From assembly GCF_027460265.1 (NCBI RefSeq), contig NZ_JAPZBC010000001.1, positions 5,808,001-5,872,000 of the forward strand: a stretch of DNA of 64,000 bases, in the 5' to 3' direction. Made by a program: the position numbers and the translations under genes. Of the stretch, positions 1 through 64,000 are shown piece after piece. This DNA comes from Streptomyces sp. WMMC940 (lineage in GTDB: Bacteria; Actinomycetota; Actinomycetes; Streptomycetales; Streptomycetaceae). The notes beneath the pieces are model-generated. The model was given only the letters and a program-made list of their open reading frames with translations, searched no databases and had not been told where the DNA came from. Position 1 is the stretch's first letter, and the number at the start of each line of letters is the position of its first letter.

Positions 1-630
1 GGGCAGGGAGTCCTCGGCCGCGCGCTCGGCGAAGTCGAAGCACTCCCGGTGCGAGCCGTGCCAGACCGCCGAGAGGTAGCGGAGCGCGGCGACATGGCAG
101 CCGTAGTGGTGCGAGGAACGGCGCACCGCCTGCTCCCACAGTGCCTCGAAGGCGGTGTGCGTGGCGTGCGTGCCGCGAGCGTGGTCCAGGGCCAACCGCC
201 AGGGCACGGGGTCGCGCGGATCGGCCTCGGCCGCGGCGTGGACGAGTGGGCCCACCTCGCGCAGCCGCTCGACGCTCGCGGGCGACTCCCAGGCCCTGCG
301 GACTTCGAGTTCGGCCTTCACGAGCAGGGCGTCGGGGTCGCGCGGCGAGGCGGCGAACCAGCCGGCGAGCCAGTCGGGCCTGCTGTACGCGAACGCCGCG
401 AGCCGTTTGACGTAGCGGTCGCGGTTCTCCCACTCGGCCGCTCCCCGGGTGGTGGCGAGCAGCTTGGCGGCCGGTTCGTGATCGCCGAGCGCGGCGGCCA
501 CGAGCGCGGGCCCGAGCTCCCCGTCCGGGGCGTCGAGCAGTACCGCATCGTCCGGGGGCAGTCCGTCGGCGAGCCGCGGGGTGTGCCGGACCATGCGGGC
601 GGTGCTGATCAGGGCGCGCAGCAGAGACAT
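1..630 (-). CDS. Uncharacterised helical (TPR-like) protein, C-terminus outside window
   Basis: Leftward reading frame of 210 codons from an ATG at 630 (start MSLLRALIST), still open at base 1, so the C-terminus is missing. The product is soluble, rich in Ala, Arg, Glu and Trp, and looks all-helical with TPR-like spacing (for example YSRPDWLAGWFAASPRDPDA and the repeated 'DPRDPVPW' style turns). No signal peptide, membrane segment or catalytic motif is visible. I do not recognise a function. The 184-bp gap to its right separates it from the next leftward gene, so it probably has its own promoter; a TTGACC hexamer lies upstream on the minus strand, without a convincing -10. The plus-strand frames opposite it are antisense shadows. 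Confidence 0.7.
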   Translation of the reverse strand, partial: MSLLRALISTARMVRHTPRLADGLPPDDAVLLDAPDGELGPALVAAALGDHEPAAKLLATTRGAAEWENRDRYVKRLAAFAYSRPDWLAGWFAASPRDPDALLVKAELEVRRAWESPASVERLREVGPLVHAAAEADPRDPVPWRLALDHARGTHATHTAFEALWEQAVRRSSHHYGCHVAALRYLSAVWHGSHRECFDFAERAAEDSLP

Positions 631-814
631 GGTGCGGACCATTGAAAGCTGCAGGTCGGGGTCGCGCCAGAGGGCATCTGTGAAGTTTTGGTAGGAGGTG
701 GAATGGTTGTCCTGACTCGGGTCAAGAAAACGTAAAGGAGCGCGCATTCGTGCCGTATGAGGGGCGCTCGACGCCTCCACGGACGCCCCCGCATGCCCCG
801 GTTGCCGGCCCCGC

Positions 815-2398
815 TCAGCTGCGTCTCAGCAACCGGGACGCACCCGCCGCCACCGTCGTCGCGAGTATCCAGCCCAGGAGCACCAGCGCCGCGGCGACCC
901 ACTGCCAGTGGCCCTCCAGCCGCCAGTGGCCGTCCTGACCGAGGTTGATCACCGGCAGGAGCAGGTCGAGGGCGTAGAGCGAGGGGTTCCACTCGGGATG
1001 CTCGCCCGGCTTCATCGCGTCGGGCGCGTAGCGGGAGAACGCCACGGCGCCGGCGGCCCAGAGCACCGCCATCCACAGTGCCGCGCGGCCCGGACGGTAG
1101 CCGTACGCCACCGTCCAGTCCTGGACGTAGCCCCAGAGCTTCGCGGCGAGCGGCAGTGTCTCGCGGCGGCGGCGCTGCTTGGCGAGGAGTACCTCGCGGG
1201 CGTCCGCGTCCTCCCCGCTGTTGCGCAGCACGGTCGCCAGCCGCTCGTACGGCTCCGGCTGGTACTCGGGAGTGGCCGCGGCGACCCACTCCAGCCGTCG
1301 CGAGAGCGGGAAGCGGCTGTAGGGCACGAGGTTCTCGTAGACGAACCCGCCCATCGCCAGCCCGCCCGGCCCCGGCCAGCTCGTCGAGTGGTCGATGAGC
1401 GTGACGACCTTCGCGCCGTTCAGCACCACGCGCCCCTGTTCCGGCCGCTCCCCGTTGAAGCGCAGCTCCGGAGTGACGATCCGGCGCAGCGACAGTTCCT
1501 CCCGGCGCGCGCCCGACAGCACGAACCGGGCGTGGTGGAGGTCGACGGCGTCACCGAAGCGGCCGTCGTCCAGCCGCACGCCGCCGTGGCACTCGAAACG
1601 CCGCTCCCGCGCGCCCGACCGGCGGCCCGGGGCGTCGAAGGAGAGGCCGAACGGGGGAGTGGCGCCCTGGTCGCCCGCGCAGTCCACCCACGCCCTCGTC
1701 AGGTACAGAGTGCGTTCCACCGTCAGCTGGGGCGCGTTCAGCGCGCGCCGGCCCTCGGCCGCCCGCAGCCGGCTTCCGCGCAGGCTCAGCGACACGCCGA
1801 CCTTCGCGCCGCGCAGACTGACCTCCCCGTACGTCTCGATCAGCTCGGCCTGCAGATCCTGACCCACGGACAGGCCGTCCGCGGTGATGGCCCTGCCGTG
1901 CCGGTCCGGCCGCACCCGGATCTGGTTGATCAGCAGATCGGTGCCTATCTGCGCGTCCGTGAGCCGTATCCCCTGCTCGACGCGGCAGCGCGGAAGATGC
2001 AGATCGCCCTCGGTGTGCAGCCGGGCGGCCTCCAGCCGGGGCATCGCGCACCCCACCAGCCGAAGCGTGGTGAACCGCGACTCCGGCAGCGTCAGCTCGC
2101 TCTCGAAACGGCACCCCGTCAGCTCGACGTACGGGGCGATGGTGCCGCCCGCGAGCGTGAGCCTCCCCGTCACGTAGGCGCCCAGCAGCTTCAGCGCGCA
2201 GACCCGCCCCGGACGCGCCGGTGGGCCGCTGAGCAGCAGCAGCGCGATCACATCGGCGCGCACGCTTCGCCCGGGGCCCCACTCCAGTTCGGAGAAGGGG
2301 TCGTTCAGCAGCGCATCGCCCTCGCGAAGATCGCACGTCATTCCGTACTCGAACGAGGTCCACATCGTGCGTTCCGCCGTGGTGAGATCGTTGGGCAT
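815..2398 (-). CDS. Membrane-anchored protein with beta-helix-like core (family often labelled membrane-associated oxidoreductase)
   Basis: Product of about 527 aa. Residues roughly 60-330 are a run of short strands with recurring 'LTLxGxxI'/'LRGAKVGVSL' patterns, resembling pentapeptide-repeat or bactofilin-like beta-helices. The C-terminal third has hydrophobic segments ALWMAVLWAAGAVAF and WVAAALVLLGWILATTVAAG flanking LYALDLLLPVINLGQ, so the tail is membrane-inserted. I see no FAD, NAD or cysteine redox motif, so the usual 'oxidoreductase' label is not supported by the sequence. I chose the ATG at 2398 (MPNDLTTAERTMW); an in-frame TTG nine codons upstream has a better GAGGGAG ribosome site and could be the true start. 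It is divergent from hisD. Function unknown. Confidence 0.75.
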   Translation of the reverse strand: MPNDLTTAERTMWTSFEYGMTCDLREGDALLNDPFSELEWGPGRSVRADVIALLLLSGPPARPGRVCALKLLGAYVTGRLTLAGGTIAPYVELTGCRFESELTLPESRFTTLRLVGCAMPRLEAARLHTEGDLHLPRCRVEQGIRLTDAQIGTDLLINQIRVRPDRHGRAITADGLSVGQDLQAELIETYGEVSLRGAKVGVSLSLRGSRLRAAEGRRALNAPQLTVERTLYLTRAWVDCAGDQGATPPFGLSFDAPGRRSGARERRFECHGGVRLDDGRFGDAVDLHHARFVLSGARREELSLRRIVTPELRFNGERPEQGRVVLNGAKVVTLIDHSTSWPGPGGLAMGGFVYENLVPYSRFPLSRRLEWVAAATPEYQPEPYERLATVLRNSGEDADAREVLLAKQRRRRETLPLAAKLWGYVQDWTVAYGYRPGRAALWMAVLWAAGAVAFSRYAPDAMKPGEHPEWNPSLYALDLLLPVINLGQDGHWRLEGHWQWVAAALVLLGWILATTVAAGASRLLRRS

Positions 2399-2505
2399 GT
2401 CGACGCCCTGCGGCTCGGTCAATGCCGCTCCCTCGCTTTCCCCCGGTCCGCCTACCCGGTCTCGTACTGCCGTTCTTCCCGCTGGGTAACGCACTGAACA
2501 CGAGT

Positions 2506-2630
2506 GGTCATGACCGACATCAGTGCCGTGCGGGGCGGACCGGCCGCCCGGGGCCCCCGGGTCCCACGGGGAGGACGCCGTTCACGTCCCGTGACCCTCT
2601 TACGGGTGGGCGTGTATCAGCCAGTGATAC
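2506..2630. promoter_or_regulatory. Divergent region upstream of hisD with small palindromes
   Basis: The gap between the leftward membrane-protein gene and hisD holds three inverted repeats: GGTCATGACC at 2506-2515, TCACG-TCC-CGTGA at 2582-2594, and GTATCA-GCCAG-TGATAC at 2614-2630. The last ends 40 bases before the hisD start and has the size of a dimeric repressor operator. A promoter and operator for the his operon here is inference; no clear -35/-10 pair is visible. Confidence 0.35.
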
Positions 2631-2670
2631 GGAAGGCCGGTCCGCGGAGCCCGTCTGAGAGAATTGACCC

Positions 2671-4005
2671 GTGATCTCTCGTATCGACCTCCGCGGCGAC
2701 GCCCTCCCCGAGGGCGCCGCGCTGCGCGACCTGCTGCCCCGTGCCGAGTTCGACGTGGAAGCCGCCCTGGAGAAGGTGCGGCCCATCTGCGAGGACGTGC
2801 ATCATCGTGGGACGGCGGCGCTGATCGAGTACGCGGAGAGGTTCGACGGCGTGGTCCTGGACCGGGTGCGAGTGCCCGAGAAGGCCCTCGTGGAGGCGCT
2901 CGAACAGCTCGACCCCGAGGTCAGGGCCGCCCTGGAGGAGTCCGTCCGCCGGGCCAGGACCGTCCACCGCGCCCAGCGCCGCGAGACGCACACCACCCGG
3001 GTCGTGCCCGGTGGCACGGTGACCGAGAAATGGGTTCCGGTCGAGCGGGTCGGGCTGTACGCGCCGGGCGGCCGCTCGGTCTACCCCTCGTCCGTGATCA
3101 TGAACGCCGTGCCCGCGCAGGAGGCCGGCGTCGAGTCCGTCGCGCTCGCTTCCCCGCCGCAGAAGGAGTTCGGCGGACTTCCGCACCCGACGATCCTCGC
3201 CGCCTGCGCGCTGCTCGGCACCGACGAGGTGTACGCCGTGGGCGGCGCCCAGGCCGTGGCGATGTTCGCGTACGGCACCTCGGGACCGGACGGGTGTGCG
3301 CCCGCGAACATGGTGACCGGTCCCGGAAACGTCTGGGTCGCCGCCGCCAAGCGCTACTTCACGGGCCGTATCGGCATCGACACCGAGGCCGGCCCCACCG
3401 AGATCGCGATCCTCGCCGACGCCACCGCCGACCCGGCTCACGTCGCGGCCGATCTGATCAGCCAGGCCGAGCACGACCCGCTGGCCGCCGCCGTGCTGGT
3501 CACCGACTCGCCCGGACTCGCGGACGCGGTCGAGCGCGAGCTGGAGCCGCAGATCGCGGCGACCAGGCACATCGAGGACCGGATCGTCCCGGCCCTGTCC
3601 GGGAAGCAGTCCGCGATCGTCCTCGTCGACGGCATCGAGGAGGGCCTGCGCGTCGTCGACGCCTACGGCGCCGAGCACCTGGAGATCCAGACCGCCGACG
3701 CGGCCGCCGTGGCCGACCGGGTGCGCAACGCGGGCGCGATCTTCGTCGGCCCCTGGTCGCCGGTCTCGCTCGGCGACTACTGCGCGGGGTCCAACCACGT
3801 GCTGCCGACCGGCGGCTGCGCCTGCCACTCCTCCGGCCTGTCCGTCCAGTCCTTCCTGCGCGGCGTCCACATCGTCGACTACACGCGCGAGGCGCTCGCC
3901 GACGTCGCCCACCACGTGGTGACCCTCGCCGAGGCCGAGGACCTCCCGGCGCACGGCGCCGCCGTGAAGGCAAGGTTCGACTGGAAGGTGCCCCCGAGCC
4001 AGTGA
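2671..4005 (+). CDS. hisD: Histidinol dehydrogenase
   Basis: NAD-dependent, zinc-containing enzyme that oxidises L-histidinol to L-histidine in two steps, the last reactions of histidine synthesis, in the cytoplasm. The 444-aa length is normal. Family motifs are intact: glycine-rich [13 protein letters not shown] near 120, zinc ligands Gln265 and His268 in ISQAEHDP, the catalytic pair Glu335-His336 in [10 protein letters not shown], and [20 protein letters not shown] near 385. The GTG start at 2671 follows a GAGAGAA sequence at suitable spacing. It is the first gene of the his operon; its TGA overlaps the hisC GTG, which implies translational coupling. Confidence 0.97.
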
Positions 4006-5171
4006 GCACGACCGACGTCGGCATCGACGATCTGCCCATCCGCGAGGAGCTGCGCGGCAAGTCGCCGTACGGCGCGCCACAACTCGACGTGCCCGTGCAG
4101 CTGAACACCAACGAGAACCCGTACCCACTGCCCGAACCGCTCGTCGAACGGATCGCCGAGCGGGTGCGGGAGGCCGCGCGCGGCCTCAACCGCTACCCGG
4201 ACCGGGACGCGGTCGAACTGCGCACCGAACTGGCCCGGTACCTCACCCGCACCGGGAAGCACCCGGTCGCCCTGGAGAACGTCTGGGCGGCCAACGGCTC
4301 CAACGAGGTCATCCAGCAGCTGCTGCAGACCTTCGGCGGGCCGGGGCGCACCGCCATCGGCTTCGAGCCGTCGTACTCGATGCACGCGCTGATCGCGCGC
4401 GGCACCGGCACCGGCTGGATCTCCGGCCCGCGCAACGACGACTTCACCATCGACGAACAGGCGGCCGCCGGCGCGATCGCCGAGCACCGGCCCGACGTCG
4501 TCTTCATCACCTCACCCAACAACCCCACCGGCACCGCCGTCGCACCGGAGACGGTCCTCGCGCTCCACGAGGCCGCCCAGAAGGCCAGGGCGGACGGCGC
4601 GGGGGCGCTCGTCGTCGTGGACGAGGCGTACGTCGAGTTCAGCCACCGGCCCTCACTGCTCCCGCTGCTCGAGGGCCGGCCGAACCTCGTCGTCTCGCGC
4701 ACCATGTCCAAGGCTTTCGGCGCCGCGGGACTGCGCCTCGGCTACCTCGCCGCGCACCGCGCCGTGGTCGACGCCCTGCAGCTGGTACGCCTCCCGTACC
4801 ACCTCTCTGCCGTCACCCAGGCCACCGCCCTGGCCGCCCTGGAGCACACCGACACGCTGCTGAAGTACGTCGAGAAGCTCAAGGACGAGCGGGACCGGCT
4901 GGTCGACGGGCTGCGCGCCATCGGCTTCGAGGTGACCGACTCCGACGCCAACTTCGTGCAGTTCGGGCGGTTCGACGGCGAGGGCGGTGCCCATGCCGCG
5001 TGGCGAAAGATCCTCGACCGGGGCGTACTGGTCCGGGACAACGGCGTACCGGGCCGGCTGCGGGTGACCGCCGGCACCCCCGAAGAGAACGACGCGTTCC
5101 TCGATGCGGTGCGCGCACTGAAGAGTTCCGTGGGGGACACCCCCACACCCCCGAAGGAGCAGAAGCGATGA
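4002..5171 (+). CDS. hisC: Histidinol-phosphate aminotransferase
   Basis: PLP-dependent fold-type I aminotransferase converting imidazole-acetol phosphate plus glutamate to histidinol phosphate. The 389-aa product has the class II layout: [14 protein letters not shown] at the N-terminus (substrate-binding Asn), [14 protein letters not shown], the [10 protein letters not shown] loop, VVDEAYVEF (Asp binding the pyridine nitrogen), and the Schiff-base Lys237 in [17 protein letters not shown]. The GTG start overlaps the hisD stop and its own stop overlaps the hisB ATG. The last ~12 residues ([10 protein letters not shown]) are a divergent tail. Confidence 0.96.
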
Positions 5172-5761
5172 GCCGGGTAGGACGCGTCGAGCGCACCACC
5201 AAGGAGACGTCCGTCGTCGTGGAGATCGATCTCGACGGCACCGGGAAGGTCGATGTGGCGACCGGGGTCGGCTTCTACGACCACATGCTCGACCAGCTGG
5301 GCCGCCACGGTCTGTTCGACCTGACCGTCAAGACCGACGGCGATCTGCACATCGACAGTCACCACACCATCGAGGACACCGCCCTGGCGCTGGGTGCCGC
5401 CTTCAAGCAGGCCCTCGGCGACAAGGTCGGCATCTACCGCTTCGGCAACTGCACCGTGCCGCTGGACGAGTCGCTCGCCCAGGCGACCGTCGACCTCTCC
5501 GGCCGCCCGTACCTCGTGCACACCGAGCCGGAGAACATGGCGCCGATGATCGGCGCGTACGACACCACGATGACCCGGCACATCCTGGAGTCCTTCGTGG
5601 CCCAGGCGCAGATCGCGCTGCACGTCCACGTGCCGTACGGACGCAACGCCCACCACATCGTGGAGTGCCAGTTCAAGGCGCTGGCGCGGGCGCTGCGCTA
5701 CGCCTCGGAGCGCGACCCGCGCGCAGCCGGAATCCTGCCGTCCACGAAGGGTGCCCTCTAG
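5168..5761 (+). CDS. hisB: Imidazoleglycerol-phosphate dehydratase
   Basis: Manganese-dependent dehydratase making imidazole-acetol phosphate, which hisC then aminates. At 197 aa it is the monofunctional actinobacterial form without a fused histidinol-phosphatase domain. Both metal-binding repeat motifs are present: [14 protein letters not shown] near 57-70 and [20 protein letters not shown] near 160-180, plus [11 protein letters not shown]. The ATG lies in an ATGA overlap with hisC. A two-base gap separates its TAG from the small membrane-protein gene. Confidence 0.97.
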
Positions 5762-5763
5762 TC

Positions 5764-5928
5764 GTGAACGGTCTTTCCACGGTTCTGATCGTCGTCGGGC
5801 TCTTCCTGATCGGCGGCATCATCTCCTTCGCCAAGCAGCAGATGCCCAAGGGCCTGATCGCGCTGCTGTCCGTCGGCGCCGCCATGTGCCTCGCCGCCGG
5901 CGTCCTGCGACTGGACGTGTGGTCATGA
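5764..5928 (+). CDS. Small membrane protein in the his operon, between hisB and hisH
   Basis: A 54-aa product with a GTG start two bases after hisB and a stop that overlaps the hisH ATG, so it is transcribed and probably translated with the his genes. It consists almost entirely of two hydrophobic segments, [19 protein letters not shown] and [18 protein letters not shown], joined by a short basic turn (KQQMPKG): a two-helix hairpin. No enzymatic motif is visible. I recall a small membrane gene at this position in other Streptomyces his operons, but no role is known to me. The tight packing argues that it is a real gene. Confidence 0.8.
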
Positions 5929-6566
5929 GCGGACGGAAGAACGTCGTCGTCTTCGACTACGGCTTCGGCAACGTACGGTCCGCCGAGCGGGCCCTCGCAC
6001 GCGTCGGCGCGGACGTTGAGATCACCCGCGACTTCGACCGGGCGATGAACGCCGACGGGCTGCTCGTGCCGGGCGTCGGTGCCTTCTCCGCGTGCATGAC
6101 GGGGCTGCGGGAGGCCCGTGGCCACTGGGTCGTCGACCGCAGGCTCTCCGGAGGCCGCCCCGTCATGGGCATCTGCGTCGGCATGCAGATCCTCTTCGAG
6201 CGCGGCATCGAGCACGGCGTCGAGACCGAAGGCCTCGACGAGTGGCCCGGGGTCGTAGGGCCGCTGAACGCCCCGGTCGTGCCGCACATGGGCTGGAACA
6301 CCGTCAAGGCGCCCGAGGACTCGGAGATGTTCGCCGGCCTCGACGCCGACGCCCGCTTCTACTTCGTGCACTCCTACGCCGTGCGCGAATGGGACTTCGA
6401 GGTGACCAGCGCGGCCATGGCCGTCCCGAAGGTCACTTGGGCGACGCACGGCGAGCCCTTCGTCGCGGCCGTCGAGAACGGCGCCCTGTGGGCCACCCAG
6501 TTCCACCCCGAGAAGTCCGGCGACGCCGGCGCCCAGCTGCTCACCAACTGGATCGAGACCCTCTGA
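5925..6566 (+). CDS. hisH: Imidazole glycerol phosphate synthase, glutamine amidotransferase subunit
   Basis: Class I glutaminase subunit that feeds ammonia through the HisF barrel to form IGP and AICAR. The product is 213 aa. The catalytic triad is visible: nucleophile Cys84 in [11 protein letters not shown], then His194 and Glu196 in TQFHPEKSG. The oxyanion/core motif [12 protein letters not shown] and the YFVHSY strand are also present. The ATG at 5925 overlaps the preceding small gene's stop. Its partner hisF lies about 1.1 kb downstream, beyond priA and a RidA-family gene, so the two subunits come from one transcript but are not adjacent. Confidence 0.97.
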
Positions 6567-6568
6567 TC

Positions 6569-7297
6569 ATGGCTCAGAAGCTTGAACTCCTCCCCGCCGT
6601 CGACGTCCGCAACGGCCAGGCCGTCCGCCTCGTCCACGGCGAGTCCGGCACGGAGACCTCCTACGGATCCCCGCTGGAGGCCGCCCTCACCTGGCAGCGG
6701 GCGGGCGCCGAGTGGCTGCATCTGGTCGATCTGGACGCCGCCTTCGGCACCGGCGACAACCGGGAGCTGGTCGCCGAGGTGGCCGGTGCCATGGACCTCA
6801 AGGTCGAGCTGTCCGGCGGGATCCGCGACGACGCCTCGCTCGCCGCCGCCCTCGCCACCGGCTGCACCCGCGTCAACCTCGGCACCGCCGCACTGGAGAC
6901 CCCCGAGTGGGTCGCCAAGGTCATCGCCGAGTACGGCGACAGGATCGCGGTCGGCCTGGACGTACGGGGCACGACCCTGCGCGGCCGCGGCTGGACCCGT
7001 GACGGCGGCGACCTCTACGAGACCCTGGCCCGGCTCGACTCCGAGGGCTGCGCCCGGTACGTCGTGACCGACATCGCCAAGGACGGCACGCTCCAGGGCC
7101 CCAACCTGGAGCTGCTGCGCAACGTCTGCGCCGCCACCGACAAGCCGGTCGTCGCCTCCGGCGGCGTCTCCTCCCTCGACGACCTGCGCGCGCTCGCCGG
7201 GCTCGTCCCGATCGGCGTCGAGGGCGCGATCGTCGGCAAGGCGCTGTACGCCGAGGCGTTCACCCTGGAAGAGGCCCTGGAGGCGGTGTCCCGGTGA
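6569..7297 (+). CDS. priA: Bifunctional phosphoribosyl isomerase A (HisA/TrpF)
   Basis: TIM-barrel isomerase of 242 aa. In Streptomyces and Mycobacterium this protein performs the Amadori isomerisation of both ProFAR (histidine) and PRA (tryptophan). Catalytic acid/base residues are Asp12 ([12 protein letters not shown]) and Asp168 ([15 protein letters not shown]); the phosphate loops are LSGGIRDD and ASGGVSS. I call it PriA rather than plain HisA because of the taxon and because no trpF lies in this window, although the trp genes do; that inference needs a genome-wide check. Two bases separate it from hisH, and its stop overlaps the next GTG. Confidence 0.92.
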
Positions 7298-7692
7298 GCG
7301 ACGACATCCGACGCGTCGGTTCCGCCGGCCCCTGGGAGGACGCCTTCGGCTACTCCCGCGCGGTCGAGCTGCCGAACGGCCTGGTGCTGGTGTCCGGCTG
7401 CACGTCGGTCGTCGACGGCGTGGTCGTCGACGGCGGCCCGTACGACCAGGCCGTCAACGCCTTCAACGCGGCCCTGGCCGCGCTGAAGGAACTGGGTCTG
7501 GGCAGTGAGCACGTCGTGCGCACCCGGATGTACATCACGCACGCCCGGGACGTCGACGAGGTGGGCCGGGCCCACAAGGAGATGTTCGGCGGCGTGCGCC
7601 CGGCGGCCTCGATGCTCATCGTCTCCGGATTCGTCGACCCGCGGCTGGTCGTCGAGGTCGAGGTCGAGGCGTACCGGAGGGAGAGCGCATGA
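7294..7692 (+). CDS. RidA/YjgF-family protein, likely enamine/imine deaminase
   Basis: A 132-aa protein of the RidA (YjgF/YER057c/UK114) family, small trimeric enzymes that hydrolyse reactive enamine/imine intermediates released by PLP enzymes. Typical segments are [50 protein letters not shown] and the C-terminal [10 protein letters not shown]. The arginine expected to bind the substrate carboxylate lies in VVRTRMYI. It overlaps priA by GTGA and hisF by ATGA, so it is an integral his-operon member. A protective role around the pathway's intermediates is plausible but unproven. Confidence 0.85.
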
Positions 7693-8459
7693 CCCTCGCC
7701 GTCCGGGTCATCCCCTGCCTCGACGTGGACAACGGCCGCGTCGTCAAAGGCGTGAACTTCCAGAACCTGCGCGACGCCGGCGACCCCGTCGAGATGGCCA
7801 AGCTGTACGACGCGGAGGGCGCCGACGAGCTCACCTTCCTCGACATCACGGCTTCCTCCGGGGACAGGGAGACCACGTACGACGTCGTGCGCCGCACCGC
7901 CGAGCAGGTCTTCATCCCGCTCACGGTCGGCGGCGGGGTCCGCTCCGCGGACGACGTCGACAAGCTGCTGCGGGCCGGGGCCGACAAGGTCGGCGTCAAC
8001 ACCGCCGCCATCGCCCGGCCCGAGCTGATCCGTGAGATCGCCGAGCGCTTCGGGCGCCAGGTGCTGGTGCTGTCCGTCGACGCCCGCCGCACCCCGGAGG
8101 GCACCGTCACACCGTCCGGCTACGAGGTCACCACCCACGGCGGACGGCGCGGCACCGGCATCGACGCCGTCGAGTGGGCCCACCGCGCCGCCGAGCTGGG
8201 CGCGGGGGAGATCCTGCTCAACTCGATGGACGCGGACGGCACCAAGGACGGCTACGACACCCGGATGATCGAGGCCGTCCGCAAGCACGTCACGGTCCCG
8301 GTGATCGCCTCCGGCGGTGCGGGCAAGCTCGGCGACTTCGCCCCCGCCATCGCGGCCGGTGCGGACGCGGTGCTCGCGGCGTCCGTGTTCCACTTCGGTG
8401 ATCTGCGGATCTCCCAGGTCAAGGAGTCGCTGCGCGAGGCGGGGCACCCCGTCCGCTGA
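7689..8459 (+). CDS. hisF: Imidazole glycerol phosphate synthase, cyclase subunit
   Basis: TIM-barrel cyclase of 256 aa that uses HisH-derived ammonia to split PRFAR into IGP and AICAR. Catalytic aspartates are Asp12 ([12 protein letters not shown]) and Asp131 (LSVDARR). Phosphate-binding glycine loops TVGGGVRS and [12 protein letters not shown] and the signature [13 protein letters not shown] are intact. It is the last gene of the compact his operon; a strong 13-bp hairpin begins nine bases after the stop. Confidence 0.97.
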
Positions 8460-8467
8460 GCGTTCCG

Positions 8468-8502
8468 GTCCACCCTTCGGGCAGCCCGTCCGAAGGGTGG
8501 AC
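8468..8502 (+). terminator. Hairpin after hisF
   Basis: A perfect 13-bp inverted repeat (GTCCACCCTTCGG and its complement) with a 9-base loop, starting nine bases after the hisF stop. There is no T-tract, which is usual for terminators in this GC-rich group. It probably ends the hisD-hisF transcript. Confidence 0.7.
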
Positions 8503-8553
8503 GGCTCCTGGGCCCACCGGGCGGCGTGACGGATTCGCGCGCATAGTGCCGTT

Positions 8554-9762
8554 ATGAGGCCGTCCCGTCCGGTGCTGCTGCTTCTCGCGGCGACGCTCGT
8601 CGCCGCGAGCCCCGCGACGGCCGCCGCCCCCGAACGGGCCGCCGGCACCGCGCGACCCTGCGTCGCCTCGCCGCCGCCCAGGGGCGGGGAAGGGCGGGAG
8701 GCGCTGAACATCGCCCAGCGGGTCAAGACCGAGCAGCACCTCAACTCCGTGCTGGTGCGCGTCACCAGGGACGGCGAGGAGATCCTCACGGCGGGCCTCG
8801 GCGAGTCGATGACCGGTGTTCCCGCCCGGCCCGGTATGCACTTCCGCGCGGGCTCCGTCGCCATCGTCCACATGGGCATCGTCCTGCTGCAGTTGGTGGA
8901 CGAGAAGAAGGCCGGCCTCGACGACCCGCTGTCCCGCTGGCTGCCCGACGCCCCGCACGCCGACGAGATCACCCTGCGCATGCTCGGCAGCTCCACCTCG
9001 GGCCTCCACGACTACGTCACCGACCCGAAGTTCCTCGCCGAGCTGGAGGCGGCACCGTTCCGGCACTGGACGCCGGAGCAACTGGTCGCCTACCCGGCCG
9101 CCCACCCCCTCTGGTACGAGCCGGGCACCGACTGGAACTACTCGCACGCCAACTTCGTGCTGCTCGGCGCCGCCCTGGAGAAGATCAGCGGGACACCGCT
9201 CGACGAACTGCTGCGGCAGCGCGTCATGAACCCGCTCGGCCTCGCCGACACACGCAACGAGTCCACCCCCGAGATCCAGCCGCCGGTGCTGCACGCCTTC
9301 ACCAAGGAGCGGGGCCCCTACGAGGAGTCCACCTTCTGGAATCCCTCCTGGACCACCGCGCCGGGGGCCGTCCTGACCACCCACGTCTGCGACCTGGCGC
9401 GCTCGGCGGAGGCGGTCGGGACGGGCGAACTGCTGTCGCCCGCCGCGTTCCGGACCCAGCTCGACCCGGGCACGGTCGGGCTCGGCGGCGGGACGAAGAC
9501 CTGCCCCGCCACGGTGTGCCTGAGGAACACCGCCGCCGAGCACTTCGGGCTCGGGGTGCTCGTCATGAACGGCTGGATCCTGACGAACCCGTCGTTCTCC
9601 GGGTACGCGGCCGTCCAGGCGTACCTCCCCGCCGAACGGCTCGCGATCGCCGTCGCGACGACCAAGGGCAAGGACACCCCGGAGGGCAACACGGCGCAGA
9701 CGATCGCGAACGGGATCGCCGAGGCGCTGGCCCCCGGACACCCCGCCCCCGGAGGCCGCTGA
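8554..9762 (+). CDS. Secreted serine-hydrolase-fold protein (class C beta-lactamase/DD-peptidase family) with degenerate catalytic motifs
   Basis: A 402-aa protein with an N-terminal Sec signal ([21 protein letters not shown]). The rest aligns by eye with the beta-lactamase/R61 DD-peptidase family: [13 protein letters not shown] where the SxxK motif should be, [29 protein letters not shown] at the YxN position, and [15 protein letters not shown] near the usual HTG/KTG site. All three motifs are altered: S-V-A-I replaces SxxK, Y-S-H replaces YxN, and no HTG/KTG is visible. It is therefore probably a pseudo-enzyme or binding protein rather than an active hydrolase. It is monocistronic between the his hairpin and a leftward gene. 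Confidence 0.8.
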
Positions 9763-9826
9763 GGGCGCGGGCGGCGACCCGGTGCGACGGGCACCGCGTC
9801 CCGCCCGACCCGCCCCGACCATCCGA

Positions 9827-9883
9827 CGGCTGCACGGCCTGGCGTCTGGACCACCTGCCGGCTGCACGGCCTGGCGTCTGGAC
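9827..9883. repeat. Two 25-bp direct repeats
   Basis: Identical 25-base blocks at 9827-9851 and 9859-9883, separated by 7 bases, in the gap between two convergent genes. No coding capacity or obvious hairpin. Probably a slippage or duplication product. Confidence 0.75.
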
Positions 9884-9914
9884 GGCCCGACGGCCGCCTC
9901 GGATCGGGCGGGAG

Positions 9915-10547
9915 TCAGCCCATTCCCAGCTGCGTCCTGCCGACCCGGTCGACCGCCTCCTTGTCGCCCTCGACCTCCACGTGCGCCGCGTCCTGCCGGC
10001 CGAAGGCGTACATGGTCAGCTCGCCGGGCTCACCGGTCACCGTCACCACCGGAGCACCGCGGTGCGCCACCGCCGTCTGCCCGTTCGGACGCCGCAGCAC
10101 CAGCCCCACCGGCGCCTTGCGGCCCAGCAGCCGGGCCGACTTCTCCAGCCGGGACCAGAGCGCGTCCGCGAACACCGGGTCCAGCTCCCGCGGCGTCCAG
10201 TCGGCCTGCGCCCGCCGCACGTCCTCGGCGTGCACATAGAACTCGACCGTGTTCGACGCCTCGTCCACCGGCTTGATCGCGAACGGCGACATCCTCGGCG
10301 GACCCGTGCGGATCAGCCGGATCAGCTCCTCGTACGGCCTCGCCGCGTACTCGGCCTGCACCCGGTCCAGCCTGCTCCTCAGGGGGCCCAGCACGATCCC
10401 CGCGGCCTCCGGCCGCCGCTCGCGCACCACGACGTGGGCCGCGAGGTCCCGGGTGTTCCACCCCTCGCACAGCGTCGGGGCGTCCGGGCCGGCCGCCTCC
10501 AGCAGATCGGCGAGCAGAAGTCGTTCGCGCTTCGCATGGGTCGACAT
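9915..10547 (-). CDS. TIGR03085-type DinB/mycothiol maleylpyruvate-isomerase-fold protein
   Basis: A 210-aa leftward gene starting at the ATG at 10547 ([20 protein letters not shown]). The opening helix, the [20 protein letters not shown] segment with a metal-ligand-type His, and the later [16 protein letters not shown] segment match the actinobacterial family of mycothiol-dependent maleylpyruvate-isomerase-like, DinB-fold metal-binding proteins. The C-terminal half ([20 protein letters not shown]) is the extra domain typical of TIGR03085. Family members are thought to be mycothiol-S-transferases or metal-binding proteins; the substrate is unknown. It is divergent from hisI, with 84 bases between the starts. 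Confidence 0.8.
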
Positions 10548-10631
10548 GGCGGCCAGCCTACGACCGGGGCGCCGCGTCCGCCCAGTGGACGCACGCCCGT
10601 CACGCCCCCGAGGGCGCGGCACAATGGCGGC

Positions 10632-10991
10632 ATGACCAGCACCCCCAGCGCACTCGACCCCGCCATCGCCGCCCGCCTCAAGCGCAGCGCGGACGGCCTG
10701 GTCCCGGCCATCGCCCAGCAGTACGACACAGGTGAGGTGCTGATGCTCGGCTGGATGGACGACGAGGCGTTGCACCGCACCCTCACCACGGGGCGAGCCA
10801 CCTACTGGTCCCGCAGCCGTCGGGAGTACTGGGTCAAGGGGGACACCTCCGGCCACGTCCAGCACGTCAAGGCGGTCGCTCTCGACTGCGACGCCGACAC
10901 CGTCCTCGTGAAGGTCGACCAGATCGGGGCCGCCTGTCACACCGGAGACCGCACCTGCTTCGACGCCGACGTGCTCGCCCTGGGCCAGTAG
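10632..10991 (+). CDS. hisI: Phosphoribosyl-AMP cyclohydrolase
   Basis: A 119-aa Zn/Mg-dependent hydrolase opening the adenine ring of PR-AMP, the third histidine step. Signatures are present: [35 protein letters not shown], the Mg-binding [13 protein letters not shown], and the zinc cysteines in [11 protein letters not shown]. There is no fused HisE (pyrophosphohydrolase) domain, so HisE must be encoded elsewhere. It lies ahead of trpE with 11 bases between them, making a mixed his/trp transcript. Confidence 0.96.
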
Positions 10992-11002
10992 GGTCGTACG
11001 TC

Positions 11003-12523
11003 ATGGATCTCGAGACGTTCCGCAAGCTGGCGGCCGACCGCCGCGTCATCCCCGTGAGCCGGCGCCTCCTCGCGGACGGCGACACCCCGGTCGGCCTCTA
11101 CCGCAAGCTCGCCGGCGAGCGTCCCGGCACCTTCCTCCTCGAGTCCGCCGAAGGGGGTCGCTCCTGGTCCCGGTACTCCTTCGTCGGCGTGCGGTCCGCC
11201 GCGACCCTCACCGTCCGCGACGGCCGGGCGCACTGGCTCGGCACCCCGCCCGTGGGCGTCCCCACGGGCGGCGACCCGCTCCAGGCCCTCCGGGCGACCG
11301 TCGAGACCCTCCACACCCCCCGGCAGGACCTCGACGAGGGCATGCCGCCCTTCACCGGCGGCATGGTCGGCTACCTCGGCTACGACATCGTCCGCCGGCT
11401 GGAGCGGATCGGCGAGCACGGCAGGGACGACCTGCGGCTCCCCGAGCTGACCATGCTGCTCACCTCCGACCTCGCCGTGCTCGACCACTGGGACGGCTCC
11501 GTGCTGCTGATCGCCAACGCGATCAACCACAACGACCTCGACACCGGCGTCGACGAGGCGTACGCGGACGCCGTCGCCCGGCTCGACGCCATGGAGGCCG
11601 ACCTGGCCCGGCCCGTCGAGAGCCGGCCGCGCGCGCTCCCCGCCTCCGAATTGCCGCCGTACACCGGACCCATGTGGAGCGGTGAGCAGTTCCGGGCCGC
11701 CGTCGAGGACGTCAAGGAGCGCATCCGCGCGGGCGAGGCCTTCCAGGTCGTGCCGTCGCAGCGGTTCGAGACCCCTTGCGAGGCGAGCGCCCTGGACGTC
11801 TACCGGGTGCTCCGGGCGACCAACCCCAGCCCGTACATGTACCTGCTGCGCTTCCCCCACGAGGAGGGCGGGTTCGACGTCGTCGGCTCCAGCCCGGAGG
11901 CGCTGGTCAAGGTCGAGGACGGACGCGCCATGGTGCACCCCATCGCCGGCACCCGCCCGCGCGGCTCGACCCCGCAGGAGGACCAGGCGCTCGCCGACGA
12001 ACTGCTCGCCGACCCCAAGGAGCGCGCCGAGCACCTCATGCTCGTCGACCTCGGCCGCAACGACCTGGGCCGGGTCTGCGAGCCGGGCTCCGTCGAGGTC
12101 GTCGACTTCATGTCGATCGAGAAGTACTCGCACGTCATGCACATCGTCTCGACGGTGACGGGCCGGGTCGCCGAGGGCCGCACCGCCTTCGACGTGCTCA
12201 CCGCCTGCTTCCCCGCGGGCACGCTCTCCGGCGCCCCCAAACCCCGCGCGATGCAGATCATCGAGGAACTGGAGCCGTCGCGGCGCGGGCTGTACGGCGG
12301 CGCGGTCGGCTACCTCGACTTCGCCGGCGACTCCGACACGGCGATCGCCATCCGTACCGCGCTGCTCCGCGACGGCACCGCCCATGTGCAGGCCGGGGCG
12401 GGGATCGTCGCGGACTCGGACCCGGCCGCCGAGGACGCCGAGTGCCGCAACAAGGCGGCCGCGGTGCTGCGGGCCGTCCACACCGCGAACCGGCTGAACG
12501 GCGGCGGGACGCGTAAGGGATAG
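11003..12523 (+). CDS. trpE: Anthranilate synthase component I
   Basis: A 506-aa chorismate-using enzyme that makes anthranilate with a separate TrpG glutaminase; no amidotransferase domain is fused and no trpG is in the window. The N-terminal part carries [19 protein letters not shown], close to the LLES Trp-feedback site of the family. The C-terminal catalytic core has [64 protein letters not shown] and IAIRTALL with the Mg ligands. Feedback inhibition by tryptophan is expected from the family. Its TAG overlaps the next GTG by one base. Confidence 0.95.
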
Positions 12524-13188
12524 TGGGGGACGTGACTGCTGTACCCGTACCCCACTCCAGCGGAGGGACCGAGCGGACGGCCGGGGCCGCCCCGGCCGCT
12601 TCGAGCGGCCGGCGCAGCCTCGCCGCGGCCCTCTTCCTCGGCGCCCTCGGCGCCGCCGTGGTGCTGCTCGCCTCCGGGCAGACCTGGGCCGAGGGCACGG
12701 CCGCCGTCGGAGCCGGCAGCGTGCCGCTCGAGGCCGACGGCCGTGACGTCACCGGGCTCCCCGCGGCGCTCGCCGTCGTCGGCCTCGCCGCCCTGGTCGC
12801 GGTCTTCGCGGTCCGCCGGGCGGGCCGTGCGATCGTCTCAGCCCTGCTCGCGCTGAGCGGGGCCGGGGCCGCGGCCGCCGCCTTCCTCGGTGCCTCCGAC
12901 AGCGCTGCGCTCGAGGAGAAGGCCCGGCAGACCACCGGCGACACGGCCGCGGCCGTCGACGGCCTCACCCACACGCCCTGGCCGTACGTCACCGCCGTCG
13001 CCGGGCTGCTGATCCTGGCCGCCGGGCTGCTCGCCCTGCGGTACGGCTCCTCGTGGCCCGCCATGTCGGGGCGCTACGAGCGCGAGGGCGGCGTCCCGCG
13101 CGGGGCCCGCCCGGCCGCCGACCCGGACCGGCCCGAAGAGCTGTGGAAGGCCCTCGACCGCGGTGAGGACCCCACCGGCGACCGGTGA
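12523..13188 (+). CDS. Trp-operon-associated transmembrane protein (TIGR02234/Trp_oprn_chp family)
   Basis: A 221-aa membrane protein overlapping the trpE stop by one base. Four hydrophobic segments are visible: SLAAALFLGALGAAVVLLAS, LPAALAVVGLAALVAVFAV, IVSALLALSGAGAAAAAFL and VTAVAGLLILAAGLLALRY. A loop (SGQTWAEG, TGLPAALA) and the C-terminal tail DPDRPEELWKALDRGEDPT are typical of the family found beside actinobacterial trp genes. The tail aspartates and WKALD motif look cytoplasmic. An alternative GTG at 12532 (VTAVPVPH) is equally likely as the start. Biochemical role unknown; context suggests a link to tryptophan metabolism. Confidence 0.85.
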   Translation: MGDVTAVPVPHSSGGTERTAGAAPAASSGRRSLAAALFLGALGAAVVLLASGQTWAEGTAAVGAGSVPLEADGRDVTGLPAALAVVGLAALVAVFAVRRAGRAIVSALLALSGAGAAAAAFLGASDSAALEEKARQTTGDTAAAVDGLTHTPWPYVTAVAGLLILAAGLLALRYGSSWPAMSGRYEREGGVPRGARPAADPDRPEELWKALDRGEDPTGDR

Positions 13189-13304
13189 GACGTTCCCTCC
13201 GCGATCAGTGACGACCCCCACGTCCCGGCAGCCCCACCGGTACGGGACAATGGGGCACGGAGCATCCGACCCACCCCCAGCGCAACACCAACGAGGAGCA
13301 CTTC

Positions 13305-13565
13305 ATGGCGGGCAGCAGCCACGGACACACCCCGGCCGCCTGGACCGGTGTCACCATCTCCTTCATCGGCTTCAGCATCGCGGGAGTCTTCATGGTGGCC
13401 GCAAACCCGCTCGGGTTCTGGGCCGGCATGGGCGTCGTCGTCCTCGGCGGTGTCGTCGGCGTCGCGATGAAGGCCGCCGGCCTCGGGCAGAAGGAGGCGG
13501 CCGTGCCCGTCCCGGCCCGTACCCCGGCCGCGCAGCCGGTGGCGGCCGAGGCGACCGCCTCCTGA
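13305..13565 (+). CDS. HGxxPAAW-family small membrane protein
   Basis: An 86-aa protein beginning MAGSSHGHTPAAW, the signature that names this actinobacterial family. Two membrane segments follow (VTISFIGFSIAGVFMVAA and FWAGMGVVVLGGVVGVAM), then a short polar Ala/Pro tail. Its usual place between trpE and trpC is conserved in Streptomyces. The His in the HG motif precedes the first helix and could face outside. No function is known. It stands 116 bases after the previous gene and 77 bases before the next. Confidence 0.85.
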   Translation: MAGSSHGHTPAAWTGVTISFIGFSIAGVFMVAANPLGFWAGMGVVVLGGVVGVAMKAAGLGQKEAAVPVPARTPAAQPVAAEATAS

Positions 13566-13642
13566 CCGCGGAGATCCCCCTCGAAGGCGCGGCCCGGCGA
13601 GCCCGGGCTGCGCCTCCGCGCACGACCGGGGACAATCACGGG

Positions 13643-14185
13643 GTGGAAGCCACGCCTGCCGCCACCCCCGCACCGGGACCGTCCGCCGAAGCGGGACCGT
13701 CCCCCGCCGCCGCGCCGGGACACGAACCCGCGCCGGCACCCGTGTCCCGGCACGACCAGGGTCCGCCGCCGGCACCCCCCGCGCCGCCGCCCCTGCGTCG
13801 CCGCCTCGCGGCGCCGCTGGCCACCATGGCCGTCGTCGCCGGGGCCTTCGCCTACGTGGGCGCCGTCGACCCGAACGAGCCGGGCCACTACCCGGTCTGC
13901 CCGCTGCTGCGGTTCACCGGGATCTACTGCCCGGGCTGCGGCGGGCTGCGCAGTGCCCATGCCTTCGTCCACGGCGACCTGGGCACGGCCTTCGGCGCCA
14001 ACGCCCTCGCCGTCGCCGGATACCTGGTATTCGCCGTGTTCTGGGCCGTGTGGCTCGTCCGCGCGGCCAGTGCGAAACCGGTACGAATCACTCTGGAACC
14101 CGTGTGGTGGTGGGGTCTCGGCGCGCTCCTGGCCGTCTTCACGGTTGTCCGGAACCTGCCGTTCGGCTCGGGGCTCACCCCCTGA
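13643..14185 (+). CDS. DUF2752 membrane protein with CPGCG motif
   Basis: A 180-aa protein with a GTG start (VEATPAATPAPG). The first 55 residues are Pro/Ala/Gly-rich and disordered; then come membrane segments near LATMAVVAGAFAYVGAV, LAVAGYLVFAVFWAVWLV and WWWGLGALLAVFTVV. Between the first two is the family hallmark CPLLRFTGIYCPGCGGLRS, in which a CxxC-type cysteine pair follows the first helix. Family members are uncharacterised; the cysteines suggest a metal or redox role. The position ahead of trpC is typical of streptomycetes. Confidence 0.82.
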   Translation: MEATPAATPAPGPSAEAGPSPAAAPGHEPAPAPVSRHDQGPPPAPPAPPPLRRRLAAPLATMAVVAGAFAYVGAVDPNEPGHYPVCPLLRFTGIYCPGCGGLRSAHAFVHGDLGTAFGANALAVAGYLVFAVFWAVWLVRAASAKPVRITLEPVWWWGLGALLAVFTVVRNLPFGSGLTP

Positions 14186-14223
14186 TCCAGGAAGAAATCC
14201 CAGGTAGTGGGACGGGGCGTCAA

Positions 14224-14252
14224 CCGGATGCGGAGCCATCGCCCGCATCCGG
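14224..14252 (+). terminator. Hairpin between the DUF2752 gene and trpC
   Basis: A perfect 10-bp stem (CCGGATGCGG and its complement) with a 9-base loop, 39 bases after the DUF2752 gene stop and 60 bases before the trpC start. It may terminate the upstream transcript. I see no Trp-rich leader peptide, so a classical trp attenuator is not supported. Confidence 0.5.
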
Positions 14253-14311
14253 ATACCATCGGGATTGCCGACAGTGATCCATCATCAACTTCCCGGAAGG
14301 GGGCCGCTCGC

Positions 14312-15121
14312 GTGAGTGTGCTCGACGAGATCATCGAAGGCGTGCGCGCCGACCTCGCAGAGCGGCAGGCGCGGGTCAGCCTCGACGAGCTCAAGGAGCG
14401 TGCCGCCAAGGCGCCCCAGGCCAAGGACGGCGTCGCCGCGCTGCGCGGGGACGCCGTGAAGGTCATCTGCGAGGTGAAGCGCTCCAGCCCCTCCAAGGGC
14501 GCGCTCGCCGCGATCGCCGACCCCGCCGGCCTGGCCGCCGACTACGAGGCGGGCGGCGCGGCCGTCATCTCCGTCCTCACCGAGCAGCGCCGCTTCGGCG
14601 GCTCGCTCGAGGACCTGGAAGCCGTGCGCGCCCGGGTGGACGTCCCCGTCCTCCGCAAGGACTTCATCGTCACGTCCTACCAGCTGTGGGAGGCCCGTGC
14701 GTACGGCGCCGACCTGGCCCTGCTGATCGTCGCCGCCCTCGACCAGGAGGCCCTCGTCTCCCTGATCGAGCGCGCCGAGTCGATCGGGCTCACACCGCTC
14801 GTCGAGGTCCACGACGAGGACGAGGTCGAGCGGGCCGTGGACGCCGGAGCCAAGATCATCGGTGTCAACGCGCGCGACCTCAGGACCCTCAAGGTCGACC
14901 GTTCCACGTTCGAGCGGGTCGTCCCCGAGGTGCCCGCGGGGATCGTCAAGGTCGCCGAGTCAGGCATCCGCGGCCCCCACGACCTGATCGCGTACGCCAA
15001 TGCCGGCGCCGACGCGGTGCTGGTCGGGGAGTCGCTGGTCACCGGTCGGGACCCGAAGGCCGCCGTGGCCGACCTGGTCGCCGCGGGTGCCCACCCGGCC
15101 CTGCGGCAGGGGAGGGACTGA
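14312..15121 (+). CDS. trpC: Indole-3-glycerol phosphate synthase
   Basis: A 269-aa TIM-barrel enzyme closing CdRP to indole-3-glycerol phosphate. Signatures are [12 protein letters not shown] (catalytic Lys), [31 protein letters not shown] (catalytic Lys), [25 protein letters not shown] and [11 protein letters not shown]. The GTG at 14312 is preceded by GGAAGGGGG. It is monofunctional: no TrpF domain is attached, consistent with PriA supplying PRA isomerase. It starts the trpC-M-B-A group. Confidence 0.96.
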
Positions 15122-15129
15122 CCCGCCCC

Positions 15130-15348
15130 GTGACCGCCGTCGTCCGCCGCGCAAACACCGCCACCGGGCCGGGCCTTCCCCGGCCGGGCCGGGCGGCCGC
15201 GGGCGCCTGCGTACCGCACGCCCCGCTGGCGCGCGGCTGCCGTCCGCGCGGCTGCCGCGCGCCGGCCCGGCGGGTGCACGGACGACGGGTCAGGTACGTC
15301 ATCGGGGACGAGCCCGGCCAGGTCAACGGCATGCGATGGCGCCGCTGA
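15130..15348 (+). CDS. trpM: TrpM, small conserved streptomycete protein between trpC and trpB
   Basis: A 72-aa ORF from the GTG at 15130 to the TGA at 15348, nine bases after trpC and 69 bases before trpB. It is extremely Arg/Gly/Ala-rich, with an N-terminal VTAVVRRANTATG, four cysteines and a C-terminus RYVIGDEPGQVNGMRWRR, which looks the most constrained part. Position and size match TrpM of Streptomyces coelicolor, reported to modulate tryptophan production and growth; that assignment comes from gene order and memory, not a search. The body has biased composition and no known fold. Confidence 0.7.
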   Translation: MTAVVRRANTATGPGLPRPGRAAAGACVPHAPLARGCRPRGCRAPARRVHGRRVRYVIGDEPGQVNGMRWRR

Positions 15349-15417
15349 GCGACACGCTCGGCACCACACGTCATCACTCATTTCTCTTCGGCTCACACGC
15401 ACACGAGGAGTTCTGGC

Positions 15418-16718
<1,301 letters not shown>

Positions 16719-16722
<4 letters not shown>

Positions 16723-17531
16723 CCGGGAACATCCGACTGCTGAGCGACACCCTGGCGCGTGCGAGGTCCGAGGACCGGGCCGCCCTCGTCGCCTACCTCC
16801 CGGCCGGCTTCCCCACGGTGGACGGCGGCATCGAGGCGATCAAGGCCGCCTTCGACGGCGGCGCCGACGTCGTGGAGGTGGGCCTGCCGCACAGCGACCC
16901 GGTGCTCGACGGACCGGTCATCCAGACCGCCGACGACATCGCCCTGCGCGGCGGAGTCAGGATCGCGGACGTGATGCGCACGGTCCGCGAGGCCCACACG
17001 GCCACGGGCAAGCCGGTGCTCGTGATGACGTACTGGAACCCCATCGACCGGTACGGCGTCGAGCGCTTCACCGCCGAGCTCGCCGAGGCGGGCGGGGCGG
17101 GCTGCATCCTGCCGGACCTGCCGGTCCAGGAGTCCGCGGTGTGGCGCGAGCACGCCGAGAAGCACGGGCTCGCCACGGTGTTCGTCGTCGCGCCCAGCAG
17201 CAGGGACGAACGGCTCGCCGAGATCACGGCCGCGGGCTCGGGCTTCGTCTACGCGGCCTCGCTGATGGGCGTCACCGGCACCCGCGAGTCCGTCGGCGCC
17301 CAGGCCCAGGACCTGGTGGGTCGCACCCGCGCCACCACCGACATGCCCGTGTGCGTCGGGCTGGGCGTCTCCAACGCCGAGCAGGCCGCCGAGGTCGCGG
17401 GCTTCGCCGACGGGGTGATCGTCGGTTCGGCTTTCGTCAAGCGACTGCTCGACGCCGAGGACCAGGCGGCCGGGATCGCCGCTGTGCGGGCGCTGGCGGC
17501 CGAGCTCGCGGAGGGCGTCCGCAAGCGATGA
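16719..17531 (+). CDS. trpA: Tryptophan synthase alpha chain
   Basis: A 270-aa TIM-barrel subunit that cleaves indole-3-glycerol phosphate to indole and glyceraldehyde 3-phosphate and channels indole to TrpB. The catalytic Glu and Asp are in [19 protein letters not shown]; other landmarks are [60 protein letters not shown] and the phosphate loop [11 protein letters not shown]. The GTG start overlaps the trpB stop. A hairpin 72 bases after its stop probably ends the operon. Confidence 0.97.
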
Positions 17532-17580
17532 CGGCAGGGGGTCGGCCGGTCACGCGACGAGTGATCTGATCGGACCGGCT

Positions 17581-17594
17581 CACCCGTACGGGTG
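17581..17594. promoter_or_regulatory. 14-bp perfect palindrome between trpA and the next gene
   Basis: CACCCGTACGGGTG is a perfect palindrome 50 bases after the trpA stop and about 65 bases before the DsbA-like gene. It could be an operator for that gene or simply part of the terminator region. No matching second site was noticed. Confidence 0.3.
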
Positions 17595-17602
17595 GACATG
17601 GG

Positions 17603-17632
17603 ACCGGGGAGGCGCATGGGCGCCTCCCCGGT
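17603..17632 (+). terminator. Hairpin after trpA
   Basis: A perfect 13-bp stem (ACCGGGGAGGCGC and its complement) with a 4-base loop, followed by the mildly T-rich TCGTTGCTGT. It is the likely end of the trpC-A transcript. Confidence 0.75.
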
Positions 17633-17646
17633 TCGTTGCTGTGGGC

Positions 17647-18474
17647 GTGAGCGAGAACAACCAAGACGGAAGGCGGGCCGCGCGCGAGCGGCTCATGCGC
17701 GATCGCGAGCTGCAGAAGGCCCGCGAGAAGCGACGGCGCCTGTTGATCGTGTCCGCCGCCGTGGTCGGCGTCCTGGGCCTGGCCGCGGTCGTCGGCGTGA
17801 TCGCGGCGGGTGGCGGGGGCAAGGACGAGGGCTCGGCCGCCGACGGCCCGGTGGTCGCCCCGAGCGGCGCCCAGGGCGAGGACGCCCTCGCCCTCCCGGC
17901 GGGCGCCGACGACGCGCCGTCCACGCTCACGGTCTGGGAGGACTTCCGCTGCCCGGCCTGCGCCCAGTTCGAGAACGTGATGAGGGACACCATCCACGAC
18001 CTGACCGCCTCGGGGCAGCTCAGGGTCGAGTACCACCTCGCGACGATCATCGACGGAAGCATGGGAGGCGACGGATCGCACCGCTCGGCGAACGCCGCCG
18101 CCTGCGCCCAGGACGCCGGGAAGTTCGTGGAGTACCACGACGTGCTGTACCGGAACCAGCCGCCGGAGACCGAGGACGCCTTCGGGGACAACGAGCGGCT
18201 GATCGAGCTGGCGGGCAAGGTGCCGGGTCTCGTCACCCCCTCGTTCATCGAGTGCGTGAAGTCCGGCAGGCACGACGGCTGGGTGGACAAGTCCGGTCAG
18301 GCGTTCCAGGAGAAGAACTTCCGGGGCACTCCGACGGTGCTGCTCAACGGCGAGTCCGTGTTCCCGCAGAAGGGAAACGAGCAGATCAGCCCCGAGAACC
18401 TGCGCAAGTGGGTCACCGAGGCCAACAAGGGCAAGAAACCGGGCTCCGCGCAGCCGAGCCCCGCGGCCTCCTGA
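17647..18474 (+). CDS. Membrane-anchored DsbA-like thioredoxin-fold protein
   Basis: About 275 aa. A basic N-terminal region (RRAARERLMRDRELQKAREKRRR) precedes one membrane segment (LLIVSAAVVGVLGLAAVVGVI), so the C-terminal domain is extracytoplasmic. That domain has the DsbA-type active site FRCPACAQFE (Cys102-Pro-Ala-Cys105) and the cis-Pro region FRGTPTVLLNG. It likely catalyses thiol-disulfide exchange on exported proteins; MSMEG/DsbA-like actinobacterial homologues share this layout. The GTG at 17647 (VSENNQDGRR) is preferred; an in-frame GTG two codons earlier is possible. It stands next to lgt, another envelope-biogenesis gene. Confidence 0.85.
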   Translation: MSENNQDGRRAARERLMRDRELQKAREKRRRLLIVSAAVVGVLGLAAVVGVIAAGGGGKDEGSAADGPVVAPSGAQGEDALALPAGADDAPSTLTVWEDFRCPACAQFENVMRDTIHDLTASGQLRVEYHLATIIDGSMGGDGSHRSANAAACAQDAGKFVEYHDVLYRNQPPETEDAFGDNERLIELAGKVPGLVTPSFIECVKSGRHDGWVDKSGQAFQEKNFRGTPTVLLNGESVFPQKGNEQISPENLRKWVTEANKGKKPGSAQPSPAAS

Positions 18475-18488
18475 CGGGCGGCGCTCCC

Positions 18489-18525
18489 GGTGGGCGTTCC
18501 GCGGCACGGCCGGGGGACGCCCACC
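18489..18525 (+). terminator. Hairpin after the DsbA-like gene
   Basis: GGTGGGCGT pairs with ACGCCCACC, extended inward by three more pairs including one wobble, 15 bases after the stop. The rest of the 269-bp gap to lgt holds short GTGTCCGCGTGCTCG direct repeats and a weak TTGCCG/TAGCGT promoter-like pair with a 19-base spacer just before lgt. Confidence 0.6.
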
Positions 18526-18743
18526 GACACGTCCGCCGGGTCGTGTGTCCGCGTGCTCGGTCTCGCCGGGCCGCGTGTCCGCGTGCTCGTGCGTCCGCTC
18601 CTCCGCGCGTCCCCGTGGGCGTACCGCACGGGCACGGGGCGGAGGCCGGAGGGCGGTGGCGTGCCGGCCACGGAGCTCGTTACGCAGACGTTGCGCGGTC
18701 GCTTGCCGTGCCCGGGGCCCGGCAAGGTAGCGTCGGACCTGCC

Positions 18744-19682
18744 ATGGACCTTGCCTACATTCCCAGCCCGTCCACGGGTGTCGTCCACCTCGGACCGCTT
18801 CCGCTGCGCGGCTATGCCTTCTGCATCATCATCGGTGTCTTCGTGGCCGTCTGGTACGGCAACAAGCGCTGGATCGCCCGCGGCGGCAAAGCCGGCACGG
18901 TGGCCGACATCGCCGTGTGGGCCGTCCCCTTCGGCCTCGTCGGCGGCCGTCTGTACCACGTGATCACCGACTACCAGCTGTACTTCGGCGAAGGTGAGAA
19001 CTGGGTCGACGCGTTCAAGATCTGGGAGGGCGGCCTCGGCATCTGGGGCGCCATCGCGTTCGGCGCGGTCGGCGCGTGGATCGGCTGCCGCCGCCGGGGC
19101 ATCCCGCTGCCCGCGTACGCCGACGCCATCGCACCGGGCATCGCGTTCGCCCAGGCGATCGGCCGCTGGGGCAACTGGTTCAACCAGGAGCTGTACGGGA
19201 AGCCGACCGATCTCCCGTGGGCGCTCGAGATCAGCGAGGGCGTGAACCGGGAGGCCGGCCTCTACCACCCCACGTTCCTCTACGAGTCGCTGTGGTGCGT
19301 CGGCGTGGCACTGCTGGTCATCTGGGCCGACCGCCGCTTCAGGCTCGGCCACGGGCGGGCCTTCGCGCTGTACGTCGCCGCGTACTGCGCCGGCCGGGCG
19401 TGGATCGAGTACATGCGCGTCGACGAGGCGCACCACATCCTCGGCCTCCGGCTGAACGTCTGGACCGCGCTCCTGGTCTTCGTCCTGGCCGTGGTGTACA
19501 TCGTGCTCTCCGCCCGGCTCCGCCCGGGCCGCGAGGAGGTCGTCGAGCCCGAGGCGGTGCGGCAGGGCAGGGCGGCGGACGCGGACCCCGCCCCCGGCGA
19601 GTCGTCGCCCTCCAGCGCCCCTTCCCTGGACAAGGGCGCCGAGGGCGACCCGGCGGACTCCGGGTCCGCGAACAGAGGCTGA
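18744..19682 (+). CDS. lgt: Prolipoprotein diacylglyceryl transferase
   Basis: A 312-aa polytopic membrane enzyme that transfers diacylglyceryl from phosphatidylglycerol to the lipobox cysteine of prolipoproteins. The family signature GRWGNWFNQELYG lies near residue 150, and the loop IWEGGLGIWG corresponds to the conserved H/EGGL motif. About seven hydrophobic segments are visible from YAFCIIIGVFVAVWYG to TALLVFVLAVVYIVLSA, with PSPSTGVVHLGPLPLRGYA at the N-terminus. A 50-residue polar tail (DADPAPGESSPSSAPSLDKG) is longer than in enterobacterial Lgt, as usual in streptomycetes. The ATG at 18744 follows a possible leaderless promoter. Confidence 0.96.
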   Translation: MDLAYIPSPSTGVVHLGPLPLRGYAFCIIIGVFVAVWYGNKRWIARGGKAGTVADIAVWAVPFGLVGGRLYHVITDYQLYFGEGENWVDAFKIWEGGLGIWGAIAFGAVGAWIGCRRRGIPLPAYADAIAPGIAFAQAIGRWGNWFNQELYGKPTDLPWALEISEGVNREAGLYHPTFLYESLWCVGVALLVIWADRRFRLGHGRAFALYVAAYCAGRAWIEYMRVDEAHHILGLRLNVWTALLVFVLAVVYIVLSARLRPGREEVVEPEAVRQGRAADADPAPGESSPSSAPSLDKGAEGDPADSGSANRG

Positions 19683-19716
19683 CCGGGAGCCGAGGCTCCG
19701 CGCAAGGCGTTCCCCG

Positions 19717-19747
19717 GGGCCGCCCGGCCGTCACGGCCGGGCGGCCC
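19717..19747 (+). terminator. Hairpin after lgt
   Basis: A 13-bp perfect GC stem (GGGCCGCCCGGCC and its complement) with the 5-base loop GTCAC, 35 bases after the lgt stop. It lies between convergent transcripts and could serve both. Confidence 0.7.
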
Positions 19748-19964
19748 TGATGCGTCTGCGGGGCCGTCGCCCGGCCGCCTGGACGAGCGTGCGCCGCCCG
19801 GGCCCTGCGGGCCGGGCCGCCCGCGTACGGGACGCGGGACGCATCCGCCGCCCTGCGTGGTCGTCGGCGGGACCTGCGCCCGTCCACGTGCCTGGTCCGT
19901 TTCTCCGCGCTGCCCGAGTGCGGGTCGGTGGGTTCGCGCCGTCAGCGGCCGGGCAACGGGTGCG

Positions 19965-20020
19965 GACTGCCCGACTGCCCGACTGCCGGACTGCCGGACT
20001 GCCCGACTGCCGGACTGCCG
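19965..20020. repeat. Seven tandem copies of an 8-bp unit
   Basis: Seven uninterrupted units of GACTGCCS (S = C or G; order CC, CC, CG, CG, CC, CG, CG at the last two bases) span 56 bp in the otherwise non-coding 366-bp gap between lgt and the CoA-lyase gene. Such a short tandem array is a candidate variable-number locus. No conserved coding frame uses it. Confidence 0.9.
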
Positions 20021-20048
20021 TCCGCCCACCGCCCTGCCGCGGTCCGCG

Positions 20049-20846
20049 TCATGCGCCGTCGCGGCCGGCGAGCGAGAGGGTGCGGTGGGCGGCGGCGACG
20101 ACCGCCGCGTCCACGAAGCGGCCGTCGGGGAGGGCCAGGGCGCCCGCGTCCGTTGTCGCCGCCTTGACGATCTCCTCCGCCGCCTCGACCTCCTCGGGGC
20201 CGGGCAGATAGGCGCGCTCGATCACCGGGAGCTGCCGGGGGTGGATCGCGGCACGGCCGAGGAAGCCCAGGGAACGGCCGTGGGCGCAGGAGGCCGCCAG
20301 CCCGTCCAGGTCGCGGATGTCGGGGAACACCGACTGCGTCGGCGGCGGCAGCCCCGCCGCGCGGGAGGCGACGACGACGCGGCTGCGCGGCCAGTCCAGT
20401 CCGGTGTCGTTCCGCACGCCCAGGTCCGCCCGGAGATCCGCCTCGCCGAGCGCGATACCGCGCACCGCGGGGTCCGCGGTGGCGATGGCGTAGGCGTGCT
20501 CCACGCCGCCGGCCGACTCCAGCAGCGCGTAGAGCGCTTTCCCCGGGGCCAGCTTCGCCGGGACCCGGATGTCGGTGGCGTGCGTCACCTTGGGGATGCG
20601 CAGAGCCGCCAGTCCCGGCAGGGGGGCCAGCGGCGCGATGTCGCGTTCCGCGTGGATGCGGACGTGGACCGGCACGGGCTGGGGGGAGGAGAGCAGCTCG
20701 ACGGTGGCCGCGAGCGCGTAGGCCTTGCGGTGCGGCGCGACCGCGTCCTCGAGGTCGACGATCACGATGTCGGCGCCTGTGGAGAGCGCCTTCTGCACCA
20801 CCTCGGGGCGGTCCCCGGGCACGTACAGCCAGGTCAGCGGGGTCAT
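20049..20846 (-). CDS. HpcH/HpaI-type CoA-ester lyase (CitE-like)
   Basis: A 265-aa TIM-barrel lyase of the CitE/malyl-CoA lyase group, which cleaves beta-hydroxyacyl-CoA esters (citramalyl-CoA, malyl-CoA and similar) with Mg2+. Signatures: YVPGDRPEVVQKAL, IVDLEDAVAPHRKAYA, VHVRIHA, metal-ligand Glu in ALLESAGGVEHAYAI, Asp in ALGEADLRADLG, and GFLGRAAIHPRQLPVI. Only the small CitE-like core is present. The ATG overlaps the upstream CoA-transferase stop (ATGA), so the pair is co-translated: the transferase would activate an acid and the lyase would cleave a derived CoA ester. The hydratase normally needed between them is not here. Confidence 0.88.
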   Translation of the reverse strand: MTPLTWLYVPGDRPEVVQKALSTGADIVIVDLEDAVAPHRKAYALAATVELLSSPQPVPVHVRIHAERDIAPLAPLPGLAALRIPKVTHATDIRVPAKLAPGKALYALLESAGGVEHAYAIATADPAVRGIALGEADLRADLGVRNDTGLDWPRSRVVVASRAAGLPPPTQSVFPDIRDLDGLAASCAHGRSLGFLGRAAIHPRQLPVIERAYLPGPEEVEAAEEIVKAATTDAGALALPDGRFVDAAVVAAAHRTLSLAGRDGA

Positions 20847-22093
20847 AGCGCGCCTTCGTTGCGCAGGGCTGCGATCCGGCCGGGGGTGAGCCCGAGCTCG
20901 CCCAGGACGGTGTCGGTGTCCGCGCCGTGCGGCCGGCCGGCCCAGCGGATGCCGCCGGGGGTCTCGGAGAGGCGGAAGAGGATGTTCTGCATACGGATCG
21001 GGCCGAGTTCCGGATCGGGCACCTCGGTGACGCTGTCCAGCGCCCGGTACTGGGGGTCGTCCATGACCTCCCGTACGTCGTAGACGGGGGCGACCGCGGC
21101 CTCGGCCTTGTCGAAGGCGGCGATGACCTCGTCCCGGGTGTGCCGGGCGATCCAGGCGCCCACGGCCTCGTCGAGCACATCGGCGTGCTCGGCCCGTCCG
21201 CTGCCCGAGGAGAACCACGGCTCGGAGACCAGCTCCGGGCGGCCGACGAGCCGCATCACGCGTTCGGCCACGGACTGCGCGGAGGTGGAGACCGCGAGCC
21301 AGGAGCCGTCGGCAGCCCGGTAGGTGTTGCGCGGGGCGTTGTTGCGTGACCGGTTGCCGGTGCGTGGCTGGACGTAGCCGAGCTGGTCGTACCAGATGGG
21401 CTGCGGCCCGAGCACGGTGAGGATGGGTTCGATGATGGCCATGTCGACGACCTGGCCGCGGGCGGTGGAGGCTCGCGCGGTGAGCGCGGTCATGACGGCG
21501 TAGGAGGTGGCGAGGGCCGCGATGGAGTCGGCGAGACCGAACGGCGGCAGCGTGGGCGGCCCGTCCGGCTCGCCGGTGATCGCGGCGAACCCGCTCATGG
21601 CCTCGGCGAGGGTGCCGAAACCGGGCCGGTGGCAGTACGGGCCGAACTGGCCGAAGCCCGTGACCCTGGCCAGCACCAGCCGCGGATTGGCGGCGCTCAG
21701 CTCCTCCCAGCCCAGCCGCCACCGTTCCAGCGTGCCGGGGCGGAAGTTCTCGATGACGACGTCCGCCGTGGAGGCGAGCCTCAGGAAGGTCTCGCGCCCG
21801 CCGGGCGTGGACAGGTCGAGCGTGATGGTCCGCTTGTTGCGGCCGAGTAGCTTCCACCAGAGCCCGATGCCGTCCTTGCCGGGACCGTGGCCCCGTGACG
21901 GGTCGGGTCTGCGGGGGTGCTCGACCTTGATCACGTCGGCGCCGAAGTCGCCGAGCATCGTCGCGGCGAGCGGCCCGGCGAAGAGGGTGGCGAGATCGAG
22001 GACGCGCAGCCCGGCGAGCGGCCCGCCCGTGGCGGGCGCCCCGGCCTGGGGGGACTGGCGGGCGGCGACACCGTCGGCGTCGGGGTCGTGCAT
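20843..22093 (-). CDS. Class III (CaiB/BaiF) CoA-transferase
   Basis: A 416-aa family III formyl-CoA-transferase-fold protein that moves CoA between carboxylic acids. Landmarks: LAGLRVLDLATLFAGPLAA, LGDFGADVIKVEHPRRPDPSRG, LGRNKRTITLDLSTPGGRE, ADVVIENFRPGTLERWRLG, TGFGQFGPYCHRPGFGTLAEA and STARGQVVDMAIIEPILTVL. At the position where the family's catalytic Asp usually follows the GQxVD strand, I read Glu (AIIEPIL); this occurs in some subfamilies. It is coupled to the CoA-lyase gene downstream and separated from the kinase gene by 116 bases, so these two genes may form their own unit. Confidence 0.88.
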   Translation of the reverse strand: MHDPDADGVAARQSPQAGAPATGGPLAGLRVLDLATLFAGPLAATMLGDFGADVIKVEHPRRPDPSRGHGPGKDGIGLWWKLLGRNKRTITLDLSTPGGRETFLRLASTADVVIENFRPGTLERWRLGWEELSAANPRLVLARVTGFGQFGPYCHRPGFGTLAEAMSGFAAITGEPDGPPTLPPFGLADSIAALATSYAVMTALTARASTARGQVVDMAIIEPILTVLGPQPIWYDQLGYVQPRTGNRSRNNAPRNTYRAADGSWLAVSTSAQSVAERVMRLVGRPELVSEPWFSSGSGRAEHADVLDEAVGAWIARHTRDEVIAAFDKAEAAVAPVYDVREVMDDPQYRALDSVTEVPDPELGPIRMQNILFRLSETPGGIRWAGRPHGADTDTVLGELGLTPGRIAALRNEGAL

Positions 22094-22209
22094 GGGGGCT
22101 CCCTGAGAGTCTCTCCTGCGGGTGTGCGTGAGGCGGCGACGGGCGTGGGGTACGGCCCGTCGGGACGCGTGCGCGTGTGGTGCGTGCGGGCCGGGCGGAG
22201 CGCGCCGGC

Positions 22210-23118
22210 TCAGCCGCCCGTGGCGCCCTCCAGCCGCCCGGCGTCGATCTCGGAGCGGTACGGCATGGACGTCGAGGCGCCGGGGCGCCGGACGGACAGC
22301 GCGGCCGCGGTGGACGCCCAGGCCATCGCCTCGGCCATCGGCCGGCCCTCGACCAGGGCCACGGTGAGGGCGCCGACGAAGGTGTCCCCGGCGGCCGTCG
22401 TGTCGACGGCACGCACCCGGGGCGCCGGGACGGTGACGATCCCGGCGTCCCGGGCGGCATGGAGGCTGCCTGCCGAGCCGAGGGTGATCACCACCTCCGG
22501 CACCTCCCGGAGCAGCGCCTCCGCCGCCGCTCGGGGATCGGCGGTTCCGGTGAGCAGGGCGGCCTCGTGCTCGTTGGGCACCAGCAGGTCGGTGACGCCG
22601 AGCAGCTCGGGCGGCAGGGGCCGGGCCGGGGCGGGGGTGAGGACGGTCCTCACCCCGTGCCGGTGGGCGGCCTCGGCGCCCGCGATCACTCCGGCCAGAG
22701 GCAGTTCGAGCTGGAGCAGCAGCGCGTCCGCGGCGCCGATGAGGGTCTCGTCGCCGGGTGTGAGGTGGTCCACGGTCCCGTTGGCGCCGGGGATGACGAC
22801 GATCGCGTTGCCGCCCTCGTCGTCCACCACGATGTGCGCGGTTCCGGACGGCCCTTCCGCGGTGCGCAGCAGATCGGTGTCGACCGCGGAGTGTTCGAGC
22901 GTCTCCCGCAGCACGGCGCCGAAGTCGTCCGTGCCGACGGCGCCGATCATCGCCACGTCGCCGCCGGCCCGGGCGGCGGCGACGGCCTGGTTGGCGCCCT
23001 TGCCGCCGGGAACGGTGCGGAACTCCCGGCCCGTCACGGTCTCCCCGCGCAGCGGAGCCTTCGGGACGTAGACGACGAGGTCCATGTTGGTACTGCCGAG
23101 CACGACGATGCCGGTCAT
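22210..23118 (-). CDS. Ribokinase-like PfkB-family sugar kinase
   Basis: A 302-aa kinase whose N-terminus is ribokinase-like: VLGSTNMDLVVYVPKAPLRG, then FRTVPGGKGANQAVAAARAGG. ATP and anion-hole motifs follow: LVPNEHEA, VVITLGSAGS and the catalytic Asp in DTTAAGDTFVGALTVAL. The probable reaction is ribose (or a similar pentose or nucleoside) to the 5-phosphate. Its ATG overlaps the stop of an upstream ADP-ribosylglycohydrolase-family gene, linking it to sugar released by that enzyme. No transporter is encoded nearby, so the sugar probably arises inside the cell. Confidence 0.88.
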   Translation of the reverse strand: MTGIVVLGSTNMDLVVYVPKAPLRGETVTGREFRTVPGGKGANQAVAAARAGGDVAMIGAVGTDDFGAVLRETLEHSAVDTDLLRTAEGPSGTAHIVVDDEGGNAIVVIPGANGTVDHLTPGDETLIGAADALLLQLELPLAGVIAGAEAAHRHGVRTVLTPAPARPLPPELLGVTDLLVPNEHEAALLTGTADPRAAAEALLREVPEVVITLGSAGSLHAARDAGIVTVPAPRVRAVDTTAAGDTFVGALTVALVEGRPMAEAMAWASTAAALSVRRPGASTSMPYRSEIDAGRLEGATGG

Positions 23119-24539
23119 GGGTGCCGGTCCTCCCGGAGAGTGATGCGGTCGCACGTGAGGCGGGCGAGCGAGTCGAAGCCGATGCCGTCGAACCCTCCGA
23201 CGGTGGTGGCGAGGCGGTTCTTGAGCGGGGTGGTCCAGCGCTCGGGCAGCCGCTCGGGGCGCCCGGCGAGCAGCCCGGCCAGCGAACCCGCCGTGGCGCC
23301 GTTGGAGTCCGTGTCCCAGCCCCCCGACACCGCACGGCAGACGGAACCGGTGAAGTCGCCGTCCGCATGGGTGAGCGCGGCGGCGAGCAGAGCGGCGTTG
23401 GGCACGACGTGCACCCAGTGGTAGGCGCCGTGTGCGGCGTGCAGCCGGTCCACGACGGTGTCGAAGTCGCCGTGCGCGGCGGCGGTGGCGATCGCGTGCC
23501 GCACGGCCCGCGCGAGCCGCGAACCGGGCGGGACGACACGGAGCCCCTCGCGCAGGCACGCGTGCACGTCGGTGCCCCCGCCGGCCGCGACGGCGAGCGC
23601 GGCCGCGACGAACATGGCTCCGTACACGCCGTTCGCGGTGTGGGTGAGCACCGCGTCCCGGTGGGCCTGTTCGGCCGCGGCGGCCGGGTCGCCCGGGTGG
23701 GTCCAGCCGTGGACGTCGGCGCGGATCGCGGCGCCGATCCACTCCCGGAAGGGGTTGTGCCGGGTCGCGGTCTCCGGCGGTTCCACGCCGTGGAGGAGAT
23801 TGCGGTACGCGACCCGCTCGGCGGTGAAGGTACGGCCTGCGGGGAGTTCGTCCAGCCAGAGCCGGGCCACGTCGGAGGTGTCGAAGTCCTGTCCGTACCG
23901 CTGGAGGAGGAGCAGGTTCAGCAGCGGGTAGTCGAGGTCGTCGTCCTCGGGCATGCCGTCGATGTTCTCGGCGAGCGAGGTGGGGGCGGAGCGGCGGTTC
24001 CAGGGGTGGGCGGCCAGCAGCCGGGGAGGCACGCCCTCGGCGGTGAACCAGGTCGACAGCGGCCAGTTGCCGGTCGCTCGGGCGAGTGCGCGGATGGCGT
24101 GCAGGGGGAGCTTCTCCACGGGCTTGCCGAGCAGGCAGCCGGCCGCCCGGCCGAGCCAGGCGGCGTGCAGCCGGTGTTCCAACGGCCCGCCCGGCCCGTT
24201 CCCGGGCGCGCCGCGTGGTCGGCCGACCCCCGTCTCCTCCCGCGAACGGGAGGTGGGCCAGTCGGGGCACGCGGCCCGGATGGCCGGCAGGCTCGTCGGC
24301 TCGCGGTCGGCGAACGGAGCGGGGAGCGCGTCCAGTTCGTCCAGCAGCCGCATCGCCAGCGTCCGGAGCCGGGGGTCGGCGGGCCGGGGCGAGGCGCCCG
24401 CGGCCGGGGGGGCCGGGGCGCCGCCGGCGGTACGCCAGCGCAGCGCGGCCGCAGAGGCGTCGCGGCCGTCCTCGGCGGCCTGGCGGAGCTCGTGGCCTAC
24501 CAGGTCCTCGGGCTGGACCCAGGTGAGCCGGAGGTTCAC
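23115..24539 (-). CDS. ADP-ribosylglycohydrolase-family protein 1
   Basis: A 474-aa product with a GTG start at 24539 overlapping the stop of the gene upstream. About 120 variable, Pro/Ala-rich N-terminal residues precede the domain. The ARH/DraG fold is shown by AAWLGRAAGCLLGKPVEKLP, an acidic first metal motif MPEDDDLDYPLLNLLLL, THTANGVYGAMFVAAALAVA and the second metal motif SGGWDTDSNGATAGSLAGLL. Both motifs are intact, so hydrolysis of an N- or O-glycosidic (ADP-)ribosyl bond is likely. The EDDDLDY form marks a subfamily distinct from the other three copies in the cluster. Substrate unknown. Confidence 0.88.
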   Translation of the reverse strand: MNLRLTWVQPEDLVGHELRQAAEDGRDASAAALRWRTAGGAPAPPAAGASPRPADPRLRTLAMRLLDELDALPAPFADREPTSLPAIRAACPDWPTSRSREETGVGRPRGAPGNGPGGPLEHRLHAAWLGRAAGCLLGKPVEKLPLHAIRALARATGNWPLSTWFTAEGVPPRLLAAHPWNRRSAPTSLAENIDGMPEDDDLDYPLLNLLLLQRYGQDFDTSDVARLWLDELPAGRTFTAERVAYRNLLHGVEPPETATRHNPFREWIGAAIRADVHGWTHPGDPAAAAEQAHRDAVLTHTANGVYGAMFVAAALAVAAGGGTDVHACLREGLRVVPPGSRLARAVRHAIATAAAHGDFDTVVDRLHAAHGAYHWVHVVPNAALLAAALTHADGDFTGSVCRAVSGGWDTDSNGATAGSLAGLLAGRPERLPERWTTPLKNRLATTVGGFDGIGFDSLARLTCDRITLREDRHP

Positions 24540-25702
24540 CGGGCGTCCGTCAGTTCGGCGAAGGCGGCCTCGTGCGCCCGGCGGCGCCGGGTGTCGCGGG
24601 CGAAGATCTCATGGGCGACCTCCGTGAGCGTGCGGGCGGGGGCGTGCAGATCGAGACGGCTGGCCTCGGAGACGGTCTTGACCCATTCGGCCGGGACCGG
24701 TTCCCCGCCGTACAGCGCGCCCGCGATCGCGCCGGACATCGTGGCGATCGAGTCGCAGTCCCGGCCGTAGTTGACGCAGCCCAGCACGGTCCTGCGGTAG
24801 TCGCCGTCGCCGATGAGCAGCATGCCCAGCGCGATGGGGAGTTCCTCGACGGAGTGCAGCCGGGAGGGGCGGCGGGCGGCGAGGGACGGGGCGCGGTAGT
24901 CGGGCCCGACGGTGTCGAAGGGGGCGACCGCCTCGCGGAGCGGACGGAGCGCGGGCTCGAAGTCGCTGTACCGGCAGGCGACTTCGGCCACCGCCTCGAT
25001 CGCGGAGTGGGTGCCGTCCTTGGCGAGGGACAGGGAGGCCTCGACGACGGTCTCCGGGCCGGCGCCGGGTGTGCAGGCCGCGGCGACCGCGGCGGCGAGG
25101 ACGCCCGCGGCCTCGCGCCCGTAGGAGGACTGGTGGGCGCCCGCCACGTCCAGGGCCTCCGCGTACGCGGCGGCCGGGTCGGCGGCGTTGACCAGGCCGA
25201 CGGGGGCCATGTACATGGCCGCACCGCAGTTGACGATGTTCCCGGTCCCGGCCTCGCGGGGGTCGACATGGCCGTAGTGCAGCCGCGCCGCGAGCCACTT
25301 CTCGGCGAGGAACACCCGCTGCAGGGGCAGGGCCTCGGCCTCCAGCTCGGGGATCCAGCGGGGGGTGGAGACGAGGTCCGGTACGAGGTGGTCGGCGACG
25401 GCGTACGCGTCCAGGTGGTCCCGGACGGTGGCGTAGACGCGGACCAGGGCGTGCGTCATCAGGGTGTCGTCGGTGACGTGCCCGTCGCCCTTGTGGTACG
25501 GCGCGATGGGGCGGGCGGTGCGCCAGTCGTCGCCGTGCCAGGGGCCGACGACGCCCTGGACGCGGCCGCCGTGGCGTTCCACGATCTGCTCCGGCGTGTA
25601 GCCCTCGACCGGCCCGCCGAGCGCGTCGCCCACCGCCGCGCCGACGAGGGAGCCCGTGATGCGGTCGTCGAGCGCGGCGACCGGGTGCGCTGAGAGTGTC
25701 AT
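24536..25702 (-). CDS. ADP-ribosylglycohydrolase-family protein 2
   Basis: A 388-aa enzyme with both di-metal motifs intact: GHVTDDTLMTHALVRVY near 75 and NYGRDCDSIATMSGAIAGAL near 315. Domain landmarks are ITGSLVGAAVGDALGGPVEG at the N-terminus and NIVNCGAAMYMAPVGLVNAA in the middle. This is the most canonical DraG/ARH copy of the four by its first motif (TDDT). The ATG at 25702 lies 73 bases after the stop of copy 3; its own stop overlaps the GTG of copy 1. Regulation probably goes with the whole leftward cluster. Confidence 0.9.
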   Translation of the reverse strand: MTLSAHPVAALDDRITGSLVGAAVGDALGGPVEGYTPEQIVERHGGRVQGVVGPWHGDDWRTARPIAPYHKGDGHVTDDTLMTHALVRVYATVRDHLDAYAVADHLVPDLVSTPRWIPELEAEALPLQRVFLAEKWLAARLHYGHVDPREAGTGNIVNCGAAMYMAPVGLVNAADPAAAYAEALDVAGAHQSSYGREAAGVLAAAVAAACTPGAGPETVVEASLSLAKDGTHSAIEAVAEVACRYSDFEPALRPLREAVAPFDTVGPDYRAPSLAARRPSRLHSVEELPIALGMLLIGDGDYRRTVLGCVNYGRDCDSIATMSGAIAGALYGGEPVPAEWVKTVSEASRLDLHAPARTLTEVAHEIFARDTRRRRAHEAAFAELTDAR

Positions 25703-25775
25703 GCCGGAATTGTCCACCCGGGGTGGGTGCGGGTGGGGCAGGCCGCGTCGGGGATTCGCGCACGGGACAGGCGAG

Positions 25776-27680
25776 TTACGGGCCCGTGGTCCGGCCGGCG
25801 CCGTGCCGGGGGGCGGCCGAGGACGGGAGGCGCGTCGCGCCCGGCGGCTCGGTGGACGGCGGGGTGCGCGGCGCGGCCGGGGGACCGTTCGGCGGGCGGA
25901 CCCCGCGGGCGAGCCGTCCCGCGAGTTCGACGAGATCCGTACCGGCGAGACGGGGGAGGGCGCAGCCGGCCAGGGTGCGGCAGGCGTCCCGCCACGCCGC
26001 GGGCACGGCCGTGCCACCGCAGAGGGCCCCGGACAGCGCACCGGCGAGGGCGGGCGCCGAGTCGGCCACGCGCGACAGGCACGCGGCGGCCGGCAGGGCC
26101 CCGCCCAGCCCGCCGCGCGCCGCCGTCACCATGGCGAGGGCGACGGGCACGGTCTCGGCGGCGGCGATGCCGTAGCTGTAGACGTGGTCGACGATCTGGT
26201 GTTCCAGCAGGGGCACGAGGGAGAAGGCGTCCTCGGCGTCGCGGGCGAGCGCGAGGGCGTGCCGGGCGTTGCGGCCGATCTCTGTGGCCGCGGGGAGTTC
26301 GGCGAGGGCGGCGCCGACGGCCGCGTCCACCCGTGCGCCACCGAGCGCCGCGGCGACGGCGGCCGCCATGGCGCGGGCGCCGTGCACCCCGTCGCCGTCC
26401 TGGGTGTAGCGGGCGTCGAACTCGGCGAGGTCGGCGGCGTTCCGCGGATCACCGGGGTGGACGACGGCGAGCACGGCGGCCCGGACGCAGGCGGCGTCGT
26501 CGAAGTAGTGCGGGTTGTCGTGGCCCGTGGCGGGCGGGCGCAGCCCGGTCGCGAGATTGCCGAGTCCCGCGCGCACGGAGATCCGGGCACGGAGGGGCGG
26601 TACGGCCGCCTCGACCTCGGGGGCGCGGGCCTCGGCCGCGGCGATCTTCCCGGCCAGGGAGTTCCAGGCGACGTCGACGGCCGCGCGCACACGGCGGCGG
26701 GGGTCGAGTCCGTCGAACCGCTCACCGGCGGAGGCGAGGACGGTCTCAGCGGTGAAGGCGGCCCACTCGGCGTCGTCGGACGGGCCGAGGCGCAGTGGTT
26801 CCGGTGGCTGGTTCAGAGCGATGGGGACCGGGAGCGTGGTCGTGGCGTTCTGCTCGGCGAACGTGTCCAGCTCACGGGTGAGCCGCCGGGTCCACTCCGG
26901 CATCCGCGCGGCCCGGTGCCGAGCGGCGGGCCACCCGGCGGCGTCACCGGCGGCGAGGCCCAGCAGCAGCCCCTCGATCCGTGCGCGGTACGCGTCGTCG
27001 GCCGGGGGAGCGGTGCGCCCCCGGGAGCCGGTGGCCTCGCCGGGGCGGACCGCTGCCCGGTGCGGCCAGGAGGAGTAGCCCCACCCGGACACGGGACCGC
27101 CGGCACCGGTCCCGGCACCGCGGGCGTCCTGCGGCCGAGCCCGCCCGGCGGCCGCGCCGCGCGCCCGGACGTCCGGCGCCGAGTGCCGCCGCAGCGGGTC
27201 CGTCCCGTGCCCCGGCCGCCCTGCCGGGCGCGCGTGCTCCGGTTTCCCGGGGCGCTGCCGTGCGGTGCGGTCCGCACCCAGGGCACCGGCCGAGGGGCCG
27301 GGGACCGGGCGGGGGCCGTGCGGCGCCGCGTCGCCGTCCGCCGGACCGCTGCCCGCCGGTGCCTCGGGCGCCTCGCCGTGCCCATCCGCCTCCCCCTTGC
27401 CGTGTCGTCTCTTGTCGTGACCGTCGTCGTCGTGCCGGTCCTGCGCCCGACGGCCGCCTTCGCCGTGCCGCCCCTCGCCCTCCTCGCCCCCGCCGTGCCG
27501 GCCGTGCCCCAGCACGTCCCTCCCGGTGGCCGGGACCGGCTCGGGGCACGGATCCGGCGCTTCCTCGCCGTGGTCCTCGCCGGATGTGCCCGACCTGTCC
27601 GACGTCAGGTCCGGAGGGGCGTCGGGGCTGCCCGGGGCGGAGTGGTCCGGGGGCGCCGGGTCGAGGGGGCGGGGGGTCAT
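25776..27680 (-). CDS. ADP-ribosylglycohydrolase-family protein 3, long form with degenerate second metal motif
   Basis: A 634-aa product with an ATG that overlaps the upstream stop (ATGA). The first ~230 residues are low-complexity and highly charged (His, Gly, Arg, Asp, Pro), probably disordered. The ARH-like domain begins near YRARIEGLLLGLAAGDAAGW. The first metal region reads LGPSDDAEWAAFTAE; at the second, where the relatives have GRDxDS/T, this copy has CLSRVADSAPALAGALSGAL, so the first Asp of the DxD pair is Val. Metal binding is probably weakened and the protein may be a regulatory or binding paralogue. A C-terminal Pro-rich tail of ~45 residues follows. Confidence 0.8.
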   Translation of the reverse strand: MTPRPLDPAPPDHSAPGSPDAPPDLTSDRSGTSGEDHGEEAPDPCPEPVPATGRDVLGHGRHGGGEEGEGRHGEGGRRAQDRHDDDGHDKRRHGKGEADGHGEAPEAPAGSGPADGDAAPHGPRPVPGPSAGALGADRTARQRPGKPEHARPAGRPGHGTDPLRRHSAPDVRARGAAAGRARPQDARGAGTGAGGPVSGWGYSSWPHRAAVRPGEATGSRGRTAPPADDAYRARIEGLLLGLAAGDAAGWPAARHRAARMPEWTRRLTRELDTFAEQNATTTLPVPIALNQPPEPLRLGPSDDAEWAAFTAETVLASAGERFDGLDPRRRVRAAVDVAWNSLAGKIAAAEARAPEVEAAVPPLRARISVRAGLGNLATGLRPPATGHDNPHYFDDAACVRAAVLAVVHPGDPRNAADLAEFDARYTQDGDGVHGARAMAAAVAAALGGARVDAAVGAALAELPAATEIGRNARHALALARDAEDAFSLVPLLEHQIVDHVYSYGIAAAETVPVALAMVTAARGGLGGALPAAACLSRVADSAPALAGALSGALCGGTAVPAAWRDACRTLAGCALPRLAGTDLVELAGRLARGVRPPNGPPAAPRTPPSTEPPGATRLPSSAAPRHGAGRTTGP

Positions 27681-28672
27681 GACAGGGCCTCGGAGTCGTC
27701 GTACGGAGTGAGCAGATCCGCGATGTCCAGGACGTGGTGGCCACGCATCGAGGGGAGGCAGCTGCCGCGGACGGGGCCGATCGCGGCGGCCCAGTCCGAC
27801 GGGATGGCGGAGGCGCCCGACATCGCGCCGGCCAGCGCCCCCGCGACCGCCGCGGTGGTGTCGGCGTCGCGGCCCATGTTCACCGCGGTCAGCACCGACG
27901 TGCGGAAGTCGCCGCGGGCCGCCGCGAAGGCCCCGAAGGCGAGGCCGACGGCCTCGGGAGCCAGGTCGGTCCACGGGTAGCCGCCGACGACGACGGCGGA
28001 GCGGACCGTCCGTTCCCGGCCGAGCGGGTCCGTCCCGGCGCGTTCCGCCGCGACGACCGCCCGGCGCATGGAGCGCGAGGTCCAGGAGTCGAGGGGGACG
28101 ACGGACAGGGCCGCCCCGATCACTCCCGCCGGGCCGGCCCCGGCCATCGCCGCGGCCACCCCCGCCGCCACCGCCTGCCCGCCGTAGATGCCCTCGCCGT
28201 CGTGGCTCACGGAGCCGTCGACGGCCACCAGCCGCGCGGCCTCGTCGGGCCGGCCCGCGGCGAACACGCCGAACGGTGCCGCCCGCATCGCGAGCCCGTC
28301 GCTCCAGGCGTGCCGGTGCTGCGCGGTGATCGGAGCCGCCAGCCCCCGACGCAGGTTCTCCAGTGTGCCGCGCTCGCTGAAGCCGGCGCCGCGGAACGGC
28401 CCCTCGTCCAGGTCCGCGATCCAGTGGTGCCACGCCTTCTCGACGTGGGCCACCGTCAGCGCCGATCCGTGCCGGGCGAGCAGCAGCCCGGAGAAGATCG
28501 CGTACTCCGTGTCGTCCGTGCCGGCGGGGCTGTCGGTCACGAAGCCCTCGATGCGGCCCCAGCGGCGGCGGATCTCGGACGGCCGCATGTTCTCCGCCGG
28601 TGCGCCGAGGGCGTCGCCCACCGCCAGCCCCAGAAGTGCGCCGCGGGCCCGATCGCATGCAATCCAGTCCAC
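27677..28672 (-). CDS. ADP-ribosylglycohydrolase-family protein 4
   Basis: A 331-aa protein. I place the start at the GTG at 28672 (VDWIACDRARG) because a strong AAGGAG ribosome site lies seven bases upstream; an upstream in-frame GTG would destroy that spacing. Family motifs are complete: ARGALLGLAVGDALGAPAEN, TDSPAGTDDTEYAIFSGLLL, SVSHDGEGIYGGQAVAAG and MGRDADTTAAVAGALAGAM. It is the first gene of the leftward cluster and is translationally coupled to copy 3. Divergent from the metal-transporter gene, with about 230 bases between the starts. Confidence 0.9.
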   Translation of the reverse strand: MDWIACDRARGALLGLAVGDALGAPAENMRPSEIRRRWGRIEGFVTDSPAGTDDTEYAIFSGLLLARHGSALTVAHVEKAWHHWIADLDEGPFRGAGFSERGTLENLRRGLAAPITAQHRHAWSDGLAMRAAPFGVFAAGRPDEAARLVAVDGSVSHDGEGIYGGQAVAAGVAAAMAGAGPAGVIGAALSVVPLDSWTSRSMRRAVVAAERAGTDPLGRERTVRSAVVVGGYPWTDLAPEAVGLAFGAFAAARGDFRTSVLTAVNMGRDADTTAAVAGALAGAMSGASAIPSDWAAAIGPVRGSCLPSMRGHHVLDIADLLTPYDDSEALS

Positions 28673-28787
28673 CGCGCCACTCCTTCGCACCCCCTCGGGC
28701 CTGTTCCCCGATCTGTCCCCCGCGGGGCGCCGGGTGGGGGCGCGGGGGACATCGGTTCACGCGTCCGGCCCAAGGAGGGAGTGCACC

Positions 28788-28824
28788 GCGCGCCAGGTAA
28801 GTAAAGCCTGCCTTGCTGGCGCGC
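28788..28824. promoter_or_regulatory. Long inverted repeat upstream of the VIT-family transporter
   Basis: GCGCGCCAG at 28788-28796 pairs perfectly with CTGGCGCGC at 28816-28824, with an inner AAG/CTT pair and the AT-richer centre GTAAGTAAAGCCTGCCTTG. It lies 81 bases before the transporter GTG. The AGGTAAG half resembles part of a DtxR/IdeR/DmdR metal-repressor box, but the other half matches poorly. It may be an operator or a leader-RNA structure. Confidence 0.5.
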
Positions 28825-28904
28825 CCCTTACATCGCGCGTACTTTCGAGAGCGGGAAAAGGGGCGGGACGCGGACGCGGACCGTTCGGGTTCGAGGGGAG
28901 AGCT

Positions 28905-29633
28905 GTGTCCATCATCGAGACCGAGGCGACGCTTCACGAGGCGCACCGCGACAATCACACGCACCGCGACGTCAGCGGCGGCTGGCTGCGTCCCGCGGTG
29001 TTCGGCGCGATGGACGGGCTCGTGTCCAACCTCGCCCTGATGACCGGGGTCGCCGGGGGCTCCGCCTCCCCGCAGACCATCGTGATCACGGGCTTCGCCG
29101 GTCTCGCGGCCGGCGCCTTCTCGATGGCCGCCGGTGAGTACACCTCGGTCGCCTCGCAGCGCGAGCTCGTCCAGGCGGAACTGGACGTCGAGCGCCGTGA
29201 GCTGCGCAAGCACCCGGTCGACGAGATGGAGGAGCTGGCCGCGCTGTACGTGGCCCGCGGTGTCGAGCCCCGGCTGGCCCGCGAGGTGGCCATCCAGCTG
29301 TCCAGGGACCCGGAGCAGGCGCTGGAGATCCACGCCCGCGAGGAACTGGGCATCGACCCGGACGAGCTGCCCTCGCCGGCGGTCGCCGCCGTCTCGTCGT
29401 TCGCATCGTTCGCCCTGGGCGCGCTGCTCCCGGTCCTGCCGTACCTGCTGGGGGCCGCCTCGCTGTGGCCGGCGGTGCTGCTGGCGCTCCTGGGGCTGTT
29501 CGCCTGCGGCGCGCTGGTGTCCAGGGTGACCGCCCGCGGCTGGTGGTTCAGCGGGCTGCGGCAGCTGGCCCTGGGCGGTGCCGCGGCGGCGGTGACGTAC
29601 GGGATCGGGAACCTGGTCGGCGCCGCGGTGTAG
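28905..29633 (+). CDS. VIT1/CCC1-family iron/manganese transporter
   Basis: A 242-aa membrane protein with a GTG start eight bases after GAGGGGAG. The first helix carries the family signature WLRPAVFGAMDGLVSNLALM, followed by IVITGFAGLAAGAFSMAAGEYTSV, both with the Asp/Glu/Met residues that line the metal path. A cytosolic helical domain (ASQRELVQAELDVERRELRK to LSRDPEQALEIHAREELG) is the metal-binding linker of the family. Three further membrane segments end the protein. It probably exports Fe2+ or Mn2+. Monocistronic, with a hairpin after the stop and an inverted repeat in its leader. Confidence 0.9.
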   Translation: MSIIETEATLHEAHRDNHTHRDVSGGWLRPAVFGAMDGLVSNLALMTGVAGGSASPQTIVITGFAGLAAGAFSMAAGEYTSVASQRELVQAELDVERRELRKHPVDEMEELAALYVARGVEPRLAREVAIQLSRDPEQALEIHAREELGIDPDELPSPAVAAVSSFASFALGALLPVLPYLLGAASLWPAVLLALLGLFACGALVSRVTARGWWFSGLRQLALGGAAAAVTYGIGNLVGAAV

Positions 29634-29655
29634 GGCGTGTTCCGAAAGCGGCGTC

Positions 29656-29692
29656 GTCACGGCCTACGGAGGGGGCCTCCGGAGGCTGTGAC
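29656..29692 (+). terminator. Hairpin after the VIT-family gene
   Basis: GTCAC/GTGAC, GCCT/AGGC and CGGAGG/CCTCCG form one long stem with a G-T wobble, one mismatch and a 3-base loop, 22 bases after the stop. A likely terminator. Confidence 0.7.
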
Positions 29693-29966
29693 CTATGTCC
29701 TGCTGCCCTATCGGCCCGTGAAGTGCGACACTTGGTCTTGGCCTCACATCATGAGCCGTTACCCGGCGGTTTCGAATCCTTAACCGCGGGGCATGAGCCA
29801 CAAGCGCTGTGGGCAACGAAGCCTGCTCAGCATCCCGGGTCCGTGGACGCCGATCCCAAGCCGATCTTGTCCGCACCCGCCCCCACCTGCGCCGCCATCA
29901 GATCCCCATAGCGCGGTGTCCGCATGTTGGAATGGGCTATCCGCTTCCCGAGAACCACTCCATCAT

Positions 29967-29982
29967 GTAACCTGCACGAAAT
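29967..29982 (+). promoter_or_regulatory. GlnR-like box upstream of gltB
   Basis: GTAAC-CTGCAC-GAAAT matches the actinobacterial GlnR half-site pattern gTnAC-n6-GaAAc in nine of ten constrained positions. It lies 65 bases before the gltB start, a sensible place for a nitrogen regulator. A second adjoining half-site is not evident. Regulation of gltB by GlnR is inference. Confidence 0.55.
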
Positions 29983-30046
29983 TTCAGCGGAGGGCCAACG
30001 TCGTCCCTCGGCACCGCCACATGCCACGACGACGACGGGAGAGCCG

Positions 30047-33000
30047 ATGCGTTCCGACGCCTGGTCGCCCATGGACGGTCGCCCCGCTCCGCAGGGGATG
30101 TACGACCCCCGTAACGAACACGACGCCTGCGGTGTCGGGTTCGTGGCCACCCTCACCGGTGTTGCCAGCCATGAGCTGGTCGAGCAGGCGTTGACCGTTC
30201 TGCGCAACCTCGAGCACCGCGGCGCCACCGGCTCCGAGCCCGACTCCGGCGACGGGGCCGGCATCCTGCTCCAGGTCCCCGACGCCTTTCTGCGCGAGGT
30301 CGCCGGCTTCGAGCTCCCCGAGGCCGGTTCGTACGCCGTCGGCATCGCTTTCGTCCCCCAGGGCACCGAGGACGAGGCCGTCTCACGGATCGAGACGATC
30401 GCCGCCGAGGAGGGGCTCGATGTCCTCGGCTGGCGCGACGTCCCCGTCGCCCCCGAGCTGCTCGGCGCCACCGCCCGTTCGACGATGCCCGTCTTCCGCC
30501 AGCTCTTCGTGAGTGGTGGTACCTCCCAGGCCGAAGGCCCCGGGGGAGGCGAGATCAGCGGGATCGCCCTCGACCGCAAGGCGTTCGTGCTGCGCAAGCG
30601 CGCCGAGCGCGAGGCCGGCGTGTACTTCCCGTCGCTCTCCGCCCGCACCATCGTCTACAAGGGCATGCTGACCACCGGCCAGCTGGAGCCCTTCTTCCCG
30701 GACCTCTCGGACCGCCGTCTCGCAACCGCCGTGGCCCTGGTCCACTCGCGCTTCTCCACGAACACCTTCCCGAGCTGGCCGCTCGCCCACCCGTACCGCT
30801 TCGTGGCGCACAACGGTGAGATCAACACCGTCAAGGGCAACCGCAACTGGATGCGTGCCCGTGAGTCGCAGCTGGTCAGCGACCTGTTCGGGGACAGGGA
30901 CCTGGACCGGGTCTTCCCGGTCTGCACCCCGGACGCCTCGGACTCCGCCTCCTTCGACGAGGTCCTGGAGCTGCTCCACCTCGGCGGCCGCTCGCTGCCC
31001 CACAGCGTGCTGATGATGGTCCCCGAGGCGTGGGAGAACCACGACTCCATGGACCCGGCCCGGCGCGCCTTCTACCAGTACCACTCCACGATGATGGAGC
31101 CCTGGGACGGCCCGGCGTGCGTCACCTTCACCGACGGCACCCAGGTCGGCGCGGTCCTCGACCGCAACGGCCTCCGCCCCGGCCGCTACTGGGTCACCGA
31201 CGACGGCCTCGTCGTGCTCTCCTCCGAGGTCGGCGTCCTGGACATCGACCCCGCCAAGGTCGTCCGCAAGGGCCGCCTCCAGCCGGGCCGGATGTTCCTC
31301 GTCGACACCGCCGAGCACCGCATCATCGAGGACGACGAGATCAAGGCGTCACTGGCCGCCGAGCACCCCTACGAGGAGTGGCTCGATGCCGGGATCATCG
31401 AGCTCGGCGACCTGCCCGAGCGCGAGCACATCGTCCACACCCACGCCTCGGTCACCCGCCGCCAGCAGACCTTCGGCTACACCGAGGAGGAGCTGCGCGT
31501 CCTGCTCGCGCCGATGGCCCGCACCGGAGCCGAGCCGATCGGTTCCATGGGCACCGACTCTCCGATCGCGGCCCTCTCGGAGCGCCCGCGGCTGCTCTTC
31601 GACTACTTCACCCAGCTGTTCGCGCAGGTCACCAACCCGCCGCTGGACGCCATCCGCGAGGAGCTCGTCACCTCGCTGATCTCCTCGCTCGGCCCGCAGG
31701 GCAACCTGCTGGAGCCGACCGCGGCGTCCTGCCGCTCGGTCACCCTGCCGTTCCCGGTGATCGACAACGACGAGCTGGCCAAGCTCATCCACATCAACGC
31801 CGACGGCGACATGCCCGGTATGAAGGCCGTCACCCTGTCCGGTCTCTTCCGGGTCTCCGGCGGCGGCGACGCCCTCGCCGCCCGGCTGGCCGAGATCTGC
31901 GCCGAGGCCGACGCCGCCATCGAGGGCGGCGCCCGGCTGATCGTGCTGTCCGACCGGCACTCCGACGCCGAGCACGCGCCGATCCCCTCGCTGCTGCTCA
32001 CCTCCGCCGTCCACCACCACCTCATCCGCACCAAGCAGCGCACCCACGTGGGCCTGCTGGTCGAGGCCGGCGACGTCCGCGAGGTGCACCACGTCGCGCT
32101 GCTCATCGGCTTCGGCGCCGCCGCGGTCAACCCGTACCTGGCCATGGAGTCCGTGGAGGACCTGCTGCGCGCCGGTACGTTCATCGAGGGCCTGGAGCCC
32201 GAGCAGGCGATCCGTAACCTGATCAAGGCCCTCGGCAAGGGCGTCCTCAAGGTCATGTCCAAGATGGGCATCTCGACCGTCGCCTCCTACCGCGGCGCCC
32301 AGGTCTTCGAGGCCGTCGGTCTCGACGACGCCTTCGTCGCCAAGTACTTCGACGGCACCGCCACGAAGATCGGCGGGGCCGGTCTCGACGTCGTCGCCGA
32401 GGAGGTCGCCGCCCGGCACGCCAAGGCGTACCCGGTCAGCGGCATCGCCCCGGCGCACCGCGCGCTGGAGATCGGCGGCGAGTACCAGTGGCGCCGCGAG
32501 GGCGAGCCGCACCTGTTCGACCCGGAGACCGTCTTCCGCCTGCAGCACGCCACGCGCACCAAGCGGTACGACATCTTCAAGCAGTACACGGGCCGGGTGA
32601 ACGAGCAGTCCGAGCGCCTGATGACGCTCCGCGGCCTGTTCGGCTTCAAGTCCGACCGCCCGTCGATCCCCGTCGACGAGGTCGAGCCGGTCAGCGAGAT
32701 CGTCAGGCGCTTCTCCACCGGCGCCATGTCGTACGGCTCCATCTCCAAGGAGGCGCACGAGACCCTCGCCATCGCCATGAACCAGCTGGGCGGCAAGTCC
32801 AACACCGGTGAGGGCGGCGAGGACCCGGACCGCCTGTACGACCCGGCGCGCCGCTCCAGCATCAAGCAGGTCGCCTCCGGCCGCTTCGGCGTGACCTCCG
32901 AGTACCTGGTCAACGCGGACGACATCCAGATCAAGATGGCCCAGGGCGCAAAGCCCGGCGAGGGCGGTCAACTGCCCGGCCCCAAGGTCTACCCGTGGGT

Positions 33001-34628
33001 CGCCAAGACCCGGCACTCCACCCCGGGCGTCGGCCTGATCTCCCCGCCGCCGCACCACGACATCTACTCGATCGAGGACCTGGCGCAGCTGATCCACGAC
33101 CTCAAGAACGCCAACCCGGCCGCCCGCATCCACGTGAAGCTGGTGTCCGAGGTCGGCGTCGGCACGGTCGCCGCGGGCGTCTCCAAGGCCCACGCGGACG
33201 TGGTCCTCATCTCCGGCCACGACGGCGGCACCGGCGCCTCGCCGCTCACCTCGCTGAAGCACGCGGGCGGCCCCTGGGAGCTCGGCCTCGCCGAGACCCA
33301 GCAGACGCTGCTGCTCAACGGCCTCCGCGACCGGATCGTCGTGCAGACCGACGGCCAGCTGAAGACCGGCCGTGACGTCGTCATCGCCGCGCTCCTCGGT
33401 GCCGAGGAGTTCGGTTTCGCGACCGCTCCGCTCGTCGTGTCCGGCTGCGTCATGATGCGCGTCTGCCACCTGGACACCTGCCCGGTCGGCATCGCCACGC
33501 AGAACCCGGTCCTGCGCGAGCGCTTCAACGGCAAGGCCGAGTTCGTCGTCAACTTCTTCGAGTTCATCGCCGAGGAGGTCCGCGAACTGCTCGCCGAGCT
33601 GGGCTTCCGCACCCTGGACGAGGCGGTCGGCCACGCCGAGCTGCTGGACACCACCCGGGCCGTGAACCACTGGAAGGCCCAGGGCCTCGACCTGGCACCG
33701 CTGTTCCACGTGCCAGAGCTGCCCGATGGCGCCGTCCGCCACCAGTTGGTCGAGCAGGACCACGGCCTGGAGAAGGCCCTGGACAACGAGCTGATCAAGC
33801 TGTCCGCGGACGCGCTGGCCGCGGCCACCGCCGAGGAGGCCCAGCCGGTCCGCGCCCAGGTCGCGATCCGGAACATCAACCGGACCGTCGGCACCATGCT
33901 CGGCCACGAGGTGACCAAGAAGTTCGGCGGTGCGGGCCTGCCCGACGACACCATCGACATCACCTTCACCGGCTCCGCCGGCCAGTCCTTCGGCGCCTTC
34001 CTGCCGCGCGGTGTCACGCTGCGCCTGGAGGGCGACGCCAACGACTACGTCGGCAAGGGCCTCTCCGGCGGCAGGGTCGTCGTCCGCCCCGACCGCGGCG
34101 CCGACCACCTGGCCGAGTACTCGACCATCGCGGGCAACACCATCGCCTACGGCGCCACCGGCGGCGAGCTGTTCCTGCGCGGCCGCACCGGCGAGCGCTT
34201 CTGCGTCCGCAACTCCGGTGCGCTGGTGGTCTCCGAGGGCGTGGGCGACCACGGCTGCGAGTACATGACGGGCGGCCACGCCGTCGTCCTCGGCGAGACG
34301 GGACGCAACTTCGCGGCCGGCATGTCCGGCGGTGTCGCGTACGTCGTCGACCTCGACGAGGACAACGTCAACGCCGGCAACGCGAACGCCGTCGAGGCCC
34401 CGAGCGACGCCGACAAGGAGTGGCTGCACGACGTCGTGCGCCGCCACCACGAGGAGACGGGTTCCACCGTGGCCGAGAAGCTCCTCGCCGACTGGCCCGC
34501 CGCCGCGGACCGGTTCAGCAAGATCATCCCGACCACGTACAAGGCCGTGCTCGCCGCCAAGGACGCCGCTGAGCTCGCCGGTCTCTCCGAGCGGGAGACC
34601 ACCGAGAAGATGATGGAGGCGGCGACCC

Positions 34629-34636
<8 letters not shown>
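30047..34636 (+). CDS. gltB: Glutamate synthase (NADPH) large subunit
   Basis: A 1529-aa enzyme that converts glutamine plus 2-oxoglutarate to two glutamates. The start at 30047 ([12 protein letters not shown]) leaves a 27-residue propeptide ahead of Cys28 in EHDACGVGF, the N-terminal nucleophile of the glutaminase domain. The FMN/synthase domain has [19 protein letters not shown] and the 3Fe-4S cysteines [12 protein letters not shown] beginning at Cys1134. The C-terminal glutamate-synthase beta-helix has [25 protein letters not shown] and [20 protein letters not shown]. It overlaps gltD by eight bases. Confidence 0.97.
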
Positions 34637-36089
<1,453 letters not shown>

Positions 36090-36395
36090 CCCGGCAGCCC
36101 ACCATCCGGGCCGTTCGCTGACGGCCCCTCACATACGTCCCGTACAAAGGCGTACGGAACAGACGCGGCGCCTGCCCCCGTCCCCGACCGGATGATGGGC
36201 AGGCGCCGCGGCGTCTTCCGCGGTGACGGTACGCGCGCGTAGCCTCGCGGTCCGCGCACCCGGGTGGCGCGTGTGCGGACCCTCGCCCCGGATTCCGGGC
36301 ATTCGCCCCCTGCGCATCCCGGTTCCGCGCGTAGTCTCACGGCACGGGCGCGGCCCGGAGCGGCACCCGAGAGCCCGGCGAACGGAGACACGTCC
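36090..36395. other. 306-bp gap between gltD and the VWA gene
   Basis: Holds a minor inverted repeat (CCGTAC-AAAGGC-GTACGG, 36140-36157) and the gltBD terminator hairpin. The right half probably contains the promoter of the VWA gene; I see no convincing hexamers and no small gene. Confidence 0.5.
36164..36210 (+). terminator. Hairpin after gltBD
   Basis: GCGGCGCCTGCCC pairs perfectly with GGGCAGGCGCCGC, extended by one more C-G pair, around a 19-base loop. It is the strongest stem in the gap and the likely end of the gltBD transcript. Confidence 0.75.
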
Positions 36396-37118
36396 ATGGC
36401 GGCGATCAGCCTGCGCAAGATTGAGGAGACCGCTCCGGCGCTCGTCAGCCTCTACAAGTCCGCGGCGGTGTCGCTGGCGAAGCACGGGCTGGGGGACCGG
36501 CGCGCGGCGGTCTACCTGGTGCTCGACCACTCCGGTTCCATGAGGCCGTACTACGGGGACGGCAGCGTCCAGGCCCTCGCGGACCGGGTCCTCGGGCTCT
36601 CGGCCAATCTGGACGACGACGGGCGCGTCCCCGTCGTCGTCTTCTCCACGGACATCGACGCCGAGACCGACATCGAACTCGCCGACCACGAGGGCCGGAT
36701 AGACCGGATCGTGGCCGGGCTCGGTCACATGGGCAGGACCAACTACCACCACGCCATGGACGCGGTCATCGACCACTATCTGGACAGCGGCGCAACCGAG
36801 CCCGCACTGGTCGTCTTCCAGACCGACGGCGGCCCCAGCAACCGGGCCGCTGCGGAACGCTATGTGTGCAAGGCGGCCAAGCTGCCTATGTTCTGGCAGT
36901 TCATCGGCTTCGGCGACCCCGGCAGCCGGCAGTTCGAGTTCCTGCGCAGACTCGACGACCTCGCGGTCCCCGCCAAGCGCCCCGTCGACAACGCGGGCTT
37001 CTTCCACGCCGGGCAGGACCCGCGGAAGGTCCCGGACGCGGAGCTGTACGACCGCCTGCTGTCCGAGTTCCCGGTGTGGCTGGCGAACGCGCGCGAGTTG
37101 GGGATCGTACGCTCCTGA
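36396..37118 (+). CDS. VWA-domain protein (TerF-like)
   Basis: A 240-aa single-domain von Willebrand factor A protein. The metal-ion-dependent adhesion site is intact: LVLDHSGSMRPY (DxSxS) near 45, the Thr in HMGRTNYHHAMDAV, and FQTDGGPSNRAAAERY with the third Asp. Layout resembles the vWA-TerF-like proteins found with tellurite/stress-resistance genes, but no ter gene adjoins it. It has no signal peptide and is cytoplasmic. The ATG at 36396 follows an ACGGAGA ribosome site. It converges on two DUF4139 genes. Function unknown. Confidence 0.85.
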   Translation: MAAISLRKIEETAPALVSLYKSAAVSLAKHGLGDRRAAVYLVLDHSGSMRPYYGDGSVQALADRVLGLSANLDDDGRVPVVVFSTDIDAETDIELADHEGRIDRIVAGLGHMGRTNYHHAMDAVIDHYLDSGATEPALVVFQTDGGPSNRAAAERYVCKAAKLPMFWQFIGFGDPGSRQFEFLRRLDDLAVPAKRPVDNAGFFHAGQDPRKVPDAELYDRLLSEFPVWLANARELGIVRS

Positions 37119-37228
37119 CCCCGGTGTCCCCCGGACCCCCGGCACCTCCCCGGGCCCCGACCGGGTCGCGGTACGAGGTGGCCGCCGTCGGGGTGATGCG
37201 CCGGCCGTCACGGCACCCTGCTCGGGAC

Positions 37229-37249
37229 ACCGGACGGCAGATGTCCGGT
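37229..37249. terminator. Small hairpin between convergent genes
   Basis: ACCGGAC-GGCAGAT-GTCCGGT, a 7-bp perfect stem followed by a G/T-rich run, in the 237-bp gap between the VWA gene and the leftward DUF4139 gene. A possible shared terminator; weak. Confidence 0.4.
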
Positions 37250-37355
37250 ATTCGGGGTTTCCTGGGCCCATGAGCAACAGCTGGGCAGGTCGTGGCGGTG
37301 CCACGTTCGCCCGGTCGCCGGAAGGGGGGCGCCCCGCGCGGTCCCGGGCGGTAGC

Positions 37356-38927
37356 TCAGAGCCCGGCCACCTTGGCGCTCGCCGACAGTTCGTAGACCAG
37401 TGTGACCGTGCGGTGGCCGCCGGGCGGGAGGGCGACGTCCCAGCGGGCCATGCCGTCGGCGTCGAGCACGTCGGGCGCCGGCGAGCAGGCTTCCTTGCGC
37501 AGGCTGACCTCCACCGCCGAGACCTCGGACACCGGGATCCGCTCGCGGAGGACGACCACCCGGTCCCCGTGCTCCCCGGGGGCGGAGAAGCGGGACACGT
37601 GCAGCCGGACCGTGCGGGTGACCACGGTCCGCTGGGTGAGCCCGGCGGTGGCGCGGGTCTCCTCGGCCTCCCTCACCACACGGTGGTCGTCGGAGCTGCC
37701 GAAGGCCAGCTCGACGGGGGCGCCCGGGGCCGTGAAGCCCAGCGCTCCGCGGCCGGTGAAACCGCTGTCGCGGATCAGGTCCACGGGCCCCGCGAGCAGT
37801 GCGTGGCCGGACCGGTTGTCGCACCACACCACCTGTGTGACCAGCGGGGACAGTTCGGGGGAGCAGGCGAACTCACTTCGCGCGTCGGTCGTGAAGGCGG
37901 ACACCGGCACCCGGTGGGCGCGACCGTCGCCGGCCACCGAGACCGGGGCCGGGGACTCCAGCACCCGCACCTCGCCTCCGTCGTCCACCCCGGGCAGGCC
38001 GACCACAGGGACCGGGCCGAGGTCCCCGATCTCCTCCTCGCGCAGTTCGACGTCGACCGTGCGGCGCTCGGCCGCGGAGCGGTCCCTGAGCGTCAGCCGG
38101 TCCTCGCCGAGCCGCGGCGGGTCGGTGGCCAGTGCCGAGCGGGCGGTGGAGAACGTCAGCCGTGCGTCCGACCAGTCCTCGCCGGTGCGCTGCCAGACCA
38201 TCGCGTCGGTCTCCAGCGTCAGGGTCCCGCCGTCGAGCACGGCCCGGTAGGCGGGCCGCCACAGGGCACACGGAGTCAGATGGGTCAGCCGCAGGCGGGC
38301 CGGTCCGGCCGCCGCGGCGTCCACGGTCAGCTCGACGTGGCCGATCAGCTCGGCGGGCTCCGTCTCGGCGAGGGCCAGCGCCCCTCGGGTCTCCCCGAGT
38401 CCGGCCGCGACGGCGGCCAGCCGGGCCTCCACGGTGCGGAGTTCCTCGCCGTAGGTGTCGCGCTCGGTGTCCACCCGGTCCAGTTCGCGGGCCCAGCGTT
38501 CCGGTTCGGCCTCGCCCGCCCCGGCGCCCTCGCCGATCTCCCGCAGCAGATCGGCGGCGAGCCGACCGAGCAGGTCGAGGCGGGCCCGGAGGCGGTCGCG
38601 CCGCTGTTCCAGGGCCCGCTGTTCCTCTTCGAGTTCGTGCTCGCGACGGCGGAGCGCCGAGTCGTCGCCGGTGGGCGGCTGCGGGTTCCGCGGCGTCCGG
38701 TCGCGGACGATCCGCAGATCGAGCACGCTCGCCGGACGGTCCGCGTGATCGGTCGTCAACTCGGCGTTCAGGGTGCGGTCGACGGCCGTCGCGGCGACGG
38801 GTCCGAGACGCAGCCGCTGGACCCCGGCCTCCAGGCCGAGCACCGCGACGCGCTCGACGTGGGCCCGGTCCTCCAGACAGGTGACGGCGGTGACGGGAAG
38901 GGAGATCGGCGGCGGGACGGTGGACAT
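37356..38927 (-). CDS. DUF4139/MuiA-family protein A
   Basis: A 523-aa protein of the family annotated 'mucoidy inhibitor MuiA'. The N-terminal DUF4140 segment reads VTCLEDRAHVERVAVLGLEAG; then comes a coiled coil rich in Arg/Glu/Leu (roughly 95-190, for example REHELEEEQRALEQRRDRLR), and the beta-rich DUF4139 domain with LTPCALWRPAYRAVLDGG, WQRTGEDWSDARLTFSTA and the C-terminal VVLRERIPVSEV and PPGGHRTVTLVYEL. No signal peptide or membrane helix. The ATG at 38927 is four bases after the stop of its paralogue, so both are one transcript. Role unknown in Gram-positives. Confidence 0.85.
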   Translation of the reverse strand: MSTVPPPISLPVTAVTCLEDRAHVERVAVLGLEAGVQRLRLGPVAATAVDRTLNAELTTDHADRPASVLDLRIVRDRTPRNPQPPTGDDSALRRREHELEEEQRALEQRRDRLRARLDLLGRLAADLLREIGEGAGAGEAEPERWARELDRVDTERDTYGEELRTVEARLAAVAAGLGETRGALALAETEPAELIGHVELTVDAAAAGPARLRLTHLTPCALWRPAYRAVLDGGTLTLETDAMVWQRTGEDWSDARLTFSTARSALATDPPRLGEDRLTLRDRSAAERRTVDVELREEEIGDLGPVPVVGLPGVDDGGEVRVLESPAPVSVAGDGRAHRVPVSAFTTDARSEFACSPELSPLVTQVVWCDNRSGHALLAGPVDLIRDSGFTGRGALGFTAPGAPVELAFGSSDDHRVVREAEETRATAGLTQRTVVTRTVRLHVSRFSAPGEHGDRVVVLRERIPVSEVSAVEVSLRKEACSPAPDVLDADGMARWDVALPPGGHRTVTLVYELSASAKVAGL

Positions 38928-38931
38928 GGCG

Positions 38932-41082
38932 TCAGCTCCTCCGGTTGCCGCCGGCCAGCGCCTTGCCGGCCGGGACGCGGATCTCGTAGCCGCCGTCGAG
39001 CGCGGCGGTGCCGCCGGCGGGCAGGTCCACCCGCCAGACACGGGTGCCCGGGGCGTGGTGCTCGGTCCCTTCACCGTCCACGGGCGCCACCCAGTCGGCC
39101 CGCTCCTCGATCCGGACGTCCGGTTCCGAGGTGACCGGGACGCGCTCGTGGACCTCCACGGTGACGGGGCTCCCCAGCCGGTTGGCCAGCTCCACGTGGA
39201 CGCGGTGGTCGAGCACGGTCGTGCTGTTGCGCAGCCCCGCGGCGGACTCGCGCAGCTCGGTGCGCCGGGTGACCCGGACGGCCTCGGCCGGTCCGAGGCC
39301 CACCCGGCGCTCCCCGCCGGGGGCGAGCGTGGGCAGTGCTGCGGTCAGGACGAAGCCGTCGTCCACGGTGACCTCCACCGGGCCGGCCAGCAGCGCCCGT
39401 TCGGTCGCGTTGGAGAGCACCAGCGTGGCATACACGATCTCCTCCACGGACGGTACACAGAGGTATTCGGTACGCAGACCGACCGGCATCTCCGTGACGG
39501 TGACGGTGTGCCAGGTGCCGTCCGACGGGATGTCGGCGCGTGCCGCGGCGTCGAAGCGGTGGTCGAAGGAGCCCGCCGACTCGCGGGGTCGTACGGCGTG
39601 CCCGGGCAGTGGCAGGGCGGCCACGCCCTCGGCCCGGCGGCGGTGCTCGGCGGCCACCAGGTCGCCGGAGGAGGCCGGGAAGAGCCGCCCCCGTCGACCG
39701 CGCTGCTCGTCCGGGCCGCTGAGGACGAGGCCGGCGTAGTCGAGCTCGGCGCCGCTCGGCCGCGGAGGCCCGGCCACCGGTTGCTGCGGCGGTGGCGGTG
39801 CGGGACTGCCGGGAGCGGCAGGTGCCACGGGGGCGTGGGCCGCGAAGGACGCGCCGCGCGCACGAGGCCCGCCGCCCGGTCGTGCCCCGGCCGGTCGCGC
39901 GAGGTCGGGCACCCCGCCGCCGAATGCCGCCGGGGCGGGGCCGGCCGTACCGCCGGGGACCGGGAGCGCCCCGGGCGGAGCGCCGTGGCCCTGCGGAGCC
40001 GGCGGGGGTGGCGGGGCGGGAACGGGCGGTGGGCCGGCAGTGACGGGCAGGGCGCCGACCTTGGCGCCGGCCCCGGCGGCAGGACGCGGACCCGCCGCGT
40101 CGTAACCCGTGAACAGGTCGGCGAGTCCTGCCGGGGGCTCACGCCAGCCGGAGGGCGCGGGGGCGGGCTGACGGCGCCCGATCCGGATCGAGCGGAGCCT
40201 CGGCAGGTCCGTACGCCGCCGCAGGTCGGCGGTGGACAGACCGACGCGTACCCCCGTCCAGTCCTCGCCGGTGCGCTGGGCGACCGAGGCGCGCAGCACC
40301 AGTCGGCCGCTGCCGTCGCCCTGACGGTGGGTGAGCCGGTAGGCGGGCACCCAGACCGCGCCCGGCACCCCGTACTCCAGTTCCACCTCGACCTCCGCCG
40401 CGTCCGCCCCCGGCTCCCGCTCGCCGTCCCCGGCTCCGATCCCGGCTTCGGATCGCGCTCCGACCTCGGCGTCGTCTCCGGCCCCCTTGAGTGTCAGCAC
40501 CACGGAGACCGCGGTCTCCACATGCGCCGACGGTGCGTCGGTGGAGGCGCGTTCGAGCTTGGCCACGGCGACGTCGAAGTCGTGGTCGACGTCGCGCAGT
40601 GCCTTCTCCAGTTCGGCGAGCCGGGCGTGAAGAAGCGTCAGCCGTTCCTCGACGAAGTCGCCGAGCCCGAGCCAGGCGTCGACCGGTGTGCGGCGGTGCG
40701 GGTCCTCGCGCCTGCGGGCGGGCGGGACCGGACGCAACGCCTCGACCTCCTCGATCAGGCCGAGTTGACGGTCCCTGCGCCCCTCCGCCGCCGCGCGCTC
40801 GTCGCGCAGCCGTTCGACCTCGCGCCACAGGCCGTCGGCGTTCTCGCCGGCGGCCGGCTCCGCCTCGACCTCAACCCGGGCTTCGACGACCCGTACACCG
40901 GACCTGCCGAGGACCCGGGCCCGCAGGGAACCTGCGTCCAGCGAGCGGGGGAGTCCCTCCACCCGCACCCGGCCGTCCGGCGGCACGACTCCCCGGGCCA
41001 GCCGGCGGCAGAGCGCGCCCTGCGCGTACACCACCACCGAATCGAGGGTCGATCCCCAACCCTGTGCCGTCTCGGCCGCCAT
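38932..41082 (-). CDS. DUF4139/MuiA-family protein B, with Pro/Ala-rich insertion
   Basis: About 716 aa, a paralogue of its downstream neighbour. Domains in order: DUF4140 (VVVYAQGALCRRLARG, VEGLPRSLDAGSLRARVLG), a coiled coil (REVERLRDERAAAEGRRDRQ and AELEKALRDVDHDFDVAVAK), DUF4139 first part with VWVPAYRLTHRQG and AQRTGEDWTGVRVGLSTAD, then an insertion of ~150 residues made of Pro, Ala and Gly (roughly 330-480), then DUF4139 second part with YLCVPSVEEIVYATLVLSN and VHERVPVTSEPDV. I prefer the ATG at 41082 (MAAETAQGWG); a GTG at 41112 is possible. The insertion suggests a flexible linker or binding platform. Confidence 0.82.
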   Translation of the reverse strand: MAAETAQGWGSTLDSVVVYAQGALCRRLARGVVPPDGRVRVEGLPRSLDAGSLRARVLGRSGVRVVEARVEVEAEPAAGENADGLWREVERLRDERAAAEGRRDRQLGLIEEVEALRPVPPARRREDPHRRTPVDAWLGLGDFVEERLTLLHARLAELEKALRDVDHDFDVAVAKLERASTDAPSAHVETAVSVVLTLKGAGDDAEVGARSEAGIGAGDGEREPGADAAEVEVELEYGVPGAVWVPAYRLTHRQGDGSGRLVLRASVAQRTGEDWTGVRVGLSTADLRRRTDLPRLRSIRIGRRQPAPAPSGWREPPAGLADLFTGYDAAGPRPAAGAGAKVGALPVTAGPPPVPAPPPPPAPQGHGAPPGALPVPGGTAGPAPAAFGGGVPDLARPAGARPGGGPRARGASFAAHAPVAPAAPGSPAPPPPQQPVAGPPRPSGAELDYAGLVLSGPDEQRGRRGRLFPASSGDLVAAEHRRRAEGVAALPLPGHAVRPRESAGSFDHRFDAAARADIPSDGTWHTVTVTEMPVGLRTEYLCVPSVEEIVYATLVLSNATERALLAGPVEVTVDDGFVLTAALPTLAPGGERRVGLGPAEAVRVTRRTELRESAAGLRNSTTVLDHRVHVELANRLGSPVTVEVHERVPVTSEPDVRIEERADWVAPVDGEGTEHHAPGTRVWRVDLPAGGTAALDGGYEIRVPAGKALAGGNRRS

Positions 41083-41619
41083 CGGCCCGCCCCCGCCCCC
41101 AGTTGCGTCCACGTGGAGCGAAGCCTACGCGAGCGGCCGGCCCGCCCGGCGGCGTCCGGACGACCCGGATGCCGGCGCGCTCGACTCCGGTGCGGTACCG
41201 GACGCCCGGGTCTGCGGCGGCACCGGAGCGCTCGGCCCCAGTGGCTCCGGCGGTCGGGGTTCCGGTCCCGTTCGGCTCCGGTGGTACCGGAGGTGCAGGG
41301 TCTCGGTGGGTGGCGATGCCCGGGTCTGCGGTGGCGTCGGAGGGCGCGGCTCAGGCGGCTCACGCGGTTCCGGCGGTCCCGGGTGTCGGAGGTACCCGCT
41401 CGGGTTCCGGCACCGTCCGCGCCGCCAGGGCCGGCGGCGTCGGCGTGCACGGACGCACCGGCCGGCCGTGTCCGCGGGTGGCCGGGCGGCGCGCCGGCGA
41501 CGGAGGCGGTTCGGGCAGCACCGGCGCACGGCGTATCCGCACGCCCCGCGCCGCGTCCCGGCCATCCCCCGCGCCGCGTCCCGGCCATCCCCCGCGCCGC
41601 GTCCCGGCCACGCCCCGGC
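41083..41619. other. 537-bp GC-rich stretch without a supported gene
   Basis: Between two leftward genes. It contains two diverged copies of a GCCCGGGTCTGCGG block (about 41198 and 41317), several CGGTACCGG-like short palindromes, and the 23-bp tandem repeat at 41545-41610. Open frames exist on both strands but their translations are Arg/Pro/Gly-rich without family resemblance, so I call no gene. Confidence 0.6.
41545..41610. repeat. Tandem 23-bp repeat, 2.9 copies
   Basis: Units at 41545-41567 and 41568-41590 are identical, and a third runs to 41610 before diverging. The array ends about ten bases before the stop of the acyl-CoA dehydrogenase gene. Probable slippage product. Confidence 0.85.
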
Positions 41620-42606
41620 TCAGGTCCAGCCCTCCAGTACCGCCGCCCTGCACTGCGCAGGGGTGCCCCACGCGTCCCGCAGCGGGCGCGCCTTGCGCAG
41701 CCACAGGGAGAGGTCCAGTTCGTCGGTGTAGCCCACCGCACCGTGGAGTTGGAGCGCGGTGCGGGCGGCGGCGTACGCGGCCTCGCCCGCGGCGGTCTTC
41801 GCCGCCGCGACATCCGCGGCGGTGAGCGTGAGCGCCGCCCCGTGCACGAGCGGCCGGGCGAACTCCAGGGCGATCAGCGTGTCCGCCAGCCGGTGCTTGA
41901 CCGCCTGGAAGGAGCCGATCGGCGCCCCGAACTGGCTGCGCTGCCGCACGTAGGCGACGGTCCGCTCCAGCAGCGCGAGCCCGACGCCGAGCGCCTGGGC
42001 CGCCGTCGCGAGCCGCGCCCAGCCCGTCGCCTGCCGCACCGCCGCCGCGACCGCCGGCCCGGCGGCGACCGTCTCCCCGCCGGCGCCGGGCACGGCGAGT
42101 CGCCGCACCGGGTCGACGGAGGCGCGCACGGGCCCGTGCCCGGCGGCGATCCGCAATGCCGCGCCGTCGCCGTGATCGACCACGAGCAGACGGTCCGCCG
42201 CGTCCGCGTCCAGGGCGTACGGTCCCGTCCCGGGCATGTGCAGCGAGACCAGCAGGCCGCCCGACGCGATGCCGGGCAGCAGGCGTTCGGCGAGTGCGGG
42301 CTCGTCCAGTGCCGCCACGAGTACCGCGCCCGCGACCGTCTCCACCAGTGGCCCCGGCGCGGCGCGCCGGCCCAGCTCGACGAACGCGAGGGCCAGTTCG
42401 ACCGGCAGCGGCCCGACCCCCTCGTACGCCTCGGGCACGGCCAGCGCCAACACGCCGGCATCGGCGATCCGCGACCACAGCGCCCGGCCCGGTGCCGGGT
42501 CGCCCGCCGCCCAGGCGCGCGCCGCCGCGGGCGTGTCCGCGGCCGACAGCAGCGCGTCCAACGAGCGGACGAACGCGAGCTGTTCGTCGGTCGGCAGGAA
42601 GCGCAT
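41620..42606 (-). CDS. Acyl-CoA dehydrogenase, small FadE32/FadE33-like subunit
   Basis: A 328-aa, shorter-than-usual acyl-CoA dehydrogenase. It has the N-terminal helical domain (FLPTDEQLAFVRSLDALL), AVPEAYEGVGPLPVELALAF, and the C-terminal AYVRQRSQFGAPIGSFQAVKHRLAD and LQLHGAVGYTDELDLSLWLRKA. Steroid-catabolic FadE enzymes work as alpha2beta2 heterotetramers in which one subunit is short and lacks catalytic residues; this size fits the beta type and the partner would be the gene two bases upstream. The cluster context points to HIP-ring beta-oxidation. Assignment to FadE32 versus FadE33 is uncertain. Confidence 0.8.
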   Translation of the reverse strand: MRFLPTDEQLAFVRSLDALLSAADTPAAARAWAAGDPAPGRALWSRIADAGVLALAVPEAYEGVGPLPVELALAFVELGRRAAPGPLVETVAGAVLVAALDEPALAERLLPGIASGGLLVSLHMPGTGPYALDADAADRLLVVDHGDGAALRIAAGHGPVRASVDPVRRLAVPGAGGETVAAGPAVAAAVRQATGWARLATAAQALGVGLALLERTVAYVRQRSQFGAPIGSFQAVKHRLADTLIALEFARPLVHGAALTLTAADVAAAKTAAGEAAYAAARTALQLHGAVGYTDELDLSLWLRKARPLRDAWGTPAQCRAAVLEGWT

Positions 42607-42608
42607 GG

Positions 42609-43760
42609 TCAGCGGCGTCCCTTCGGCAGGCCGAGCAGCCGCTCGGCGATGATGTCGCGCTGGATCTCGTTCGTGCCCGCGTAGACCGGCCCGGCCAGGG
42701 CGAAGACGTATCCCTCCGTCCACCCGCCGGGCCCGTCGGCCGGTTCGCCCGCCGCGCCGAGCAGGTCGAGCGCCGTCTCGTGCAGGGAGATGTCGTACTC
42801 GGACCAGAACACCTTGTTCAGGCTCGACTCCGCGCCTGCCGGTGTGCCGGCCGCGAGACGCGAGGCGCCCGCGTACGTGAACAACTGGTACGCCCGCGCG
42901 CCGATCACCGCGTCGGCGACGCGGTCGCGCAGGGCCGTGTCGGACGGGTCGGCCGCGGCCCCCCACAGCTCCACCAGGCGCCGCGCAGCGGCCAGATAGC
43001 GGCCGGGGGAGCGGAGCACGAGCCCGCGCTCGCTGCCCGTCGTCGACATGGCGATGCGCCAGCCGTGCCCCGGTTCGCCGATCACGTCCTCGTCCGGGAC
43101 GAACACCTCGTCCAGGAACAGCTCGGCGAACGCGGGTTTTCCGTCCAGCCGGCGGATCGGCCGGACCGTGACCCCGGGGGCCCGCAGGTCGAACATCAGG
43201 TACGTCAGCCCCCGGTGCCGCCGCCCGGCGTCCGGGTCGGTGCGGAAGAGACCGAACGCCCGGTCCGCGAAGGCCGCCCGCGACGACCACGTCTTCTGGC
43301 CGGACAGCAGCCAGCCGCCCGCCGTTCGGACCGCGCGGGAGCGCAGCGACGCGAGGTCCGAGCCGGCCTCCGGCTCGGACCAGGCCTGGGCCCACACCAC
43401 CTCGCCGCTCGCCATGGGCGGCAGGATCCGGGCCCGCTGCTCCTCCGTGCCGTGGTCGAACAGGGTGGGTGCCAGCAGGCTGATGCCGTTCTGGGAGACC
43501 CGGCCGGGGGCGCCCGCCGCGTAGTACTCCTCCTCGAACACCAGCCAGCGGAAGACGTCCGCCCCGCGGCCGCCGTACCGCTCCGGCCACGACACCGCCG
43601 ACCAGCGGCCGGCGGCCAGCCCCGCCTCCCACCGCCGGTGCTCGGCGAAGCCCTCCCGGGTCTCCAACGAGGGCAGCGGCGCGTCCGGGACGTGCGCGCG
43701 CAGCCAGGCGCGGGCCTCGGCGCGGAACGCGTCCTCGTCCGCCGTGTGCGTCAGTTCCAT
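42609..43760 (-). CDS. Acyl-CoA dehydrogenase, FadE31-like
   Basis: A 383-aa flavoenzyme of the acyl-CoA dehydrogenase family. Landmarks: WPERYGGRGADVFRWLVFEE, SEPEAGSDLASLRSRAVRT (substrate/FAD region), FDLRAPGVTVRPIRRLDG, HGWRIAMSTTGSERGL, and the C-terminal FAD-binding YAGTNEIQRDIIAERLLGLP. By eye it resembles mycobacterial FadE31 (Rv3562) more than FadE30. The ATG at 43760 follows GAGGTG by six bases. It is divergent from ipdF across a 49-bp gap that holds a KstR2-like operator, so both are expected to be controlled by that repressor. Confidence 0.82.
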   Translation of the reverse strand: MELTHTADEDAFRAEARAWLRAHVPDAPLPSLETREGFAEHRRWEAGLAAGRWSAVSWPERYGGRGADVFRWLVFEEEYYAAGAPGRVSQNGISLLAPTLFDHGTEEQRARILPPMASGEVVWAQAWSEPEAGSDLASLRSRAVRTAGGWLLSGQKTWSSRAAFADRAFGLFRTDPDAGRRHRGLTYLMFDLRAPGVTVRPIRRLDGKPAFAELFLDEVFVPDEDVIGEPGHGWRIAMSTTGSERGLVLRSPGRYLAAARRLVELWGAAADPSDTALRDRVADAVIGARAYQLFTYAGASRLAAGTPAGAESSLNKVFWSEYDISLHETALDLLGAAGEPADGPGGWTEGYVFALAGPVYAGTNEIQRDIIAERLLGLPKGRR

Positions 43761-43776
43761 CAGCGCACCTCGGTTC

Positions 43777-43796
43777 CCTAACAAGTGTTTGGTAGG
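43777..43796. promoter_or_regulatory. KstR2-like operator between fadE31-like gene and ipdF
   Basis: CCTAACAAGTGTTTGGTAGG is a near-palindrome in the 49-bp divergent gap. Its core AACAAGTGTTTGGT (43780-43793) fits the mycobacterial KstR2 pattern AnCAAGnnCTTGnT at all but one constrained base. A closely similar site lies at 52326-52339. The repressor gene itself is 0.9 kb away. Binding is inferred. Confidence 0.75.
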
Positions 43797-43809
43797 TTAA
43801 CGTGCCGGT

Positions 43810-44598
43810 GTGACGGACAACAAGGCTCAGTACGTTCCGGGGCACGCGCTGCTGGCCGGTCGGACCGCCGTCGTCACGGCCGCCGCCGGGGCCGGGATCG
43901 GCGGGGCCACCGCCCGGCGGTTCCTGGAGGAGGGCGCGCGGGTCCTCATCTCGGACGTCCACGCCCGACGTCTGAAGGAGACGGAGGAGGCGCTCGCGGA
44001 GGAGTTCGGTCCGGACGCGGTCGCCTCCCTGGTCTGCGACGTCACGGACGAGACGCAGGTGCGTGCCCTCCTCGGCGAAGCCGTACGGCTCCACGGCGGT
44101 CCCGACGTCGTCGTCAACAACGCGGGCCTCGGCGGGACGGCCGCGCTCGTCGACATGACCGACGCCCAGTGGTCCCGTGTTCTCGACGTCACCCTGAACG
44201 GCACGTTCCGGTGCACCCGGGCCGCGCTGCGGGCCTTCCGCGACACCGGCCGCGGGGGAGTCGTCGTCAACAACGCCTCCGTCGTCGGATGGCGGGCCCA
44301 GGCCGGGCAGGCCCACTACGCGGCCGCCAAGGCCGGGGTCATGGCCCTCACCCGGTGCGCCGCCGTCGAGGCGGCGGAGTTCGGGGTCCGCGTCAACGCC
44401 GTGGCCCCCAGTCTCGCCATGCACCCGCACCTGGTGAAGGTCACCTCCGCCGAACTGCTGGCGGACCTCGCCGCCCGCGAGGCGTTCGGCCGGTACGCCG
44501 AGCCCTGGGAGGTCGCCAACGTGATCGTCTTCCTCGCCAGCGGCTACTCCTCGTACATGACCGGCGAGACCGTGTCCGTCAGCTCCCAGCACCCGTAG
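43810..44598 (+). CDS. ipdF: SDR dehydrogenase, IpdF-like
   Basis: A 262-aa short-chain dehydrogenase. The cofactor loop is TAAAGAGIGGATARRF, the structural motif VVNNAGLGG, and the catalytic Ser-Tyr-Lys is in NNASVVGWRAQAGQAHYAAAKAG. The segment VNAVAPSLAMHPHLVK resembles the mycobacterial IpdF (Rv3559c), a hydroxyacyl-CoA dehydrogenase of HIP catabolism. The GTG start is 13 bases after the KstR2-like operator. Next in line are the TetR repressor and the thiolase genes, an order equivalent to Rv3559c-Rv3557c-Rv3556c. Family is certain; the IpdF label comes from context and memory. Confidence 0.82.
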   Translation: MTDNKAQYVPGHALLAGRTAVVTAAAGAGIGGATARRFLEEGARVLISDVHARRLKETEEALAEEFGPDAVASLVCDVTDETQVRALLGEAVRLHGGPDVVVNNAGLGGTAALVDMTDAQWSRVLDVTLNGTFRCTRAALRAFRDTGRGGVVVNNASVVGWRAQAGQAHYAAAKAGVMALTRCAAVEAAEFGVRVNAVAPSLAMHPHLVKVTSAELLADLAAREAFGRYAEPWEVANVIVFLASGYSSYMTGETVSVSSQHP

Positions 44599-44710
44599 GG
44601 GCGCCGGGATGGACCGGACGACCGCAGGCCCGGGGTGGGACCGGCCGCGCCCGCCACCCGGGCGGGACCGGCCGTCCGCGGGCCGCCCCGAGCCGGACCA
44701 GAATGGACAT

Positions 44711-45325
44711 GTGGCCACGACCAAGAAGAAGAACCAGGTGAGCGCCTCGCCCGAGCGGCGCCGCGAACTCCTCGGCACCGCCGCCGAGGTCTTCGCCGCC
44801 CACGGCTACAACGCCACCACCGTGCGCAGGATCGCCGACGAGGCGGGAATGCTCGCGGGCAGCCTCTACTACCACTTCGACTCCAAGGAGTCGATCGTCG
44901 ACGAGATCCTCTCCACCTTCCTCGACGAGCTGTGGGCGGGGTACGACGCCGTCCTCGCCGCCGGGCTCGGGCCGAGGGAGACCATCGAGGCGCTCGTCAC
45001 CGAGTCCTTCCGGGAGATCGACCGGCACCGCGCGGCCGTCGCCATCTACCAGAAGGAGTCCCGGCACCTCTCCGCCCTGCCCCGCTTCCGCTATCTCGCC
45101 GACTCCCAGCAGCGGTTCGAGAAGGCGTGGCTCGGGACGCTGGAGCGCGGGGTCGCCGCGGGCGTCTTCCGGGACGACCTGGACGTCCGGCTCACCTACC
45201 GCTTCGTCCGCGACACGGTGTGGGTCGCGGCGTCCTGGTACCGGCCGGGCGGCCACCACGCCCCCGAGGAGATCGCCCGGCAGTACCTGTCGATGGTCCT
45301 GGACGGCATCGCCGTACGGGACTGA
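44711..45325 (+). CDS. kstR2: TetR-family repressor, KstR2-like
   Basis: A 204-aa regulator. The N-terminal DNA-binding domain is RRELLGTAAEVFAAHGYNAT then TVRRIADEAGMLAGSLYYHF, a standard TetR helix-turn-helix; the C-terminal part is an all-helical ligand domain. I chose the GTG at 44711 (VATTKKKNQVS), which gives the usual length; the in-frame extension upstream is Arg/Pro junk. KstR2 in mycobacteria binds HIP-CoA and represses the ipd genes. Two operator-like palindromes in the cluster support the same role. Its own expression would follow the ipdF promoter. Confidence 0.85.
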   Translation: MATTKKKNQVSASPERRRELLGTAAEVFAAHGYNATTVRRIADEAGMLAGSLYYHFDSKESIVDEILSTFLDELWAGYDAVLAAGLGPRETIEALVTESFREIDRHRAAVAIYQKESRHLSALPRFRYLADSQQRFEKAWLGTLERGVAAGVFRDDLDVRLTYRFVRDTVWVAASWYRPGGHHAPEEIARQYLSMVLDGIAVRD

Positions 45326-45359
45326 GCGCCGCACGTCCGCCGACCCTGGAGGAACAGTC

Positions 45360-46517
45360 ATGGCCGAGGCATTCATCGTCGAAGCGGTCCGCACCCCGGT
45401 GGGCCGGCGCGGGGGCGGCCTCGCCGCCGTGCACCCCGCCGACCTGGGCGCGCACGTGCTGCGGGCCCTGGTCGACCGCTGCGGGATCGACCCGGTGGCC
45501 GTGGACGACGTCGTCTTCGGCTGCCTCGACACGGTCGGCCCGCAGGCGGGCGACATCGCCCGGACGAGCTGGCTGGCCGCCGGGCTGCCGGAGGAGGTGC
45601 CCGGCGTGACCGTCGACCGCCAGTGCGGCTCCTCGCAGCAGGCCGTGCACTTCGCCGCGCAGGGTGTGATGTCCGGCACCCAGGACCTCGTCGTCGCCGG
45701 CGGTGTGCAGAACATGTCGCAGATCCCCATCGCCTTCGCCTCCCGGCGGGCCGCCGAGCCGCTCGGGCTGACCGAGGGCCCGTTCGCCGGCAGCGAGGGC
45801 TGGCGGGCCAGGTACGGCGACGCGCCCGTCGACCAGTTCCACGGCGCCGAACTCATCGCCCGGGAGTGGGGCGTCTCCCGCGGCGACATGGAGGAGTACG
45901 CCCTCGGCTCGCACCGGCGGGCCGTGCGCGCGATCGACGAGGGCCGCTTCGCCCGGGAGACCGTCGCCCACGGCGACGTCACCGTGGACGAGGGACCGCG
46001 CCGCGACACCACCCTGGAGCGGATGGCCGCCCTGCCGCCCGTGGTCCCGGGCGGCACGATCACCGCCGCCTGCTCCTCCCAGGTGTCGGACGGCGCGGCG
46101 GCGATGCTGCTCGCGGGCGAACGCGCCGTACGGGAGCACGGGCTGACCCCCCGCGCCCGCGTGCACCACCTCTCGGTGCGCGGTGAGGACCCGGTCCGGA
46201 TGCTCTCCGCGCCGATCCCGGCGACGGCGCACGCGCTGGAGAAGACCGGACTGACGATCGACGACATCGACCTCTTCGAGATCAACGAGGCGTTCGCCCC
46301 GGTGGCCCTGGCCTGGCTGAAGGAGACGGGCGCCGACCCGGACCGCGTCAACGTCAACGGCGGCGCCATCGCGCTCGGGCACCCCCTGGGTGCCACGGGG
46401 GTCCGGCTGATGACCACGCTGCTGCACGAACTGGAGCGCACGGGCGGCCGGTTCGGGCTCCAGACGATGTGCGAGGGCGGCGGCCAGGCGAACGTGACGA
46501 TCATCGAACGGATGTAG
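45360..46517 (+). CDS. fadA6: Acetyl-CoA acyltransferase, FadA6-like thiolase
   Basis: A 385-aa thiolase. Nucleophilic Cys89 is in VDRQCGSSQQAVHF; the other two catalytic motifs are GGAIALGHPLGATGVR (His) and QTMCEGGGQANVTIIE (Cys). FEINEAFAPVALAW is typical of degradative thiolases. The start ATG is preceded by GGAGGAA. In mycobacteria FadA6 performs the thiolytic steps after HIP ring opening. It is the third gene of the rightward ipdF-kstR2-fadA6 unit; a T-tailed hairpin lies about 160 bases after its stop, just before the cold-shock gene. Confidence 0.85.
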   Translation: MAEAFIVEAVRTPVGRRGGGLAAVHPADLGAHVLRALVDRCGIDPVAVDDVVFGCLDTVGPQAGDIARTSWLAAGLPEEVPGVTVDRQCGSSQQAVHFAAQGVMSGTQDLVVAGGVQNMSQIPIAFASRRAAEPLGLTEGPFAGSEGWRARYGDAPVDQFHGAELIAREWGVSRGDMEEYALGSHRRAVRAIDEGRFARETVAHGDVTVDEGPRRDTTLERMAALPPVVPGGTITAACSSQVSDGAAAMLLAGERAVREHGLTPRARVHHLSVRGEDPVRMLSAPIPATAHALEKTGLTIDDIDLFEINEAFAPVALAWLKETGADPDRVNVNGGAIALGHPLGATGVRLMTTLLHELERTGGRFGLQTMCEGGGQANVTIIERM

Positions 46518-46678
46518 TGCCGGGCACCGGCCGCGGGCTCCGGCGTGCCGATCGCCGCGGCCGGACCGGTCCCCGTTCCCGGGCACACGGGGCGGAACTC
46601 GCCGAGCGGGGGGAACGGAGCAGCGGCGAAGCGTGCTACGTTGTAACGGTTGCAGTTTGGTACCCATGAACTTTATGC

Positions 46679-46720
46679 GCGCCTGACGGGAATGATCCGC
46701 AGGCGCTTTATCGTTTTTCC
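46679..46720 (+). terminator. Intrinsic terminator with T-tract before the cold-shock gene
   Basis: GCGCCTG-A-CGG pairs with CCG-CAGGCGC around the 7-base loop GAATGAT, followed directly by TTTATCGTTTTT. This is the only classical T-tailed terminator I see in the window. It stands 40 bases ahead of the csp start and downstream of AT-richer sequence containing TTGTAA and TTGCAG, so it may end the fadA6 transcript or act inside the csp leader. Confidence 0.75.
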
Positions 46721-46760
46721 GGCATCTCCGGATGGGGCCCCTACCTATCGGGAGAATGAC

Positions 46761-46964
46761 ATGGCCACCGGCACCGTGAAGTGGTTCAACTCGGAAAAGG
46801 GCTTCGGCTTCATCGCGCAGGACGGCGGCGGCGCCGACGTCTTCGCCCACTACTCCAACATCGCCACCCAGGGCTTCCGTGAGCTCCAGGAGGGCCAGAA
46901 GGTCACCTTCGACGTCACGCAGGGCCCGAAGGGCCCGCAGGCGGAGAACATCGTCCCCGCCTGA
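46761..46964 (+). CDS. Cold-shock protein, CspA family
   Basis: A 67-aa OB-fold RNA chaperone. RNP1 is KGFGFIAQ and RNP2 is VFAHYSNI; the start [17 protein letters not shown] and end [10 protein letters not shown] are typical of streptomycete Csp proteins. GGGAGAATGAC gives the ribosome site. The leader is unusually A+T rich for the genome and contains an intrinsic terminator, which fits leader-RNA control known for cold-shock genes. A 14-bp hairpin separates it from the DEAD-box helicase gene, a common pairing in Streptomyces. Confidence 0.95.
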
Positions 46965-46986
46965 CCCTCGGGACGCGTACCACGCG

Positions 46987-47021
46987 GCCGGGGCCCGCAC
47001 CCTCGCGGTGCGGGCCCCGGC
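46987..47021 (+). terminator. Hairpin between csp and the helicase gene
   Basis: A 14-bp perfect GC stem (core GGGGCCCGCAC and its complement) with a 7-base loop, 22 bases after the csp stop, followed by CTTGTGCTGT. It probably terminates or attenuates the csp transcript ahead of the helicase. Confidence 0.75.
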
Positions 47022-47055
47022 TTGTGCTGTGCTCAGCACCAGGAAGGCAAATCGC

Positions 47056-48825
47056 ATGACTCGTTCCGCACGCCCCGTCCGCAAGCGGCCGGCCGAGCGC
47101 ACGGCGAAGCGGTCCCCGAAGGGGACCGGCGGTGTCCGCCGTACGGCGGGCCCGCAGGAGTTCACCGTTCCGGAGCCCCGTGTCCCGGCCCTGCCCGCCG
47201 TACGGGCCTTCGAGGAGCTGACGGACCTGCCGCCGGCGCTGCTGAAGGCCCTCGCCGCGCAGGGGGTCACGGAGCCGTTCCCGATCCAGGCGGCGACGCT
47301 GCCGAACTCGCTCGCCGGCCGTGATCTCCTCGGGCGCGGGCGTACCGGATCCGGCAAGACCCTCGCCTTCGGGCTGGCGCTGCTCGCCCGCACCGCCGGG
47401 CGCCGGGCGGAGCCGGGAGCCCCCCTCGGCCTGGTGCTCGTGCCCACCCGGGAGCTGGCACAGCAGGTGACGGACGCCCTCGCCCCCTACGCGACCGCGG
47501 TCAACCTGCGTCTGGCGACGGTCGTCGGAGGGCTGTCGATCACCAAGCAGGCCAACCAGCTGCGGCGCGGGGCCGAGGTGCTCGTGGCGACGCCCGGGCG
47601 GCTGCAGGACCTCGTCGAGCGAGGCGACTGCCGTCTCGGCGAGGTGGCGGTCACGGTGCTGGACGAGGCCGACCAGATGGCCGACATGGGCTTCCTCCCC
47701 CAGGTCACCGTCCTGTTGAAGCAGGTGGATCCCGGCGGGCAGCGCATGCTGTTCTCGGCCACGCTGGACCGGAACATCGACCGGCTGGTACGGGGGTTCC
47801 TGAGCGACCCCGTGGTGCACTCGGTCGACCCGTCCGCCGGTGCGGTCACCACCATGGAGCACCACGTCCTCCACGTCGCCGACGAGACCGACAAGAAGGC
47901 CGTCACCGTGCGGATAGCGGCGCGCGACGGCCGCGTCATCCTCTTCCTCGACACCAAGCGCTCCGTGGACCGTCTGGTCAAGCGGCTGCTGGCCAGCGGT
48001 GTACGGGCGGCCGGCCTGCACGGGGGCCGGAGCCAGCCGCAACGCAACCGCACCCTCGACCAGTTCAAGAACGGCCAGGTCAGCGCACTGGTCGCCACCA
48101 ACGTCGCCGCCCGCGGCATCCATGTGGACGCTCTGGATCTCGTCGTGAACGTCGATCCGCCGACGGACCACAAGGACTATCTGCACCGGGGCGGCCGCAC
48201 CGCGCGGGCGGGCGAGTCGGGCAGCGTCGTGACCCTCGTGCTGCCGGACCAGAAGCGGGAGATGACCCGGCTGATGGCGGACGCCGGCATCACTCCGCGC
48301 ACCGCCGCGGTCAGGTCCGGGGACGAGGAGCTGGCCCGGCTGACCGGAGCCCGTGAACCGTCGGGTGTGGCGGTGACCATCGAGGCGCCCCACGCCCCGC
48401 AGCCGGCTGCCGCGAAGTCCCGGCCCAAGCGCAGACGCGCGCAGGGCGGCGGCCGTGCCGGTGGACGTGACGAGGCCCTCCGAGAGGACGCAGGCGCCCG
48501 CACCGACGGCGGGCGCAGGACCGGAGCGCGCGCCGAGGCCGGCCGCACGGAGCGCGGATCGGGCGACAGCGGACGTGCCAAGAGCGGCCGCGCCGCCCGG
48601 GGCGGCGCCGAGCGCGCCGGGAACGGCCGTGCGGCCCAGGGCGGAGCCGGACGTGACGACGGCGGACGCGCGAGGGGAGGGCGGGCTGCCCAGGGCGGCG
48701 CAGGACGCGGCGAAACCGGACGCACCGGTGCCGGACGTGCCGGGGACGGCGCGGGGCAGAACCGCGGACGCACCGCGGGCCGGCCGCCGGGCGGGTCCAG
48801 GGGCAGCAGGGCCGCGGCCCGCTGA
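47056..48825 (+). CDS. DEAD-box RNA helicase
   Basis: A 589-aa cold-shock-type helicase. Motifs in order: Q (EPFPIQAATLP), I (GRTGSGKT), Ia (PTRELAQQ), Ib (TPGRLQDL), II (DEAD), III (SAT), IV-like (VILFLDTKRSVDRL), V (NVAARGIHVDAL) and VI (HRGGRTARAG). An Arg/Lys-rich N-terminal ~45 residues and a C-terminal ~150-residue tail of repeated GGRA, AQGGAGR and GAGRAG units form flexible RNA-binding arms. It probably unwinds structured RNA with the Csp chaperone encoded just upstream. The ATG at 47056 follows AGGAAGG. Confidence 0.94.
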   Translation: MTRSARPVRKRPAERTAKRSPKGTGGVRRTAGPQEFTVPEPRVPALPAVRAFEELTDLPPALLKALAAQGVTEPFPIQAATLPNSLAGRDLLGRGRTGSGKTLAFGLALLARTAGRRAEPGAPLGLVLVPTRELAQQVTDALAPYATAVNLRLATVVGGLSITKQANQLRRGAEVLVATPGRLQDLVERGDCRLGEVAVTVLDEADQMADMGFLPQVTVLLKQVDPGGQRMLFSATLDRNIDRLVRGFLSDPVVHSVDPSAGAVTTMEHHVLHVADETDKKAVTVRIAARDGRVILFLDTKRSVDRLVKRLLASGVRAAGLHGGRSQPQRNRTLDQFKNGQVSALVATNVAARGIHVDALDLVVNVDPPTDHKDYLHRGGRTARAGESGSVVTLVLPDQKREMTRLMADAGITPRTAAVRSGDEELARLTGAREPSGVAVTIEAPHAPQPAAAKSRPKRRRAQGGGRAGGRDEALREDAGARTDGGRRTGARAEAGRTERGSGDSGRAKSGRAARGGAERAGNGRAAQGGAGRDDGGRARGGRAAQGGAGRGETGRTGAGRAGDGAGQNRGRTAGRPPGGSRGSRAAAR

Positions 48826-48835
48826 CGCCGTGACC

Positions 48836-48866
48836 GGGACCGCGAGGGCAGCCGCCCGGCGGTCCC
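48836..48866. terminator. Hairpins between convergent helicase and ipdC genes
   Basis: GGGACCGC pairs with GCGGTCCC around a 15-base loop, ten bases after the helicase stop. A second element, the perfect 18-bp palindrome CGCGGGCCGCGGCCCGCG at 48881-48898, lies nearer ipdC. Together they can end both transcripts. Confidence 0.6.
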
Positions 48867-48913
48867 GGCCCGGTCGGGAGCGCGGGCCGCGGCCCGCGGC
48901 CGGTACGGACGGT

Positions 48914-49963
48914 TCAGGCCACGGTACGCAGCTCCCGCAGTACCCCCTCCGCCTCCGCCATCACCCGGGCGACCAACTCCCCGCAGCTCGGCAGGTCCCC
49001 GATCACCCCCGCGACCTGGCCGGACGCCATCACACCGAGATCGGTGCGGCCCTCGACCATCGCGGCCCGCAGCAGCATGGGCGTGTTCGCGGCGAGGAGC
49101 ACCTGGCTCCAGGAGAGGTCCTTGCCGTGCCGCAGCGCGAGGCCGTCGCGGACCATCTCCGGCCAGGACAGCCCGGAGAGCTTCCGGAAGCCCGCCGCCC
49201 TGCGCAGCGCGTGCAGCAGGGCGCGGATGCGACCGGAACGTTCCAGGGTCTCGACGAGGTCGGAGCGGAGCATACGGTGCGGCAGGCCGTCGACGGCGGT
49301 GGTGACCGTGACGTCCCCGACGGACGCCGCCAGATAACGGGCCTTCACCGCGTCCGGCACCGTCGAGTCGGACGTGAGCAGGAAGCGCGTGCCCATGGCG
49401 ATGCCCGCGGCCCCGTACGCGAGCGCGGCGACCAGACCGCGCCCGTCGTGGAATCCGCCCGCCGCGACGACCGGGACGTCCACGGCGTCCACCACCTGCG
49501 GCAGCAGCACGGTCGTCGCCACGTCCCCGGTGTGCCCGCCGCCCTCGCCGCCCTGCACGATCACGGCGTCGGCGCCCCAGGCCGCGACCTTCTCGGCGTG
49601 GCGCCGCGCGCCGACCGACGGGATCACGACCACGCCCGCGTCCTTGAGCTCCGCGATCAGCTCCCGGGACGGGGCCAGCGCGAACGACGCCACCGGTACG
49701 CCCTCGTCCACGACGATCCGCACCCGTTCCCGGGCGTCCCCGGCGTCGGCCCGCAGATTGACCCCGAACGGCGCCTGAGTGCGGGCCTTCACCTCGCGGA
49801 CCGCCTGCCGCAGCCGGGCCGGCGTCATCGTCGCGGAGGCAAGGACGCCCAGGGCGCCGGCGTTCGCGGCCGCCGAGACCAGCCGAGGTCCCGCCACCCA
49901 GCCCATGCCGGTCTGGACGATGGGGTGCCGCACTCCGGTGAGCTCGGTGAGCGCCGTCCTCAT
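48914..49963 (-). CDS. ipdC: Nitronate-monooxygenase-family flavoprotein, IpdC-like
   Basis: A 349-aa FMN TIM-barrel protein. Signatures are the N-terminal HPIVQTGMGWVAGPRLVSAA, VIVQGGEGGGHTGDV (FMN phosphate and catalytic His) and VPVVAAGGFHDGRGLVAALA. General databases would call it nitronate monooxygenase. Its place directly after ipdB and ipdA, in the order of mycobacterial Rv3551-Rv3553, identifies it as IpdC, an oxidoreductase acting on the hydroxylated HIP-CoA ring intermediate before ring opening. The ATG overlaps the ipdB stop. Confidence 0.85.
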   Translation of the reverse strand: MRTALTELTGVRHPIVQTGMGWVAGPRLVSAAANAGALGVLASATMTPARLRQAVREVKARTQAPFGVNLRADAGDARERVRIVVDEGVPVASFALAPSRELIAELKDAGVVVIPSVGARRHAEKVAAWGADAVIVQGGEGGGHTGDVATTVLLPQVVDAVDVPVVAAGGFHDGRGLVAALAYGAAGIAMGTRFLLTSDSTVPDAVKARYLAASVGDVTVTTAVDGLPHRMLRSDLVETLERSGRIRALLHALRRAAGFRKLSGLSWPEMVRDGLALRHGKDLSWSQVLLAANTPMLLRAAMVEGRTDLGVMASGQVAGVIGDLPSCGELVARVMAEAEGVLRELRTVA

Positions 49964-50709
49964 CGGGCCCCGATCTCACGGTCGCGCCGGCCGTCCGGAT
50001 CGAGCACCTCGCGGATGAGCCGCAGCTCCTCGGCGGTGGGTTCGCGGGTGCACGGGACGGGGCCGCCGCCGGAGACGGCGAGCGGGAAACCGGTCGCCTC
50101 CCGGGCCTCCTCCACGGTCACGCCCGGGTGCAGTGAGCACAGCCGCATCGACCGGTCCCGTGTCTCGAAGTCGAACACGCCCAGATCCGTGACGACACGC
50201 GGGATGCGGTGGAAGCGCGCCCCCTCCGCGCGGTCGTACCCGACGCCGCAGACCATGTCGACCTTCTCGACGAAGACCCTGCGCGACTGCCGGGGGACCC
50301 AGTAACTGACCCGATTGTTGAGCGTGTTGACCGGCGCTCCGCGCACACCGAGCAGCTGGCGCGCCGGCCGGGCCCAGTCGCCGATGCAGGAGATGTTCTG
50401 GTTGCCGTACCGGTCGAGCTGGCTCGCTCCCATCATGACGTGCCGTCTGCCGCCGGTCACCATCGTGAGATGGCGGCGGTACGGGAGCCATCCCTCCACC
50501 TCGCCCCCGGGGCCGACGAGCAGCGCCTCGCCGTCGGTGAGCAGCAGATCGGGGGAGAAGGTGTGCCGGGCGAGCCGGGCCCCGAGGGACGGGATCACCC
50601 CCATGGGGCTCGCCAGCACCTCCCCGTCGCCGCGCCAGGCCTCGGCGCAGGCGATCACGCAGTACTCGGAGCGGGACGGTGCGGGGACACGGGCCTGGTC
50701 GACGCTCAC
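49960..50709 (-). CDS. ipdB: CoA-transferase-fold ring hydrolase, beta subunit (IpdB)
   Basis: A 249-aa protein with the CoA-transferase beta-subunit fold: SEYCVIACAEAWRGDGEVLA, MMGASQLDRYGNQNISCIGD, PRQSRRVFVEKVDMVCGVGY and LHPGVTVEEAREATGFPLAV. The GTG at 50709 overlaps the ipdA stop. In mycobacteria IpdA and IpdB form a heterotetramer that hydrolyses the second steroid ring of COCHEA-CoA, without transferring CoA. The length matches Rv3552 closely. The expected transferase glutamate motif of catalytic beta subunits is absent, as in IpdB. Confidence 0.87.
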   Translation of the reverse strand: MSVDQARVPAPSRSEYCVIACAEAWRGDGEVLASPMGVIPSLGARLARHTFSPDLLLTDGEALLVGPGGEVEGWLPYRRHLTMVTGGRRHVMMGASQLDRYGNQNISCIGDWARPARQLLGVRGAPVNTLNNRVSYWVPRQSRRVFVEKVDMVCGVGYDRAEGARFHRIPRVVTDLGVFDFETRDRSMRLCSLHPGVTVEEAREATGFPLAVSGGGPVPCTREPTAEELRLIREVLDPDGRRDREIGAR

Positions 50710-51557
50710 CGCTGCTCCTCGTGCCAGGTCCGCACGGCGGACCGGTAGGCGTGCTCGTCGGGACCGGACAGGAAGCGCTCGGCGAACTCCGGCCACCGCG
50801 TGGTCGCGTACAGCCGCTGGAAGGACTCGTCACGGGCGTGGTCGGGGGCGCAGGACGTGAAGTGCGCCCCGTCCGGGGCCTCGACGACCCCCGTGACGCT
50901 GTGCCGACCGACCAGCAGGGTCTGCGGGGCGGCTTCCTCGGTCAGCTCGGCCGTCTCCACGAGCCGCTCGCACGAGACGTACGCCTCGTCGGCCGCCTCG
51001 CAGAAGAGGTCGTCGAAGTAGGGGTCGGGCCCGAGGTACTGGCCGTTGCCGAGGCGGTCGGCGCGATTGAGGTGGACCAGGGCGGCGTCCAGGCGCAGTG
51101 CGGGGACGGCGACGAACTCCTCGCCGTCGTCGTACGGCGAACGGACCGTGCGCAGCTCCGGGTTGACCCGCATGACGTCCGAACCGAGGCCGGCCCGCAC
51201 GGGCATGAAGGGGAGCCGGTTCGCCGCGGCGTGCAGTCCCCACATGAACATCGCCTCGTCCAGCTCCGTCATCGCGATCGCCCCCGCTTCGCGCGCCGCC
51301 CGGAAGTGGGGTTCCAGCGGCACCGAGTCGAGCGTCGCGAACGGCGCGACGAGCCTGCGGACCCGCCCCGCCGCACAGAGCATCCCCACGTCCGGGCCGC
51401 CGTAGGAGACGACGGTCAGACCGGTGACCCCGGACCGCAGCAGCGCCCGTACCAGGGCCATCGGCTTGCGGCGCGAGCCCCAGCCGCCGATGCCGAGGGT
51501 CATGCCGCTGCGCAGCCGTCCCGCGACGTCGTCGGCGGTCATCGTCTTGTCCGCCAC
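50706..51557 (-). CDS. ipdA: CoA-transferase-fold ring hydrolase, alpha subunit (IpdA)
   Basis: A 283-aa alpha subunit with the CoA-transferase fold: LRSGMTLGIGGWGSRRKPMA, VVSYGGPDVGMLCAAGRVRR, and MTELDEAMFMWGLHAAANRL, which carries Glu98 and Glu101, near the catalytic Glu reported for rhodococcal/mycobacterial IpdA. Later segments PVRAGLGSDVMRVN and AALVHLNRADRLGNGQYLGP line the CoA site. The GTG at 51557 lies three bases after echA20. With IpdB it should open the remaining HIP ring by hydrolysis. Confidence 0.87.
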   Translation of the reverse strand: MADKTMTADDVAGRLRSGMTLGIGGWGSRRKPMALVRALLRSGVTGLTVVSYGGPDVGMLCAAGRVRRLVAPFATLDSVPLEPHFRAAREAGAIAMTELDEAMFMWGLHAAANRLPFMPVRAGLGSDVMRVNPELRTVRSPYDDGEEFVAVPALRLDAALVHLNRADRLGNGQYLGPDPYFDDLFCEAADEAYVSCERLVETAELTEEAAPQTLLVGRHSVTGVVEAPDGAHFTSCAPDHARDESFQRLYATTRWPEFAERFLSGPDEHAYRSAVRTWHEEQR

Positions 51558-51560
51558 GGG

Positions 51561-52304
51561 TCACGCCTCCTTGCCGAAGGCGTCCCGGACGCGGCCCGCG
51601 GTCCCGGCGAGGTCCGCCTCGAAGGTGAAGCCCTGCTCGTACCGGTAGCTGCGGTGCACGTCCACGGGGTCGATACCGTTGATGGCGGCCTTGGCCAACC
51701 GGATCAGACGGCCGTCCTTGGCGGCGATCTCGCGCGCCAGCCCCAGGGCAGCGGCCCGGAGCCCCTCGCGGGGGACGACCCGCCAGACCGACCCGTGGGC
51801 GTGCAGCTCGGCGGCCGTCACGGTGCGGGAGGTGTAGTAGAGGGTGCGCATCAGGTGCTGGGGGACGAGCCGGGAGAGGTGCGTGGCCGCCCCGAGCGCG
51901 CCCCGGTCCAGCTCCGGCAGCCCGAAGACGGCGTCCTCGGAGGCCACGGCGGCGTCGGCGTTCCCGACGAGCCCGATCCCGCCTCCCAGGCAGAAACCGT
52001 GCACGGCGGCGACGACGGGGACCTCGCACTCGTAGACGGCCCCGAAGGCCTCGTGGCAGCCCCGGTTGGCGCCGATCAGGGCATCGTGCCCGGCGTCGCG
52101 CTGCAACTCCTTGATGTCGACGCCGGCGTTGAAGCCGCGGCCCTCGGCGGCCAGGACCACACAGCGGACCTCCGGGTCCCGGCCGGCGCCGCGCACGGCG
52201 TCGGCGAGTGCGTACCAGCCGTGGACGGGGAGGGCGTTGACGGGCGGGAAGTCGACCGTCACGAGGCGAACGCCCTTCTCCGGGCTTGCGGTGGAGACAC
52301 CCAT
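51561..52304 (-). CDS. echA20: Enoyl-CoA hydratase/isomerase family, EchA20-like ring hydrolase
   Basis: A 247-aa crotonase. The oxyanion-hole loops are AAEGRGFNAGVDIKEL and AAVHGFCLGGGIGLVGNADA. In the mycobacterial pathway EchA20 (same length) hydrolyses the D ring of HIEC-CoA, a retro-Claisen reaction, rather than hydrating an alkene. Gene order echA20-ipdA-ipdB-ipdC is preserved. Its ATG lies beside the second KstR2-like operator, in a divergent gap shared with the SDR gene to the right. Confidence 0.85.
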   Translation of the reverse strand: MGVSTASPEKGVRLVTVDFPPVNALPVHGWYALADAVRGAGRDPEVRCVVLAAEGRGFNAGVDIKELQRDAGHDALIGANRGCHEAFGAVYECEVPVVAAVHGFCLGGGIGLVGNADAAVASEDAVFGLPELDRGALGAATHLSRLVPQHLMRTLYYTSRTVTAAELHAHGSVWRVVPREGLRAAALGLAREIAAKDGRLIRLAKAAINGIDPVDVHRSYRYEQGFTFEADLAGTAGRVRDAFGKEA

Positions 52305-52325
52305 CAGCGGATCAGCTACCTTTCC

Positions 52326-52339
52326 ACCAAACGTTTGTT
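52326..52339. promoter_or_regulatory. KstR2-like operator between echA20 and the SDR pair
   Basis: ACCAAACGTTTGTT, whose complement AACAAACGTTTGGT parallels the core at 43780-43793, sits in the 66-bp divergent gap and is flanked on one side by AGG. Against the KstR2 pattern it has a symmetric G-to-A and C-to-T change in the inner positions. It could control echA20-ipdA-ipdB-ipdC leftward and the two SDR genes rightward. Confidence 0.7.
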
Positions 52340-52370
52340 AGGTGACTGCTCGTCAGAAAGGTAGCAGCCG

Positions 52371-53297
52371 ATGGAGCTGGACGGGAGGGTCGCGGTCGTC
52401 ACCGGCGGAACGCGCGGTGTCGGCGCGGGCATCGCGAGGGCGTTCCTGGCGGCCGGGGCGGACGTCGTCGTCTGCGCCCGCAGGCCACCCGGCGCACCCG
52501 TCGTCTCCGCCGGCCGCACGGCCCGGTTCCAGCCCGTCGACCTGCGGGACCCGGCGGCCGTCGAGGACTTCTTCGCCGGGATCGCACGCCACCACGGCCG
52601 GCTCGACGTCCTGGTCAACAACGCGGGCGGGGCGCCGTACCGGCCGCTGGACGACGGCGGCCCGGCGCGGCACGCGCGGGTGCTGGAACTGAACCTGGTG
52701 GCACCGCTGACGGCCTCGCTCGCGGCCCACCCGCTGCTGCGCGCCGTGCGCGGGTGCGTCGTGATGGTCGGCAGCGTGAGCGCGACCCGGCCGTCGCCAG
52801 GGACGGCCGCCTACGGAGCCGCCAAGGCGGGGCTGGAGAGCCTCGCCCGGTCCATGGCGGTGGAGTGGGCGCCGGACGTGCGGGTGAACACCGTCGTGCC
52901 CGGAATGGTCCGCACCGAGCTGTCCCATCTCCACTACGGCGACGAGCGCGGGGTCGCGGCGGTGGGCCGGACCGTACCGCTGGGCCGGCTCGCCGAGCCG
53001 GACGAGATCGGGGACGCGGCGGTGTTCCTCGCGTCCCCACGCGCGGACTACATCACCGGGGCCTCCCTGCTGGTCCACGGGGGAGGGGAGCGCCCCGCGT
53101 TCCTCGGCGCGGCGACGGTCAACGGGGGCGGGCCGGGCGGCGGGGCCGCGACGGCCGGTGGGGCAGTGGATGACGGCGACGGGGCCGGGGCGGACCGCGA
53201 CCGGTCAGGGGCGGACGGCGAAGGGCCCGGGGCGGACGGCGCCGTGGGCGGGGCGGCCGGCGTCCCCGCGAGGGCCGCCGACGACAAGGAGGGCTGA
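52371..53297 (+). CDS. SDR oxidoreductase (counterpart of Rv3549c) with low-complexity C-terminal tail
   Basis: A 308-aa short-chain dehydrogenase/reductase. Motifs: VVTGGTRGVGAGIARAF (cofactor), VLVNNAGGAPYRPL, and MVGSVSATRPSPGTAAYGAAKAG with the catalytic Ser, Tyr and Lys. The SDR domain ends near residue 250 (ITGASLLVHGGGERP). About 50 further residues are low-complexity Gly/Ala/Asp with repeated GADG/GADR units, absent from typical SDRs. Position next to echA20 matches mycobacterial Rv3549c in the KstR2 regulon. The substrate in the pathway is not established. Confidence 0.82.
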   Translation: MELDGRVAVVTGGTRGVGAGIARAFLAAGADVVVCARRPPGAPVVSAGRTARFQPVDLRDPAAVEDFFAGIARHHGRLDVLVNNAGGAPYRPLDDGGPARHARVLELNLVAPLTASLAAHPLLRAVRGCVVMVGSVSATRPSPGTAAYGAAKAGLESLARSMAVEWAPDVRVNTVVPGMVRTELSHLHYGDERGVAAVGRTVPLGRLAEPDEIGDAAVFLASPRADYITGASLLVHGGGERPAFLGAATVNGGGPGGGAATAGGAVDDGDGAGADRDRSGADGEGPGADGAVGGAAGVPARAADDKEG

Positions 53298-53298
53298 G

Positions 53299-54222
53299 AT
53301 GAACGCAGTTGCCGGGATCTGCCGCGGTCGGGTCGTGGCCGTGACGGGTGCGGGCCGGGGACTGGGGCGCGCACACGCGCTGGCGTTCGCGGCGGAGGGC
53401 GCGCGGGTCGTGGTCAACGACCTGGGCGTCGGGCCGGACGGCACGCCAGGCGGGGACAGCCCGGCCGGCCGGGTCGTCGAGGAGATCCGCGCGCGGGGCG
53501 GAGAGGCGGTGCCCCACTCGGGCGACGTGGCCTCGGCCGAGGGCGCCGCCACGCTGGTGGCGACGGCGCTCGACTCCTTCGGGCGGCTCGACACGCTCGT
53601 CAACAACGCCGGGTTCCTGCGCGACCGGATGCTGGTCAACCTCGACGAGGACGACTGGGACGCCGTGGTGCGGGTCCATCTGAAGGGCCACTTCCTGCCC
53701 CTGAAGCACGCGGCGGCGCACTGGCGGGCCGAGGCCCGGGCGGGGCGCGAGCCGGCGGCCCGCGTCGTCCACACCTCCAGCGGAGCCGGCCTGCTGGGCT
53801 CGGTCGGCCAGGGCGGCTACAGCGCGGCCAAGGCCGGCATCGTGGGCCTGACCCTCGTCGCGGCGGCGGAACTGTCGCGATACGGCGTCCAGGTCAACGC
53901 CATCGCCCCGGCCGCACGGACGCGCATGACGGAGCGCACCTTCGCCGAGACGATGGCGGCGCCCGAGGACCCCGGGGCCTTCGACGCGATGGCGCCGGAG
54001 AACGTCTCGCCGCTGGTGGTGTGGCTGGGCTCGATGTCGTCGGCGGGCGTGACCGGCCGGGTCTTCGAGGCGGAGGCGGGCCGCATCACGGTCATGGAGG
54101 GCTGGCGGCGGGGTCCCACGGCCGACCGCGGGGGCCGCTGGACCCCGGCGGAGGCCGGGGAGACCGCACTGAGACTCCTCGCGGAGGGAACGCCGCCGCA
54201 ACCGGTGTACGGGGCGAGGTAG
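53299..54222 (+). CDS. SDR oxidoreductase (counterpart of Rv3548c)
   Basis: A 307-aa long SDR of the hydroxyacyl-CoA/multifunctional-enzyme-2 type: VVAVTGAGRGLGRAHALAFA, VNDLGVGPDGTPGGDSPAG (the long loop typical of this group), LVNNAGFLRDRMLVNLDEDD, and SSGAGLLGSVGQGGYSAAKAG with Tyr/Lys. Length and partner gene fit Rv3548c. The ATG is one base after the preceding stop, so the pair is one transcript. It ends the KstR2-type cluster; a duplicated non-coding region follows. Confidence 0.83.
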   Translation: MNAVAGICRGRVVAVTGAGRGLGRAHALAFAAEGARVVVNDLGVGPDGTPGGDSPAGRVVEEIRARGGEAVPHSGDVASAEGAATLVATALDSFGRLDTLVNNAGFLRDRMLVNLDEDDWDAVVRVHLKGHFLPLKHAAAHWRAEARAGREPAARVVHTSSGAGLLGSVGQGGYSAAKAGIVGLTLVAAAELSRYGVQVNAIAPAARTRMTERTFAETMAAPEDPGAFDAMAPENVSPLVVWLGSMSSAGVTGRVFEAEAGRITVMEGWRRGPTADRGGRWTPAEAGETALRLLAEGTPPQPVYGAR

Positions 54223-54330
54223 CCGGCCCCGGCGGCCCGCCCGGCGGACCCGGGTGCCGGGTCCGTGATGTCGGGGCGCGGTCAGGGCGCCGGCGAGTGC
54301 TCCCGGAGCGTCGCCGGTGGCCGGTGGCCG

Positions 54331-54690
54331 GGGGCGTCGCGGCCGTGGCCCGGGGCCGGTGTTGGAGGCGTGAGGCCGCAGGTCGGGGCCGCCCGGGTGC
54401 GGTGTGCCGGTGGGGGGCGGCGTGTCGTGGTGAGGCGGCTCGGCGTCCGTCGCGGCCTTGGGTGCGGTGGTGGTGCGGGGTCGCGGTGGCGGGTTCCCCG
54501 GGGGCGTCGGGGCCGTGGCCCGGGGCCGGTGTTGGAGGCGTGAGGCCGCAGGTCGGGGCCGCCCGGGTGCGGTGTGCCGGTGGGGGGCGGCGTGTCGTGG
54601 TGAGGCGGCTCGGCGTCCGTCGCGGCTTTGGGTGCGGTGGTGGTGCGGGGTCGCGGTGGCGGGTTTCCCGGGGGCGTCGCGGCCGTGGCC
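54331..54690. repeat. 170-bp tandem duplication plus 20-bp third copy
   Basis: Bases 54331-54500 and 54501-54670 are identical except at three positions (98% identity), and the first 20 bases recur at 54671-54690. The array fills most of the 582-bp gap between the SDR gene and the leftward ankyrin/HEAT gene. Both strands are extremely GC-skewed in short blocks; the open frames on them give Pro/Arg-rich peptides with no family likeness. Few differences between copies imply a recent duplication. Nothing else is visible in this gap. Confidence 0.93.
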
Positions 54691-54804
54691 GGGTCACGGT
54701 ACCGCCGGGCCCGGTCGGCGGTCGCGCGGCCGGCACCGCCGGGCCCGGCACGGGAGGCGTCGCTCGGGATCGGGCCAGGACCGCCTGTCACCGGCGCCCG
54801 CCCG

Positions 54805-56361
54805 TCACCGCGATCTGGGTACCGTCGCCTCCAGGAGCCGTCGCACCCCTTCGTCCTCCACGTACTCCACCGCCTGGTCCGCCGTGGAGTACGCGTATCC
54901 GTCCGGGTCCTCGGTCTCCAGGATGCGGGCCAACGCCCCGGCGGCCCTGGCGTCCTGACGCATCGCCAGCCCGCGTGCCGCCTCCGCCTCGATGTCGGGC
55001 ACGGAGTCTTCGAGGCGGGCGGCGAGGGCGTCCCGGATCGCGGGGGTGTCCTCCTCGACGTCGGCCAGCACCGTCGTCGCCCAGTCCCTGACCCCGTCGT
55101 CCGGGTCCCGGGTGAGCGCGACGACCGCCTCGACCCCGTCCGCGCGGTCCGCCGGCAGCAGCCCGTGCAGCGCCACGGCCACCCCGAAGCGCACCTCGGG
55201 ATCCGGGTGCCCGGCGTGCCGGAGGATCTCGGTCACCCCGGCCGGGTCGGCCTGCTGCCCGAGCGCCGCCACCGCCGCCCGGATCACCTCGGGGTCGCGG
55301 GCCTCCCGCGACAGCTCCCGCAGCAGCGGCACGGCCCTCGCCGGCATCCCGTCGTCCGCGAGCCCCGCCAGTACGTCGGCCGCGAACATCTGCCGCAGCG
55401 GGTCCTCCGTCCCGCACCACGCGGTCGCCGCGCGGAAGGTGTCCTCGTCGCCGCGGCGCTGGAGGACCGCCACGGCCTCGGTCCAGTCGTCCTGGTCCGG
55501 GTCCCCGCCGCGCAGGGCGCGCTCGGCCAGGGTGCCGGCCGGGGTGCGCAGTCCCAGCTCCTCCTCGAGGAGCGTCGCCACGGCCGCGTGCCCGGTCTGC
55601 TGCTCGGCACCCGTGACCCCGCCCCCGTCGTGGTGCAGCTCGACCACGACGGTGACCCCGCCGTCCTCCTCCACCCGGTGCGCGAGAGCCCCCACGAAGG
55701 TCGCGCAGTCGTCCCCGTGCTCCTCGCGGTGCCGATCGGCCAGGGTCCGGCGCAGCTCGTCCTCGATGTCGACACCGAGCCAGCGCCGGGCCTCCGTGAG
55801 CGCGTCCTCCTTCGCCGCCGCGCCGTGCCGCAGCAGAGCCCGGACGCTCGAGGGCGAGCCGCGCCGGACGGCCGTGACCAGCGGGGGTTCCTCGCCGGGG
55901 CCCGGCAGGTCCGGGTCCGCCCCGTTCGCGAGCAGTAGTTCCACGGCCTCGGCACGGCCCTGGCGGCAGGCCCAGGTCAGGGCGCGGACGCCGCCGTCCC
56001 CCTCTTGGAGGTCGGGGCGGGCCCCCGCCGCCAGCAGCGCCCGCATCACCTCGGTGCGGCCCCACACGGCGGCCCCGCACAGCGGCAGCTCCGCCCCGTC
56101 GGCACCGCTCGCCCGGTTCGGGTCGGCGCCCGCCGCCAGCAGCAGGCGCACCATGACCGGCCGGTCCTGGGCCGTCGCCACGTACAGGGCGGTCTGCCCG
56201 TCCTCGTCCGTGGCCTCGGCCGGCGCCCCGGCCCGCAGCGCCCGCACCACCGCGTCGTCGTCGCCCCCGTACAGCCCCTCGAAGAGATCTTCGGCCGGAT
56301 CGAGCGCTTCGGCCGGATCCAGGACCGGTCTGCCGGTGTCCTCGGTCTCCTTGGTGCCCAT
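54805..56361 (-). CDS. Ankyrin-repeat plus HEAT-repeat protein
   Basis: A 518-aa protein with two repeat solenoids. Residues ~35-180 are ankyrin repeats (GQTALYVATAQDRPVMVRLLLAAGADPNR, shortened here; also MRALLAAGARPDLQ, AVELLLANGADPDL, VRALLRHGAAAKED). Residues ~300-510 are HEAT/PBS-lyase-like repeats (FAADVLAGLADDGMPARAVP, PEVRFGVAVALHGLLP, VRDWATTVLADVEED, DIEAEAARGLAMRQD). Such proteins are binding scaffolds; no catalytic motif is present. The acidic N-terminus and lack of a signal indicate a cytoplasmic location. The ATG at 56361 is 23 bases after the upstream gene's stop. Confidence 0.88.
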   Translation of the reverse strand: MGTKETEDTGRPVLDPAEALDPAEDLFEGLYGGDDDAVVRALRAGAPAEATDEDGQTALYVATAQDRPVMVRLLLAAGADPNRASGADGAELPLCGAAVWGRTEVMRALLAAGARPDLQEGDGGVRALTWACRQGRAEAVELLLANGADPDLPGPGEEPPLVTAVRRGSPSSVRALLRHGAAAKEDALTEARRWLGVDIEDELRRTLADRHREEHGDDCATFVGALAHRVEEDGGVTVVVELHHDGGGVTGAEQQTGHAAVATLLEEELGLRTPAGTLAERALRGGDPDQDDWTEAVAVLQRRGDEDTFRAATAWCGTEDPLRQMFAADVLAGLADDGMPARAVPLLRELSREARDPEVIRAAVAALGQQADPAGVTEILRHAGHPDPEVRFGVAVALHGLLPADRADGVEAVVALTRDPDDGVRDWATTVLADVEEDTPAIRDALAARLEDSVPDIEAEAARGLAMRQDARAAGALARILETEDPDGYAYSTADQAVEYVEDEGVRRLLEATVPRSR

Positions 56362-56384
56362 ACCAGAACCCTACGGAAGCTCCC

Positions 56385-57284
56385 TCAGGTGTCGCATTCG
56401 AGAATCGTCCGGCACAGCCCGCACCGCGCCCGTACCCGGCCCCGCACCGGCACCCGGATCCGCTGGTGGCAGGTGGGGCAGGGGAACGACACGCGCAGCC
56501 CGCCGCCCGGCGCGTACTCGAAGGCGTACGGCGAGCCGTGCCCCGGCCGGCCCGGTCCCGGATGGTCCACGGCGTACCGCCGGTCCTTGGCGTAGCGGCG
56601 CCGACCGTTCCATCCGGCCGCCGAGAGCGGGGGCTGCCGGCCGTCGCGCAGCGCCCGGTCCCGGCCCCTGGTGTACGCGGTGTACCCCTGCGGGCTGGTG
56701 AACCAGACCGACGGGTCCTCGTCGAAGACCAGTGCGCGTTTGGCGAGCACGTAACCGAATTCCTCAGGGGTCAGATAGCCCAGTTTCTGGCTGGATACCT
56801 CGTCCTCGCGGTAGGCGTCGAGCAGCAGCCAGCCCGCCCCGAGATAGGTCGTCACCGTGTCGGTGAGGATCTCGTTGTCCCGGGTCCCGTGGAACTCCAG
56901 CCCGAGCCGGTGCAGCAGCACGTGCGTGATCTCGTGCGCGAGGGCCGCCCCGATGTCGCGGCGGTGGCGGCGGAACCGGTCGTTCAGTTCGATGAAGTAC
57001 TCGGGGCCCGCCGTGAGTTCCACGCTCGCGGCGTGGTGCATCTCGCGGAAGCTCACGATCATCCGGGCCTCCGGCAGCCGCAGCTGACGGACCAGCGCAC
57101 GGGCCACCCGCTGGGCCCCGAGATGGAGGTCGTCGCCGTCGGCGAAGGCGACGTCGGCCGGCGGGACGCTGCTCGCGTAGGCGCGTACCCCGTCGTACGA
57201 GAGCCGCTTGTGCAGCGCCGTGATCGCCGCCCGCACCGTGTCGAGGTGCGGGAAGCCGTGTACGACCTCGCTGCCGTTCGCCAC
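56385..57284 (-). CDS. Putative zinc metalloprotease (HEITH motif) with C-terminal zinc ribbon
   Basis: A 299-aa protein starting at the GTG at 57284 (VANGSEVVHGF), seven bases after AGGGGG. A zinc-binding HEITH motif lies in ALAHEITHVLLHRLG near 150, followed by NEILTDTVTTYLGAGWLLLD, where the acidic residues could supply the third ligand. The C-terminal end holds two cysteine pairs, CPTCHQRI and CGLCRTILEC, a zinc ribbon. It lacks a signal peptide. No named family comes to mind; a cytoplasmic metallopeptidase or peptide sensor is possible. It is probably co-transcribed with the ankyrin/HEAT gene. Confidence 0.78.
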   Translation of the reverse strand: MANGSEVVHGFPHLDTVRAAITALHKRLSYDGVRAYASSVPPADVAFADGDDLHLGAQRVARALVRQLRLPEARMIVSFREMHHAASVELTAGPEYFIELNDRFRRHRRDIGAALAHEITHVLLHRLGLEFHGTRDNEILTDTVTTYLGAGWLLLDAYREDEVSSQKLGYLTPEEFGYVLAKRALVFDEDPSVWFTSPQGYTAYTRGRDRALRDGRQPPLSAAGWNGRRRYAKDRRYAVDHPGPGRPGHGSPYAFEYAPGGGLRVSFPCPTCHQRIRVPVRGRVRARCGLCRTILECDT

Positions 57285-57514
57285 GCCCGAACCCCCTGTG
57301 GGTGCTGTCCGAGGCCGGTCCACCACCGGCCGGGAGGACGGCCGGACCCTCCCGACTCTACGGCGCGCGACGGCCTCCCGACGGTTGCCCGCGGTGCCGT
57401 CGAGAGCTCTCGTCTGGCTCAAAAGCGCTTCTTGTGGGGCCCATGTGACGCTCCCCATAATCCGAACACGCTTTGACGGGCTCATGTCACTACCCATGGC
57501 GCGGGTCCGCCTGA

Positions 57515-58321
<807 letters not shown>

Positions 58322-58369
58322 CCCGGCCGGGCGCCCCTCGCGCCTTACCGGCCGCGCGCTGATCTGAGA

Positions 58370-58423
58370 GCGCGGCGGGGAAGCCGTCGCCGTCGCCACC
58401 GGCGTAGGTCCTCCCCGCCGCGT
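58370..58423 (+). terminator. Stem-loop after the trypsin gene
   Basis: A 12-bp stem (core CGCGGCGGGGA and TCCCCGCCGCG) around a 30-base loop that can itself fold, 49 bases after the stop. Apart from this the 320-bp gap to the chorismate mutase gene shows nothing I can name. Confidence 0.6.
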
Positions 58424-58641
58424 TCCAGCTCCGCCACCCGCGCCCCAAGGCCCGGCCCCCGTCCCGCCGGGCGTGACGACCCCGCCCGCTTCTCCCGGCC
58501 GTTCACCCACCGTGCCGGCACCGCTCCGATCCGCTTCCGCGAACGGCAGGGCCGGAGCGCCCCCGGCCTCCACCGCGGCCGCGTCCCGGATCCCGAACAC
58601 CCCCCGACCATCACCCCCCGGCCGACGTAAGCTCCCACCCC

Positions 58642-58980
58642 ATGACCACCAGCGAGACGAGCGGCACCGACGACTCCGTCCTGGCCGAGCTCACCAGGCT
58701 GCGCGAAAGCATCGACAACATCGACGCGGCCGTCGTCCACATGCTCGCCGAGCGCTTCAAATGCACCCAGCAGGTCGGCCACCTCAAGGCCGAACACGAT
58801 CTCCCGCCCGCCGACCCGGCCCGCGAGGCCCGCCAGATCGCCCGGCTGCGCAGGCTCGCCGAAAGCGCCAAGCTCGACCCCGGTTTCGCCGAGAAACTCC
58901 TGAACTTCATCATCGCCGAGGTCATCCGCCACCACGAGCAGATCGCCGACACCCCCGGCGCCGCCACCGGCAAAGGCTGA
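58642..58980 (+). CDS. Chorismate mutase, AroQ class
   Basis: A 112-aa all-helical chorismate mutase (chorismate to prephenate, toward Phe and Tyr). Active-site residues recur in LRESIDNIDAAVVHMLAERF and VGHLKAEHDLPPADPAREAR (Arg and Lys that bind the substrate carboxylates), and NFIIAEVIRHHEQIA closes the fold. There is no signal peptide, so it is the cytoplasmic form. The ATG follows ACCCC without a strong ribosome site, so it may be leaderless. The next gene, pepN, starts 53 bases later. Confidence 0.9.
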   Translation: MTTSETSGTDDSVLAELTRLRESIDNIDAAVVHMLAERFKCTQQVGHLKAEHDLPPADPAREARQIARLRRLAESAKLDPGFAEKLLNFIIAEVIRHHEQIADTPGAATGKG

Positions 58981-59033
58981 TCAACACACATACCCCGTGT
59001 ACGGGACCGGGGCCATCGGGCAGCATGGCCCCC

Positions 59034-61529
59034 ATGCCCGTACTCACGCATGACGAAGCGCAGACCCGAGCCCAGCTCCTGGACGTCCGCCGTTACTCGG
59101 TCGAACTCGACCTCACCACCGGCGAGACCTTCGCGTCACGCACCGTCATCGGGTTCAACGCCCGCGCCGCCGGCGACACCTTCGTCGAGCTCAAGCCCGC
59201 GACCCTGCGCTCGGCGACCCTCGACGGACAGCACCTCGACCCGGAGAAGCTGCTCGACAACCGGCTCCCGCTCACCGGACTCGCCGAGGGAGAGCACGAG
59301 TTGCGCATCGACGCCACCATGCACTACTCCCGCACGGGCGAGGGCATGCACCGCTTCACCGACCCCGCCGACGGCGAGACGTACGTCTACACCCAGCTCT
59401 TCCTCGACGACGTGCAGCGCGTCTTCGCCGCCTTCGACCAGCCCGACCTCAAGGCGGTCTTCGAACTGTCGGTGACCGCCCCCGAGGGCTGGACCGTCCT
59501 CGCCAACGGCGTCACCACCGACCACGGCGACGGCCGCTGGACCGCCGCCCCCACGCCCCGCATCTCCACCTACCTCGTCGCCGTCGCCGCCGGCCCCTGG
59601 CACTCCGTACGCACCGAGCACCGGGGCCTGCCCTTCGGCATCCACTGCCGCCGCTCCCTCGCCCCCCACCTGGACGAGGACGCCGACGAGATCCTCGACA
59701 TCACGCGCCAGTGCTACGACCGCTACCACGAGAAGTTCGAGGAGCCCTACCCGTTCGACTCCTACGACCAGGCCTTCGTACCCGAGTTCAACGCCGGCGC
59801 CATGGAGAACCCCGGACTCGTCACCTTCCGCGACGAGTTCGTCTACCGCTCCGCCGTCACCGACACCGAACGCCAGACCCGCGCCATGGTCATCGCCCAC
59901 GAGATGGCCCACATGTGGTTCGGGGACCTCGTCACCCTCCGCTGGTGGGACGACATCTGGCTGAACGAGTCCTTCGCCGAGTACATGGGCTACCAGACCC
60001 TCACCGAGGCCACCCGCTTCACCGACACCTGGACCGACTTCGCCATCGGCCGCAAGTCCTGGGGGTACGACGCCGACCAGCGCCCCTCCACCCACCCCGT
60101 CGCCCCCGACCCGGACAAGGTCCCCGACACCGCCTCCGCGCTGCTCAACTTCGACGGCATCTCCTACGCCAAGGGCGCCTCCGCGCTCCGCCAGCTCGTC
60201 GCCTGGCTCGGCGAGAAGGACTTCCTCACCGGGATCAACATCCACTTCGCGCGCCACCGCTTCGGCAACGCCACCCTCGCCGACTTCATCGACTCCCTCG
60301 CCGAGGCCACCGACCGCGACGTGCACACCTGGGCCGCCGCCTGGCTGCGCACCACCGGCGTCGACACCCTCACGCCGCGGATCACCGCGGGCACCGGCAC
60401 CTGGCGCCTCGACATCGACCAGGACGGAAGCAGGCCGCACCGCATCGCCGTCGGCGCCTACGACCGCGACCCTGTCGACGACCGCGCGCTCGTCCTGCGC
60501 GAACGCTTCGAGACCGACGTCCCCCAGGGCGAGAACAGCACCGTCCGCACCGGCCGCCGCCCCGACCTCGTCGTGCTCAACGACGGCGACCTCACCTACG
60601 CCAAGATCCGCCTCGACTCCGCGTCCGAGGAACCGGCTCTGCGCGGCCTCTCCGGCATTCCCGACGCACTCACCCGCGCCGTCGTCTGGAACAGCCTCCG
60701 CGACATGGTCCGCGACGGCCGGCTCGAACCCGCCGCATACCTGGAGACCGCCCGCGCCCACCTCCCGCACGAGCGCGATCTCGCCGTCGTCCAGGGCGTC
60801 CTCGCGTTCGCCCGGGCCCAGATCGCCGACCGCTACCTCACGCCCGGGGACCGCCCCGCCGCGCTCTCCCTGCTCACCGGCCTCACCCGCGACCTCATCC
60901 GCCGCACCGAGGACGGCAGCCACCCGGACCTCCGCCTCACCGCCGTACGCCACTTCATCGACGCCGCCGCGCACCCCAACGGACTCCACGACTGGCTCGC
61001 CGACGGCAGCGTGCCCGGCGGCCCCGCCCTCGACGCCGAGTTGCGCTGGCGCGTCCTCGGCCGACTCGCCGTCCTCGGCGCCACCGACGAGGCCGAGATC
61101 GCGGCGGAACTCGACCGCGACCCCAGCGCCACCGGGCAGGAGGGCGCGGCCCGCTGCCGTGCCGCACTGCCCACCCCGGAGGCGAAGGCGGCCGCCTGGT
61201 CCCGGCTGTTCGACACCGACGACCTGTCCAACTACGTCTTCGCCGCGACCGCGCAGGGCTTCTGGCAGCCCGAACAGGCCGAACTCGTCAGCGAGTACGT
61301 GCCGCGCTTCTTCCCCGCGGCCGTCGCCCTCGCGGACCGGCGCGGGCCCGCGATCGCGGAAGCGGCCGGGCGCTACGCCTTCCCCCTCCACGCCGTGGAC
61401 GCGCAGACGTTGCGCCTCGGCGAGGAGTGCCTGAGTGACGCGACGATGATCCCGCTGCTCCGGCGCAAGCTGATGGACCAACTGGACGACCTGCGCCGGG
61501 CACTGGGGGTGCGCGGGTATGGCGCGTAG
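59034..61529 (+). CDS. pepN: Aminopeptidase N (M1 family)
   Basis: An 831-aa zinc aminopeptidase that removes N-terminal residues from peptides. The exopeptidase motif FNAGAMENPGLVTF and the zinc site HEMAHMWFGD with the second Glu in LNESFAEYMG are intact. The N-terminal beta-domain (RYSVELDLTTGETFAS) and the long helical C-terminal ERAP1-like domain (LTRAVVWNSLRDMVRDGRLE onward) match streptomycete PepN. Starts at 59034 (MPVLTHDEAQ) or, three codons earlier, at 59025. No signal peptide: a cytoplasmic enzyme. Confidence 0.96.
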   Translation: MPVLTHDEAQTRAQLLDVRRYSVELDLTTGETFASRTVIGFNARAAGDTFVELKPATLRSATLDGQHLDPEKLLDNRLPLTGLAEGEHELRIDATMHYSRTGEGMHRFTDPADGETYVYTQLFLDDVQRVFAAFDQPDLKAVFELSVTAPEGWTVLANGVTTDHGDGRWTAAPTPRISTYLVAVAAGPWHSVRTEHRGLPFGIHCRRSLAPHLDEDADEILDITRQCYDRYHEKFEEPYPFDSYDQAFVPEFNAGAMENPGLVTFRDEFVYRSAVTDTERQTRAMVIAHEMAHMWFGDLVTLRWWDDIWLNESFAEYMGYQTLTEATRFTDTWTDFAIGRKSWGYDADQRPSTHPVAPDPDKVPDTASALLNFDGISYAKGASALRQLVAWLGEKDFLTGINIHFARHRFGNATLADFIDSLAEATDRDVHTWAAAWLRTTGVDTLTPRITAGTGTWRLDIDQDGSRPHRIAVGAYDRDPVDDRALVLRERFETDVPQGENSTVRTGRRPDLVVLNDGDLTYAKIRLDSASEEPALRGLSGIPDALTRAVVWNSLRDMVRDGRLEPAAYLETARAHLPHERDLAVVQGVLAFARAQIADRYLTPGDRPAALSLLTGLTRDLIRRTEDGSHPDLRLTAVRHFIDAAAHPNGLHDWLADGSVPGGPALDAELRWRVLGRLAVLGATDEAEIAAELDRDPSATGQEGAARCRAALPTPEAKAAAWSRLFDTDDLSNYVFAATAQGFWQPEQAELVSEYVPRFFPAAVALADRRGPAIAEAAGRYAFPLHAVDAQTLRLGEECLSDATMIPLLRRKLMDQLDDLRRALGVRGYGA

Positions 61530-61710
61530 GGCGGGCGCGCCGGGGGCGCGCGGCGCGTGGAGGTGCGCGCCGCGACGCCTGCGGGCGGGAACCGCCCCGG
61601 TGGCGTGAGGCCCCCCGCTACGGGCTGCCCCGTGACGCAGCGCCTCCCGCCCACCCTGGGCCGGGGCTCCTCGCACCGGCCCCGCGAACGGCGGGGCCGC
61701 CGCGGGGGAA

Positions 61711-62041
61711 CCGCCCCGCACCGGCCCTCGCGCGGAAACCGCACCCGACCGCGACTTCGCCCACGGGAACCGTCCGTGACGGCCTGCCCGGTCCCGCCCG
61801 GTCCCGCTCCCGCCTTGCGCGGCAGCCGTCCCGCACGGCCCGTGCGCGCCGTGCGTGAACCGTCCCGTCCCGGGAGCGTGAGCCCCGCCCCGCACCGGCC
61901 CTCGCGCGGAAACCGCAGCCGACCGCGACTTCGCCGCACGGGAACCGTCCGTGACGGCCTGCCCGGTCCCGCCCGGTCCCGCTCCCGCCTTGCGCGGCAG
62001 CCGTCCCGCACGGCCCGTGCGCGCCGTGCGTGAACCGTCCC
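61711..62041. repeat. 156-bp intergenic element in two near-identical copies
   Basis: Copies at 61711-61866 and 61885-62041 differ by one substitution and one inserted base, separated by 18 bp. Each contains the hairpin CGCACGGC-CCGTGCGC-GCCGTGCG near its right end. The copies fill nearly half of the 725-bp gap between pepN and the decarboxylase gene. Frames through them on the minus strand give Arg/Gly-rich repeats with no family likeness. They may be duplicated terminators or a structured RNA element. The rest of the gap shows no gene. Confidence 0.9.
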
Positions 62042-62254
62042 GCACCCCGGCGCCGCGCACCGAACCGTCGCACGACGAGCGCGGGTTCGGGCGGGCGCAA
62101 GGCGCGGCACCAACGTCCCACAGCAGAAGAGGCGTACCACTTTCGGGTTCTGATCGTTGAGCTCTGAGGGCAGCCCACCCCGACCCCGTACACCCTGGCG
62201 GGAGGCCCGTCCGCGCCCCGCAGGGCCAACGCCGCCGTCCCCTAAGGACCCCGC

Positions 62255-63673
62255 ATGACGACGCCGCCGCGCCTGACGTCGAGCCCCGGCCCCGGTGGCG
62301 GGATCCCGCCGCTCGCCGGCGGGACCGAAGGACCCGACGCGCTGCGGCCCCTCCTCGGCGTGGTGCTGGACGCGCTTCGCGCGGGCGCCGTCGCGCGCAA
62401 CGGGCCGCTGCCCCCCGGCGGGCCCGAACCCCTGGGCAGGGCCGTGGCGGAGACCGTCGCCCCCGTGATCCCCGACCACGGCCGCGGTGCCGAGGAAGCG
62501 CTCCGCAGCATCGTCGAGGCCGTCGCCTACGGCGCCGCCGACCCCGCCGACCCCCGCTGCGCCGCCCATCTCCACACCTCGCCCCTCGCGCTCGCCGTCG
62601 CCGCCGACCTGGCCGCGTCCGCGCTCAACCCGTCCCTGGACTCCTGGGACCAGGCGCCGGCCGCCTCCGCGCTGGAGACCGAGGTGACCCGCGCCCTCGC
62701 CGCCGAGGTGTACCCGCGGGCCGCGCGCCCCGACGCCCTCGTCACCACCGGAGGCACCGAGGCCAACCAACTCGCCGTCCTCCTCGCCCGCGAGCACCAC
62801 GGACCGGTCCGGATCGTCTGCGGCGCCGGCACCCACCACTCGGTGCGCCGCTCCGCCTGGCTCCTCGGGCTCCCCGAGCCCGTCACCGTCCCCGCCCCGG
62901 GCGGCACCACCGACCTCGCCGCCCTCGACGCCGCCCTCACCGCCCTGCCCGAAGGCCCCGTGCTCGTCGCGGCCACCGCGGGCACCACCGACGCCGGACT
63001 CGTCGACCCGCTCCCCGCCATCGCCGACCTCTGCGCACACCACGGCGCCGAACTGCACGTCGACGCGGCCTACGGCGGTCCGCTGCTGTTCAGCCCCCGC
63101 CGACGGGACCTGCTGTGCGGCCTCGACCGCGCCCACTCCGTCACGTTCGACCTCCACAAACTGGGCTGGCAGCCGGTCGCCGCCGGAATCCTCGCCGTCC
63201 CCGACGGCACCCGGCTCGCCCCGCTCGCCCACACCGCCGACTACCTCAACCCGGACGACGACACCGAGGCCGGCCTGCCCGACCTCCTCGGCCGCTCGCT
63301 GCGGACCACCCGCCGGCCCGACATCCTCAAGATCGCGGTCACCCTCCGGGCCCTCGGCCGCGACGGCCTCGCGGACCTCGTCGACCGCACCTGCGCCGCC
63401 GCCCGGGAATGCGCCGACCTGATCGAGAAGCACCCGGCCCTGGAACTCCACCGCCGGCCCGTGCTGACCACGGTCCTCTTCCGGCCCCGCGGTGCGAGCG
63501 ACGCCGCCGTAGCAGCGCTCCGCCGCAGGCTGCTGCACGACGGCCGCGCCGTCCTCGGCCGCGCCCGCGCGGACGGCAGGCTCTGGCTCAAGGCCACCCT
63601 GCTCAACCCCCACACCACCGCGCACGACCTCGACACCCTCATCGCACTCGTGGAAGGCAGCAGCACCCGATGA
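62255..63673 (+). CDS. PLP-dependent group II decarboxylase (lysine/diaminobutyrate type)
   Basis: A 472-aa fold-type I decarboxylase. Landmarks: RCAAHLHTSPLALAVAADLA, NPSLDSWDQAPAASALETEV, VTTGGTEANQLAVLLARE, the His stacking on PLP in GAGTHHSVRRSA, HVDAAYGGPLLFS (Asp) and the Schiff-base Lys302 in FDLHKLGWQPV. The ATGA overlap with a lysine/ornithine N-hydroxylase gene indicates a hydroxamate siderophore operon in which this enzyme makes the diamine (cadaverine or putrescine). It is related to, but clearly diverged from, DesA of desferrioxamine synthesis. I could not find an iron box in its upstream region. Confidence 0.85.
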   Translation: MTTPPRLTSSPGPGGGIPPLAGGTEGPDALRPLLGVVLDALRAGAVARNGPLPPGGPEPLGRAVAETVAPVIPDHGRGAEEALRSIVEAVAYGAADPADPRCAAHLHTSPLALAVAADLAASALNPSLDSWDQAPAASALETEVTRALAAEVYPRAARPDALVTTGGTEANQLAVLLAREHHGPVRIVCGAGTHHSVRRSAWLLGLPEPVTVPAPGGTTDLAALDAALTALPEGPVLVAATAGTTDAGLVDPLPAIADLCAHHGAELHVDAAYGGPLLFSPRRRDLLCGLDRAHSVTFDLHKLGWQPVAAGILAVPDGTRLAPLAHTADYLNPDDDTEAGLPDLLGRSLRTTRRPDILKIAVTLRALGRDGLADLVDRTCAAARECADLIEKHPALELHRRPVLTTVLFRPRGASDAAVAALRRRLLHDGRAVLGRARADGRLWLKATLLNPHTTAHDLDTLIALVEGSSTR

Positions 63674-64000
63674 CCGGCACGTCCGCCCCCGGCGCCCCCC
63701 AGCCCCACCGGCCCCACGATCTCGTGGGCATCGGCATCGGGCCCTTCAACCTCTCCCTCGCCGCCCTCGCCCACGGGCTACGGGCCGGGGACGCCGCGGG
63801 CGGTCTCACCGCCGCCTTCTACGACCAGCGCCCCGCGTTCCAGTGGCACGCCGGACTGCTCATCGACGGCAGTACCCTCCAGGTGCCGTTCCTCGCCGAC
63901 CTCGTCACCCTCGCCGACCCCGCCAGCCCCTGGTCGTTCCTCCGCTACCTCAAGGACCGCGAGCGGCTCTTCCCCTTCTACTTCGCCGAGCGGTTCCACA
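63670..64000 (+). CDS. Lysine/ornithine N-monooxygenase, N-terminal part only
   Basis: The first 110 codons of a flavin N-hydroxylase (IucD/SidA/PvdA/DesB family) that hydroxylates the diamine or amino acid for hydroxamate siderophores; the rest lies beyond the window. After ~15 Pro/His-rich residues comes the FAD motif LVGIGIGPFNLSLAALAHG, then RPAFQWHAGLLIDGSTLQVP, LADLVTLADPASPWSFLRYL and KDRERLFPFYFAERFH, all close to the family consensus. The ATG overlaps the decarboxylase stop, so the two proteins act in sequence. Confidence 0.9.
   Translation, partial: MTGTSAPGAPQPHRPHDLVGIGIGPFNLSLAALAHGLRAGDAAGGLTAAFYDQRPAFQWHAGLLIDGSTLQVPFLADLVTLADPASPWSFLRYLKDRERLFPFYFAERFH

What the first reader, a model, noticed from the sequence alone, without database searches (positions are those of the whole stretch)
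20049..28672. Operon with four divergent ADP-ribosylglycohydrolase paralogues, a ribokinase-like kinase and a CoA-transferase/CoA-lyase pair
Seen: four ARH/DraG-fold genes in one leftward cluster, mostly joined by 4-bp stop/start overlaps, with a ribokinase-like gene coupled to copy 1. Known: ARH enzymes cleave ADP-ribosyl or related N/O-glycosidic bonds; ribokinases salvage ribose. Inferred: a dedicated route that releases a ribosyl moiety from an intracellular substrate and phosphorylates it, with the CoA genes processing an acid made in the same process or forming a separate unit (116-bp gap). Four paralogues with different metal motifs (EDDD, TDDT, SDDA, TDDT) suggest different substrates or a complex. 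I know of no described pathway with this set.
Basis: partly seen in the sequence, partly recalled or inferred. Interest (0 to 1): 0.75.

Follow-up and report, generated by a model that had tools for sequence, protein, structure and literature searches.

The report
Four-hydrolase sugar-scavenging operon of actinobacteria
A seven-gene unit conserved across soil actinobacteria, whose four hydrolase genes are usually counted as erasers of ADP-ribose tags, looks instead like the remnant of an operon that imports and digests an unknown ribose-containing compound, and one of the four hydrolases appears to be an inactive partner protein.

Summary
In detail: four ADP-ribosylglycohydrolase (ARH) genes, a ribokinase, a class III CoA-transferase (caiB) and a CitE-type lyase lie at 20049-28672(-) in a Streptomyces genome. 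In other actinobacterial groups the same order often follows a LacI regulator and a sugar-type ABC importer; Streptomyces lacks these at the locus. In 160 Streptomycetaceae genomes caiB (at 75% identity or more) and ARH3 come and go together: 44 both, 115 neither, 1 contig end. The kinase is the loose member: 11 of 45 block-bearing genomes lack it, and all 11 hold another ribokinase-like gene. ARH1, ARH3 and ARH4 keep their metal motifs. ARH2, sister of ARH1, has lost a metal-binding aspartate in all 120 sequences scored, so it is probably a non-catalytic partner. Best reading: a catabolic operon for a ribose-containing glycoside, not ADP-ribose tag removal; the substrate is unknown. Four S. 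coelicolor ARH homologues, probably the same genes, are listed in print as uncharacterised; my searches found no paper on the operon. New variant of a known kind (ARH + sugar kinase + transporter, as in E. coli yegTUV).

The parts
27677..28672 (-). ARH1: ADP-ribosylglycohydrolase-fold enzyme, motifs GTDDTE and GRDADT intact
   Evidence: PF03747 E 1.2e-58; motifs invariant in 88 of 88 and 89 of 89 orthologues
25776..27680 (-). ARH2: sister of ARH1 with PSDDAE and RVADS (first Asp of the second metal motif lost); probable pseudoenzyme partner; PF03747 domain at residues 237-561, after a variable low-complexity N-terminal stretch
   Evidence: PF03747 E 1.9e-34; Asp absent in 120 of 120 scored, one gapped row set aside, 114 of 114 after removing near-identical loci; sister clade of ARH1
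24536..25702 (-). ARH3: ARH-fold enzyme, VTDDTL and GRDCDS
   Evidence: PF03747 E 2.4e-50; model mean pLDDT 82.8, best PDB match MJ1187 1t5j E 5.4e-9
23115..24539 (-). ARH4: ARH-fold enzyme with PEDDDL and GWDTDS and a conserved N-terminal extension of about 110 residues
   Evidence: PF03747 E 1.8e-49; EDDD 103 of 103; most orthologues in other families align from residue 2 or 3
22210..23118 (-). ribokinase (PfkB family)
   Evidence: TIGR02152 309 bits, cut-off 299.65; key residues conserved in 119-120 of 120; the only such match in this genome at E<=1e-40
20843..22093 (-). caiB: class III CoA-transferase
   Evidence: PF02515 E 6.4e-123; putative catalytic Asp 133 of 133, a count that includes relatives outside the block
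20049..20846 (-). citE: CitE/RipC-type C-C lyase of a CoA thioester
   Evidence: PF03328 E 1.2e-24; RipC_Ccl 134 bits, below its 375 cut-off; putative metal-binding Glu and Asp 132 of 132, including relatives outside the block
19717..19747 (.). perfect 15-nt inverted repeat between the convergent ends of lgt and the operon; possible two-way terminator

Best explanation
The seven genes are the enzymatic part of an old catabolic operon for a ribose-containing glycoside taken up from outside. A LacI-controlled CUT1 importer brings the compound in; it still stands beside the genes in Nonomuraea and in the unnamed groups coded f21, f19 and g20 (by my guess Micromonosporaceae, Streptosporangiaceae and Kitasatospora) but not at the Streptomyces locus. 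The ARH-fold enzymes hydrolyse its ribofuranosidic bond or bonds with their two-metal site: ARH1, with ARH2 as non-catalytic partner, forms one unit, and ARH3 with ARH4 the other. Free ribose is phosphorylated by a ribokinase, from the operon or elsewhere. The acid half of the compound is loaded with CoA by CaiB and split by the CitE-type lyase into an acyl-CoA and an oxo acid. Shown by sequence: gene set, order, co-inheritance, conserved active-site residues, loss of a metal ligand in ARH2, importer in relatives. Inferred: that the ARHs act on a riboside rather than on ADP-ribosylated targets, the ARH1/ARH2 complex, the order of steps and the nature of the acid. In the window's own genome no close orthologue of the importer's binding protein was found, so uptake there must use another route or the unit now serves an internal source.
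For: Importer and LacI ahead of ARH1 in relatives: 16 of the 28 loci hold LacI, both permeases, binding protein, ARH1-4, kinase, caiB and citE (the 28 were chosen for ARH or importer hits, several are cut by contig ends); domain calls in 51, 52. The binding protein's nearest solved structures are mostly sugar- or oligosaccharide-binding proteins, the first an unnamed Lmo0181 protein. ARH3-like genes with LacI and a carbohydrate ABC importer also sit on alphaproteobacterial plasmids, one with a ribokinase; an unannotated Ensifer plasmid has a CaiB as well. CaiB and ARH3 in 160 Streptomycetaceae genomes: 44 both, 1 caiB only (contig end), 115 neither. The kinase keeps the ribokinase residues; all 11 block genomes that lack it hold another ribokinase-like gene, against 16 of 34 with it (p 0.0013, uncorrected for kinship). 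GRD or G[W/L/C]D in place of GGD sets these ARHs apart from DraG, MJ1187, the Thermus protein and YegU. Kinase to caiB: median 32 bp between aligned ends in 94 loci.
Against: No substrate is known and none was predicted. The 75% identity line for caiB was drawn after seeing the list: five more genomes (G061, G063, G064, G088, G127) hold a caiB at 66-71%, as near as the operon caiB of other families (68-71%), without ARH3. On a tree of 86 rows only three independent events bear on the ARH-caiB link; all three agree, too few for significance. The CoA genes are absent beside the ARHs in Nonomuraea (L175) and L149. The window genome lacks the importer orthologue. Thirty of 33 sampled block-negative genomes also have a ribokinase-like match, so the kinase argument says little about this pathway. 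S. coelicolor SCO2028 and SCO2030 were tested, in the passages I read, on one ADP-ribosylated substrate only. The loop difference is tied to function by no experiment; another ARH of this genome (L001) has RGD there, and two (L002, L007) were not resolved.
Confidence: 0.55

Rival explanations
1. The ARHs are true erasers of ADP-ribosylation (protein, nucleic acid or small molecule), as assumed in the Streptomyces literature; the kinase and CoA genes only recycle by-products.
For: Family fold, two intact metal motifs in ARH1, ARH3 and ARH4; two papers list the S. coelicolor genes as putative ADP-ribosyl hydrolases (passages).
Against: LacI and a sugar-type importer head the operon in other groups; no ADP-ribosyltransferase was among the neighbours I scanned with Pfam, though not every neighbour was scanned; SCO2028 and SCO2030 showed no activity on uracil-linked ADP-ribose; GRD/GWD in place of GGD.
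Confidence: 0.2
2. Catabolic operon, but the ARHs cleave a non-ribose linkage (another pentofuranoside or a sugar-acid ester), and the ribokinase is simply the cell's ribokinase parked in the operon.
For: The kinase comes and goes independently: 11 of 45 block-bearing genomes lack it, and four VIT1-lgt loci keep the kinase alone; in 18 of 34 genomes it is the only ribokinase match, which alone would explain its retention.
Against: The kinase sits at the same place in the order in the 16 loci with the full operon, and the 11 kinase-free genomes all keep another ribokinase-like gene.
Confidence: 0.2
3. Two unrelated units, ARH1-4 plus kinase and caiB plus citE, that happen to be neighbours.
For: 116-bp gap in the window; CoA genes absent beside the ARHs in L149 and L175; near caiB relatives work in other contexts with PrpD-family genes.
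Against: Presence and absence are tied in Streptomycetaceae; order is kept where the block lies away from VIT1, gltB, lgt and trpA (L131-L136); in kinase-free genomes caiB follows ARH4 with an aligned gap of 35 bp or less in 7 of 11.
Confidence: 0.05

Closest known systems
E. coli yegTUV with GgaR (YegW)
   Same: ARH (YegU) and PfkB kinase (YegV) coupled to a transporter and a regulator.
   Different: One ARH with GGD, MFS transporter, GntR regulator, no CoA genes; YegU shares about 25% identity with ARH1 and ARH3. Its repressor's effector is reported as ADP-glucose (abstract and passages); substrate unproven.
DraG/ARH family of ADP-ribosyl hydrolases
   Same: PF03747, fold, two-metal motifs in ARH1, ARH3, ARH4.
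   Different: Loop GRD or G[W/L/C]D instead of GGD; importer in the operon of relatives; ARH2 lacks a metal ligand.
S. coelicolor SCO2028-SCO2031
   Same: Four consecutive DraG/ARH homologues named in print (passage); a 2016 paper lists three of them (passage). Their identity with ARH1-4 is inferred from tag order near the trp genes, not tested.
   Different: Nothing in the passages read describes them as an operon with kinase and CoA genes.
Ribose-scavenging (rus) loci of Bacteroides (recalled; a search found nothing)
   Same: ARH-type gene with ribokinases in a ribose or nucleoside scavenging locus, from memory.
   Different: Different transport and no CoA-transferase/lyase pair, from memory.
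CaiB + CitE-type pairs of hydroxy-acid and itaconate/citramalate breakdown
   Same: CoA transfer followed by C-C cleavage (recalled); best NCBIfam relatives RipC and succinate-glutarate CoA-transferase.
   Different: All those scores lie below the curated cut-offs; no hydratase in the seven-gene unit.
Vertebrate ADPRHL1
   Same: Pseudoenzyme of the ARH family (abstracts in a search listing).
   Different: A heart protein, not a partner of an active ARH in an operon.

Membership tests
ADP-ribosylglycohydrolase family (PF03747) | Profile match over the curated cut-off | tested here: met
   All four genes
ADP-ribosylglycohydrolase family (PF03747) | Both metal motifs in ARH1, ARH3 and ARH4 | tested here: met
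   TDDT or EDDD, and DxD[S/T], invariant in Streptomycetaceae; DxD also outside
ADP-ribosylglycohydrolase family (PF03747) | Both metal motifs in ARH2 | tested here: not met
   First Asp lost in 120 of 120 scored sequences
DraG/ARH ADP-ribosylation erasers | GGD loop seen in DraG, MJ1187, Thermus ARH and YegU | tested here: not met
   GRD in 112 of 112 ARH1 and 127 of 127 ARH3, Trp, Leu or Cys at that place in ARH4; that this loop is defining is my inference
DraG/ARH ADP-ribosylation erasers | Release of ADP-ribose from a modified target | not testable with these tools
   Needs assay; SCO2028 and SCO2030 inactive on U-ADPr in print
Ribokinase (TIGR02152) | Score over the curated cut-off | tested here: met
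   309 against 299.65 bits; it also stays under the stricter PRK11142 line (276 against 341)
Ribokinase (TIGR02152) | Ribose- and catalysis-related residues | tested here: met
   N, D, GGKG.NQ, E, D..GD conserved in 119-120 of 120; residue roles recalled from the E. coli enzyme
yegTUV-type unit | One ARH, one PfkB kinase, MFS transporter, GntR regulator | tested here: not met
   Four ARHs; CUT1 ABC and LacI in relatives
Class III CoA-transferase | PF02515 and conserved Asp | tested here: met
Citramalyl-CoA lyase RipC | NCBIfam cut-off | tested here: not met
   134 against 375 bits

The most novel reading that the evidence does not exclude
About half of the ARH genes counted as ADP-ribosylation erasers in Streptomyces are not erasers at all but riboside hydrolases of a nutrient pathway, working as hetero-oligomers in which a conserved inactive ARH (ARH2) supports an active sister (ARH1), coupled to a CoA route for the acid half of an as yet unknown, naturally abundant ribosylated acid.
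Probability: 0.33. Interest if true: 0.8.

Novelty: new variant of a known kind. Interest (0 to 1): 0.6.

Why it matters
The large number of ARH genes in Streptomyces has been read as a sign of lively ADP-ribosylation metabolism (passage). If four of them belong to a nutrient operon, that count must be revised, and purified proteins should be tested on ribosides, in pairs, not singly on ADP-ribosylated targets. It would also give the ARH family a carbohydrate-catabolic branch with a conserved pseudoenzyme, and point to an unknown ribosylated compound common enough to have kept an operon of up to twelve genes in several actinobacterial groups.

Tried and rejected
Tried without use: full-text searches for a described operon gave no paper on it; they cover open-licence PMC papers only. 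A shared domain between the 640-aa extra protein (X) and the C-terminal part of the rhizobial 690-aa ARH was looked for and not found (hhalign probability 0.3%). The structure of X came out poor (mean pLDDT 58.7); its order of strands and helices, and my reading of it as a glycosidase, is only a lead. The phylum-wide search for ARH3 found matches only in the same genus, 8 of 296 genomes, probably because that sample held few of the families in question.

Rejected: that ARH2 is a decaying pseudogene: it is kept as a separate clade across families with the same lost ligand, and in 115 alignments no stop falls before residue 357 of the 404-residue piece used as query, i.e. only at the end of the domain (three cases at 357-361); the in-frame stops counted therefore lie in the tail. 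That the importer is elsewhere in this genome: best binding-protein match only E 3.7e-13. In one search citE of L127 fell under my score threshold although present (63% identity in pieces). Three genomes were fetched twice from two collections (L036/L141, L048/L142, L061/L145), so counts hold a few doubles; recounted without near-identical loci, the Asp is absent in 114 of 114 ARH2, and Arg stands in the loop in 106 of 106 ARH1 and 121 of 121 ARH3.
Full report
What is there. The window is G000:C1:5808001-5872000 of a 7.67 Mb Streptomyces genome, unnamed; the nearest named relative among the fetched loci is S. wuyuanensis (kinase 93%). Seven minus-strand genes fill 20049-28672 between VIT1 (28905-29633, +) and lgt (18744-19682, +): ARH1, ARH2, ARH3, ARH4, a ribokinase, a class III CoA-transferase (caiB) and a CitE-type lyase. 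Four junctions are 4-bp overlaps; ARH2-ARH3 and kinase-caiB are 73 and 116 bp. A perfect 15-nt hairpin lies between the convergent ends of the operon and lgt. No gene holds a TTA codon.

Conservation in Streptomyces. Of 80 loci fetched with the kinase as bait (the best 80 of 361, so biased to close relatives and to kinase bearers), 67 span VIT1 to lgt: 63 hold all seven genes and 4 only the kinase. In 160 Streptomycetaceae genomes, caiB at 75% identity or more was found in 45, ARH3 in 44, all within those 45; the odd one, G192, ends at a contig edge. I drew the 75% line after seeing the list; five more genomes (G061, G063, G064, G088, G127) have a caiB at 66-71% without ARH3, with a citE of 39-45% near it in four of them. 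In G169 ARH3 and ARH4 are truncated against each other. The kinase (E<=1e-60) is in 34 of the 45; in the 11 others (G076, G099, G115, G119, G145, G154, G163, G166, G198, G213, G217) ARH4 is followed by caiB without it (L118-L128; L122 shows no ARH1, its contig ends there), one with a short kinase-like remnant (L125). G076 has another ribokinase-like gene just upstream of its LacI gene. On a tree of four marker proteins (86 rows, a few doubled) the kinase changes at least 6 times and caiB and ARH3 3 times each, in step in 3 of 3 independent pairs; three is too few for significance.

The full operon. ARH4 was searched in 296 genomes of the class; 52 had matches, 29 of them outside the genus. I fetched 20 of those places and 8 more regions, three of them Streptomyces importer loci. 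Nine of the 28 loci hold, in this order, LacI, two CUT1 permeases, a binding protein, ARH1-4, kinase, X, caiB and citE; seven hold the same without X. Pfam confirms LacI, BPD_transp_1 twice and SBP_bac_1 in L157 and L132. Genus g20 (Kitasatospora by my guess) has the importer next to the block, at a place without VIT1, gltB, lgt and trpA in the fetched 17-18 kb (L131-L136). Other forms: L167 has importer, ARH3, ARH4, X, caiB and citE; L166 lacks the kinase and has the CoA genes ahead of LacI; L149 lacks kinase and CoA genes beside the ARHs, and Nonomuraea (L175) lacks the CoA genes; L181 and L182 have a divergent LacI and weaker importer matches beside ARH1 and ARH2. Four annotated alphaproteobacterial plasmids show LacI, two permeases, a binding protein and an ARH3-like gene (about 40-42% identity); three of them have a second, 690-aa ARH, and one a ribokinase. 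An unannotated Ensifer plasmid has the same order with a CaiB at the end. A Mycolicibacterium plasmid has LacI, an ARH4-like gene, importer and ribokinase. The window genome has no close orthologue of the binding protein; three of the 14 genomes searched, all Streptomyces with the block, have binding protein and permeases elsewhere, beside a glycosyltransferase-like and an APH-like gene.

The four ARHs. On a quick tree of 61 rows each is its own group (ARH4 support 72, the others 97-99), and ARH1 and ARH2 are sisters (95); several outside rows are long and their places unsure. ARH1, ARH3 and ARH4 keep both metal motifs. ARH2 has lost the first Asp of the second motif in 120 of 120 scored sequences, one gapped row set aside; the second Asp stays in all but one; without near-identical loci it is 114 of 114. 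The residue before the first Asp is Arg in 112 of 112 ARH1 and 127 of 127 ARH3, and Trp, Leu or Cys in ARH4, but Gly in DraG, MJ1187, the Thermus protein, YegU and one other ARH of this genome (L004). Another of this genome, L001, reads RGD; L002 and L007 were not resolved. The ARH3 model (mean pLDDT 82.8) matches MJ1187, DraG and vertebrate ARH3 structures.

The other enzymes. The kinase scores over the ribokinase cut-off and is nearest to solved ribokinases. This genome has no second ribokinase match at E<=1e-40. Of 34 block genomes with the operon kinase, 16 have another; of 11 without, all 11 do (Fisher p 0.0013, kinship not corrected). Thirty of 33 sampled block-negative genomes also have a match, some partial. 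So the kinase behaves like an exchangeable true ribokinase; this fits ribose as a product but does not prove it. caiB and citE keep residues that I take, from memory, to be catalytic, but no named substrate in NCBIfam fits. Two relatives of the pair without ARHs (L113, L115) sit with cyclase and MmgE/PrpD genes, and L113 also with an MFS transporter, which suggests organic-acid breakdown.

Interpretation. A LacI-controlled sugar-type importer at the head of the operon in several groups points to a nutrient, not to a cellular signal. ARH chemistry on ribofuranosides plus a true ribokinase points to ribose as one product; a CoA-transferase with a C-C lyase points to an acid as the other. This is inference from gene content. 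In Streptomyces the importer is not at the locus, so the unit there may depend on another importer or on an internal source. I put 0.55 on the catabolic reading with ribose, 0.2 on catabolism of another linkage, 0.2 on erasing of ADP-ribose, 0.05 on two unrelated units.

What is known. Passages of PMC9411070 list SCO2028-SCO2031, and passages of PMC5087735 SCO2028-SCO2030, among uncharacterised DraG homologues. Passages of PMC13036486 report SCO2028 and SCO2030 purified and inactive on uracil-linked ADP-ribose. The yegTUV operon is described in PMC10819704 (abstract and passages). That SCO2028-2031 are ARH1-4 is inferred from tag order near the trp genes. Searches found no paper on this operon; subscription journals are mostly outside that library.

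Noticed in passing
window 26972-27680: ARH2 carries a low-complexity N-terminal stretch of about 230 residues, open also in S. wuyuanensis (L029) where it is longer, with a short conserved patch near its end; relatives outside Streptomyces that were aligned have a shorter one or none.
   Followed up: partly
L157:6208-8127: An extra 640-aa protein X between kinase (or ARH4) and caiB in 12 loci, L157 included, with a C-terminal FGE/EgtB-like domain and an N-terminal part that by eye resembles a TIM-barrel glycosidase; the model is too poor to settle it. In L165 kinase and X run in one frame.
   Followed up: partly
L156:15679-16458: A small methyltransferase-like gene follows citE in nine loci (L154, L156-L158, L160-L163, L183).
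   Followed up: no
L169, L171, L172 (about 13100-15230): Alphaproteobacterial 690-aa ARH proteins have about 390 unassigned C-terminal residues; one has a faint laminin-G match (L172, E 0.17).
   Followed up: partly
L176, L177, L178: In three Streptomyces the orthologous binding protein and permeases sit next to a macrolide-type glycosyltransferase-like gene and an APH-like kinase gene.
   Followed up: no
window 28673-28904: Between ARH1 and the divergent VIT1 lies an AT-richer stretch that by eye resembles an iron box; not scanned for.
   Followed up: no
window 19963-20020: An 8-bp tandem repeat (7.2 copies) just beyond the end of citE.
   Followed up: no
L117 6624-7353: In one Streptomyces (G169) ARH3 and ARH4 are both truncated and run together while the other five genes are found at full length or nearly so.
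   Followed up: no
L084, L086, L094, L101, L129, L130: Loci that keep the kinase with none of the ARH or CoA genes; for L129 and L130 it is the only ribokinase match in the genome.
   Followed up: partly
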